DNA of 42,721 nt from Pseudomonadota bacterium (GCA_018823135.1 JAHJJF010000103.1:1-42721); one strand, 5' to 3'; shown: positions 1 to 42,721, counted from the stretch's first letter. The notes: generated by a model from the letters alone, not told the origin. Numbers and translations are program-made.

Positions 1-1364
1 AAAACGAAGCAGGCCGACAGGTTGCCCTGGCGGTGGAAGATTCGTACAAAAGACTGCTGGGGCCATCCCTTGAAAATGACCTGCGCAACGCCTTGAAAGA
101 GCGTGCCGACGGCGAAGCCATCCGGGTCTTTGCCGAGAATCTGCGCGGCCTCCTGCTGGCGCCCCCCATGGGCCAGAAAAGAGTCATGGCCCTGGATCCG
201 GGATTTCGCACCGGCGCCAAACTGGTCTGCCTGGATGCCCAGGGCAAATTGCTGCATTTCACCACCATCTACCCCACACTTTCCGCTCAGAAGATCATTG
301 ATGCCGACAGAATAGTGAGAGAGCTCTGTAACAAATACAGGATCGAGGCCATTGCCATCGGCAACGGCACGGCAGGCCGTGAAACCGAAACCTTTGTGCG
401 CGCCCTGCAATTGCCAGGGGATATAATGATAACCATGGTGGATGAAAGCGGTGCATCCATCTATTCCGCTTCAGAAACCGCCAGGGCGGAATTCCCGGAT
501 CATGACCTGACGGTGCGCGGCGCAGTCTCCATCGGCCGTCGCCTGCAGGACCCGCTGGCCGAACTGGTGAAACTCGACCCCAAGGCCATTGGCGTCGGCC
601 AATACCAGCACGATGTCAATCAGGCGGCGCTGAAAAAAGGTCTTGAAGATGTAGTGGAAAGTTGCGTCAACAGTGTGGGAGTGGAAGTCAATACCGCGAG
701 CCTGGAGCTGCTCACCTATGTTTCCAGCCTGGGACCGGTCCTTGCCGGAAACATCATTGCCTACAGAAATGAAAACGGCCCCTTTGACAGCAGACGGCAA
801 TTGCTGAAGGTGCCGCGGCTCGGTGCCAAGGCCTTTGAACAATGCGCCGGATTCTTGCGGATTCAAGGGGCGAAAAACCCCCTTGACTGCAGCGCCGTGC
901 ATCCCGAGCAGTACCCCATAGTCGAACAGATGGCCAGGGATACCGGCTGTATGGTTATGGATCTGATCAAAGACGAGGATATCAGAAAACAGATAGATAT
1001 GAATCGTTACGTCTCGGAGTCAATAGGCCTGCCGACCTTGTCCGACATCATGGCCGAACTTGCCAAACCGGGACGCGACCCCCGGGAGGTATTTGCGGTC
1101 TTTGCCTTTGCCAAAGGGATCAACGCCGTGGAAGATCTGCATCCGGGGATGAAACTGCCGGGGATAGTCACCAATGTCACGAAATTCGGGGCCTTTGTCG
1201 ATATCGGCGTTCACCAGGACGGCCTGATCCACATCAGTCAACTGGCGGACCGCTTTATCAAGGATCCGTCCGAAGTGGTCAAGGTTCGCCAGCAGGTCAT
1301 GGTCCGGGTGCTTGAAATCGATCTGCCGCGAAAACGCATAGCGCTTTCATTGAGGGATATGTAA
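1..1364 (+). CDS. tex: Tex family transcription accessory / RNA-binding protein (5' truncated by window)
   Basis: Only the C-terminal part (about 450 residues) of a Tex protein is present. The reading frame is open from the first bases of the window with no convincing start, so the gene begins upstream; the GTG at 33 is internal. Visible in order: a YqgF/RNase H-like fold beginning around the LDPGFRTGAK motif, a helix-hairpin-helix region around SSLGPVLAGNIIAYR, and a C-terminal S1 domain (about the last 70 residues, with GIVTNVTKFGAFVDIG and DGLIHISQLADRF). Tex proteins bind nucleic acid in the cytoplasm and influence transcription or RNA quality. The protein stops right after the S1 domain (LSLRDM) and lacks the basic tail that some homologues carry. 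It is convergent with the small gene at 1430-1549. Family assignment is very secure. Confidence 0.95.
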   Translation, partial: NEAGRQVALAVEDSYKRLLGPSLENDLRNALKERADGEAIRVFAENLRGLLLAPPMGQKRVMALDPGFRTGAKLVCLDAQGKLLHFTTIYPTLSAQKIIDADRIVRELCNKYRIEAIAIGNGTAGRETETFVRALQLPGDIMITMVDESGASIYSASETARAEFPDHDLTVRGAVSIGRRLQDPLAELVKLDPKAIGVGQYQHDVNQAALKKGLEDVVESCVNSVGVEVNTASLELLTYVSSLGPVLAGNIIAYRNENGPFDSRRQLLKVPRLGAKAFEQCAGFLRIQGAKNPLDCSAVHPEQYPIVEQMARDTGCMVMDLIKDEDIRKQIDMNRYVSESIGLPTLSDIMAELAKPGRDPREVFAVFAFAKGINAVEDLHPGMKLPGIVTNVTKFGAFVDIGVHQDGLIHISQLADRFIKDPSEVVKVRQQVMVRVLEIDLPRKRIALSLRDM

Positions 1365-1429
1365 ACGGGTTGAATAGAGCAGGGGATTTCCACAACCTGG
1401 GGCTCGGACATTGCCCGAGGCGATCAGGG

Positions 1430-1549
1430 CTAAAAATCCTTGGATGCCTTCTTGGTTGCTTTCTTGGTTTTTTTGGCAGCCTTCTTTTCTTTTGGCGACA
1501 TGGCTGGTTTTTTCTTTTCCGCCTTAACTGCTTTATGTTCTTTACTCAT
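1430..1549 (-). CDS. 39-residue lysine-rich basic protein
   Basis: This is a short minus-strand ORF of 39 codons plus TAG. An AGGAG Shine-Dalgarno lies about 8 nt before the ATG (plus-strand GAGCTCCTG region at 1556-1563), which supports translation. The product starts MSKEHKAVKAEKKK and is over 40 % lysine with alanine and threonine (for example KKAAKKTKKATKKASK), like the basic tails of histone H1-like and AlgP-like proteins. It has no cysteines, signal peptide or membrane segment. Nucleic-acid or polyanion binding is a guess from charge alone. A comparable Lys-rich micro-gene with its own ribosome site lies at 29426-29539. No family recognised. Confidence 0.6.
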   Translation of the reverse strand: MSKEHKAVKAEKKKPAMSPKEKKAAKKTKKATKKASKDF

Positions 1550-1731
1550 ACTTTTAGCTCCTGATAATTAATTGATAATCTTCAGACCAACCATTGAGTG
1601 CCCCTTTATCCAACAAGAGAAATGCCAAGGCTGGCGAAGAAAGAAAAGATAGCTTATCATTCCATGCATTAGGTGATCTGCTCCGAACTGATTTACAGAA
1701 TATCATGAAAAAGAGTGAAATGGAATAATTA

Positions 1732-2658
1732 ATGAATACCCTCCCGCTCCTGATCATAGCCGCAGTAATAACCGGTTCGCTGTTCATCGCAGTCTCGCTG
1801 ATTCTCCACCTGAAGGCCTCACGGCATATCCCCCACGAACTCTTTTCCAAATGGCGCCTGATGTCCGGGCTGATGTCATTTTTCCTCACCGGCTACCTGC
1901 TGTTCCTTATCATCCAGATACTACAGATTAAATTTCCCCTGGAAATTCTCACCTCCAGTGTGTTTCTGGGCGGCGGCCTTTTTGTTCTGGTGATCACCAG
2001 GATTACCCTGCGGGCCCTGGAACAGGTTGCAGCCCATGAGCGGGAACTCGAGGGAATCAACAAGGAACTCACACAAACCAATCTCGAACTGGTCCAGGCC
2101 TACGACTCAACCATTGCCGGCTGGGGCCACGCCCTGGACCTCAGAGACCGGGAAACTGAGGGGCACAGCCAGCGAGTCGCCTCGCTGACCGGAAAAATTG
2201 CCAGAGAAATCGGCATGACTGAAGCAAACCTCGTTCACCTGAACCGGGGCGCCCTGCTTCATGATATAGGCAAAATGGCGATATCCGACAAGGTGCTGTT
2301 GAAAAAAGGTGAACTGACTGCGGAGGAACGGCAAATAATGCAGCAACACCCGCTGCACGCCTTCAAGATGCTGTCATCCATAGAATACCTGCAGCCGGCC
2401 CTTGATATCCCTTACAGTCACCATGAACGCTGGGACGGCTCAGGATATCCACAGGGACTCAAAGGAAAGGAAATCCCTCTGGGGGCAAGGATCTTTGCCG
2501 TTGCCGACACATGGGACGCATTGACCAGCGAACGTCGCTATCACGAAGCATGGCCAATTGAAAAGGCATGCGCGCATATCAAGTCACGCGCCGGTAGCCA
2601 CTTTGATCCCGAAGTGGTGGAGGTCTTTCTGAAACTGGTCTGCAGCAGTGAGGAATGA
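1732..2658 (+). CDS. Membrane-anchored HD-GYP domain protein (putative c-di-GMP phosphodiesterase)
   Basis: The protein has 308 residues. Three hydrophobic segments (about 5-27, 43-65 and 73-92) are followed by a short coiled-coil stretch (about 94-122) and a cytoplasmic HD-GYP domain (about 123-300). The diagnostic residues are present: HDIGK at 177-181 and HHERWDGSGYP at 220-230, with the GYP triplet at 228-230. HD-GYP proteins hydrolyse cyclic di-GMP using a di- or tri-iron centre, so the likely role is control of motility or biofilm from an inner-membrane sensor. There is no separate periplasmic sensing domain; input may come from the membrane helices. The start is the ATG at 1732, about 7 nt after a modest GGAA site. 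It is monocistronic in appearance. Catalytic activity is inferred from intact motifs. Confidence 0.9.
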   Translation: MNTLPLLIIAAVITGSLFIAVSLILHLKASRHIPHELFSKWRLMSGLMSFFLTGYLLFLIIQILQIKFPLEILTSSVFLGGGLFVLVITRITLRALEQVAAHERELEGINKELTQTNLELVQAYDSTIAGWGHALDLRDRETEGHSQRVASLTGKIAREIGMTEANLVHLNRGALLHDIGKMAISDKVLLKKGELTAEERQIMQQHPLHAFKMLSSIEYLQPALDIPYSHHERWDGSGYPQGLKGKEIPLGARIFAVADTWDALTSERRYHEAWPIEKACAHIKSRAGSHFDPEVVEVFLKLVCSSEE

Positions 2659-2700
2659 AACCTCGACCAGATAGTGCTTACAACCGTCTGCGCCCCGCCC

Positions 2701-3537
2701 TCATCGTCTGGCAAGCCTGATACCCTTGTCATCCATGGTGATAAGCCTTCTTTTGTAGAGGGCGCCTATGGCCTTTTTAAAGGTCTTCTTGCTGATTCCG
2801 AACAGGGCATAGATCTCTTCCGGCGGGGTTTTATCAGTAACCGCAATCCTGCCGCCATGGTCTTTCAAGGTGGCGAGAATGCCTTTCGAAACATCATCAA
2901 TCTTTTTGTAGCCTGATGGTTGCAGACTCAAGTCAATTTTGAGGTCTTCACGAACTTTTTTTATATACCCCCGAATCTCCTGGCCGATGGAGAGCTTCTG
3001 GAACACCTCGTTTTTATAGACCATGCCGAGATGCGCATGGTCGACAATGGCGGTATATCCCAGATCTGACTGGCCATAGATCAAAAGATCCACCTCCTGA
3101 CCCTCTTCATATTCCGGGGGCTGCAGATCAAGAAATTTATCCAGCTTTGATGATGCGGCGATGCGGTTGGTTTTTTCATCGAGAAAGACATATACCACGT
3201 AGGACTTGCCTTCCTCCATTCTGGTCTGCTGCTCTCTCTTTGGCACCAGCAGATCTTTCTGCATCCCCCAGTCCAGGTACGCACCAGATGGAGACTGCGC
3301 CTTCACCCGCAATTTGGCAAACCGGCCGACAGTTGCATAGGGTTTCTGGGTGGTTGCCAGGAGACGATCTTCCGCATCTTTATAAACAAAAACCTCAACT
3401 TCGTCTCCAGGCTCGCCCCCCCTGGGGATATCCCTTTTCGCCAGGAGAATATCCCCTTCCTCACCACCGTCAAGATGGGCGCCAAAATCCAACATTCTTT
3501 TTATCGTGAGCTTATTTATCCTGCCGATCTCTGCCAT
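2701..3537 (-). CDS. cvfB: CvfB/YitL-like S1-domain RNA-binding protein
   Basis: The protein has 278 residues from the ATG at 3537. The frame is open a few codons further to a TTG at 3552, but the GAAAGGAAAG stretch just before ATG 3537 is a good ribosome site, so the shorter start is preferred. The layout matches CvfB: an N-terminal OB/S1-like module, two further S1-like modules (about 65-210, with GAYLDWGMQKDLLVP and GYTAIVDHAHLGMVY) and a C-terminal winged-helix-like region (about 215-278). CvfB proteins bind RNA and affect virulence factor expression in Gram-positives; the role in Gram-negatives is unclear. It lies downstream of srkA and ywbE on the same strand (70 nt gap), probably one transcript. 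Confidence 0.85.
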   Translation of the reverse strand: MAEIGRINKLTIKRMLDFGAHLDGGEEGDILLAKRDIPRGGEPGDEVEVFVYKDAEDRLLATTQKPYATVGRFAKLRVKAQSPSGAYLDWGMQKDLLVPKREQQTRMEEGKSYVVYVFLDEKTNRIAASSKLDKFLDLQPPEYEEGQEVDLLIYGQSDLGYTAIVDHAHLGMVYKNEVFQKLSIGQEIRGYIKKVREDLKIDLSLQPSGYKKIDDVSKGILATLKDHGGRIAVTDKTPPEEIYALFGISKKTFKKAIGALYKRRLITMDDKGIRLARR

Positions 3538-3608
3538 TTTCTTTCCTTTCAAGCGTTACGCAATAAGTGTCCTGACCCGATTCCATGGTAACTATTTTCA
3601 AACTTCTG

Positions 3609-3830
3609 TCAATCATCCACAGCTTCCGGTGCTGATATTTTTTTAACCCGGCCGACGGCACCGCTTTCCAGGCGGACCTTAATGCCATGAGGATGGGTCG
3701 GGGATTTTGTCAGGATATCCTTGACAATTCCCCGGGTGAGCTTTCCTGTGCGCTGATCCTCCTTCAGGACTATGTAAACCGCAGCTCCCGTCTTGATATC
3801 CGCCCGCTTTGTGCCATCCATTCCCGTCAC
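3609..3830 (-). CDS. ywbE: YwbE family protein (DUF2196)
   Basis: This 73-residue protein closely follows the YwbE pattern, with the family signature VLKEDQRTGKLTRGIVKDIL followed by SPTHPHGIKVRL and GAVGRVKKI. The function of YwbE is unknown; the size and predicted beta-rich fold resemble small KOW/SH3-like nucleic-acid-binding proteins, which is inference. The GTG start at 3830 overlaps the stop of the upstream kinase gene (GTGA) and has AAGGG about 9 nt before it, so it is probably translationally coupled. An alternative ATG at 3821 would shorten the protein by three residues. Confidence 0.9.
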   Translation of the reverse strand: MTGMDGTKRADIKTGAAVYIVLKEDQRTGKLTRGIVKDILTKSPTHPHGIKVRLESGAVGRVKKISAPEAVDD

Positions 3831-4822
3831 CCGCCATTGCCCTTAACAATCAGGTCCAGCTGGTCTGCCAGATCATTCATCTCGGTCTGCCAGTAATGCC
3901 TTGAACCGAAATCCGCAGCCACCCTGGTTTCACCGTCCTCGGCAAACTGATGGGCGCACCATGCCGTGTAATGGATAAAGCGCATGGCCCTGAGCGGCTC
4001 GATGAGACGCAGGCTGCCGTAATCAAAATCCCTGAACATCTCGTAGCCTTCCAGAAATGCGCCGAGTTCCCTTCGTGATTCCTGCTGATGGCCGGGGAGC
4101 AGCATCCAGAAATCCTGCACCGGCGGCCCCACCACCATATCGTCAAAGTCGATGATAAAAAAGGATTCGTCCGGCCGGTAGATGAGATTGGAGAAATGGC
4201 AGTCGCCGTGAATACGGATCATCCCGGTTTTATCAAACAGGGGACTGATTTCATTGATAAGGGTGTCAGTGAGGTCTCTGAAGCCGCCCAGCATATCGGC
4301 AGGAATGAAGCTGCCTGCGAGGATATAGTCGACCTGCTGCCGGGTTGACCTGTCCGGCGCCATGGTGAGCCGGTCTTTGGGCAGATGCATGGCGCCGACA
4401 TTATGGGTACGGCCCAGCAGATGCCCCAGTTCCATCCACTGGTCATCATTATATTCATCAAAGCTGCGGCCGCCGGTCTTGGGAAACACCGTGAAATATA
4501 TGTTTTCATACCTGCCCAGAGTTCCGCCGCCCAGGAGCATGATGGGCGCGATAACCGGAATCTCCTGGCCGGCAAGCTCAAGAAGGAAATCATGCTCATC
4601 CTGCAGGGCGTCCTTCGACCAGCGGCCGGGCCGGTAAAACTTGGCAACCAGACCCTTGCCGTCCTCGGCCTGCAGTTCGTAGACCCGGTTGATATAGCTG
4701 TTCAAGGGCCGACAAAGATTGGTGCAGCGCCGCCCCAGGGCTTTCTCCACCAGGGTGATCACCCGGTCCGGGGTCAGGCGGTGAAATGCGGTCTGCTGTT
4801 TCGATTCTTCGAATATATTCAT
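3827..4822 (-). CDS. srkA: SrkA/RdoA-type stress response Ser/Thr kinase
   Basis: A 331-residue cytoplasmic protein with the aminoglycoside-phosphotransferase/choline-kinase fold of SrkA (YihE, RdoA). Key residues: a candidate ATP-binding lysine at about 61 (VAKFYRPGRW), the catalytic loop HGDCHFSNL at 205-213 (Asp207, Asn212) and the metal-binding IDFDD at about 224-228. The length fits the family (about 328). SrkA phosphorylates Ser/Thr and protects cells under envelope and oxidative stress in enterobacteria. AAGGAAG lies 8 nt before the ATG. It is first in a probable srkA-ywbE-cvfB unit. In enterobacteria srkA is followed by dsbA; here it is not. Confidence 0.92.
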   Translation of the reverse strand: MNIFEESKQQTAFHRLTPDRVITLVEKALGRRCTNLCRPLNSYINRVYELQAEDGKGLVAKFYRPGRWSKDALQDEHDFLLELAGQEIPVIAPIMLLGGGTLGRYENIYFTVFPKTGGRSFDEYNDDQWMELGHLLGRTHNVGAMHLPKDRLTMAPDRSTRQQVDYILAGSFIPADMLGGFRDLTDTLINEISPLFDKTGMIRIHGDCHFSNLIYRPDESFFIIDFDDMVVGPPVQDFWMLLPGHQQESRRELGAFLEGYEMFRDFDYGSLRLIEPLRAMRFIHYTAWCAHQFAEDGETRVAADFGSRHYWQTEMNDLADQLDLIVKGNGG

Positions 4823-4933
4823 TTATTGTTCTTCCTTTGTTTTCAAGGATACTCTTAATGACATATCCACTTATATCTATTTTTACTTCAAAAAAAACTG
4901 GCAGGATGACTGAACCAGGGAGCTGGCCAGGCG

Positions 4934-5617
4934 TCACATGGAGGTTTTGCGGGCGATATACACCACATGTCGCCGGCCACCCCGGCCCGGGCGTTGCCGG
5001 TTAACCACGAACCTGGCACCTTGCAAACGTTTCTCAAAGGCCTTGTCCGGGTCTTCGGACCAAACCGCAAACACGCCGCCCGCTTTCAAGGCGGAGCTGC
5101 TCAGCTCCAGCGCCATATCGCCATACAGGTATTCTCCCCTGCCCCGGTCCCCTTCATAAGGTCCTTCGTAGAGATCGAGGATAATCGCATCAAAGCGATT
5201 TTTTTTGCCCTTCATGGCTGCAGAACGAATCACCGAGGCCACATCATCAATCACCACCCTGACCCGCGGGTCGTCAACGGCGCCGCCGGTAAGATGAGCA
5301 ATGGGTCCCTGACACCATTTAACCATAATCGGGTTCAGCTCAGCTACCACCACCTCGGCATCCGCCGGGAGATTATCCAGGGCGGCCTTCAGGGTAAAAC
5401 CCATACCCAGGCCACCCACCAGCACCCGGGGACTCTTTATATTCTTCAGGGGCTCACAGGCCAGCTCCGATAAAACTATCTCGGACATATTGGCCGAGGA
5501 ATTCATCAGCACCCGGCTGTCAATGGTGATCAGAAAATCCTTCTCGCCCCGTTGCCTCAGATCAAGAAGCCCCTCATTGGTATCAATACTGTCAACGGTA
5601 CGCCATGGTTGAGCCAT
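4934..5617 (-). CDS. Spermidine synthase-like SAM-dependent methyltransferase-fold protein
   Basis: A 227-residue Rossmann-fold protein of the spermidine synthase superfamily. The nucleotide-binding loop GGLGMGFTL (68-76) is followed by the acidic end of strand 2 (VVAELNP, Glu93) and an IILDLYEGP motif (Asp148), as in the shorter spermidine synthase-like proteins often annotated simply as methyltransferases. It lacks the full N-terminal beta-strand domain of true SpeE, so polyamine synthesis should not be assumed. An AGAGGA ribosome site precedes the ATG by 6 nt. The gene stands about 110 bp upstream of srkA on the same strand. Substrate unknown. Confidence 0.78.
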   Translation of the reverse strand: MAQPWRTVDSIDTNEGLLDLRQRGEKDFLITIDSRVLMNSSANMSEIVLSELACEPLKNIKSPRVLVGGLGMGFTLKAALDNLPADAEVVVAELNPIMVKWCQGPIAHLTGGAVDDPRVRVVIDDVASVIRSAAMKGKKNRFDAIILDLYEGPYEGDRGRGEYLYGDMALELSSSALKAGGVFAVWSEDPDKAFEKRLQGARFVVNRQRPGRGGRRHVVYIARKTSM

Positions 5618-5791
5618 TTACATTCCTCTTTGTTGGGGTCCGAACAGAAATGACTTCACATTTTCACATCCCTGCTCGGGTCAATCTTCCATCGGCTCTC
5701 AATCGCAAGATCCTCAACGTATCGCTGCTACGCCTGCGGTTTCGCTCAATCGAGCCAACGGAATCTTACCCCAATCCGGGCGCGAACTCTG
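5618..5791. other. Intergenic stretch, possible repeat remnant
   Basis: No supported gene. The central part (about 5680-5765) contains the imperfect inverted unit CGTATCGCTGCTACG within a low-complexity-looking stretch. It could be a dispersed intergenic repeat, but no second copy was noticed in this window. Confidence 0.2.
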
Positions 5792-6763
5792 CTAATTTAT
5801 TTCTGAACTGACCCATGAAAAAGCAGCCAGGAGCTCTGAAAACTCGGCAAGGCGCTTGGTTCTTCTGAGTGTTCGCAACTGTTCTGAAAAACAGGGATCA
5901 TTGACGTAGCCGAGAACGTCTTTCATTTTAGAGAGTATCTGCTGATCGCCACAGAATAATCCCTGGTAACGGACAAGGAGTTCCTGCAGATATTCCCGCA
6001 ATTCTGACCCCCTCTTTTCCATTGACGAGGTGGCCGGATAATTACCTCGCAGCCTTTCAAAGAGCAGTGGGTCAGCTATGGCGCCGCGCCCCAGCATCAG
6101 GCCGGCAGCGCCGGTTTGACTTACCCGGTCTCCGTCAGCCGCGCTATATATGTCACCGTTGGCAATAACCGGCAACGAAGTTTTCCTGACCACGGCGGCG
6201 GTGACCGCGTGATCCGCGAGACCGCTGAAGCGTTGAACCACGGTGCGCGGGTGAACGATGAGGAAATCAATGCCGCAGTCTTCAAACATCGGGATCAGGG
6301 ACAGCAACTGGGAAGGATCGTCATACCCGGAGCGTATTTTTACTGAAAAGCTGCCGGTTATGATTTTCCGCAGACTCTCCAGCATCAACGGCAGACCGGC
6401 AGGATATTTCAGCAGTGAACCGCCTGCGGTATTTTTTGTCATCCGGCCGTAGGGACAGCCAAGATTGATATTCAGGTGCTGTGCACCAAGTTCCTGGACG
6501 GTTTCGGCCGCAGCAACCAGATAATCGATGTTACTGCCGATGAGCTGCACCACCAGCGGCGTTGTCTGGCAATCATCGGCAATTTCCCGACGATCGGTGC
6601 TGGAGATGCATTTCCGGTTGCTCGACTGAACCCGGACATATTCAGTAAAAACCACATCAGGCCGGACGCGGTTAATAAACACCGCCCGTAACGCCCGGTT
6701 GGTCAAACCCTGCATCGGGGCGAGCATCAGTGGCCGGCTCTCCGGCTTCCACGGCAGTTTCAC
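5792..6763 (-). CDS. tRNA-dihydrouridine synthase (Dus family)
   Basis: A 323-residue FMN-dependent TIM-barrel enzyme that reduces uridines in the tRNA D-loop. Visible motifs: LAPMQGLTNRALR at about 14-26, NINLGCPYGRMTKNTAGG with the catalytic cysteine at 103, the FMN-contacting lysine at 142 (VKIRSGY), IVHPRT, and NGDIYS followed by LGRGAI. The C-terminal helical tRNA-binding domain occupies about 235-323. Start is GTG at 6763 with AAGGA about 9 nt upstream. Which uridine position (DusA/B/C type) it modifies cannot be told from these motifs. Confidence 0.93.
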   Translation of the reverse strand: MKLPWKPESRPLMLAPMQGLTNRALRAVFINRVRPDVVFTEYVRVQSSNRKCISSTDRREIADDCQTTPLVVQLIGSNIDYLVAAAETVQELGAQHLNINLGCPYGRMTKNTAGGSLLKYPAGLPLMLESLRKIITGSFSVKIRSGYDDPSQLLSLIPMFEDCGIDFLIVHPRTVVQRFSGLADHAVTAAVVRKTSLPVIANGDIYSAADGDRVSQTGAAGLMLGRGAIADPLLFERLRGNYPATSSMEKRGSELREYLQELLVRYQGLFCGDQQILSKMKDVLGYVNDPCFSEQLRTLRRTKRLAEFSELLAAFSWVSSEIN

Positions 6764-6871
6764 GCTGTAACGTCCTTGCTGATTTTTTCAGATGACAGTA
6801 AATTCATGGTAATGCGTCGCCATCATAGCTGAAATAAAGGTATCCGAAAATAGTATTCTTCAGGCTTTGCA

Positions 6872-6913
6872 TTGGGGAAAGATAAACGCCGACTTCGAAA
6901 GATAATTCCCCAA
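6872..6913. repeat. Inverted repeat upstream of radical SAM gene
   Basis: A perfect 8-bp inverted pair, TTGGGGAA (6872-6879) and TTCCCCAA (6906-6913), is separated by 26 bp, about 100 bp before the start at 7010. It is too far apart for a strong terminator hairpin. An operator for the radical SAM gene or for the divergent dus gene is possible. Regulation is speculative. Confidence 0.35.
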
Positions 6914-7009
6914 GGATACGTTAGAACATGGCTTGTTCCTGCATTTTTAATGCTACCTTTCCCGACTTTCAACTGATTTGGACCGCCTCCAGGAGGATGA
7001 TTGCAACAT

Positions 7010-7915
7010 ATGCGCAAAATAGCTTTCGGATACTCAACCAGATGCAATATTAAATGCGAGCACTGCGTGGCCACTGAAGATCTTCCTGCCGCGACAAAGA
7101 TGGATCATGACACGGCAAAAGAGATCATTGTCGAGATGGCCCGGGCAGGTGTTGGGGCTTTGAGCTTTTCCGCTGGAGAACCGTTCCTGGATTTCACTGA
7201 AATCACCCAACTGGTCAAGCTCTGCAGTGAGCTGGGGATATACACGAGAATTGTCACCAACAGCTTCTGGGCAAAGACCGCTGAAACTGCCGACCAACAT
7301 ATTACCGAACTGAAGGAAAATGGCCTGTGCCAGTTACGCCTGAGTTACTCCCGGTGGCACCAGAAAAATATCAGCCGGGACAATGTCTTACATGCGGCCG
7401 GCAGCTGCCGGAAGCTCGGCCTGGATTATTTTATTTCATTTGTTACTGATTTTTCACCGGAAGATGATGCCCATGAGCAGTTTCTGCGTGAGCATAATCT
7501 CACCTTCTTCCCCGAACCGGTGATCTATGCAGGCCGGGCGGGTTCTTTCAAACGGCGGAACATTCGCACCGATTACCAGGCAAACTGCTGCACGATGAAT
7601 CCCTACCTCACTCCGAATCTCGACATGTACGCCTGCTGCGATGCAGGAAGCCATTTTCCGGAAACCAACTTCTTCTACCTTGGCAACCTCAGCGGCAATA
7701 CCATTGAACAGCTTTTCCCGAAAACTGAAACCGACCGGTTGCACAACCTGATCAGAACCATGGGAATCACCAGTATCGCCTCCTATGCCGGTATCAAGGC
7801 CCGTGAGATCATTACCTATAGTAAATGTGAACTGTGCCGGAAGCTGTTCAACTCCCCGGAAATGGTAAGCAGGTTGCGGGCTGAAGTCTCAAAACTGGAA
7901 GCCTGGAGCCGATAA
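7010..7915 (+). CDS. Radical SAM protein with C-terminal cysteine-rich region
   Basis: A 301-residue radical SAM enzyme. The [4Fe-4S] motif C-x3-C-x2-C is at Cys12, Cys16 and Cys19 (GYSTRCNIKCEHC), followed by SAM-contacting SFSAGEPFL and further TIM-barrel strands (TRIVTNSFWAK). The C-terminal third carries more cysteines (NCCTMNPY, MYACCDAGSHF and CELCRKLF near the end) that could hold an auxiliary cluster like a SPASM or twitch domain. AGGAGG at 6991-6996 precedes it; a TTG at 7001 is an alternative start (spacing 4 nt) but ATG 7010 (spacing 13 nt) begins exactly at the conserved MRKIAFGYSTRC. No substrate is evident. A short overlapping ORF at 6928-7053 is the only candidate peptide and is weak. 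Confidence 0.85.
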   Translation: MRKIAFGYSTRCNIKCEHCVATEDLPAATKMDHDTAKEIIVEMARAGVGALSFSAGEPFLDFTEITQLVKLCSELGIYTRIVTNSFWAKTAETADQHITELKENGLCQLRLSYSRWHQKNISRDNVLHAAGSCRKLGLDYFISFVTDFSPEDDAHEQFLREHNLTFFPEPVIYAGRAGSFKRRNIRTDYQANCCTMNPYLTPNLDMYACCDAGSHFPETNFFYLGNLSGNTIEQLFPKTETDRLHNLIRTMGITSIASYAGIKAREIITYSKCELCRKLFNSPEMVSRLRAEVSKLEAWSR

Positions 7916-7918
7916 CCC

Positions 7919-8120
7919 TCATTCTTTCTGCCCTGCTTTTTCCATATAATATGCATAGCCGCCTTCATAAATCCGCATCTCCCCATGGTCTATACAAAAA
8001 ACGCGGTTGACCAGGAAGCGCAGAAAATGCCGGTATAGGTAGTGATTGCCTGATCAGCCATTTCAATGATCCGCGGGTCAATGCGGTTCATGAAGTCGCG
8101 GTCATGACTGATTATGGAAC
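7919..8120 (-). pseudogene. Remnant of an ABC-F type ATPase, internally deleted
   Basis: On the minus strand two pieces with ABC-F character follow one another in different frames. The first (about 8115-8002) reads SHDRDFMNRI...PRIIEM...TTYTG, the H-loop and end of an ABC-F first nucleotide-binding domain. The second (about 8020 down to the TGA at 7919) reads RFLVNRVFCIDHGEMRIYEG and GGYAYYMEKAGQKE, like the extreme end of the second domain. Walker A, signature and linker are absent, so most of the gene (probably several hundred codons) has been lost with the two ends joined. No start is present. The upstream edge coincides with the 3' end of the DUF6178-like gene. I am confident it is a remnant; ABC-F rather than another ABC class is likely but not certain. 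Confidence 0.7.
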
Positions 8121-9436
8121 CTGCCCACAATCCGTTTCAGACGGACATGGGCAACATTGATATCAGCGAGGCAGGCAAAGGCCTTGATTTTCTCAGCATT
8201 GGCCAGATCAAAACCGCTGCGCAAAGGGTGCGGCCCCAGCAGGGCGCGGACAAAGGCGCGGTCCAGCCGATCGCCTGGCTCATCAGACTGGTTGGTATCC
8301 GACAGGTCATACCAGGCACGGAATTGTGACTCAGCCATTGCCTTGCGTATCTCCTGTTTGAGAGCCATTGTCGCGGCAAAACCGTGCCGGAACAGATCAT
8401 TTATGCACCAGACATCCAGAAGCTCGGAGGCCCTGGCGCCTGCTTCCGGGCCATCCGGCGGACAATCGGGTTGCTGTTTGGCCAGCAATGATTCCAGACC
8501 CAGGGAGATGGTGTCCCGCACCCGTTCGGCAATGTCGGCAATCTGTTTAATGTCATGGGTTTTTTCGCCATAGGCGACAATGGCGCTGTTTATCGCCCAA
8601 ACAATTTCCTGCTCCAGGCGGGACAGACTTTCCTGGTCAGTAACCAGAGACAGGGCCTGCTGAAGCAGGGTGGTCTCGATCAAGGGGGCGGCATACACCG
8701 ACGGAATCCGGGTATTGATAATGTCTATGGGCTTCTGCGGCAGGGTCAACGGTTGACTAGCCGGTCGGGAGAAGAGAACTGTGGCCTCGTCCGGTGGCAC
8801 AAAACCGATATCCTGCATACGGCCGTTGCGGAACCGCAAGGCTTCTTCTTCGATCTGGGTCTGGGTATCCACCCGAACCCCCCGAAGGAGTTGGTGGGCT
8901 GCAATGGGATCGTACTGATACAACGCATCCAACACAGCAAAGGGATGGACCTTCAGCGCCACCTCCTCTTTCAACTCCACAATAAAAAAACCATCCGGGG
9001 TCATGGCACGGGACATGTCACCCTCTTCCACTTCAGGAACCTGATCAGTATCCGGATCAAACACCGTCATCGTCTGGGTCAGAAAAAGGAGCTGCACCAC
9101 ATAGTCCAGGGAGAAAAAAGTCCTGGCCAGAGTATCCGCCCCGTCCTGCGCAAAAGCAGTCAGCCATTCATCAAGACTTTCCGCTGCAAAATCGTAACGG
9201 TTCCAGCAATCCAGATCAATACCGGTCTGCAATTGTTCGTGACTCAACTCAAGAAGGATGGGCAGGGCATGGTCCAGACCGATCTCCCTGACGATATAGT
9301 ATGCTTCCAGAGGTTCGAGATCTGCGACCTCCTCAGCCAGATCAGTTGCGGCCAGAAGCCGCTCGCCCCGACGGGTCAGAGCACGGGTCAGATCGGCACG
9401 GAACGGGGTTAATTCTATGATATTATTATCAGTCAT
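8102..9436 (-). CDS. DUF6178-like protein, possibly 3' truncated
   Basis: A 444-residue acidic, mostly helical soluble protein with no signal peptide or membrane segment. The N-terminal half (EAYYIVREIGLDHALPILLE, then GIDLDCWNRYDF and later MTPDGFFIVELKEE) resembles the DUF6178 family known mainly from Deltaproteobacteria; no function is established. Start ATG 9436 follows a weak GAGATG. The last residues overlap an ABC-F remnant: the gene reads through GRFHNQS and stops at a TGA lying inside the remnant's SHDR motif. This suggests that the natural C-terminus was lost in a deletion that fused this gene to the neighbouring pseudogene. From memory the family is usually around 100 residues longer. 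Family call is moderately secure; truncation is inference. Confidence 0.6.
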   Translation of the reverse strand: MTDNNIIELTPFRADLTRALTRRGERLLAATDLAEEVADLEPLEAYYIVREIGLDHALPILLELSHEQLQTGIDLDCWNRYDFAAESLDEWLTAFAQDGADTLARTFFSLDYVVQLLFLTQTMTVFDPDTDQVPEVEEGDMSRAMTPDGFFIVELKEEVALKVHPFAVLDALYQYDPIAAHQLLRGVRVDTQTQIEEEALRFRNGRMQDIGFVPPDEATVLFSRPASQPLTLPQKPIDIINTRIPSVYAAPLIETTLLQQALSLVTDQESLSRLEQEIVWAINSAIVAYGEKTHDIKQIADIAERVRDTISLGLESLLAKQQPDCPPDGPEAGARASELLDVWCINDLFRHGFAATMALKQEIRKAMAESQFRAWYDLSDTNQSDEPGDRLDRAFVRALLGPHPLRSGFDLANAEKIKAFACLADINVAHVRLKRIVGRFHNQS

Positions 9437-9480
9437 GTTTTCATCTCAGTTGAGTGGTTCAGTTTATGATTGCATTAACT

Positions 9481-10431
9481 TCACGATGCAACCCTCTGTC
9501 TTTTCATTAATTTCTTTGACATCCCCTTTACCCTTTCCTGTACTTGCTGTACGGGAATATTGCGCTGGAAACGCTGCCGGTAGGTGCAGCGCCGGCAAAG
9601 AGGATCCTCCAACCGCTGCCGGGCAAAGCCTTCGCGGATCATCACAGCACGGGGGTCGGCAAGAATTTCATCCAGAGCCGCCTGAAAAATATTGCCCAAC
9701 GGGATATCGCCTTCGGCATCCAGACAGCAGGGCACCACCGTACCGTCCACCAGAATGGCGATATGGTCCCGCAGGCCGCGGCAATATCCGTGCGCCCCCG
9801 GTTCCGGAGCCGGGGCATGGGGCCAGGTAAAACGGCGCGCCCGGCTCAAAAAAACCTGCGGTGCCAGAATAATGCCGCGCCCGGTGGAAAAATCCTCGGC
9901 AAGGGGCACCGGCATCCCGAAATGATTTTCAAGGCGCTGGAGCACCAGGCTGCCCGTGTCCTGCTTACCCGGAGCTGAATCCTGCTGCTGGTTCCACAGC
10001 CGCAGGTTGATGAACAGCTGCGTGGCAGGAACCGCCGCCACAATGAAATCAAAGATCCCGGCCAGATAAGCATCCAGGGCAGCGTCCCCCGACTGTTCAA
10101 AACTGTGCAGGGAGATATTGATCTGCCGCAGGGCCGGTTGCCGGAGCAGCATCTCCCGGTGCCGGGAAAGCAGCATGCCGTTGGTGGACAGATTAACCCG
10201 CAGACCATATTCCCGGCTCATGGCCAGGAAGGGCTCCAATTCGGGATGGAGCAGCGCCTCGCCGAGGACATGCAGGGAAATATACTCGGTATTGCCGCTG
10301 ATCTTCCGGAGGATTTCCTCAAAAGCCGCCAATTGCATGAAAGCCTTGGGACGCTTGCCGGGCTCACAGAAACTGCAGGCGAGATTGCAACGGTTGGTGA
10401 TCTCAATATATATTTTTTTGAACTTTTTCAA
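9481..10431 (-). CDS. Radical SAM/SPASM domain protein
   Basis: A 316-residue protein. The radical SAM motif is at Cys15, Cys19 and Cys22 (ITNRCNLACSFC), followed by HVLGEALLHPELEPFL and NLSTNGMLL in the barrel. The C-terminal part has SPASM-like cysteines (HGYCRGL, VVPCCLDAEGDIPLGNI, DPLCRRCTY), expected to bind an auxiliary [4Fe-4S] cluster. The tail is basic. The start is a TTG at 10431, where family members begin (MKKFKKIYIEITN); the ribosome site is poor and the frame stays open upstream without an ATG. The ORF ends 44 bp before the DUF6178-like gene starts on the same strand. It belongs to a widespread uncharacterised clade with MoaA/AnSME-like architecture; substrate unknown. Confidence 0.85.
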   Translation of the reverse strand: MKKFKKIYIEITNRCNLACSFCEPGKRPKAFMQLAAFEEILRKISGNTEYISLHVLGEALLHPELEPFLAMSREYGLRVNLSTNGMLLSRHREMLLRQPALRQINISLHSFEQSGDAALDAYLAGIFDFIVAAVPATQLFINLRLWNQQQDSAPGKQDTGSLVLQRLENHFGMPVPLAEDFSTGRGIILAPQVFLSRARRFTWPHAPAPEPGAHGYCRGLRDHIAILVDGTVVPCCLDAEGDIPLGNIFQAALDEILADPRAVMIREGFARQRLEDPLCRRCTYRQRFQRNIPVQQVQERVKGMSKKLMKRQRVAS

Positions 10432-10574
10432 TGGGGATAAACCAGCCCGACGACAAGGGGCTTCGGAATATAAGTTTGTTTTACTACTGGGACAATAAAA
10501 AGCAAGATGAGAACCATCTGCACCAGATACACAGCATCATACCATTTTTTGGGGTATTGAACTAAAGAAAAATC

Positions 10575-10850
10575 ATGGTTTCCACTAAGCTTAAGCCCAC
10601 AGACAACGCACCCTATCTGATGACAATGCACCGCTGTCTTGATTCAACCCTGCTGATTCTGGCACGAAACCTGCTGTTGCCGGTTATCTTTCTCTTTATT
10701 ATTCACATAATGATCGGCAATGATGCCATTCTCATCGTAATTCCCCTTTCCGAACTGGTCACCTTTTTTATCTCCATTTACCTGCTGTATAAACATAGTC
10801 CGAAAAATCTGATCAATAATGCTGGAGGCCTTGAAATTATCCCGGCGTAA
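10575..10850 (+). pseudogene. Remnant of a MATE-family multidrug transporter C-terminus
   Basis: The ORF encodes 91 residues whose second half looks like the last two membrane helices of a MATE (NorM/DinF-like) exporter: LARNLLLPVIFLFIIHIMIG, then the PLSELVTFFISIYLLYK segment typical of the final helix. A full MATE protein has about 450 residues and 12 helices. An in-frame stop at 10563-10565 and non-coding-looking sequence upstream show that the rest is missing. It could still be a small two-helix membrane protein, but no good ribosome site is present. It adds to the signs of gene decay between 7.9 and 10.9 kb. Confidence 0.5.
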
Positions 10851-10911
10851 TACCTTGCGGCTTCGGCAAATCAGCAGCAACAAAAGCCCGACGCGGATTC
10901 CAGAATCGCTA

Positions 10912-10940
10912 TTGACTTGCCTATATCCCTTCTGTATTTT
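10912..10940 (+). promoter_or_regulatory. Candidate sigma-70 promoter of the efflux operon
   Basis: TTGACT (10912-10917), a 17-bp spacer and TATTTT (10935-10940). The predicted transcript would begin near 10947, only a few bases before the ATG at 10950, implying a leaderless or nearly leaderless mRNA for the first gene. Confidence 0.45.
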
Positions 10941-10949
10941 GGGTAACAA

Positions 10950-12425
10950 ATGAAAAATCTCTTTGTTGCCCTGCAAGTATTGCCAGATTACCGCCCTTTC
11001 CAGAAGATCACCACCGGCATACTCTGCAGCCTTTTCTTTGTCGCCTGCGCGCCGGTGGGCCCTGATTTCCAGCCCCCTGAGCCGCAGACCCCGGCAAGTT
11101 GGCAGAGCGAGCCTGCTGGAGGGCTGTCGGTGGAGGCCCTTGACCCGGCGAATCTGGCCCATTGGTGGACCAACTTCAACGACCCGGTGCTCTCCGACCT
11201 CATTGCACGGGCGGTGGACGGCAACCTTGACCTGCAACTGGCCCAGTCCCGTCTGCAGGAGGCCAGGGCCCGCCTGGGGTTAACCAGGGCTGATAATTTT
11301 CCAACCCTGGACGCCACCGGCTCTGCTACCCGAAGCCGCAGCCACAGCCAGACCCAGAATCACTTTGCCCTGGGCTTCGATGCAAGCTGGGAACTGGACA
11401 TCTTCGGCGGACTGCGCCGCACTCTGGAGGCGAGCCAGGCTGACCTTGACGCGGTCAGGGAGGATCTGCGTGATGTTCTTGTCAGTCTGCTGGGCGAGGT
11501 GGCAGGCAACTATCTTGAAACCCGCACCTATCAGGCCCGTCTGGCCGCTGCCAACGAAAATCTCAAGCTTCAGGAAGCAACCTTCCAGTTGACCGACTGG
11601 CGCTACCAGGCAGGATTGAGCGATGAACTGGCCGTCCAGCAGGCCCGCTACAACCTGGCCAGTACCCGCGCCCAGCTGCCCAACCTGCGAGTCGGCCTGG
11701 CAGGAAGTCTCAACCGCCTGGCGGTTCTCACAGGCGAAGAAACAGGGCGAATCCACCAACTCCTGAAAGACCCGGCGCCGATTCCAGCGCCACCGGCAAC
11801 AGTGGCCGTCGGGGTTCCGGCTGAAACCCTGCGCCAGCGTCCTGATCTGCGGCGCGCCGAACAACAACTGGCAGCGGCCACCGCCCGGATCGGAGTGGCA
11901 GTATCCGATCTCTACCCTAAATTCCGATTGAGTGGTTCCATCGGCCTGGAGTCCATAGATTCCGCCGACATCCTCGCCCCTGGCAGCCGCAGCTGGCGCT
12001 TCGGCCCTTCTTTTTCCTGGCCGCTTTTTAATGGCGGACAGGTGCGCCGCAACATCGAGATCCAGTCAACCCTGCAGGAACAGAAACTGCTCCAATACCG
12101 ACGCGTCGTCCTCACCGCCCTGGAAGAGGTGGAAAACGCCCTCATTGCCTATGTCGAGGAGCAGCGCCGCCATGAGGCCCTGGCCGAAGGGGCACAGGCG
12201 GCACAGATCGCCGCCGCAGTGGCGCGCGACAAGTACCAGGCCGGCCTGCAGGATTTCTCCACGGTCCTTGACGCCCAACGCTCGCAGCTCTCCTTCGAAG
12301 ATCAACTGGCCCAGAGCCAGGGGGCGGTCAGCTCCAACATGGTGCGGTTATACAAGGCCATGGGAGGCGGTTGGCAGAATCTGGCCGCTGAACCTTCCGA
12401 GACCCTTGTTAAGACAAAGGAATAA
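10950..12425 (+). CDS. NodT-family outer membrane efflux channel lipoprotein (TolC-like)
   Basis: A 491-residue outer membrane factor. The N-terminus has a hydrophobic signal (about 19-32) and a lipobox ending FFVAC, with the lipidated Cys at 33, then the typical APVGPDFQPPEP linker and WW-type start of the domain (AHWWTNFNDPVLSDLIARA). Two OEP repeats follow (about 75-260 and 280-470). RRAEQQLAAATARIGVAVSD and GLQDFSTVLDAQRSQL are typical of the RND/MacAB outer membrane lipoprotein family. It forms the trimeric exit duct for the adaptor and MacB encoded immediately downstream (5 bp gap). No clear ribosome site precedes the ATG. Confidence 0.93.
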   Translation: MKNLFVALQVLPDYRPFQKITTGILCSLFFVACAPVGPDFQPPEPQTPASWQSEPAGGLSVEALDPANLAHWWTNFNDPVLSDLIARAVDGNLDLQLAQSRLQEARARLGLTRADNFPTLDATGSATRSRSHSQTQNHFALGFDASWELDIFGGLRRTLEASQADLDAVREDLRDVLVSLLGEVAGNYLETRTYQARLAAANENLKLQEATFQLTDWRYQAGLSDELAVQQARYNLASTRAQLPNLRVGLAGSLNRLAVLTGEETGRIHQLLKDPAPIPAPPATVAVGVPAETLRQRPDLRRAEQQLAAATARIGVAVSDLYPKFRLSGSIGLESIDSADILAPGSRSWRFGPSFSWPLFNGGQVRRNIEIQSTLQEQKLLQYRRVVLTALEEVENALIAYVEEQRRHEALAEGAQAAQIAAAVARDKYQAGLQDFSTVLDAQRSQLSFEDQLAQSQGAVSSNMVRLYKAMGGGWQNLAAEPSETLVKTKE

Positions 12426-12430
12426 ATACT

Positions 12431-13738
12431 ATGCACGATAATTCCCCTGAAAAATCCGAGGTTGCCGCAACCCTGGCCCGGACTTCTTCCTCAGGCAGCA
12501 GACCCTGGTTGAAACGACTGCTGACGGCGGCCATCATCCTTGCCGTACTGGTGGCAGCGCTTTACTGGTGGCAACGTGACACCCCGACCACTGCCCCTCA
12601 ATACAAGACCCAGCCAATCCAGCGCGGCGACCTCCAGGTAATTATCACCGCCACCGGTAATCTTGCGCCGGTGAACCAGGTCCAGGTGGGCAGCGAACTT
12701 TCCGGCATTGTCAAAAGCGTTGATGTGGACTACAACGACCGTGTCCGGGTCGGCCAGGTTCTGGCCCGACTGGACACCTCAAAACTTGAGGCCCAGGTGC
12801 TCCAGTCCCGCGCCAGCCTTGAAGCAACCAGGGCCAAGGTCCTGCAGACCATAGTCACCGTCAAGGAGACCACCCGCAACCTGGAACGTTTGCAGTCGGT
12901 AATGGAGATGAGCCAGGGCAAAGCCATATCAAAGCACGACCTGGAAGCGGCCCAGGCCGCCCTTGACCGCGCCAGAGCCGATCAGGCCAGCGCCGAGGCC
13001 TCCGTCAACCAGACCGAAGCGGTACTCACCGCCATTGAAACCGATCGCTCAAAAACCGTGATCCGTTCGCCGATCAACGGCGTCGTGCTCAGCCGTTCCG
13101 TGGATCCAGGCCAGACCGTGGCCGCTTCCCTGCAGGCGCCGGTACTCTTTTCCCTGGCCGAGGATCTTGCCAAGATGGAACTGCATGTGGACGTAGACGA
13201 GGCCGATGTCGGCCAGGTCACAGCCGGCCAGACCGCCACCTTCACGGTGGACGCCTTTCCGGAGCGCAGCTTCCCGGCCAGAACCTCCCAGGTCCGCTAC
13301 GGTTCCAAAACTGTTGACGGCGTGGTGACTTACGAGACCCTGCTGGATGTCGACAATTCCGACCTCTCCCTGCGGCCGGGGATGACCGCCACTGCAAACA
13401 TAACAGTCAAGGAGGTGCGTGACGCACTCCTGATTCCCAATGGGGCCCTGCGCTTTACGCCGCCTGCAAAAATCAATGACAGCAACAAGTCCCGTAGCAG
13501 CGGCAGTGTCCTGAGCCGACTGTTCCCACGTCCACGGCGTAACGGGCCAACACGCAAGGAAACCACCACCAAAGGTGCTAAGAAAGTTCAGCGGGTCTGG
13601 GTAATGCGGGAAGGAGGAGTCCTCACCCCGATCCCGGTCAGCACCGGCGCCACCGACGGCGTCTTTACCGAAATTATTGACAACAGCATGCAACCCGGAG
13701 AAGAGCTGGTGGTGGACATCGTCAGCGCCAAGCCATGA
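12431..13738 (+). CDS. macA: MacA-type periplasmic adaptor (membrane fusion protein)
   Basis: A 435-residue HlyD/MacA family adaptor. One N-terminal membrane anchor (about 31-46) is followed by a barrel-sandwich half (GNLAPVNQVQVGSELSGIV), an alpha-helical hairpin (about 110-195, heptad-like), the second lipoyl half (TVIRSPINGVVLSRSVDPGQ) and a beta-barrel domain (DEADVGQVTAGQTATFTVD). A Ser/Arg/Lys-rich insertion (about 350-380, SNKSRSSGSVLSRLFPRPRR) sits before the last membrane-proximal strand and is unusual. AAGGA lies 9 nt before the ATG. The stop overlaps the next start (ATGA), indicating coupling with the MacB ATPase gene. It bridges the inner-membrane MacB and the NodT channel. Confidence 0.93.
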   Translation: MHDNSPEKSEVAATLARTSSSGSRPWLKRLLTAAIILAVLVAALYWWQRDTPTTAPQYKTQPIQRGDLQVIITATGNLAPVNQVQVGSELSGIVKSVDVDYNDRVRVGQVLARLDTSKLEAQVLQSRASLEATRAKVLQTIVTVKETTRNLERLQSVMEMSQGKAISKHDLEAAQAALDRARADQASAEASVNQTEAVLTAIETDRSKTVIRSPINGVVLSRSVDPGQTVAASLQAPVLFSLAEDLAKMELHVDVDEADVGQVTAGQTATFTVDAFPERSFPARTSQVRYGSKTVDGVVTYETLLDVDNSDLSLRPGMTATANITVKEVRDALLIPNGALRFTPPAKINDSNKSRSSGSVLSRLFPRPRRNGPTRKETTTKGAKKVQRVWVMREGGVLTPIPVSTGATDGVFTEIIDNSMQPGEELVVDIVSAKP

Positions 13739-14466
13739 ACGAACCCAGCGCCACCATAACCGGGACCAAGCCGCCACTCATCGAGCTGCGGGGAGTCAGC
13801 AAAATATACGGCACAGGCCTTGCCGCCATGGCCGCCCTGCGGGGCATCGATCTGCGCATCGAGCAGGGCGACTTCGTGGCGATCATGGGCCCCAGCGGCT
13901 CCGGCAAGTCCACCTGCATGAATATCCTGGGCTGTCTTGACACCCCCACTGAAGGCGAATATTTCTTCGATGGCGTTGAGGTGGGGAGCGTCGGTCGCGA
14001 CCAGCGGGCCTTGCTCCGGCGTCATTATCTGGGATTTGTCTTCCAGGGATACAATCTCCTGAACCGCACCTCGGCCCTGGAAAACGTTGAACTGCCGCTG
14101 ATTTATCGCGGTGTTGCCCGCTCCCAGCGCCGACACCGCGCCCAGGCCGCCCTGGCGGCAGTGGGGCTTTCCGGCTGGGAGAATCATACACCCGGCGAGC
14201 TTTCCGGCGGCCAGCAGCAGCGAGTCGCCATTGCCCGGGCCATGGTCACCGAACCCCGGGTACTGCTGGCAGACGAACCCACCGGCAACCTGGATACTGC
14301 CCGCAGCCGCGAGGTCATGGAGCTGATCACCACCTTCAATCGTGAACAGGACCTCACCGTACTTATGGTCACCCACGAACCGGATATGGCGGCGTACGCC
14401 AGGCGCCAGATCCACTTTCTAGACGGGCTGATCGCAGCCGAGCCGACCCCTGGAGGACACAGCTGA
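13735..14466 (+). CDS. macB: MacB-type ABC transporter ATP-binding subunit
   Basis: A 243-residue ABC ATPase of the LolD/MacB class. Walker [10 protein letters not shown] is at 52-60, the Q-loop in [20 protein letters not shown], the signature LSGGQQQR at 156-163, Walker [13 protein letters not shown] around 176-187 and the H-loop in VTHEPDMA. In E. coli MacB the ATPase and membrane domains are one polypeptide; here they are two genes joined by a TGATG overlap, as is common in other bacteria. The complex powers export of macrolides, peptides or lipids through MacA and the outer membrane channel. Substrate unknown. Confidence 0.93.
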
Positions 14467-15678
14467 TGCTCTGGGAAACCATGCAACTGGCCCAAAGGGA
14501 GATCCGCCGCAACGTCCTGCGTTCATCGCTGACCATCCTCGGCATCGTCATCGGCGTGGCAGCGGTAATCGCCCTGGTCACCCTGGGCCGCGGCGCCACC
14601 CTGCAGGTTACCCAACAGATCTCCAGCCTGGGCAGCAACCTGCTGCAGGTCAGGGCGGGGCAGCACAGCCACGGTCCGGGCGGCGCCAGTGCCAGTGCCT
14701 CGCCCTTCCGCAGCGAAGACGCCGCGGCCATCGCCAACGAGGTTTCAGGGATACGTGCGGTAGCCCCGGTTTCGTCCCGTGGCACCCAGGCCATCTATGG
14801 TAATCTGAACTGGGCCACCTCGGTGACCGGCAGCACCAACGGCTATCTTGCGGCCCGCGACTGGCCCCTGCAGTCCGGACGACTCTTCACCGATTCCGAA
14901 CAGCGCGCCGGCAGCGCCGTCTGCATCCTCGGCGCCACTGTTAAAAAAGAGCTCTTCGGAAATCAGGATCCCCTGGATGCCTCCCTGCGTCTTGAGAAAC
15001 TCTCCTGCCAGGTGATCGGCGTGCTGGAGGCCAAGGGTCAGTCCAGCTTCGGCAGCGACCAGGACGATTTCATCCTCATCCCACTGCGTACCCTGCAGCG
15101 GCGGATTGTCGGCAACAATGATGTCTCGGCCATTTTCATCTCGGTCCGTGACCGTGAGGCCATCGAAAAGGCCAAGGAGAACATCACCAAACTGCTCAGA
15201 GAAAGGCGGCGCGTCCCGGTTGGCGAAGATGACAACTTCAGCGTCCGCGACATGCAGGAGATCATGACCACCCTCACCGGCACCACCAGAATTCTCACCA
15301 CCCTCCTGGGGGCGGTGGCTGCGGTCAGCCTGCTGGTGGGCGGTATCGGCATCATGAATATCATGCTGGTGTCGGTCACCGAGCGGACCCGTGAGATCGG
15401 CATCAGACTGGCCATCGGCGCCCTGGGGTCGGAAGTGCTGCTGCAGTTTCTGGTGGAGGCGGTGGTTCTTTCAACCTTCGGCGGGGGTGGTTGGGATTAT
15501 CCTGGGACTCTCAGGGGCGGCAGTGGCGGCTCATGCGCTGGAAATGCCTTTTGTGATGAGCACGCAGATCGTCATCATCGCCTTTTTCTTCTCGGCGACG
15601 GTGGGAGTGGTTTTCGGTTATTTCCCGGCCCGGCAGGCAGCCCGCCTGGATCCCATCGAGGCCCTGCGCCACGAGTAA
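14466..15678 (+). CDS. MacB-type permease subunit with a +1 frameshift
   Basis: The membrane subunit paired with the preceding ATPase: first helix about residues 17-40, a large periplasmic MacB core domain (about 45-270), then three helices near the C-terminus. The first frame is correct through [10 protein letters not shown]. At the run of five G at 15483-15487 an extra G shifts it into nonsense that runs to 15722, while the correct ending ([19 protein letters not shown] to [10 protein letters not shown]) continues in the next frame and stops at 15678. Removing one G restores a standard product of about 403 residues. This is either a sequencing/assembly error or a real mutation that would remove the last two helices. 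Starts at ATG 14466, overlapping the ATPase stop. Confidence 0.88.
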
Positions 15679-15805
15679 CCGGCACAATCCAACAACGCCC
15701 TTTACAACAGGTTGCGCTCTAATGTCGTTCGGTCATCAAGGCTGAACTAGACGATGTGTATGCCCAACACCGTTATTATGAACTTTCATTGTTTGTTTCA
15801 AGACA

Positions 15806-17224
15806 TTACCCACGGGTTTTCTTTGTCGTGACACCACGACGCGACTTCAAAAGCCTGGATTTCTTCGCAGAGACAGCGCTACTGTCAGGTCGCTGCCTTC
15901 CCCGGACCCTCTGCCCCCCTTTTGATTTATCTGATGCCTGCAACCTGCCACCCCGGCGCGGTTTATTGCTGGCATTTTTAGGGTCGCCACTGGCTTCCAG
16001 GATTTCGCCCTGGTTCTCCTCAATCTTTGGCTTTTTCAGTTTTTTAGGTTTCTTGGGGCGCAGCTTCATCTGGCGGGTCAACGGAACAGTATGAGTCGGG
16101 ATAAAACCGGTCTCAACCTCACGCACCAGAGTCTGGCGGATCAGGGATTCGATTGCGGCAAGCAATGGGGCTTCATCGGCACTGACCAGCGAGATTCCCT
16201 CACCCTGCAAACCGGCTCGCCCGGTACGACCGATGCGGTGCACGTAGTCGCCGGGAACCTTGGGCAGATCAAAATTAATCACATGGGGCAATTCACTGAT
16301 GTCGAGACCACGCGCCGCAATGTCGGTGGCCACCAGGACCCGGAGCTTATTTTCCTTGAAATAGGCCAAAGTGCGGCTACGCTCACTCTGAGTCTTGTCG
16401 CCATGGATCGCCGCAGTGGAGATGCCGTCACACGCAAGTTTCCCAACCAGTTGATCAGCGCCTTTCCTGGTCCGGACGAAGACCAGCACCTGCTCCCAGC
16501 CTTTATTGCGCAGCAGGTGACTGAGCAGGGCCGGCTTGCGTTTTTTGTCGACCTCATAGACCCACTGCTTGACATTCTTTGCTGCGGAGTTACGGGGGCT
16601 GACCTCTATCTGCAGCGGATTCCTAAGGAGATCCTTGGTGAGCGTGCGGATATCGTTGGAAAAGGTGGCCGAGAACAGGAGGTTCTGGCGCTTTTTCGGC
16701 AGCAGCGCCAGGATCTTCCGGATATCGCCGATAAAACCCAGGTCCAGCATGCGGTCCGCCTCATCCAGGACCAGGGTCTCCACCTGCGAAAACTTTACGG
16801 CATTCTGGCTGAAAAGGTCAAGTAAGCGTCCCGGTGTCGCCACCAGTACATCTAATCCGCCGCGCAGTTTCATCATCTGCGGATTGATCTTCACCCCTCC
16901 GTAGACAACGCCCGACTTCAGCGAAAGATGCCTGGAATAAGTAGCAATGCTCTCGGCAACCTGCACCGCAAGCTCACGGGTCGGGGTCAACACCAGGGCA
17001 CGAATATGATTCCCCTCGACTTTGGGTCCGCCGGCGAGACGCTGCAGCAGGGGCAGGGCAAAACTTGCGGTTTTGCCGGTGCCGGTCTGCGCCGCAGCCA
17101 TGACATCCCTGCCGGAAAGAACAGCGGGAATCGCCTTGAGCTGGATGGGAGTGGGGATGGAGTAGCCGATTTCATCGATAATCCGAAGAAGGGCTGCGGA
17201 AAGTCCGAGAGAAGAAAATAGCAT
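15806..17224 (-). CDS. rhlE: DEAD-box RNA helicase, RhlE type
   Basis: A 472-residue DEAD-box helicase with all motifs: Q motif ([14 protein letters not shown]), Walker A AQTGTGKT (45-52), PTRELA (81-86), DEAD (154-157), SAT (185-187), and in the second RecA domain [14 protein letters not shown] and [11 protein letters not shown] low-complexity tail of about 90 residues rich in Lys, Arg, Pro and Ser follows ([14 protein letters not shown]), typical of RhlE and probably contacting RNA. The role is in ribosome assembly or RNA turnover in the cytoplasm. GAGG precedes the ATG. It lies 29 bp downstream of the COG2509 flavoprotein gene on the same strand, possibly co-transcribed. Confidence 0.95.
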
Positions 17225-17253
17225 GGGGCCTCGATCACAAATAATCAGTCAGA

Positions 17254-18843
17254 TCATGAATTGTCAGTTTGATGCATCAGGAGGCTATCCACCGCCTTGA
17301 GCGCATCCGCGGCAGAACTGGTGATGCCGCCGGTATAGCCTGCGCCCTCGCCTATGGGAAAAAGATTTCTGGTGTTTACTGATTCGAATTGTTCATTACG
17401 GGTAATACGCACCGGAGATGAGGTTCTGGTTTCGGCACCTAATAATATGGCCTGGCCGGAAACAAATATCGGCACTTCTTTCTGCCATTGATGAAATGCG
17501 TTCATCAGCTCCTCAACAACAAATCCAGGAAAGATCTCTTTCAGATCAGCAGCAACCGCGCCCTGCCTGTAGGAGTTTTCATTCAAGGCGGCAGAACTCC
17601 TGCCGCCTAAAAAATCCATCAGATTCTGCGCCGGCACCTGCCAGTTTCCACCGCCCGCCTGAAACGCCTTTTGCTCAATATCCTTCTGAAAATCAATGCC
17701 TGCCAGTGGACCGGCAGATTGATAATCAGCGGCATGACAGGTAACCACCAGCGCCGCATTAGAAAATGCCGATGCCCGGCGTGAGTAGCTCATGCCATTA
17801 ACCACCAGCATCCCTGGCGCCGAGGAGGCATTAAGCACCTCGCCTCCCGGGCACATGCAGAAGGTATAGACCCCCCGCTTGATTATTCGATTGGTATAAT
17901 TCAAAGAATAGGTGGCAGCCCCCAACCCATGAAAATCCTTATATTTATCGCCATAACGCATCAGATTAATCGTTTCAACCGGATGCTCGATTCGCACTCC
18001 CACTGAAATCGGTCGCGGTTCAACCGCAACCCCTTTTTCATGAAGCAACGCAAATGTATCGCGCGCCGAATGTCCCAGGGCAAGATAGATACTTGTTGAG
18101 AGATATTCCTTTTCATCATTGATGATAACCCCGGCGGCCTTTCCTGCCGAGATCAGAATATCGGTCATTCTTGAACCGTAATGAATCTCACCGCCTCGCG
18201 CCAGGATATGGTTCCGAATATTAGCAACAATTCGGCACAGTACGTCGGTCCCCAGATGAGGCTTACTGATATAGCCTATTTCAGGAGGCGCCCCGAATTT
18301 AATAAAAGTCTGCAGGACACGATTCACATAACTCGTATTATAATTCCGTCGGGAAAAAAGCTTGCCATCCGAGTAGGAACCGGCCCCTCCCTCGCCAAAC
18401 TGGATATTTGATTCGGGATCTATCTGCCCTTCATGAAAAAACCGCTGCACATCAACGGAGCGCGCAGCTATGTTTTTGCCCCGTTCAAAAATTATGGGCT
18501 TGATTCCGCGATCGATAAACTCCAGGGCGGCAAACATCCCAGCCGGCCCGAAACCGACGATGATCGGACGGTCTTTGATCTTTGATGCTTTGCTGTTTAC
18601 TTGAATTGGTTCTGCGTAGACCGGGAACTTCTGCTGGTTTTTAAAGCTGTCATCAATACTGACAACCAGCGAAACTTTGTAAAAAAACTGTTCCTGATTG
18701 CTCAGATCAAGTGCTTTGCTGAGGATTTTAGTGATTGCTATCCGCCCTTCGCTTATTTGAAGCTTTTGCGAGGCGGCAGTTAGGTATGCACTCATCCCAT
18801 CTCTTTCAATGGGAATGAACAAATTATTAATTATCAGATCCAA
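17254..18843 (-). CDS. FAD-dependent oxidoreductase of the COG2509 family
   Basis: A 529-residue flavoprotein. After an N-terminal domain of about 85 residues comes the dinucleotide-binding loop IVGFGPAGMFAALEF (GxGxxG at 97-102) and the acidic strand end (IIFERG, Glu120). The motif NIQFGEGGAGSYSDGKL and the C-terminal PIGEGAGYTGGI are characteristic of COG2509 'FAD-dependent dehydrogenases', whose function is unknown. TFCMCPGGEV is also typical. Translation most likely starts at the TTG at 18843, 7 nt after an AGGAG; no suitable ATG occurs nearby. Confident on family, not on reaction. Confidence 0.88.
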   Translation of the reverse strand: MDLIINNLFIPIERDGMSAYLTAASQKLQISEGRIAITKILSKALDLSNQEQFFYKVSLVVSIDDSFKNQQKFPVYAEPIQVNSKASKIKDRPIIVGFGPAGMFAALEFIDRGIKPIIFERGKNIAARSVDVQRFFHEGQIDPESNIQFGEGGAGSYSDGKLFSRRNYNTSYVNRVLQTFIKFGAPPEIGYISKPHLGTDVLCRIVANIRNHILARGGEIHYGSRMTDILISAGKAAGVIINDEKEYLSTSIYLALGHSARDTFALLHEKGVAVEPRPISVGVRIEHPVETINLMRYGDKYKDFHGLGAATYSLNYTNRIIKRGVYTFCMCPGGEVLNASSAPGMLVVNGMSYSRRASAFSNAALVVTCHAADYQSAGPLAGIDFQKDIEQKAFQAGGGNWQVPAQNLMDFLGGRSSAALNENSYRQGAVAADLKEIFPGFVVEELMNAFHQWQKEVPIFVSGQAILLGAETRTSSPVRITRNEQFESVNTRNLFPIGEGAGYTGGITSSAADALKAVDSLLMHQTDNS

Positions 18844-19202
18844 AGGATCACTCCTGAGTCTATTTTATTCAGGCAATGGCGTGCGGCGGCACAGGGTTGA
18901 ATGTAAAGGTGAGATGCTCAAAGAAAAAGGAGCCGTAGAAACGGATACACCAACACTTCATTCAACAATTAAACTCCCGCCCTGCTCCCACGTTTTAATT
19001 GTTGTTTTAAGCGGCGTTGGATAAGGGAATAACCTGGGGCTGATCCCGTTACTCACAATATTGCATCTTGCCGCCGCAGGAAAGTACCTGCAAGGAGTAA
19101 AACCTCAACTCCGAGCACATGAAATGCACCCCAAGAACCACTCTTTCCAGTACCCCTTGAGAGGGATAAAGGCCTTGCTATTCCTGTTCCATCAATAAAA
19201 AC
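18844..19202. other. 359-bp intergenic region with one long inverted repeat
   Basis: No gene is supported. The region holds the inverted repeat at 18963-19004 and a weak 13-codon reading frame starting at about 19118. A plus-strand frame from 18809 to 19024 lacks a family pattern and overlaps the start of the flavoprotein gene, so it was not called. Confidence 0.4.
18963..19004. repeat. 11-bp inverted repeat, AT-rich stem
   Basis: CAACAATTAAA (18963-18973) and its exact reverse complement TTTAATTGTTG (18994-19004) flank a 20-nt C-rich loop. There are too few G-C pairs and too long a loop for a standard terminator. It may be an operator or the relic of a small inverted-repeat element. Confidence 0.4.
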
Positions 19203-19475
19203 TTATTTTTTCTTCACTCTTTTTACTAATGGTTTTTTCCTTACAGGAAGCTTGTCAATCTGCACCTGAAGGTGGGTGATCTTCATATTCAAATTGTAGA
19301 TCGACCTGGTCTGGATCTCGCCGCTTGCCTCTATTGCCAGTCCATCGATAATCTGCTTCGCCTGCTTGATTTTCTTATCCGGTTCCGGCACAAATTTGGC
19401 TTTGATCTCCTCTTCAACACCACCGATTATCTTTTCCACCTCTTCCCGACCTTTCCTGAACTGTTCCGTCTTCAT
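19203..19475 (-). CDS. Small lysine-rich helical protein of unknown function
   Basis: A 90-residue protein from ATG 19475, chosen because a GGAGAGGAC ribosome site lies just upstream; the frame is open 33 codons further but without support. The sequence is charged and predicted mostly helical (REEVEKIIGGVEEEIKAKF, then KKIKQAKQIIDGLAIEA), ending in a basic tail (KKPLVKRVKKK). There is no signal peptide, cysteine or membrane segment. The even spacing of hydrophobic residues suggests a helical bundle or coiled coil. It lies between the flavoprotein and nitroreductase genes on the same strand, separated by more than 200 bp on each side. No family recognised. Confidence 0.6.
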   Translation of the reverse strand: MKTEQFRKGREEVEKIIGGVEEEIKAKFVPEPDKKIKQAKQIIDGLAIEASGEIQTRSIYNLNMKITHLQVQIDKLPVRKKPLVKRVKKK

Positions 19476-19702
19476 AATAGTCCTCTCCGCGTCCCCTGGG
19501 ACGCTGCTTCCAGCTTGCTTTTTACGATGTTTAACGCAAGCATTACTTACAATGAATGGGCTGAAAGGAAACATTCCTGATGAAAAACATCTTCGCCTCC
19601 ATGACTGGACAATTTCCTGGCGAATACACCGTCCCGATCAGCCCCTATATCAAGCCTGGCATTGATTACTGCCCTGGATTGACCCCGTTCTTCTATTCTT
19701 CT

Positions 19703-20521
19703 TTACCGGACCACATTCACCAGAGCCGGGCCGCGCTGCACGGTCCGCTGGTATTCCACTGCAGGTTCGCCGAATGCCATGGCAAAGCCGATGAGATGAT
19801 CTGCCGGAATCCCGAGCCGCTCAATGAGCTCGGGACAGACGGCAAGGGCCATCATGAACATCCCGTCCCACACCGTGCCAACGCCGCGGGCATGGGCCAT
19901 CAGCTGAAAGGTGGTCAGGGCGATGTGGGTGTCCTGTACCGGGCAGGGGGAGGTTTTCGGCGCACTGGTTATGAGCAGGTGGGGAGCCCCGCGGAAAATG
20001 ATATCCCTGCCCTCCTCCTGCCACCCCTTGACCGCCGCACCGAGATACTGGCCGACAAAACCTGCCGGAAAACCCCCTTCCGCTTTTTTTTCCGCAAGCC
20101 GGGTCATCACCTCCTGCCGCAATCTGTCCATGGCCTGGCCATCCCTGACCACGGTAAACATTACCGCCCGGCTGTTGACGCCGGTGGGGGCGTGGCAGGC
20201 GATCTGCAGCAAATCATCGATCAGCTCCGGTGGCAGGTCCCTGCCGGTATAACGGCGCACCGACCTCCGGCCCTTGATCAGTATCTCCAGTTGGGTCGGG
20301 TCCGGTAGATTGCCGGACAATTCCGCACTGTCATCAGGATTCCTGCCGAGAATCGACACCGCGCCCGTAGGGCAGATTGCAAGACAGTGCTGGCATTGGT
20401 AGCAGCCTTTTTCATTACTCATCTTCGGGAAGTCTTCCATAACTATGACTTCAGCCGGGCAATCAGCGGCGCATTCTCCACACTGGGTACAACGCTCCTC
20501 GTCTATAATGAACCGGATCAT
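19703..20521 (-). CDS. Nitroreductase with N-terminal 2x[4Fe-4S] ferredoxin domain
   Basis: A 272-residue protein. The N-terminal ferredoxin domain (about 1-60) has two cluster motifs, CTQCGECAADCP and CYQCQHCLAICP. It is followed by a nitroreductase fold (about 75-265): GRRSVRRYTGRDLPPELI, HAPTGVNSRAVMF for FMN phosphate binding, and GVGTVWDGMF. Such fusions are typical of anaerobes and presumably pass electrons from ferredoxin clusters to FMN for reduction of an unknown substrate. ATG 20521 is preferred over the longer frame because AAGGAG lies 8 nt before it. It is cytoplasmic. Confidence 0.92.
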   Translation of the reverse strand: MIRFIIDEERCTQCGECAADCPAEVIVMEDFPKMSNEKGCYQCQHCLAICPTGAVSILGRNPDDSAELSGNLPDPTQLEILIKGRRSVRRYTGRDLPPELIDDLLQIACHAPTGVNSRAVMFTVVRDGQAMDRLRQEVMTRLAEKKAEGGFPAGFVGQYLGAAVKGWQEEGRDIIFRGAPHLLITSAPKTSPCPVQDTHIALTTFQLMAHARGVGTVWDGMFMMALAVCPELIERLGIPADHLIGFAMAFGEPAVEYQRTVQRGPALVNVVR

Positions 20522-20643
20522 CACAAAACTCCTTTCTGCGTTGATTTCATCATTACCGGCATGCATTTCTGCGAGTCATCAAACATCGCCTCACCCAAAG
20601 ACCAAAAGAAGCAGAGATACCGATCTGCCTCCCTATCACCTGT

Positions 20644-21105
20644 TTATAAAGAATGGTATTTACCGCCCCGGATGAGGCTAAACCGGTGTTTTCGGATACC
20701 TGCCTGGAGAGAGTCGATCTGTTCCTGGAGTGCATGGATACTTTTGGGTAATTCAATACAGTGAATTATTCTGTTCAATACTTCATCAATAGAGAACGGC
20801 TTGATTAATACAAGCAGCGCCCCGGACTTGATCAGCTTTTCGGTGGCCTGTTCGTGAACAGTCATGACGCAGGTGGGAATTTCCGGATAAAACCGCCGGA
20901 TATGCTCCATCAGCTCATAACCGTCCATTCTCGGCATGGTCAGATCCGTCAAGACAAAATCCACCCGGTTATCATGAAGGATGACTGTTGCTGCAATGCC
21001 ATCCGGAGCCGTAAGGACCTGACTTATCCGGGCATGGGCCTGTAAACAATCCCTCAGGGTTTCTCGGGTAATTGGACAGTCTTCAACGATCAACACCGTA
21101 TACAT
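20644..21105 (-). CDS. Stand-alone response regulator (CheY-like receiver)
   Basis: A 153-residue protein with a single receiver domain (about 2-120): acidic pair Glu8-Asp9, phospho-acceptor Asp54 (FVLTDLTMPRMDG), Thr82 and Lys102 (VLIKPFS). A tail of about 35 residues contains a short helix (SIHALQEQIDSLQAG), possibly a dimerising coil, and a basic end. There is no DNA-binding or enzymatic output domain and no histidine kinase gene nearby, so it is an orphan regulator acting through protein contacts. The ribosome site is weak. Confidence 0.9.
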   Translation of the reverse strand: MYTVLIVEDCPITRETLRDCLQAHARISQVLTAPDGIAATVILHDNRVDFVLTDLTMPRMDGYELMEHIRRFYPEIPTCVMTVHEQATEKLIKSGALLVLIKPFSIDEVLNRIIHCIELPKSIHALQEQIDSLQAGIRKHRFSLIRGGKYHSL

Positions 21106-21169
21106 TGCATTACCGTATCAGTTCCGGAGAGAACAATCAAATGCCAATGATATAAGAAAGAGGTGAAGA

Positions 21170-21274
21170 ATGGATATGATCTGCGACCGCTCACATTTCC
21201 GCTATTTTCCTGATTATGGAAATTTCCCGGCCTGCCTGGCACCGCAGCACTATTTTTACCAGAATAAAAAATGA
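21170..21274 (+). CDS. Candidate 34-residue small ORF
   Basis: ATG 21170 has a good GAGGTG site six bases upstream. The predicted peptide is rich in aromatics and contains two cysteines (MDMICDRSHFRYFPDYGNF to HYFYQNKK). There is no similarity I recognise and no conservation evidence. It is listed only because of the ribosome site and the otherwise empty 365-bp gap. Confidence 0.2.
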   Translation: MDMICDRSHFRYFPDYGNFPACLAPQHYFYQNKK

Positions 21275-21309
21275 AGCAAGCATTACCAATTATTTTAAAA
21301 AGAAAATTA

Positions 21310-21332
21310 GTTTCACTGGATTTCAGTGAAAC
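21310..21332. repeat. Perfect 9-bp hairpin
   Basis: GTTTCACTG and CAGTGAAAC flank a five-base GATTT loop. There is no following T run, so an operator-like palindrome or an mRNA hairpin is more likely than an intrinsic terminator. It lies about 140 bp upstream of the beta-helix gene. Confidence 0.45.
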
Positions 21333-21374
21333 AATCCAACAATATTTACCCTCGCGCTCCATAACCCCTTCATA

Positions 21375-21404
21375 TTGACAGGATATGTTGCGCTGTGGTA
21401 AGAG
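21375..21404 (+). promoter_or_regulatory. Possible promoter of the surface protein gene
   Basis: A consensus -35 TTGACA (21375-21380) is followed after 18 bp by a poor -10 (TAAGAG). It is downstream of the 21310-21332 palindrome, so that palindrome would sit just upstream of the polymerase site. Confidence 0.25.
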
Positions 21405-21470
21405 ACTGGTGGCTGAGTTGCGGGAAATCAGATTTCCTCAAATACACTGACATTGCACCGGAAAAGGACT

Positions 21471-23204
21471 ATGCCTCCTGAAAAAAAACCATATCTTTTC
21501 ACCCGTCCTGGGCGGATTCAGTTGATCCTCCTGTTTCTTTTCGGGCTGGTTTTTCTGTACTCGAACCATCTTTTTGCGGCGACCTGCACGGAAACCGCAA
21601 CAGATGCCGCATCAATCCAGACATTGATAGACGAGGCCGAATCCGGGGATGTGGTCTGTATCCCGGCGGGAACCTATCAGGTGAATTTGAATCTCAAGGC
21701 AAGCATCACCCTGCAGGGCCTTGAACTGGCACGGACGTTTCTTGAAAGCGCGACTGAAACATCACCAATAATTACCGGTGCAACAAGTGCCATTGTGCAG
21801 AACCTGACCATCCAGAATGGAGGTATCGGCATATTCGCCCATACCATCAGCAACTTCACCATCCAGAATGTCATCATCTCAGACACCACCATTGCTGTTG
21901 ATGGTGATAATTCAACCCTCACCGTGTCAAACGTCGTATTAAACGAAAACACAACCGCAATTATCAGCCGCAACACCTCGAATCTCACTGTGAGAAATAC
22001 GGTTATTTCCAACAATACAACCGACATCAGTCTTACCAATACAACCCAGACATTCACCAATAATCTGCTTTATACCAACCAGAACGACAATTACCCCACC
22101 AGTGATACAAGCAGTGTTTTCGACGAATCACCACTCTTCGTGAATTCTGCAAGCAACGATTATCACCTCAAGACTGGTTCCCCGGCAATAGATGCAGGAT
22201 CGGGCAATGATCAGGACCTGAGCACCGCAGATATCGGCGCCTATGGCGGCAATGGTGCGGAGGTGACCCCATTTCCGGTCTCCGGCCTCACCGTCACGGC
22301 ACAGGGCGCTGACACGGTGACCCTGGCCTGGACTGCAAACAATGCCTACAATATTGCCGGTTACAAGGTTTACTTTGATATAGATAATTCAGGGGAACCC
22401 TATGCAGGGACTGCCGCAGAGGGCGCCTCTCCGGTAAGCCTGACCCTGCTTTCGCTCCAATTGACCTCCCTGGTTATCGCGCCAGTCATTCTAACCGCGC
22501 CAACGGGACTCACCACCGTGCCCGGGGATGAAACCCTCCTGGTCTCCTGGGAATCGGTGCCCGGGGCTACGGGCTACCAGGTTTCCTACGGCACAACCTC
22601 AGGCAGTTACCCAACCACCGTTGATGCCGGCAGCTCAGTCATCCATCAGATCACCGGACTGACAAACGGTGTGGAGATTTTCATTACGGTTACAGCGTAC
22701 TTCCAACCCACGGTATATCTGGCAGTGGCCGCCGTTGATACCGATGACAACGAAAGCCCCCTGGTCAATGAAATCGCCGCTGTCCTTTCAGACGATATCA
22801 CCACCGGTCCCGTTTCGAGTGAAGTATCGGACTTTCCTGAAGAAAGCGTGATTTTCCCTGATCTCAAGGACGAATACAATTGTTTCATTGCTACCGCGGC
22901 CTATGGATCGAGCATGGCGCCGCAGGTTGTTTGGCTGCGAAAATTCAGAAACCATTTTCTCCTGACCAATTCACCTGGCAGGCGTTTTGTCGCCATGTAT
23001 TATCAATTGAGCCCAGATGCCGCAGCTTTTATCAATGCGCATGACTGGCTCAAACCGGTTGCCCGGACAGGTCTTTATCCAGCCATCGGCCTTGCCTGGT
23101 TCTGCCTCAAAACAGGCCCGGCGCTGAAAATTTTTTCCGCATTCTTTGTTTTTGGATTGTTCATGACGCTCAAGAGGTTTTCGAGGATGAAACAATGCGG
23201 ATGA
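21471..23204 (+). CDS. Secreted beta-helix/fibronectin III protein with CFI-box-CTERM tail
   Basis: A 577-residue exported protein. A signal peptide (about 14-37, IQLILLFLFGLVFLY) precedes a right-handed parallel beta-helix (about 38-255) rich in Asn/Thr/Ile repeats such as NLTIQNGGIGIF and NFTIQNVIIS. Two fibronectin III-like regions follow (about 265-330 and 345-430; VTLAWTANNAYNIAGYKVYF and LLVSWESVPGATGYQVSY). The C-terminus has CFIATAAYGS starting at Cys471, then LRKFRNHFLLTNSPGRRFV and a hydrophobic end (about 531-564) with a basic tail, matching the CFI-box-CTERM arrangement thought to mark surface anchoring or processing. ATG 21471 follows GGAAAAGG; a TTG at 21453 is possible. The 3' end overlaps the beta-barrel gene by 10 nt. 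Ligand unknown. Confidence 0.85.
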   Translation: MPPEKKPYLFTRPGRIQLILLFLFGLVFLYSNHLFAATCTETATDAASIQTLIDEAESGDVVCIPAGTYQVNLNLKASITLQGLELARTFLESATETSPIITGATSAIVQNLTIQNGGIGIFAHTISNFTIQNVIISDTTIAVDGDNSTLTVSNVVLNENTTAIISRNTSNLTVRNTVISNNTTDISLTNTTQTFTNNLLYTNQNDNYPTSDTSSVFDESPLFVNSASNDYHLKTGSPAIDAGSGNDQDLSTADIGAYGGNGAEVTPFPVSGLTVTAQGADTVTLAWTANNAYNIAGYKVYFDIDNSGEPYAGTAAEGASPVSLTLLSLQLTSLVIAPVILTAPTGLTTVPGDETLLVSWESVPGATGYQVSYGTTSGSYPTTVDAGSSVIHQITGLTNGVEIFITVTAYFQPTVYLAVAAVDTDDNESPLVNEIAAVLSDDITTGPVSSEVSDFPEESVIFPDLKDEYNCFIATAAYGSSMAPQVVWLRKFRNHFLLTNSPGRRFVAMYYQLSPDAAAFINAHDWLKPVARTGLYPAIGLAWFCLKTGPALKIFSAFFVFGLFMTLKRFSRMKQCG

Positions 23205-23833
23205 TTTTGTTATCAACTTTGATCCTCCTCACCCTGGCGCTGCAGTTTCCGGTCTCAGTCTCTGCCAGCGAAGACCCTCGCTGGTCAATTGCCCTGAGAG
23301 GAATGCAAAATGAAATGCAGACCGACAACTGGGAGACAACCTATTCCGATAAGACGAATTACGCCGGCATTGAAATCGGCTGGAAATTCCTGCACCAGCT
23401 TGGCATCAATCTCGGAATCTCCTATTCCCGCTCAACCGGCAAGGCCACGACGACAAGCGGCAGAACCAGCAATGACAATGTCAGAACACGGCTTGCGCCG
23501 GTGGAGATATCGTGCTTCTACCGGCTTGTTTTCATGAAGGATCAGATTGTCGTTCCGTATGCCGCTGCAGGCTATACCCACATGTTTTACCAGACAGATC
23601 TCAATGATGATGAGAGAATTGGTGATCAGAGCGGCTATCACCTGAAAGCCGGCCTGCAGTTTCTCCTGGACTGGATCGAGCCGGCAGCCGCTGCCAGAAT
23701 GAAACAAAACTGGGGGCTGGAAAACTCCTCGCTGTTTGTTGAATATTATCAGTCCGAGATTGATGACTTTGGTTCTGCAACGGACAATTTAGGCGCCAAA
23801 GGAATCGCCGGCGGCCTGATTTTCGAGTTCTGA
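23195..23833 (+). CDS. Outer membrane beta-barrel protein
   Basis: A 212-residue protein with a signal peptide (about 1-24, ending VSVSAS). Alternating strands characteristic of small barrels follow (WSIALRGMQNEMQ, YAGIEIGWKFLHQLGINLGI, VPYAAAGYTHMFY), and the protein ends in the aromatic Phe typical of substrates for the BAM complex (GGLIFEF). The central FLLDWIEPAAAARMKQNWGL motif may relate to the MXAN_2562-type barrel family, but this is from memory only. GAGGAT lies 8 nt before the ATG, inside the preceding gene, so the two are translated together and may form a surface pair. Confidence 0.7.
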   Translation: MRMILLSTLILLTLALQFPVSVSASEDPRWSIALRGMQNEMQTDNWETTYSDKTNYAGIEIGWKFLHQLGINLGISYSRSTGKATTTSGRTSNDNVRTRLAPVEISCFYRLVFMKDQIVVPYAAAGYTHMFYQTDLNDDERIGDQSGYHLKAGLQFLLDWIEPAAAARMKQNWGLENSSLFVEYYQSEIDDFGSATDNLGAKGIAGGLIFEF

Positions 23834-23866
23834 CCCCGGACAAAAAGCCCTGTTCCTCCCCGACGT

Positions 23867-24220
23867 TCACTTGCACTTTCCGCCTTCGATCTTCGGGAAA
23901 CCGGCCAGATTGAAGCTCTGGCCGCAGCCGCAGGTAGTCCTGGTGTTGGAATTGGTGAATTTCAGCCCGCCGTTGATCAGGTCATCTGAAAAATCGATAA
24001 CCAGGCCGTCGAGGAATTTCGAACTTTTTTCATCCGAGACGATGCGGATTCCCCCGGCGGTATGGACCACACCCTCGTTGTCCTTCATCGCTCCGGCGAT
24101 TTCAGCACTGTATGTCAGACCGGCACAGCCGCCTTCCGCCACCCCGACCCGCACGAACTGGCCGGATTCCAGCTTATTGTTCAACATCGTCGCTGCTTTA
24201 TCCATAATGGTGATATTCAT
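23867..24220 (-). CDS. HesB/IscA/ErpA-type iron-sulfur cluster carrier
   Basis: A 117-residue A-type carrier. The three conserved cysteines are present: Cys32 in GGCAGLTY and Cys97/Cys99 in TTCGCGQSF. The protein delivers Fe-S clusters to target enzymes in the cytoplasm, in keeping with the many Fe-S proteins in this window. An extra Cys116 in the tail (GGKCK) is unusual. GGAGGA precedes the ATG by 5 nt. It is convergent with the beta-barrel gene. IscA, ErpA and SufA types cannot be separated by eye. Confidence 0.93.
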   Translation of the reverse strand: MNITIMDKAATMLNNKLESGQFVRVGVAEGGCAGLTYSAEIAGAMKDNEGVVHTAGGIRIVSDEKSSKFLDGLVIDFSDDLINGGLKFTNSNTRTTCGCGQSFNLAGFPKIEGGKCK

Positions 24221-24532
24221 AAAATCCTCCGTGTTTGATTGTTGTCACTCATATATTGAAGATTATTGGCAGGCAAGCGGGAAATGTCAAGGTGCGGCAA
24301 GGCAGATAACAGGTCAACGTTAAGGCTTTGGCGATTGAAGACCTCAAAAAGACAGCCGGAAGCAGAGTTATGAAAATGTTAAGTTATTTTTAAGCGGATC
24401 CTATATTTCTTGTGAAACCTCTGGCATCAACTATAAAATGAGAAACAGACGCTCTTCATCATACCCTTGACAGAGGCCGGGAAATACATGTCCAAAGATG
24501 CTACTGACCATGAATATCGATGACAAGTAACC
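24221..24532. other. 312-bp divergent intergenic region
   Basis: No gene is supported. A possible plus-strand -10 TATATT (24402-24407) has only a weak -35 (TTAAGT, 24379-24384). TTGACA at 24467-24472 has no matching -10. The region should contain the promoters of the iscA-like and MFS genes, but neither can be placed with confidence. Confidence 0.3.
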
Positions 24533-25960
24533 ATGACTGATCGACCAGACCATACCCCGGCCACTGCCAGGGGCAAGAAGTGGGATGACCCGTCTCTTGA
24601 CGCCGCCATACGCGACGGCAGATCCAGCGCCGTCATGCTCGGCTGTGGCGAGACCTACCTTGGTCCCTTCGGCATTTTTCTGCAGGCCGGCACCCTGCAG
24701 ATCGGCCTGCTTGCCACCCTGCCCCAGCTGGTCGGGGCGATCATGCAATGGGTGAACGCCCGAACCATGGACCGGTTCAAAAGCCGCCGCAGGATAATTG
24801 TCGCCAGTGTCATCTGCCAGGCCCTGGTATGGATTCCCATGGGACTGCTGCCATTTTTTGTCAGCCGCAGCCAGTCTGCCGTCTACCTGCTCATTGCCCT
24901 GGCCGTTCTGTACCACGCCACTGCGGGTTTTTCCCTGCCGGTGTGGAACAGCCTGATCGGCGATCTGGTGCCGGCAGACATCCGCGGCCGCTTTTTCGGA
25001 CACAGGAATCGGATAAAAGGTATTTATTCGTTTTTCGCCCTGTCTCTTGCCGGAGTCGTACTTCATCTCTTTGCGCGCAGCGGTCAGACCGCCATGGGTT
25101 TTTTGATCATTTTCATGGTTGCCGCTCTGGCGCGCCTGAATTCAAGCCGCTGGCTCGCCCGGTACGGCGATCCGGAATTCATCCTGCCCGCCGAGCACGT
25201 CTTCACCTTCAGACAATTTCTTCAACGCTCGCCGCATTCCAATTTCGCCAAATACGTCTTTTTTGTTGCGGCGATAAATTTTGCTGTAGCATTCTCCGCC
25301 CCCTATTTCGCCCTCTACATGCTCCGCGATCTCAAATTTTCCTATCTGCAGTTTACGGCGGTGACCTCGGTTTCCACCATCACCCAGTTTCTGCTGTTCC
25401 GCCACTGGGGGAATCTGAGCGACAGCTTCGGCAACAAGAAAATCCTCAATGTCTGCGGCTGGGGAGTGGGATTTGTGCCGATGCTCTGGCTGTTTTCAGC
25501 CAATATCTTCTATCTTATGGCCATTCAGGTGGTGGGCGGCATCGTTTGGGCCGGATTCAGTCTGGCATCCAATAATTTTCTTTTCGACGCGGTGTCGCCG
25601 CCGAAACGTGCCCGCTGTGTGGCCTATCAGAGCCTGGTAAACGGTGTAACGGTCCTTACCGGCTCACTTTTGGGCGGATTTGTGGCGGTGCGGCTGCCGC
25701 ATTCCTTTGATGTGGGTTTCTGGATCTGGACGCCAGCCTTTACCCTGCCGGTCATTTTTCTGCTTTCAGGGCTGATGCGGCTCGCCGCAGCGGCATTCAT
25801 GCTCCGCAAATTCAAGGAGGTGCGCACGGTGGAACCAATCCGGCACCGGGAACTCATCTACCGGGTGAGCCACATCAAACCCATCGCCGGAGCGACTTTC
25901 AGCCTGTTCACCGGCACTTCCCGGGAAGATAAATCCGACTCCCCTCCGAAGCAGGAATGA
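24533..25960 (+). CDS. Major facilitator superfamily transporter
   Basis: A 475-residue membrane protein with about 12 hydrophobic segments starting near residue 40. MFS loop 2-3 motif is approximated by MDRFKSRRRIIVASVI (about 79-94) and repeated in the second half (GNLSDSFGNKKILNVCGWG). The hydrophilic N-terminus of about 30 residues carries no signal. A loop with LVPADIRGRFFGHRNRI resembles MFS proteins of the sort annotated as permeases with unknown substrate. Start ATG 24533 has no strong ribosome site. It stands alone between the iscA-like and truA genes. Confidence 0.85.
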   Translation: MTDRPDHTPATARGKKWDDPSLDAAIRDGRSSAVMLGCGETYLGPFGIFLQAGTLQIGLLATLPQLVGAIMQWVNARTMDRFKSRRRIIVASVICQALVWIPMGLLPFFVSRSQSAVYLLIALAVLYHATAGFSLPVWNSLIGDLVPADIRGRFFGHRNRIKGIYSFFALSLAGVVLHLFARSGQTAMGFLIIFMVAALARLNSSRWLARYGDPEFILPAEHVFTFRQFLQRSPHSNFAKYVFFVAAINFAVAFSAPYFALYMLRDLKFSYLQFTAVTSVSTITQFLLFRHWGNLSDSFGNKKILNVCGWGVGFVPMLWLFSANIFYLMAIQVVGGIVWAGFSLASNNFLFDAVSPPKRARCVAYQSLVNGVTVLTGSLLGGFVAVRLPHSFDVGFWIWTPAFTLPVIFLLSGLMRLAAAAFMLRKFKEVRTVEPIRHRELIYRVSHIKPIAGATFSLFTGTSREDKSDSPPKQE

Positions 25961-26054
25961 AAATTTTCCAAACATTGGACACCTTCTTACGGTAAATCCG
26001 TAAAAAATTTGCCCCTTGGGGATCGACAGATCCCCCTTACTTAAAAGGATATTC

Positions 26055-26849
26055 ATGAACAACCACAGACAATGCAGCCGATTCAAGCTCCTCCTGGAAT
26101 ATGACGGCAGCCGTTACAGCGGCTGGCAGAAGCAGAACGATGCCCGGACCATCCAGGGCACACTCCTTGACGCCGGAGCGGTGATATTCGGCAGCAAGCT
26201 GGACATCCAGGGAAACGGCCGCACCGATGCAGGGGTCCACGCCCTGAATTATACCGCCCATCTTGAGGCCAGCACAACCATGAGGCCTGAGGATATTCTG
26301 GTCAGGTTCAATGAACTCCTGCCATCAGACATTGTCGTGCTGGAGGTCGCGCCCTGTGCCGCCCGTTTTCACGCCCGCCACAACTGCATCGGCCGGAGCT
26401 ATCTCTACCGGATCTCGCTGCGCAAGAGCGCTTTTGCCAAAAAACATGTCTGGTGGGTAAAAGACAAGCTCGACGTAAAGGCCATGGCCGAGGCAGGCAG
26501 TCTTTTCGTCGGCATGCATGATTTTGTTTCATTTGCTGAAAAGCAGGAACTGAAAAAATCCACCAAGGTGATGATCAACGCCATCCAGATCTTCGAAGAT
26601 GATGAGATTATCTATTTCCGGACGGTGGGGTCACACTTTCTCTGGAAGATGATCCGCAGGATGGCGGCGGTGCTGGTGGAGGTGGGCCGGGGCAAGCTGA
26701 GTGTTGAGGATGTGGAAACCTTTCTCCGAACCAGGACTGATGCTCCCAGCCGGTTGCTGGCCCCGCCCGCAGGCCTGTTCTTTGAGCGGGCCTTTTATGA
26801 CCAGGGCGAATTCAATACTTTTCTGTCAGAAATAGCTGAGAAGGCCTGA
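26055..26849 (+). CDS. truA: tRNA pseudouridine(38-40) synthase TruA
   Basis: A 264-residue enzyme converting U38-U40 of the tRNA anticodon arm to pseudouridine. The catalytic aspartate is Asp58 in GNGRTDAGVHA. Other family motifs: FKLLLEYDGSRYSGWQKQ at 10-27, ARFHARHNCIGRSYLYRI in the middle, VGSHFLWKMIRRMAAVLVEV near the C-terminus and LAPPAGLFF. ATG 26055 is chosen because AAAAGGAT precedes it by about 5 nt and the family begins here; the longer frame from 26016 is unsupported. The last 24 nt overlap the convergent radical SAM gene. Confidence 0.96.
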   Translation: MNNHRQCSRFKLLLEYDGSRYSGWQKQNDARTIQGTLLDAGAVIFGSKLDIQGNGRTDAGVHALNYTAHLEASTTMRPEDILVRFNELLPSDIVVLEVAPCAARFHARHNCIGRSYLYRISLRKSAFAKKHVWWVKDKLDVKAMAEAGSLFVGMHDFVSFAEKQELKKSTKVMINAIQIFEDDEIIYFRTVGSHFLWKMIRRMAAVLVEVGRGKLSVEDVETFLRTRTDAPSRLLAPPAGLFFERAFYDQGEFNTFLSEIAEKA

Positions 26850-28235
26850 CCCCGTCTCCTCGAAGGAACGGATTTCCTTGAGAATAGCCGATTCATCCGG
26901 CGCAGCCAAAGAAACCTGGATATCGCCGCCGGGAAAACACCCTGCCCGGAAAGCCCGAACGGATTCTTCGTCAAGCAGCAGTTCTCCACTTAGAGCCCGG
27001 CGCTCCACCACGATCTTTTTCCCAGGGTTTATTTTGATCTCGCGGTAGGGATTCCGATAGGTAACCGACGGCTTGAGCGTGGCGCCGAAATAGGTGACAT
27101 GGACCGGAAACCGATGGGGATCCAGAAGGGGGAGCAACTGCACATTGATCACCAGCCTGGTCTTCTGACCATTCAGCGACCAGAGCTTCTCTCCGGGGTC
27201 ATTCTGTTCGAACACCTTGACAAGTTCATCCAGTTCTTCAGGGCTGCCGCCAAGGGCCAGACTGCGGATATTGCCGGCGGCGGTAATTGTTTCGTGAGGG
27301 GAGACGAAAACCGTCGCGCCCCGGCGGCGGACGCCCATATTCTGATACCGGTGCCGGTAGATGAAGGAGCAGTAGTTGACGGCAATGCCAAGCTTCCTGT
27401 CAACGGCGAAGCGCAGCATTTCAAGGGCCGTAAGTTCCGATTCGAGAACCGTCACCTTGGGGCCATGGAGAAAGGTATAGGGCCTGGACAGGAGTTTTTC
27501 GCGGTTATGCGTTGTGCAGCGCAGCTGGTGCAGGTTGAGATAATTGACCCCGAGATCGCTGATCCGCACCATGGAATCCCGCAGAATCGCCGCATCTTCG
27601 GGAATTGCCGGGATCTCAACGGTGACATTGGCAATGACTCCCACGGCAAGGCTGACTTTATCAAGGCTGTAACCGTCGGCGCTGATGTCGAAGCGGATCT
27701 CGTCAAGCCCTGCATCCTTGAGAATCGCAAGCTTGTCCGGGGTGAGGAGGATACCGTTGGTATACATCCAGACATGCAGGCCGGCGCCATGCCTTTTCTT
27801 TATCTTCTCAACATACTGGACGGTGCGGTCAAAGGTCAGGAGGGGTTCGCCGCCGCTGATGCCGGCCCCACGGATCTTAAAGGCCGACAGATAATCAACG
27901 TAATCCTTTGCCGCAGAAAACTGCAGGGTGTTGGTGGTGGGTTCCCCCTTGTGGGTCTGGTCCGCAGGACAGTAAAAACAGCGACCGTTGCAGATGCCGT
28001 TGATGAAGAGACAGGACCAGGCCCCTTCGGTGCACAACCTGCAGCCCGGGGAAAGGGCATGGGTATAGAGTTTGGCGCCGTTGCAACAGGTCTTGATATT
28101 GCCTGCCAGTTCCGCAAGCAACCCGCGCCGTTGTTCTTCAGCGGCAACGGTCTGAGCGGTCGTCACCCAGTTCAATGAGTCGAACTGTTCGCCGAACTCC
28201 TGGCGGTTGCCTTCAATAAAACTTTCCCGCTCCAT
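26826..28235 (-). CDS. Radical SAM protein of the COG2108 type (PflA-related)
   Basis: A 469-residue protein. The radical SAM motif is ICNGRCFYCP (Cys82, Cys86, Cys89), preceded by five cysteines (Cys50, Cys51, Cys65, Cys68, Cys75 in KTCCNGAKLY and PGCRLCTEGAWSC) that could bind a second cluster. GAGISGGEPLLTF and VWMYTNGILLT are standard barrel motifs. The C-terminal 150 residues form an additional domain without cysteine clusters. COG2108 proteins are annotated as related to pyruvate formate-lyase activases, but their targets are unknown and no glycyl radical enzyme gene is in view. ATG 28235 follows a G-rich stretch. Confidence 0.85.
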   Translation of the reverse strand: MERESFIEGNRQEFGEQFDSLNWVTTAQTVAAEEQRRGLLAELAGNIKTCCNGAKLYTHALSPGCRLCTEGAWSCLFINGICNGRCFYCPADQTHKGEPTTNTLQFSAAKDYVDYLSAFKIRGAGISGGEPLLTFDRTVQYVEKIKKRHGAGLHVWMYTNGILLTPDKLAILKDAGLDEIRFDISADGYSLDKVSLAVGVIANVTVEIPAIPEDAAILRDSMVRISDLGVNYLNLHQLRCTTHNREKLLSRPYTFLHGPKVTVLESELTALEMLRFAVDRKLGIAVNYCSFIYRHRYQNMGVRRRGATVFVSPHETITAAGNIRSLALGGSPEELDELVKVFEQNDPGEKLWSLNGQKTRLVINVQLLPLLDPHRFPVHVTYFGATLKPSVTYRNPYREIKINPGKKIVVERRALSGELLLDEESVRAFRAGCFPGGDIQVSLAAPDESAILKEIRSFEETGSGLLSYF

Positions 28236-28441
28236 GCCCGATTGCCCCCAGCTCTTTGTTTTCCGCAGTCTCTAAAAAAAACGATCATGACCAGTGCGGG
28301 CTTGCATGTATCATGCAATGCACCTGTTTAGCAAGCTATTTCAAAATCACCTGCAGACAGTTGAGAACAGGGTATCACCGCACCTCAATCCTTTTTTTGC
28401 CACCCCTTGCGCTTTTTTCATTTCTTCATTACCCTGCCAAC

Positions 28442-29242
28442 ATGTCCAAAGCAACCTTGACTCCCCTGGATGTCTATAAGATCCTGCCGCAAACCAATTG
28501 CCGTAAATGCCTGCTGCCCTCCTGTCTGGCATTTGCCGCGGCAATCGTCGCGGGTAACAGAAAACTCAAGGACTGCCCGGACCTCGACCAGAGCACAATG
28601 GCCGACTTCTCGGCCAGGTATCAGAATCCGGAGGTCAAGGAGATGAACCAGGCGGAGTTCATCGACAAATTGCAGAGAAAAATGGCAATGCTTGATCTTG
28701 CCGCCATTGCCCCGCTGATCGGCGCAATTGTCAAGAGAGACGCCATCATCATCAATTCCATGGGCAAGGATTTCGTCCTGGACCGGCAGGGCAACATGAC
28801 CTCGGAATGCCATATCATCCCCTGGGTGCAGGCGCCGTTGCTCTCCTACATTACCCATGAAACTCATGCAGACATTACCGGCAGGTGGACATCATTCAGG
28901 GAAATCAAAGGGGGGATTGAATGGCAGGGGCTCTTTACCAGCCGCTGTGAAGAACCGCTCCGCAAACTGGCTGATGACCACCCGGACCTGCTCACTGACC
29001 TGATCGGTCTGTTCATGGGGAAATCCATTGACTGGTATGAAGCGGATATTGCGCTGATCCTCTACCCGCTACCCAAGATCCCCATTCTCATCTGTTACCA
29101 GGCCCCGGAGGGCGACCTGCAATCAAAGCTCACCATCTTTTTCGATGCGTGCTGCAGCACCAATCTGCATATCAAATCCATCTTCACCCTCTGCTCCGGA
29201 CTGGTGCAGATGTTTGCCAAGATTGCCGAGCATCACCGGTAA
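28442..29242 (+). CDS. Fe-S cluster domain plus DUF3786 protein
   Basis: A 266-residue protein from ATG 28442. The N-terminal cluster motif is C-x2-C-x4-C-x16-C (Cys20, Cys23, Cys28, Cys45; TNCRKCLLPSCLAF then LKDCPDL), as in the FeS domain of RnfB and corrinoid Fe-S proteins. The rest (about 75-260) is a DUF3786 domain (PLPKIPILICYQAPEGD). This architecture is frequent in sulfate reducers and acetogens; a role in corrinoid or one-carbon metabolism has been suggested by context elsewhere, but nothing here supports a specific reaction. The frame is open upstream to 28256, but those residues do not match the family. The ribosome site is poor. Confidence 0.85.
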   Translation: MSKATLTPLDVYKILPQTNCRKCLLPSCLAFAAAIVAGNRKLKDCPDLDQSTMADFSARYQNPEVKEMNQAEFIDKLQRKMAMLDLAAIAPLIGAIVKRDAIIINSMGKDFVLDRQGNMTSECHIIPWVQAPLLSYITHETHADITGRWTSFREIKGGIEWQGLFTSRCEEPLRKLADDHPDLLTDLIGLFMGKSIDWYEADIALILYPLPKIPILICYQAPEGDLQSKLTIFFDACCSTNLHIKSIFTLCSGLVQMFAKIAEHHR

Positions 29243-29425
29243 TTAGAGACCAAAGGGCCAACCTCCTCAACGAAAGACGAAGGTGTCTTGTCTCCCCGGA
29301 ATTACGCCGCAGGCAGAGGGATACGATTTTCCGGAGATAGTGCCAAGAGTTTCAGGGATAAATATCCCCCTGTCCCCTCCTCTGATATAATGGGACAAGG
29401 AATCAAATCATTGGCCGGAACACAG

Positions 29426-29539
29426 CTATGAAGTCTTTTTCGGTTGTTTATCCTGCTTCTTTTTGGTCTGTTTATCCTGTTTCATATTCATCTGTTTCTT
29501 GCTCTTGTCCTTATCTTTCTTACCACCCTTGTCTCCCAT
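29426..29539 (-). CDS. 37-residue Lys/Gln-rich protein
   Basis: A minus-strand ORF of 37 codons plus stop, with GGAAAGGAGC as a strong ribosome site about 5 nt before the ATG. The peptide begins MGDKGGKKDKDKSKKQ and continues with DKQTKKKQDKQPKKTS; nearly half the residues are lysine, and a KQDKQ element repeats. It is too hydrophilic to fold in a usual way. It is similar in character to, but not clearly homologous with, the protein at 1430-1549. Short proteins beginning MGDKGGKKDK recur, by my recollection, in environmental Proteobacteria, but I know of no function. Confidence 0.65.
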   Translation of the reverse strand: MGDKGGKKDKDKSKKQMNMKQDKQTKKKQDKQPKKTS

Positions 29540-29986
29540 TGCCTGCTCCTTTCCTGTTGTCAGTCATCTTCTCGACATGTGGGCTGTCGCTGCGTTGTGA
29601 GTCCTCACTTTACGTCTCTTCCTGTCCCGGAGGCCGGCTAAGATATGCCGCCTTCAATATATGGATGGAGAAGAAGGGATGCTGGCTTGTTATCCTTTCC
29701 CTTATTCTCTTGCTCGAACAAGCATACCCGGCAGCCAGAAGATTGCAAAGCTTAAATTGTTAGTTAGCGGATCCGATGGGGGCGGCCAGAAAGGACAGCC
29801 TCAGTGATCATCAAATTTGAGATATCTTTGACTCCGCCGAACAGGAGGAGAAACAACCGGATTTATTCTGCACCATCTACTGCTGAAACTTGGCATTACG
29901 TCCCCGGATTTCGATCACCGGTATCATCTTTTAATCCATCATCCTGAGTGCTTAATTTTCAAGATGTAACCCTGGTCTTTCGTCCT
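29540..29986. other. 447-bp region without a recognised gene
   Basis: A plus-strand frame with hydrophobic stretches (29428-29763) overlaps the antisense micro-gene and has no family pattern, so it was left out. A short palindrome GTGAGTCCTCAC lies at about 29596-29607. There is no clear terminator behind the beta-CASP gene that ends at 29987. Confidence 0.35.
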
Positions 29987-31396
29987 TTAGAATATAAAAC
30001 TCTGGTGCGGGTCCGGGATATGAACCGACTCAAAGCCAAGTTCTGAACGCAGCGCTTCAGCAAAGGAGTTTGCCGAAGATTCCTCGCCGTGAACAACAAG
30101 GGTAAGGCGCGGTTTCTTCTTCATGGCCCCGGCCCAGGCCAGCAAACCGTCACGGTCTGCATGGCCGCTGAACCCGGTCAGCACCTCCACCCTGGCATTA
30201 AGATCATACTCTTCCCCGAAAATCCGTACAGTTTTCTCGCCATCGACGATTCTTCTGCCCAGGGTATTCGGAGCCTGCCAGCCGGTGATCAGGATGGTGT
30301 TTCTCGGATCACTGATGCGACTTTTCAGGTGATGAAGAATACGGCCGCCCTCCATCATCCCACTGGCGCTGATGATAATCGCCGATTTGTCTGAAGCACT
30401 CAGTTCCTTGGATTCCGCGATCGAACCGGTGTATTGCATGGTCTCGAAACCAAAGGGGTTATTATTGCTGTCCTGAAGCATGAACTTGCGGATCTCCGCG
30501 TCATAGGTCTCCGGGTGCAGACGAAAAATGTCAGTGACCCTGGTTGCCAGAGGGCTGTCCACATATATCGGCAATGACGGCAGTTCCCCGGCGTTGAAAA
30601 GCTTATGCAGGGCGTAGACGATCTGCTGGGTTCGGCCCACGGCAAAGGCCGGGATCAGCAGAGACCCTCCGCGCTTTGTCGTTTGATCGACTATCCGCTT
30701 CAGTTCCTTTTCAGACTCGGGGTACGGCGCATGGGTTCGGTCGCCGTATGTGCTCTCGATAATCAGAATATCGGCTCCCTCGGTAATCGGCTGCGGGTCG
30801 CGAATAATCGGAATGCCTGGCCGGCCGATGTCTCCGCTGAAAACAACCCTGACCGGTTTGCCGGTGGCATCATCCTGAATATCCAGGACCACATGAGCGC
30901 TGCCCAGCATATGACCGGCATCCACCAGGGTCAACTCAACTCCTGGCAGAATCTGCCGTTTGTGGTTGTACCCGATCCCGATAAAGTGCTCCATGGCCTT
31001 GACCACATCCTCTTTGCCGTACAGCGGTTCAAAGAGATTCTTGCCGGCTTTCAGCCGTTTGCGGTTGACATACTCAACATCCTTCTCCTGGATGAAGGCG
31101 CTGTCCATCAGCATGACGGCGCAAAGGTCCCGGGTGGCGGAAGTGCAGATGATGTCGCCCTGAAAACCATTTTTTACCCGGCAGGGGATGTTGCCAGAAT
31201 GATCCATATGGGCATGAGATAGAATAATTGCATCAAGATCCTTGCCTTCACAGGGCCATTGCCGGTTCAGCTCAAAGGCCTCTTTGCGTTTGCCTTGAAA
31301 CAGGCCGCAATCGAGAAGAAAACGTAAGCCGTTGACTTCGATCATATGCTGCGAGCCTGTGACTGTTTTTGCAGCACCGAGGGTGGTAATCTTCAT
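29987..31396 (-). CDS. Beta-CASP metallo-beta-lactamase fold RNase (YSH1/CPSF-like)
   Basis: A 469-residue protein with the metallo-beta-lactamase motif HAHMDH at 61-66, VDAGHMLGSAHVVL, FSGDIG and ESTYGDR. The beta-CASP insert is at about 185-390, with ISASGMMEGGRILHHL, and the RMMBL-like C-terminus contains TGFSGHADRDGLLAW. These are RNA-processing nucleases (COG1236) related to the mRNA 3'-end endonuclease CPSF-73. Zinc ligands all appear intact. AGGAGG precedes the ATG by 4 nt. It is cytoplasmic, with a likely role in RNA maturation or decay. Confidence 0.95.
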   Translation of the reverse strand: MKITTLGAAKTVTGSQHMIEVNGLRFLLDCGLFQGKRKEAFELNRQWPCEGKDLDAIILSHAHMDHSGNIPCRVKNGFQGDIICTSATRDLCAVMLMDSAFIQEKDVEYVNRKRLKAGKNLFEPLYGKEDVVKAMEHFIGIGYNHKRQILPGVELTLVDAGHMLGSAHVVLDIQDDATGKPVRVVFSGDIGRPGIPIIRDPQPITEGADILIIESTYGDRTHAPYPESEKELKRIVDQTTKRGGSLLIPAFAVGRTQQIVYALHKLFNAGELPSLPIYVDSPLATRVTDIFRLHPETYDAEIRKFMLQDSNNNPFGFETMQYTGSIAESKELSASDKSAIIISASGMMEGGRILHHLKSRISDPRNTILITGWQAPNTLGRRIVDGEKTVRIFGEEYDLNARVEVLTGFSGHADRDGLLAWAGAMKKKPRLTLVVHGEESSANSFAEALRSELGFESVHIPDPHQSFIF

Positions 31397-31523
31397 CTTT
31401 CCTCCTGTATGGACCCGGCTTCAATGAACTTCAGCGGCATCCCGACAATAGCTTCTGAAACTCCTGATTTTCAAAACATCACAGCTGATAACTCTTCATC
31501 GAACAATTGAGATCAGCCCCGGT

Positions 31524-31832
31524 TCACTCCAATTCCTCTTCTTCTCTTGGTTTTTTGGTTCGAATACCGGGCTTGGCGAGAATTTCCAAATAAAATGATT
31601 CAAGCTGCTCTGATTCAGCCTGAGAAATGAATTTATTGATGGCGGAGACGTGGATAACCTCACTGCTCGCTTGATCAACACCGAACCGACAGTCAAAATC
31701 CCAAAAATCCACGTTGGGGGGGAGAGTCTTTCGCCGTTCTCTTTTTATATATTTTTTAACTTCATATTTGATGGCTTCAACAAGCCTTGGAACCTTGATC
31801 TTTGGATGGGTCATTTTAAATGTTTTTTTCAT
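31524..31832 (-). CDS. DUF6172 family protein
   Basis: A 102-residue protein matching the small DUF6172 family: it opens MKKTFKMTHPKIKVPRLVEA, then KRERRKTLPPNVDFWDFDC, and ends with SEQLESFYLEILAKPG. No function is known. It is charged, without membrane segments. A highly acidic tail (PREEEELE) follows a Lys-rich stretch. GGA precedes the ATG weakly. It lies 127 bp upstream of the beta-CASP gene on the same strand, possibly in the same transcript. Confidence 0.85.
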   Translation of the reverse strand: MKKTFKMTHPKIKVPRLVEAIKYEVKKYIKRERRKTLPPNVDFWDFDCRFGVDQASSEVIHVSAINKFISQAESEQLESFYLEILAKPGIRTKKPREEEELE

Positions 31833-31874
31833 AGTGATTCCAAAATGTTTGACTGATATTATTAATAGTAAACT

Positions 31875-31903
31875 TTGATAAAATCTATAGATAGCGAATG
31901 CAA
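31875..31903 (-). promoter_or_regulatory. Candidate promoter of the DUF6172 gene
   Basis: Read on the minus strand: TTGCAT (31903-31898), a 17-bp spacer and TATCAA (31880-31875), about 40 bp before the ATG at 31832. Each box matches the sigma-70 consensus at four of six positions. Confidence 0.35.
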
Positions 31904-32260
31904 TGAGACTTCGAACAGACTGATTTCATCGACTTGCGTTGCAACATGTTGATTTTGTGAGGTGAACTTTTGCTCCCGCGAATTTTTACCCACAGGGCAT
32001 AAATACGAGTCCATCAACTTTGTTTAATGACATGATATCATCAAGGTGCGGTTTTCCAAATCGTTTCTTACATCGATAATCTATTTACCTGATCGGAGTC
32101 ATTTTATTGCCGGCTTTAACTCATGACTGCAAGTTGAAATAAAAAATATGGGAGCAAATCATTGGCTGGAACAGGATAATCCAGGATAGCATAAAAAGAA
32201 GGTTTTCAGGGAATAATACGATAATGCAGGCCTGCCCTCTTCGCTCTGTTTACTTACCAA
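31904..32260. other. AT-rich intergenic region
   Basis: No gene or hairpin terminator is seen. The stretch is clearly more AT-rich than its neighbours. It separates the divergently ending kinase-like gene from the DUF6172 promoter. Confidence 0.4.
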
Positions 32261-34789
32261 TCATTCCGGATCCAGGGCAAGGCGGAATCCGAGATATTTA
32301 AATTTGAAATACGGCATGTACCTGCCGCGATATGCGGCGCGGACATTATCTCTATAGTAGGACCAGCTGCCTCCCCGAACGACTCGGCTCGTGCCTGTTG
32401 TCGGGCCCTGTGGATTTTTGCCGGGGCTTATTCCATAATAGGTGTCGCTGTACCAGTCACTGCACCATTCCCAGACATTGCCGCTCATATCATGAATTCC
32501 CAGCTGGTTGGGATTTTTGGTCCCTACTTCCCAGGTATGGCCTTTACTGTTTTCCATATACCACGCCACGGCATCCACATCATCACCACCGGAATACTTC
32601 TGGTTCATACCGCGGCTCCGTGCCGCAAACTCCCACTCAGCCTCGGTGGGTAATCGGAATTTTTTTCCCGTCAACCCTTTGAGCTTTTCAAGATATTTCT
32701 GCGCATCATCCCATGAAACACGCTCAACTGGGAAATCGGCCCCATTTTTGAAATGGGAAGGGTTGTCCCCCAAAACACTCTGCCAATTCCCCTGGGTCAC
32801 CTCGTATTTTGCAATATAATAATCATCAAGGCAAACTTTATGGACCGGCTTTTCAAACTGGTTGCCAATGTCAAAGGTGTCACCCATTTTAAAACAGCCG
32901 CCCTTGACAAAAATCATGTCTCCGACAAGTTTTGCCATGAGACGTTCCCGGGCCAGTTCTTTTTCTTTTTCGTCTATCCGGACTTTAACATTCGTGATGA
33001 GTTCATCAAGGCCGGCCAGAGTCGGCATGAGCGCTTTCGCTGCCATATACTTTTGCAGGGCCTGCACAAACTCCAATGCCTTTTCTAACGCTATTCCTTC
33101 AACGACAAACCCCTTTGCACCGGCCAGTAGAGCTCGTGAAGCTGCCTCATTTTGCAGTTTCCTTAGAAGTACCCATGCGCTGGCGACCCCGGGATCATCA
33201 TTCTTAAGTGCCTCTGCCTCCTCAAGATAGTTTTCCGCCTCGGTAAACTTCTCTTTGTTCATGGCATTTTCAGCCTTAATCACCAGCTTTTTGATCTGCG
33301 CTTCTATCAGCCGGTCTCGCTCGTCTGGTTCAACCCAATCTCCCTGGTATTTAACCAGATTGCCGCCGGTGAGTTTCATGTCCAGATGAGCAGTCTGGTC
33401 GATGAGAATTTCAACTTCCTTTTCAGCAGGATAATACCTGTCTGCATGGATGCTGATTGTATGAATGCCTGCCGGGATTGCCTCTAGTGTCAGCGGGGTA
33501 CGTTCCTCTATTTGTTTGCCATCAAGGGCAACAACCCCTGATTCAGGGGTTGAGGTTATTCTGATGCCGCCTTTTCCAGGCGTAAGGGAGTAATTTGTCT
33601 CTACTGTCTGATCCTTTTCTAATTCCACCTCCCTGGTAAGATCGAGGAAATACTTCTTCTGCAACAGGAGAGTAAACTTTCCAGAAGGCAGAGCATTTCC
33701 AGTAAAGGGCGTCTCCCCCAACTCCCTTTTGTCCAGATAGACTCTTGCTCCGGAAGGTTCTGAAGTGATCGATAACGTCACTGTCCCTGTAGCGAATGCA
33801 TCAAATTCTGAGGAATTTTCAATGACTGGCGCATCTTCAATTGAGAAAACTTTCTCAACTTCCTTTTCATGTGCCGGGATAACTACTGGTAGCGGAATAT
33901 TCTTTGCGGGGCTGTTCTGCTGATCCAAGAGGATCGGCGCCCAATAAATTCCAACCGCGACAAAAAGAAGAAAGACCACACCTATCAGAATCCAGTGCTG
34001 TGATGATTTCTTGGGTTTTGTTGTTTTTTGGGGTTGGGGATCTTTCTTTTTCACCTCTTTAATTGATGGCTCCGGGTCACTCACCTCTGCGGCAGAGGCA
34101 CCGGAAACCTTCTCTTCAACATTGGTCGACAAGGGAGATTCCTGTTCCTGAACAGAATGGACTGGTTGAACCTCGTCAACAATTAATGGTTCCGGAGGTT
34201 GCTCTTCTGTGGCGGAAAGTCCTAAAACATCTTCAGTGCCTGAGTCCATGGGGGGCAGAAAAAAACCTGCCTCAATCTGATCTATTGCCTCCAGCAGAGT
34301 CCCGGCATTCTGGAATCTGCGGCCAGGATCAACGGCCAGAAGCTGGTCAAGCAGGGACTGATACTGGATCAACATTACCGGCAGATCAGGGAATGAAATA
34401 AGAGATGATTCCGGGCTTAACGGTGGAAGCTTCCTGGTCAGCATCTCATAAAAGACCACACCAAGACTGTAAAGATCAGACCTGGCGTCAATCTCCGACC
34501 CATGAGCCTGTTCCGGACTCATGTAAGGGTCCTGGGCACCCGAACCGTTGCCGCTATGAGATGATTTTTTTGAACGGGAAATTTCGAAATTGGAAAGAGT
34601 TGTTGCTCCGGATTCCTGAAATGTGACGTTTTCAGGCCTGATATGACCATGAACAAAACCCTGTTGATGAACATAAACAAGGGCGCTGGCTAATTGACGG
34701 AGGATCGCAAATGCATCGCCCGAAGAAAGATCTTTGCCGATGTGTTTCCGCAGAGTATTGCCTTCAGGGTTTTCGGTAGAAATCGTCAT
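32261..34789 (-). CDS. Kinase C-lobe (pseudokinase) - TM - PEGA x2 - FGE-like domain protein
   Basis: An 842-residue inner-membrane protein. Residues 1-173 form only the C-lobe of a Ser/Thr kinase: the sequence begins at the hinge (ENPEGNTLRKHI), so the glycine loop and ATP-binding lysine are absent. The catalytic HRD is HGH (47-49), the DFG is NFE (67-69), while MSPEQ (90-94) and DLYSLGVVFYEML remain. It is therefore probably not an active kinase. A charged linker (about 185-263) precedes a membrane helix (about 266-287), two PEGA domains (about 337-470), a helical region (about 480-620) and a C-terminal formylglycine-generating-enzyme-like domain (about 625-840; RLPTEAEWEFAARS, MSGNVWEWCSDWY, RVVRGGSW). 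The active-site cysteines of FGE are missing (RAAYRGRYMP), so it is likely a binding domain facing the periplasm. Confidence 0.85.
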   Translation of the reverse strand: MTISTENPEGNTLRKHIGKDLSSGDAFAILRQLASALVYVHQQGFVHGHIRPENVTFQESGATTLSNFEISRSKKSSHSGNGSGAQDPYMSPEQAHGSEIDARSDLYSLGVVFYEMLTRKLPPLSPESSLISFPDLPVMLIQYQSLLDQLLAVDPGRRFQNAGTLLEAIDQIEAGFFLPPMDSGTEDVLGLSATEEQPPEPLIVDEVQPVHSVQEQESPLSTNVEEKVSGASAAEVSDPEPSIKEVKKKDPQPQKTTKPKKSSQHWILIGVVFLLFVAVGIYWAPILLDQQNSPAKNIPLPVVIPAHEKEVEKVFSIEDAPVIENSSEFDAFATGTVTLSITSEPSGARVYLDKRELGETPFTGNALPSGKFTLLLQKKYFLDLTREVELEKDQTVETNYSLTPGKGGIRITSTPESGVVALDGKQIEERTPLTLEAIPAGIHTISIHADRYYPAEKEVEILIDQTAHLDMKLTGGNLVKYQGDWVEPDERDRLIEAQIKKLVIKAENAMNKEKFTEAENYLEEAEALKNDDPGVASAWVLLRKLQNEAASRALLAGAKGFVVEGIALEKALEFVQALQKYMAAKALMPTLAGLDELITNVKVRIDEKEKELARERLMAKLVGDMIFVKGGCFKMGDTFDIGNQFEKPVHKVCLDDYYIAKYEVTQGNWQSVLGDNPSHFKNGADFPVERVSWDDAQKYLEKLKGLTGKKFRLPTEAEWEFAARSRGMNQKYSGGDDVDAVAWYMENSKGHTWEVGTKNPNQLGIHDMSGNVWEWCSDWYSDTYYGISPGKNPQGPTTGTSRVVRGGSWSYYRDNVRAAYRGRYMPYFKFKYLGFRLALDPE

Positions 34790-34956
34790 GAATTATCTGA
34801 GTTAAACCTATCGAACAAAAACATTTACACAGTATCTGTCAGCCTGCAAGACTATCTTGCCCACCATTCTCAAAAAGCATGCAACTTTTATCTTTTATAA
34901 TATTTCAGGGTAGTTAGCAACTTTTTTATACTTCCTGAAAAAAAGGAGCCAATGTA

Positions 34957-35205
34957 ATGAGTACCGAATGAAATGAATTCAAGAAAATACTGGGTCACGT
35001 GGAGGGAAAGAAAAAGGAAATCGCTCGAAATATCTGCTGTTTCAAGCGAGACCCACTTCTCATGTTTGGATGGCAGAGAAAAGAGTTTTCAGGAGATAAG
35101 GCGACAAGTTTCAAAAATAAAAATCGTCGCCCCCTGCAGATACAACTAGCACTCCATCAGGCACTGGTCAGAAATACCGTTACATCACCATCCTTGAAAA
35201 TATAA
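34957..35205 (+). pseudogene. Small ORF interrupted by an in-frame TGA (possible remnant)
   Basis: AAAGGAG lies about 8 nt before ATG 34957, which reads MSTE and then TGA at 34969-34971. The same frame continues open (NEFKKILGHVEGKKKEIARN and onward) to a stop at 35205. If the TGA were TGG, an intact basic protein of about 82 residues would result. Its 3' end overlaps the convergent ychF gene by about 50 bp, so the real end may be earlier. No family recognised. The rest of the 367-bp gap holds nothing I can identify. Confidence 0.25.
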
Positions 35206-36254
35206 TCCTTGCCCTCTGTCCTGAGCTTGCCCTGATTTCTGGCTATGGCCCAGGAGCCGACGGCAACGAGATCTTCATAGGGGACCACTTCAGCGCGGAT
35301 AAAATGTTTTTCAAAATCGGAGTGAATGACGGCCGCCGCCTGGGGAGCCCTGGTGCCCTGCGGCACAGTCCAGGCCCGGGTTTCTTTTTCACCGGTGGTA
35401 AGAAATGACATAAGATTCAACAGGGAATAGGCCTCACGGGTAAGACGGGCAAGTCCGGATTCTTTGATTCCCAATTCCCCCAGAAAGACTGCTACTTCCT
35501 CTTCATCCATTTCAGAGAGTTCCGATTCAATCTTTGCAGAGACGGTAACCAGGCCATCGCCATGGGAATCCGCATAGGCCCGCAATTTCTGCACATAGGG
35601 GTTATCGCCCTCGGCACTGAGATCGTCCTCGCTGACATTGGCAACATAGATCACCTTTTTATTGGTGAGCAGCTGGAGCTCCCGATCAAGCAACTCGTTC
35701 TCCCGGTCATTGAGCACAGCCGCTCTGGCCGGTTTTTCATCTTCAAGAACAGCCTTTATTTTCACCAGGCCGGCAAGTTTTATTATTGCGTCCCTATCCT
35801 GACCGCGCGCCTTTTTTTCCTCACTGTAGATCCGCTTTTCAACCAGTTCGAGATCAGAGAGGATCAGCTCCAGATTAATGGTCTCCACATCTGCAACCGG
35901 GTCTATTTTGCCATGAACATGAGTGACGTTTTCATCATCATAGCAGCGGACCACATGGGCAATGGCTTCCACGCTGCGGATGTGGGCGAGAAACATATTA
36001 CCCAGCCCTTCACCCTGAGACGCACCCTTGACAAGGCCTGCAATATCGACAAATTCGATGGTGGTGGGGATAATTTTATTTGACCTGCCAAGGTTGGCCA
36101 GAACAGTAAGACGATGATCCGGGACCGCGACAATGCCGATATTGGGCTCAATGGTACAGAAAGGGTAATTACTGGCCTCAGCACCGGCTCTGGTGAGGGC
36201 GTTAAACAAGGTTGATTTGCCAACGTTTGGCAAACCGACAATTCCGATTTTCAT
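35157..36254 (-). CDS. ychF: YchF/OLA1-type redox-regulated ATPase
   Basis: A 365-residue member of the Obg-related GTPase group that prefers ATP. P-loop GLPNVGKST at 7-15, NYPFCTIEPN switch I region, DIAGLVKGASQGEGLGN G3 region, and NVSE in place of the NKxD guanine motif, which explains ATP preference. A coiled-coil arm lies in the middle and a TGS domain at the C-terminus (TTGEKETRAWTVPQGT). Start ATG 36254 is chosen because GGAG lies about 8 nt upstream and the family starts MKIGIVGLPNVGKS. It binds ribosomes and takes part in stress responses. Confidence 0.97.
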   Translation of the reverse strand: MKIGIVGLPNVGKSTLFNALTRAGAEASNYPFCTIEPNIGIVAVPDHRLTVLANLGRSNKIIPTTIEFVDIAGLVKGASQGEGLGNMFLAHIRSVEAIAHVVRCYDDENVTHVHGKIDPVADVETINLELILSDLELVEKRIYSEEKKARGQDRDAIIKLAGLVKIKAVLEDEKPARAAVLNDRENELLDRELQLLTNKKVIYVANVSEDDLSAEGDNPYVQKLRAYADSHGDGLVTVSAKIESELSEMDEEEVAVFLGELGIKESGLARLTREAYSLLNLMSFLTTGEKETRAWTVPQGTRAPQAAAVIHSDFEKHFIRAEVVPYEDLVAVGSWAIARNQGKLRTEGKDYIFKDGDVTVFLTSA

Positions 36255-36463
36255 CTGTGGAACTCCTGCTGCTTTGCTAAAGGGGTCGATTGATGGGGGT
36301 TTGACTGTCATTTTCGTAGCAGACCGCTTGTGAGAAATGCAGGCTGATAGAAGGGAGTAGTTCTTTATACCATTGTGACGATTATGTCCATGATTAATCG
36401 CAAATATTGCAATTCGGTTACTCTTAAATGGCTATCTGGTCGCAGGTCCGGTGTCATGAATAC

Positions 36464-36493
36464 TTGAAATATATTGCTCTATCTGTTTATTTT
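36464..36493 (+). promoter_or_regulatory. Candidate promoter of the cytidylate kinase-like gene
   Basis: TTGAAA (36464-36469), an 18-bp spacer and TATTTT (36488-36493), about 55 bp before the ATG at 36547, in an AT-rich context. Confidence 0.35.
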
Positions 36494-36546
36494 ATATTAG
36501 TGACTTGAGAACTCTTCTCCAATGCTTTTTCCCTGGAGGGAAATTA

Positions 36547-37269
36547 ATGCCGAAATCCCAAAATCCATACTCCCCCGAGTTTGACATCGACGAGATTCAT
36601 GCCTGGCTGAACCAACGGGCAAAATCCATAAAAAAACAAGGGCACAGCCATTTCGTGACAATCTCCCGTGAGTATGGATGCGAGGCCTATCCCATTGCAG
36701 AGGAACTCCGTGACTGTCTCAACAAACGGTCAGCACCATGGATGATTTTCACACGACCCATCATAGAAAAGCTCATCGAAGACGATGAATTCGATTCCAA
36801 GTTCATTCATGAACTCAGCGAAATGCGGTATGGTTTCTCCTATCAATTCATTGATAATTATGTGCCTGATTTCATGAAGTCACCACATTCCCAGACTTTT
36901 GAGAAGATGCAGAAACTTTACCTCAAACTGGTGGAGCTGGGGAACTGCATTATTGTAGGATCGGCGGCACAGATTATCACCAGCGATTTAAATCCCGAGC
37001 GCTACACAGGAGTCCATGTGAGGATCATCGGCAGCGAGGAGTTCAGAACCGGAAAAATCATGGAATATTACGGGCTCGGCAGGGAAGAAGCGCAAAAGCA
37101 TCTCAAGGAGAAGCAGTCGGCCAGTGACAATTTTGTAAAGGATTTCACCGGATCATCAGTCAATGATCCCTATCTCTATCACATGGTGTTTCATAATGAC
37201 CATGTTCCCACTGATTTCATGATAAAAACCCTCTGCGAATATCTGGTGGAAAAGGGAATCAAATACTGA
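36547..37269 (+). CDS. Cytidylate kinase-like family protein
   Basis: A 240-residue protein of the cytidylate-kinase-like group (Cytidylate_kin2). The nucleotide-binding segment reads VTISREYGCEAYPIAEEL (about 37-54), the family's variant of the P-loop, without a classic GxxGxGK. GNCIIVGSAAQII and VRIIGSEEFRTGKI, followed by the lid-like DNFVKDFTG, complete the fold. These proteins are common in Deltaproteobacteria and Clostridia with unknown substrate, and are not replacements for Cmk. ATG 36547 follows GGAGGG by 6 nt. It is monocistronic. Confidence 0.85.
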   Translation: MPKSQNPYSPEFDIDEIHAWLNQRAKSIKKQGHSHFVTISREYGCEAYPIAEELRDCLNKRSAPWMIFTRPIIEKLIEDDEFDSKFIHELSEMRYGFSYQFIDNYVPDFMKSPHSQTFEKMQKLYLKLVELGNCIIVGSAAQIITSDLNPERYTGVHVRIIGSEEFRTGKIMEYYGLGREEAQKHLKEKQSASDNFVKDFTGSSVNDPYLYHMVFHNDHVPTDFMIKTLCEYLVEKGIKY

Positions 37270-37362
37270 TATTTCAGTGATCTAATCCATGCTGTCCATG
37301 ATCCATTCAACAACGCAACAATTCAGGGAGAAAAGGATTAATGCAGGGTTGCAGGGTCACTT

Positions 37363-37977
37363 TCAACCGCCGGGAATGATGAGCGCCTCGGCGTTTTCAG
37401 AGACATACCAGTAAAGCGCCCGGGCGGCAGAGGGTTCCATCAGCAACATAACATTAACAAGGCGCCTTTTATCTCCGCCCCTGATGATTTTCGGCAGTCG
37501 GGCGGTTAACTCCCAGGCCCAGCGGTGCATGTGGCGGGCGAGACCGGCGTCGGGAGAATCAGCAACCACCGTCAGTTCAATACCTTCCTTGAAATGCATG
37601 ATAAAATGCGTTGGCATGTGGGCAAGTTCCAGGGCCATAACCTTGTCGCCAGCGTTTTTTCCTCCGGGACGAATTTCGCGTCGCTCCGGCGCCTGAAAGG
37701 ATTCTTTTCTCTCAAAATTAATCAGCTCGACACCCAAAGCGTCGCCCCTGAACCGAATATTGTTTATGGGAAACGATTGCAGCTGCAAGCTTTTAGCCTT
37801 GAGCTGGATCTTCTTGCCGCGAAGGTCGAACACGGCGTAAATCCGATCCTTTTTTGCCAGTGCGAGTTCTATTTCAAGTTGTTGTTTTTCGTCCTTTCGG
37901 ATATCGGCCAGACTGTTTGCCGACTCCGGAAAGGAAAAGGCCAGAAGAAAAAGCAGAAGAGTAAACAAGGATGCCAT
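37363..37977 (-). CDS. Secreted protein of unknown function in envelope operon
   Basis: A 204-residue protein with an N-terminal signal peptide (about 1-22, LFTLLLFLLAFSFPESANS), expected in the periplasm. The rest is predicted mixed alpha/beta with no cysteines and no motif I recognise; FDLRGKKIQLKAKSLQLQSF and the HFKEGIELTVVADSPDAG stretch are the most regular parts. The start overlaps the L,D-transpeptidase stop (TGATG), so it is translated with that enzyme and probably acts in the same cell-wall process. It is the last gene of the unit. Confidence 0.75.
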   Translation of the reverse strand: MASLFTLLLFLLAFSFPESANSLADIRKDEKQQLEIELALAKKDRIYAVFDLRGKKIQLKAKSLQLQSFPINNIRFRGDALGVELINFERKESFQAPERREIRPGGKNAGDKVMALELAHMPTHFIMHFKEGIELTVVADSPDAGLARHMHRWAWELTARLPKIIRGGDKRRLVNVMLLMEPSAARALYWYVSENAEALIIPGG

Positions 37978-38630
37978 CAGAATATCATTACCTTTGCGCC
38001 GATGGGCACGGTTTGGTAGAGGCGTTTGAGATCCTCGTCAGCCATCCGGATACATCCGTGCGTGACATTCCTGCCCAGGAGCCGGGTATAAAGAGTCCCG
38101 TGAATAAAATAGCCGTTGCCGATACCAACAGCATATTCACCGAGTCCTCCGGCTTCAATACGGTCATTGTATGACTTGGGAATTGCTTCACCCTCCTCGA
38201 TAAACGCCCAGTCAGGTTTGACCCAGTAAGGTTTACGGGTTTTTGAACCAACGGAGAAAACGCCGCGGGGGGTGTCAAAGATCCACTTTCTTTCCCCGGA
38301 AGGATCCTGAAGCACGTTGCCGCTGCCTGTGGAAACCAGCGCCCGGTGAAGGGTTTGCTCTCCTTTTCTGATGAAGAGGAGGTTTTGCCCCGTATCGATA
38401 ACCACGTGAATTCCCTGAGGAGACAAGGCGTTCAGCTTTTTCCTGAGCGCTGCAACATCGTCACCTTTTCTATTCTTTGCTTTTGTGGGAGCGGGCGCGG
38501 CAATCCCCGCATTGCCATCCGGGATTTTCGGAAAACCGAAAAAAAATAATGCCCCACCTGCCAGCATGACCGCGCCGAACAGGAGTATTTTAGTCTTATT
38601 TGCCCAGAGCAATGGAAACGATATTTTCAT
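37977..38630 (-). CDS. L,D-transpeptidase (YkuD domain), membrane-anchored
   Basis: A 217-residue protein from ATG 38630, where a membrane anchor begins (KTKILLFGAVMLAGGALFFF, about 12-31). The YkuD domain covers about 75-215 and ends with the catalytic signature HGTLYTRLLGRNVTHGCIRM, with the nucleophilic Cys193. L,D-transpeptidases form 3-3 peptidoglycan cross-links or attach lipoproteins to diaminopimelate. The frame is open further upstream to 38759, but those residues overlap the previous gene deeply; even from 38630 the genes overlap by 35 nt. The ribosome site is weak, suggesting coupling. Confidence 0.9.
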   Translation of the reverse strand: MKISFPLLWANKTKILLFGAVMLAGGALFFFGFPKIPDGNAGIAAPAPTKAKNRKGDDVAALRKKLNALSPQGIHVVIDTGQNLLFIRKGEQTLHRALVSTGSGNVLQDPSGERKWIFDTPRGVFSVGSKTRKPYWVKPDWAFIEEGEAIPKSYNDRIEAGGLGEYAVGIGNGYFIHGTLYTRLLGRNVTHGCIRMADEDLKRLYQTVPIGAKVMIF

Positions 38631-39687
38631 AATCAGTAACACCGACGATGGTAATTGGCGTACCGGTCTCGGCCATGTCAAACAACTCCGCCATATCGGA
38701 GTTGTCCAGGGATACGCATCCATCGGTAATTCCGTCTTTCCCCCCCCCGTGTATTTCAAGGAGGCTGCCGATGCCCGATTTTTCCGGGACCAAGCCCTTT
38801 TTTCTTGCAGAGGCGAACCGCTTCATATCCTCAGCGTTTGGATAATTGATGAGCAACGCCTTATAAAACCGGCTTTCATCATTCTTTTTTACGACGCGGT
38901 AATGCCCTTCCGGAGTAGCCTGATCCCCGGAGTAGAGTTTGTCCTTCAGTCCATTCCGACCCAGACCAACGCGATATCTCCTGATTTCAGCACCGTTTTT
39001 GAGGACAATGAGCCTCCTGTCGAGTTTACTTACCAGGATGGAAATGCCGCTGTTTTTCTGAGAACCCTGTTTTGCCGTCGCCACAAGACGCCGCCAGTGC
39101 TCAATCTGTTTTCTGTCGGCATAGCGGCCTGCGACCCGGCGCAGGGCATCCTCGGCCTGTTGCAGATAAGGATCGGCATCGCCGAGCCGAAGCATGGCCT
39201 CGTCATGTTTTTGCTGCAGCAGCATGGTCCGCGACACAGAGAGCAGGACTTCGACTCGCGTCAGAAACCTGCGCGCGACTCGTCCCTCGTTGATGGAGTC
39301 GGCCAGTGCCGCCAGGGCTTCAAGTCTCTGTTCACGGGAAGCAATGGCCTCGGTCACAACGCCGGTCCTTCGCTCCTGCTCGCTTGAGGTTTCCATGCTG
39401 ATCAACTGTCCGCGGTTATACAGCGCGCTGAATTCCTTCCGAAGCGATTCATAGTTCACGAACCAGATAAAACGCGCCCTTTCCGCAGCGAGCATTTCCC
39501 TGCACTCACGCAGTTTTGCCCGATAGGTAATAAATTCCGCGGCAGCATAAACGTCCGCTCCATCCCTCCAGAGATCCTTCTCCTGGATTTCCACCAGGTA
39601 GACCTCCGGAGGGACAGGCGGCCGGTTGCAGCCTTCCAGTAAAAAAAATGGCAGGCAGAAAATCAACGCCAGAATTTGATGCGGCAT
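38596..39687 (-). CDS. Lipoprotein L,D-transpeptidase with N-terminal helical domain
   Basis: A 363-residue protein. Signal peptide and lipobox end in FLLEGC (Cys20, followed by Asn). A long helical region (about 40-205) precedes the YkuD domain (about 214-352), which contains EIHGGGKDGITDGCVSL with catalytic Cys324. The helical part opens with DVYAAAEFITYRAKL and contains NYESLRKEF, echoing IYAAQELRTLQADL and NYDNAKQLL of the lipoprotein encoded just upstream, so the two may share a fold. It belongs to the ErfK/YbiS group able to attach proteins to peptidoglycan or cross-link it. It begins 16 bp after the upstream gene ends. Confidence 0.9.
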   Translation of the reverse strand: MPHQILALIFCLPFFLLEGCNRPPVPPEVYLVEIQEKDLWRDGADVYAAAEFITYRAKLRECREMLAAERARFIWFVNYESLRKEFSALYNRGQLISMETSSEQERRTGVVTEAIASREQRLEALAALADSINEGRVARRFLTRVEVLLSVSRTMLLQQKHDEAMLRLGDADPYLQQAEDALRRVAGRYADRKQIEHWRRLVATAKQGSQKNSGISILVSKLDRRLIVLKNGAEIRRYRVGLGRNGLKDKLYSGDQATPEGHYRVVKKNDESRFYKALLINYPNAEDMKRFASARKKGLVPEKSGIGSLLEIHGGGKDGITDGCVSLDNSDMAELFDMAETGTPITIVGVTDYENIVSIALGK

Positions 39688-39703
39688 TTACGCAGAACCA
39701 GAC

Positions 39704-40363
39704 TTATTTCTTTACCTTTTTGGCGCTGGCGCTCTTTGCCCTCAGCTTGGCAAGCATTTCTTTTTCGGCATTCTCCTTGGCGACCTTCTCCATGGCCAGT
39801 TTCACCTGGGAGGAAATTTCATTGGCCTTCTGGGAAACGATGCCAGCCTTTTCAGTTGCACCGGCATATTCACCGGCATCAATCAAGGGCTGAATGGTAT
39901 ACATTGATTCTTCAAGACCGTTGAGGTCTGCACCCATGGCCTCGATATCAGCGCGACTGCCTTTTCCTTTTGGAGCAATGGCAAGGGCGTTTTTAGCCTC
40001 GGCAAGGGAAGCCTGCGCACCCTGGAGGGCGTCGATGGAATTCAACCGCGCCTGTTCCTTGCTGGTAGCGACAACAGATCTGACCTGCTCGGAATCGCTC
40101 ATCACCTTGGCAAGCAGCTGTTTGGCATTATCATAGTTTTTCAACATTTTTCCATCCTGCACCTTGACTTCATCCAGCGCCGCTGCCAGATCAGCCTGCA
40201 AAGTCCGGAGTTCCTGCGCGGCATAGATCCCGGCACTCTCCTGGGCCACAGTTTCCACTGCGGCACGGGAAGAGCTTATTTCTTCGACTGGCTGTTTCGA
40301 ACATCCCGTGATACCTGCAACAAACATCAGAGCCACAACAATAAACCTAATCTGCTTTTTCAC
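39704..40363 (-). CDS. Helical lipoprotein ending in Lys-Lys, candidate envelope tether
   Basis: A 219-residue lipoprotein: signal peptide 1-20, lipobox GITGC with Cys21 and Ser at +2, which favours sorting to the outer membrane. The mature part is Ala/Glu/Lys-rich and almost entirely helical with heptad-like spacing. One break (APKGKGSR, about 129-136) could make it a two-helix hairpin. The chain ends KSASAKKVKK, with a terminal lysine as in Braun's lipoprotein Lpp, where that residue is linked to peptidoglycan by L,D-transpeptidases. The next two genes encode such enzymes. It resembles DUF4398-like helical lipoproteins. GGAGGATAT precedes the ATG. The tether role is inference. Confidence 0.75.
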   Translation of the reverse strand: MKKQIRFIVVALMFVAGITGCSKQPVEEISSSRAAVETVAQESAGIYAAQELRTLQADLAAALDEVKVQDGKMLKNYDNAKQLLAKVMSDSEQVRSVVATSKEQARLNSIDALQGAQASLAEAKNALAIAPKGKGSRADIEAMGADLNGLEESMYTIQPLIDAGEYAGATEKAGIVSQKANEISSQVKLAMEKVAKENAEKEMLAKLRAKSASAKKVKK

Positions 40364-40393
40364 TGCATATCCTCCATAACTGCTTGGTTGTGA

Positions 40394-40420
40394 GCGGATC
40401 GAACAGGATGTTTGATCCGC
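40394..40420 (-). promoter_or_regulatory. Leader hairpin of the envelope operon
   Basis: GCGGATCGAAC and GTTTGATCCGC pair over 11 positions (one G-T wobble) around an AGGAT loop, about 30 bp before the lipoprotein start. As an mRNA hairpin it could stabilise the transcript or affect translation of this probably abundant lipoprotein. As DNA it could be an operator. Confidence 0.4.
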
Positions 40421-40626
40421 ATTTTGATCAATAGAAATTCTTTATGCCGGCCGGAACATTAATCGCCTTATCAGCTGAAGCAGGAGGGTTTACAACGACA
40501 AGAAACAGTCCGGCCAAGGCGTAACGGAGCCGGAGTCCGGCAAAGTTTAAATAAAACTAGGGGAGGTAAAACTGAGGGGTGTAAAGAAACGGCTTGATGT
40601 GAAGCGCACACCTGTATGGGTGCTCT

Positions 40627-40648
40627 TTCCAGAACAGGCACTCTGGAA
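40627..40648. repeat. Perfect 7-bp hairpin in structured intergenic region
   Basis: TTCCAGA and TCTGGAA surround an eight-base loop. A smaller CACC/GGTG stem lies immediately before it (40609-40622). Together they suggest a structured RNA or regulatory leader between the two divergent operons. Confidence 0.35.
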
Positions 40649-40686
40649 TATCGTTATATATCATATAAAGGTAAGGCCACATTGCG

Positions 40687-40715
40687 TTGACCCGATAAAA
40701 AACTCTTGTTAAATT
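40687..40715 (+). promoter_or_regulatory. Candidate sigma-70 promoter
   Basis: TTGACC (40687-40692), a 17-bp spacer and TAAATT (40710-40715). Predicted start is near 40722, directly before the strong hairpin at 40741-40772, about 380 bp from the nearest downstream gene. Confidence 0.45.
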
Positions 40716-40721
40716 CCTTAG

Positions 40722-40792
40722 CTGCAGGCAGCCTGGAATGCACGGACCGTGGGAAGTCGCCCGTGGTCCGTGAATTGCTGATTTTTTTCAGC
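40722..40792 (+). ncRNA. Possible small RNA or leader with strong hairpin
   Basis: From the predicted start the transcript would carry a 13-bp stem (40741-40753 with 40760-40772, including two G-U pairs, outer part CACGGACC/GGTCCGTG) with an AAGTCG loop. A run of seven T follows at 40782-40788, inside a small GCTGA/TCAGC hairpin. The T run is nine bases from the stem, so it is not a textbook terminator. No known family recognised. Confidence 0.3.
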
Positions 40793-40925
40793 AAAGCAGG
40801 AAGATGCGCATATATACCTCTGCTTTAGAAATAGTCAATAGAAATGTATTGTCGATAAACAGGCCTTGAATTGATTCTGATTTAACTGAACATCGGGTCT
40901 TTCCCCAAGGCGCATATCTGCCACA

Positions 40926-40954
40926 TTGACAAGAAGGATGATTTCGAATAAACA
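40926..40954 (+). promoter_or_regulatory. Candidate promoter of the pseudouridine synthase operon
   Basis: Consensus TTGACA (40926-40931), a 17-bp spacer and TAAACA (40949-40954), giving a leader of about 140 nt before ATG 41101. Confidence 0.4.
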
Positions 40955-41100
40955 AATCACCGGTTTGCCATGACCTGTTTGTCAGAAGGATGAGGATCTG
41001 CCAATAAGCTGCAACTTAACCCGTCAAGAAATCTGCCCTGATGGACAGTAGATACAAAGGTTAATAATATTGAAAAAAGACCAAGAGAGAAAAGAAGACC

Positions 41101-41316
41101 ATGGAAATACGGAATGAAGAGCAGGCCCGGGAATGCTGCGAGGCCTGGAGCGTCAAGTCGGTGAAAGTGCAGCGTAGCCTCCTGCTGCAGGCAAAGGAGT
41201 CCCTGGAACTGGGGCAACTCTATTATGAGAACAAGGATAACCAGGCAGGGGTGCAACGCCTCGGGAACTGCATTACACTGCTGCAGTCCCGCCTGAAGGA
41301 TCTGGATGAGGAGTAA
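41101..41316 (+). CDS. Small helical protein of unknown function
   Basis: A 71-residue protein, charged and predicted fully helical (RSLLLQAKESLELGQLYYEN then LGNCITLLQSRLKDLDEE), with two adjacent cysteines near the N-terminus (ARECCEAW). It has the look of a TPR-like or four-helix protein. The C-terminal 11 nt overlap the start of the next gene, implying co-translation with the pseudouridine synthase pair. A weak GAGAG/AAGAAG stretch precedes the ATG. No family recognised. Confidence 0.6.
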   Translation: MEIRNEEQARECCEAWSVKSVKVQRSLLLQAKESLELGQLYYENKDNQAGVQRLGNCITLLQSRLKDLDEE

Positions 41317-42115
41317 AGAAATAAAGGGCGAACGCAGAATATCACTCGGTGCGACGCCTCAACAACAGATCGCCGAGCAAATCCCATCCTGTTCAGGCTA
41401 TTGCCGGAAATGCGGCCAGGAGCATACCATAGCAGAAGGGCCGGCCCGTGATTACTGCCTGGAGCTCATGGAGGTACTGGAGGAAAAGAAGCGCATTGAT
41501 CTCACCGTACCGGATGCAGAGGCAAATCCCCATTTCTCCACGGATTACCTCTTTGGCGAGGCACGAGGACAGATGTTCGGCATTCTGGCGTGTCGGAACC
41601 AGAAGGGTTCTAAGGTAAACCTCAAAGCCTTTTCCGGTCAGTTCGACGGCGCCTGGGTGGTGGAAGGCTGGGCGCCGCCGCTCTTTGATGTGCGCCAATG
41701 GCACCGGATCAGCCATGATGTTGAAAAAGAGATCAAGACCCTTGGCAAAGAAATTGATCGTCCGGACACCGACCCGGCCAGACGTGCAAACATTGTCCTG
41801 CAACGCCGCGAGTTATCACAACAACTGATGAAAGACATCCACGCCCTTTACACCCTCACCAATTTCCACGGTGAATCTCGGCCCCTCAAGGATGTCTTTA
41901 TCGGGCAAAACGGTATCCCCACCGGCACCGGCGATTGCTGTGCCCCAAAGCTGTTCAACCATGCGGCCCGAAGCGGCCTGATCCCCCTCGGCCTGGCGGA
42001 ATTCTACTGGGGCAGGGAAAACAAATCCAGCAGCCGGCTGCATCGGAGATTTTACCCGTCCTGTGCCGGCAAGTGTCAACCGATTCTGGGTTTTCTCCTG
42101 TGTGGCCTGGAATGA
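41306..42115 (+). CDS. N-terminal domain of RluA-type pseudouridine synthase as a separate protein
   Basis: A 269-residue protein. The start carries a zinc-ribbon-like pair CSGYCRKCG and a later Cys (DYC). The bulk resembles, as I recall it, the long N-terminal extension of RluA-family synthases of about 550 residues in Vibrio and Shewanella: LFGEARGQMFGILACRNQKG, AFSGQFDG, PPLFDV, a helical arm, GESRPLKDVF, then GTGDCCAPKLFNHA, GLAEFYWG and RRFYPSCAGKCQPILGFLL. These late motifs with paired cysteines look like a metal or substrate site. Its stop overlaps the catalytic gene's start (ATGA), so here the two halves are separate but coupled polypeptides. Function of this domain is unknown. Confidence 0.7.
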   Translation: MRSKEIKGERRISLGATPQQQIAEQIPSCSGYCRKCGQEHTIAEGPARDYCLELMEVLEEKKRIDLTVPDAEANPHFSTDYLFGEARGQMFGILACRNQKGSKVNLKAFSGQFDGAWVVEGWAPPLFDVRQWHRISHDVEKEIKTLGKEIDRPDTDPARRANIVLQRRELSQQLMKDIHALYTLTNFHGESRPLKDVFIGQNGIPTGTGDCCAPKLFNHAARSGLIPLGLAEFYWGRENKSSSRLHRRFYPSCAGKCQPILGFLLCGLE

Positions 42116-42721
42116 TTGGACAAATGAAAATCATCTATAGCGATACGCACATCGTTATGGTTGAAAAAACCGGCGGGCTGCTCGCGGTTCCCGGACGTGG
42201 TCCGGACAAGCAGGACTGTGTGGAGAGCCGGGTGAAAAAGCTCTATCCCGAATGCATCCCCCAGCCAGCGGCACACCGTCTTGACATGCATACTTCCGGC
42301 ATCATGGTGCTGGCCCTTACCAGGAAGGCGCATCGGCATCTTTCCATGCAGTTTGAAAATCGCCTGATAAAAAAGCGTTACATCGCCCTGGTTGAGGGGC
42401 TGGTTACACAGGATTCAGGGGAGATTCAATTGCCATTCAGACTGGATCCGGACAATCGACCTTATCAGGTTTATGATCCGGTGCATGGCAAGATCGGGGT
42501 CAGCCGCTGGCGAAAAATCGCCACGGAAGGAAGCAGGACACGCATTGAATTTACCCCCCTCACCGGTCGCACCCACCAGCTGCGTTTGCACGCCTCCCAT
42601 GAGAAAGGCATTGGTTTCCCCATAGTCGGCGACCAGCTTTACGGTACCGGCCGGGATGGCGACCAACTCCTGCTGCACGCCTCCTACCTGGAGTTTCTGC
42701 ATCCGGAAACCGGGGAGACAA
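42112..42721 (+). CDS. RluA-family RNA pseudouridine synthase (3' end beyond window)
   Basis: At least 203 residues, running off the window end without a stop. The catalytic motif is AHRLDMHTSGIMVLA (the HRLD aspartate is the nucleophile), preceded by MVEKTGGLLAVPGRG and followed by the motif III region PLTGRTHQLRLHASH and GFPIVGDQLYG. No S4 domain precedes the catalytic domain. Start is ATG 42112 overlapping the previous stop, or ATG 42124 (MKIIYSDTH). It isomerises uridine in rRNA or tRNA; the specific site cannot be assigned. Confidence 0.93.
   Translation, partial: MIGQMKIIYSDTHIVMVEKTGGLLAVPGRGPDKQDCVESRVKKLYPECIPQPAAHRLDMHTSGIMVLALTRKAHRHLSMQFENRLIKKRYIALVEGLVTQDSGEIQLPFRLDPDNRPYQVYDPVHGKIGVSRWRKIATEGSRTRIEFTPLTGRTHQLRLHASHEKGIGFPIVGDQLYGTGRDGDQLLLHASYLEFLHPETGET

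Follow-up and report, generated by a model that had tools for sequence, protein, structure and literature searches.

A conserved four-gene cassette of a helical lipoprotein and YkuD proteins: a possible reversible outer membrane-peptidoglycan attachment system

A four-gene unit on the minus strand (40363-37363) of the window, that is, the whole 42,721-nucleotide stretch of DNA analysed here (Pseudomonadota bacterium, GCA_018823135.1 JAHJJF010000103.1:1-42721), encodes a helical lipoprotein, two YkuD-domain proteins and an exported 204-aa protein. These four proteins very probably act together, and they may constitute a system for the reversible attachment of the lipoprotein to peptidoglycan that is contained within a single operon. 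We regard this reading, in which, we infer, the attachment would be covalent, as the likeliest, with a probability of roughly 45%. A more demanding version, namely a full attach-and-release tether cycle encoded in one operon, equipped with a dead YkuD regulator and present in several diderm phyla that lack Lpp, seems rather unlikely to hold in its entirety.

Gene 1 (39704..40363, minus strand, as are all features described here) encodes the 219-aa stalk lipoprotein, with a signal peptide, a lipobox, an all-helical body and a basic C-terminal tail; its start codon is GTG, and a GGAGG sequence is located at 40371-40375. After a gap of 16 nt follows gene 2 (38596..39687), the product of which, YkuD1 (363 aa), combines a lipoprotein N-terminus, a helical stalk domain and a YkuD domain that resembles DpaA and LD-carboxypeptidases. 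Gene 2 overlaps by 35 nt with gene 3 (37977..38630), which encodes YkuD2, a protein of 217 aa with an N-terminal membrane anchor and an LdtA-C-like catalytic domain, and gene 3 in turn overlaps by 1 nt with gene 4 (37363..37977), which encodes the exported 204-aa protein, predicted to adopt a degenerate YkuD fold without the catalytic Cys. The Pfam scan detected the YkuD domains of YkuD1 (E = 1.5e-17) and YkuD2 (E = 5.6e-23) and matched the lipoprotein and the 204-aa protein to no family. All the elements that an earlier note had recognised in this region are present, namely a lipoprotein ending in Lys-Lys, two YkuD genes with intact catalytic cysteines (in the TDGC motif of YkuD1 and the THGC motif of YkuD2) and a secreted protein within one minus-strand unit, and the coordinates reproduce the gap and the overlaps that it gave.

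Of 80 named loci, 72 have the four genes in an identical order, and contig ends interrupt the remaining eight; these loci are the best YkuD1 relatives in a second collection, and because they were picked via YkuD1 the sample is biased. To judge by their record titles, the loci come from at least five phyla, including Nitrospirota, Thermodesulfobacteriota, Acidobacteriota, Aminicenantota, Nitrospinota and Latescibacterota; as almost all of them are metagenome-assembled, single records may carry binning errors. The lipoprotein profile, the YkuD1 profile and the 204-aa sequence were each searched against 395 genomes of the window's phylum, and strong matches to the lipoprotein (E < 1e-70), full-length YkuD1 (E < 1e-150) and the 204-aa protein were obtained in the same 10 genomes (G000, G113, G152, G188, G203, G319, G350, G383, G397 and G402), with no genome among the 395 encoding some but not all of the three. 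The cassette is rare in the window's own order (2 of 96 genomes searched, the window genome counted), and the genes that flank it vary by lineage. The co-linear arrangement is more than chance. The view of the four genes as a single unit, taken in the earlier note, is supported: they make up one inseparable functional unit.

The window genome (95% complete) encodes exactly two YkuD domains, both inside the four-gene unit; a search of the same genome for a protein of the Lpp family (PF04728) found none, and eight OmpA domains score above the cut-off. Just two YkuD domains are likewise found in 7 of the 11 cassette genomes (the window genome and 6 of the 10 others). Because the window genome has no further YkuD domain and no Lpp, the unit can be considered self-contained, as had been proposed, and any YkuD-dependent linkage in this organism must therefore use the YkuD1/YkuD2 pair.

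The lipobox of the stalk lipoprotein (ITGC-S) contains Cys21 (40301..40303), which is present in all 74 aligned orthologues, followed by Ser at position +2; across the orthologues this position is mostly occupied by Ala, Gly or Ser, the pattern of an outer-membrane-type lipobox. In the AlphaFold2 model (mean pLDDT 92), helices are predicted for residues 26-47, 49-70, 78-128, 137-162 and 166-218, an arrangement that would be compatible with an up-down bundle in which the lipid end lies opposite the C-terminus. The signature of the cassette lipoproteins is an APKGKG loop between two helices (residues 130-135; 39959..39976), in which A130, P131 and K134 are invariant in 77 of 77 orthologues; together with D146 and Lys193, this loop marks the cassette family. 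Lys193 (39785..39787), the sole lysine near the C-terminus that is invariant among the orthologues (77/77), sits just before the variable tail and is a possible alternative acceptor. The length of the protein, its multi-helix model and the lack of any Pfam match, including Lpp, agree with its earlier description as longer than, and unrelated to, Braun's lipoprotein. A weak match to Lpp, from a comparison with just 8 sequences, had a coiled-coil-like character, and homology was rejected; fold matches to helical bundles of the spectrin/vinculin-like type and to the N-domain of Borrelia BB0323 were set aside as well (E >= 0.1).

The lipoprotein shares the lipid anchor, P25, Y47 and the Lys-Lys end with DUF4398 (PF14346) lipoproteins. 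A DUF4398 search with the window lipoprotein gave no match; weak matches were obtained for 8 of 10 relatives, and the cassette orthologue of G188 scores above the curated cut-off. DUF4398-like lipoproteins that lack the cassette do not retain P131 and G133, and the APKGKG loop, D146 and Lys193 are confined to the cassette proteins; DUF4398 is also often fused to OmpA.

The window lipoprotein ends in KVKK (...SAKKVKK; 39707..39718). Of 79 distinct orthologues, 48 have a terminal Lys and 22 a terminal Arg, while the remaining 9 end in Q, H, N, G, V or A; this gives 61% Lys and 28% Arg, compared to 19% and 7%, respectively, among the other ORFs in the same loci (89% vs 26% for either residue). 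On a tree built from both YkuD proteins, at least 16 switches between Lys and non-Lys ends are required, and a Lys is found among the last five residues of 78 of the 79 proteins. Given that Lys and Arg are enriched relative to other local ORFs and that Lys is not universal, a basic end is selected, but a lysine at the last position is not required. The terminal lysine was accordingly rejected as a strict conserved acceptor, contrary to the attachment proposed in the earlier note. The further expectation that the terminal lysine would be conserved only beside YkuD genes is reversed in the data: almost every related DUF4398-like lipoprotein of comparable length that has no YkuD gene beside it terminates in Lys-Lys.

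YkuD1 is itself a lipoprotein, a feature missing from the earlier note, with a lipobox LEGC (FLLEGC-N) around Cys20 that is retained in 76 of 81 orthologues. Its N-terminal region contains a stalk domain (39160..39627) homologous to the gene 1 product, as indicated by profile-profile comparison (hhalign probability 97, E = 2.9e-11, 163 columns). The catalytic Cys324 of the TDGC motif (38716..38718), His313 and Lys250, the equivalent of DpaA Lys83, are each conserved in 81 of 81 sequences, and the residue at Cys+2 is A, S, G or M, with Arg in none of the 81. An Arg after the catalytic Cys is typical of transpeptidases. DpaA is described as having no such Arg and as relying on Lys83 (PMC10653827, PMC12729407). 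Compared with six E. coli YkuD proteins, the YkuD1 profile scores best with DpaA (3.1e-14), followed by LdtA (5.6e-10) and LdtC (2.2e-9), and its best alignments in the PDB are with DpaA (LdtF/YafK, 8IKR), ahead of the LD-carboxypeptidases Bd1075 (7O21) and, lower down, Csd6 (4XZZ). An aromatic residue occupies the position of DpaA Tyr109. YkuD1 differs from DpaA in its N-terminal lipid and stalk domain, and the residues aligned with Lys130/Tyr131 of DpaA are of the Gly/Leu type. Of the other DpaA-specific residues, Gln86 is found in 10 of 81 sequences, and at the Arg108 position 30 of 81 have Arg and 21 Lys. The DpaA model is the best family for the YkuD1 members and is hit by each of the 11, though far under its cut-off, and YkuD1 scores 28.9 bits against the 365 bits set for the DpaA equivalog (NF040599). 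On the strength of the best match to DpaA, the retained Lys83 equivalent and the missing Arg, YkuD1 is a candidate hydrolase, either an amidase or an LD-carboxypeptidase, and it could be a plain LD-carboxypeptidase. The sequence features of YkuD1 therefore do not support the assumption that the two YkuD proteins both carry out attachment.

YkuD2 starts with a membrane anchor that looks uncleaved, another feature absent from the earlier note, and retains the catalytic Cys193 in THGCIR (38052..38054); both His residues, the Cys of the SHGC-type motif and the Arg after it are each present in 77 of 77 orthologues. Against the E. coli set, its profile scores best with LdtB (1.5e-18), followed by LdtA (2.1e-17), LdtE (3.3e-15), LdtC (3.8e-14) and DpaA (0.012); the closest PDB entry is the L,D-transpeptidase 4LZH. 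LdtA and LdtB attach proteins to peptidoglycan, DpaA detaches them, and LdtE forms 3-3 cross-links. Because the best matches are LdtB and LdtA and the Arg after Cys is invariant, YkuD2 is a candidate transpeptidase that resembles the attaching enzymes LdtA-C, with the provisos that it ends at the catalytic domain, so that the C-terminal part of LdtA-C is absent, and that it scores 42.3 bits against the NCBIfam LdtA/B/C equivalog cut-off of 517.

The 204-aa protein, which had been described as an unknown secreted helper, is indeed an exported member of the unit and most likely is a degenerate, catalytically dead YkuD fold. All 50 PDB entries among the matches listed for its AlphaFold2 model (pLDDT 88.6) are L,D-transpeptidases (probability 0.80-1.00), although these matches are modest (E 2.4e-3 to 4e-2, TM-scores of about 0.35), and its profile aligns with that of YkuD2 over nearly the full length (E = 7.8e-6, probability 84). 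The window copy contains no Cys, and no Cys is conserved in the family, with at most 11 of 74 sequences sharing any one Cys column.

Under the proposed scheme, the lipid of the helical lipoprotein would fix it to the outer membrane, from which the protein would extend downwards like a stalk. Anchored in the inner membrane, YkuD2 would act as an L,D-transpeptidase linking a tail lysine to the meso-diaminopimelate of a peptidoglycan stem, the acceptor being the last residue in many species and the nearby Lys193 or another tail lysine in others. YkuD1, with a second copy of the stalk domain to position it on the outer membrane, would function as a hydrolase of the DpaA/LD-carboxypeptidase type that either cleaves the lipoprotein-peptidoglycan bond or trims acceptor stems, whereas the dead YkuD domain of the 204-aa protein may bind or regulate both enzymes. 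In favour of such linkage are the strongly basic, nearly always lysine-containing end of the lipoprotein, the all-or-none occurrence of the lipoprotein, full-length YkuD1 and the 204-aa protein in the 395 genomes, the shared order of all four genes, and the best scores of YkuD2 with LdtB/LdtA and of YkuD1 with DpaA. Precedent for acceptors other than the last residue comes from Coxiella LimB and Legionella Lpg1810, outer-membrane proteins that are bound to peptidoglycan through non-terminal lysines (PMC12274547, PMC11841132). Against linkage, 31 of the 79 lipoproteins have a non-Lys end, whereas Lpp and OutB require a C-terminal Lys (PMC12274547), and Lys-Lys ends are equally common in relatives without YkuD neighbours. 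The low DpaA score, the missing Lys130/Tyr131 and the carboxypeptidase affinity of YkuD1 count against it too, as do the absent C-terminal part and the LdtE resemblance of YkuD2.

The main rival, which we regard as a serious possibility short of even odds and close behind the linkage reading, is that the lipoprotein is a non-covalent scaffold, an outer-membrane stalk in a system with no wall-bound protein, where the basic tail and the APKGKG loop would contact peptidoglycan or the enzymes by a logic similar to that of LpoA/LpoB. YkuD2 would then form 3-3 cross-links and YkuD1 would trim tetrapeptides, making the cassette a regulated L,D-cross-linking unit. The interchange of Lys and Arg at the C-terminus, where basic charge rather than lysine is kept, fits this alternative, as do the location of the invariant features in the loop and at Lys193 instead of the terminus, the stalk domain common to the lipoprotein and YkuD1, which could be a docking module, and the similarity of the two enzymes to LdtE and to Bd1075 and Csd6. 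However, the highest E. coli scores are with protein-attaching and protein-detaching enzymes, and all but one of the 79 lipoproteins have a Lys among their final five residues.

The strict Braun-type tether, in which no lysine but the last serves as acceptor and YkuD1 and YkuD2 are both attachment enzymes, draws on the Lys-Lys end of the window lipoprotein and on the share of terminal Lys (61% vs 19% in other local ORFs), but the Arg and other ends, the repeated changes and the grouping of YkuD1 with hydrolases make it very improbable. Also improbable, if slightly less so, is a reading in which the lipoprotein does something unrelated in the envelope and the YkuD proteins remodel peptidoglycan independently, the genes being linked by co-regulation only: DUF4398-like lipoproteins are widespread without YkuD neighbours, and the lineage-dependent flanking genes make selection on joint expression conceivable, yet the all-or-none occurrence, the common stalk domain and the residues conserved specifically in cassette lipoproteins speak against it.

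If reversible attachment is the function, the cassette would parallel the E. coli system of Lpp, LdtA/B/C and DpaA, with a helical outer-membrane lipoprotein that has a basic, often Lys-bearing C-terminus and, as a full attach/detach set, a transpeptidase of the LdtA-C type together with an amidase resembling DpaA. Unlike Lpp (58 aa, heptad repeats), however, the cassette lipoprotein lacks PF04728, is a multi-helix protein of about 200 aa when mature, and has a terminal Lys that is not conserved; all parts are encoded in one operon, which the Lpp enzymes are not; the DpaA-like enzyme carries a lipid and a stalk domain; and there is an additional, Cys-less YkuD protein. LimB and Lpg1810 are unrelated to the cassette lipoprotein, and the accessible parts of the reports describe no operonic enzyme pair for them. 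In the titles, abstracts and passages covered from the openly accessible journal literature, including that on DUF4398 and on YkuD pseudoenzymes, we found no description of such a cassette.

DpaA-like enzymes occur in many diderms without Lpp, including deltaproteobacteria and acidobacteria, where their substrate has been left open (PMC8263019). In those groups, the cassette pairs a DpaA-like enzyme with one transpeptidase and one lipoprotein, and often the genome has no YkuD genes besides these, so that the substrate question can be tested with three proteins. The 204-aa protein represents a family of probable YkuD pseudoenzymes that had gone unrecognised. The wider class of DUF4398 lipoproteins, which tends toward Lys-Lys ends, merits testing for attachment to the wall. 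If the attach-and-release reading is true, the cassette would provide the protein substrate that has been lacking for the DpaA-like enzymes of Lpp-less bacteria.

The final residue of the lipoprotein is Arg in 22 of the 79 orthologues compared, and Arg is scarce further inward, occurring in at most 6 of the 79 at each of the 14 preceding positions. Directly upstream of the ribosome-binding site of the lipoprotein gene lies a 12-pair inverted repeat (GCGGATC...GATCCGC; window 40394-40420), which could possibly be an operator or a hairpin. In some relatives, an additional exported or lipid-anchored protein, rich in Lys and with Lys as the last residue, is encoded immediately upstream of the lipoprotein (positions 2703-3128, 8892-9293 and 1242-1604 of loci L015, L022 and L020 from other genomes, respectively).

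On the downstream side, in about 20 of the loci of cassette relatives (L024-L103), genes for a HAMP sensor kinase and for a response regulator of the sigma-54 type come after the cassette, mostly immediately and on the same strand, and about 19 others have dnaK and dnaJ there instead; the window contains neither pair. Elsewhere in the window, an 842-aa protein (32261-34789, minus strand) combines a serine/threonine kinase-like region, PEGA domains and an FGE-sulfatase domain in one chain. The kinase-like region lacks the N-lobe and the usual catalytic motifs, with HGHIRPEN in place of HRDLKPEN and SNFE in place of DFG; this protein is probably a pseudokinase fusion.

In E. coli K-12, ldtE directly adjoins lpp in convergent orientation (L137, 2422-3726), whereas the attaching enzymes LdtA, LdtB and LdtC, along with DpaA, are encoded away from lpp. 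The stand-alone DUF4398-like lipoproteins of the same phylum (loci L114-L133 and L148-L177) mostly end in Lys-Lys and have no YkuD neighbours; they are candidates for being linked to the wall by enzymes whose genes lie elsewhere.
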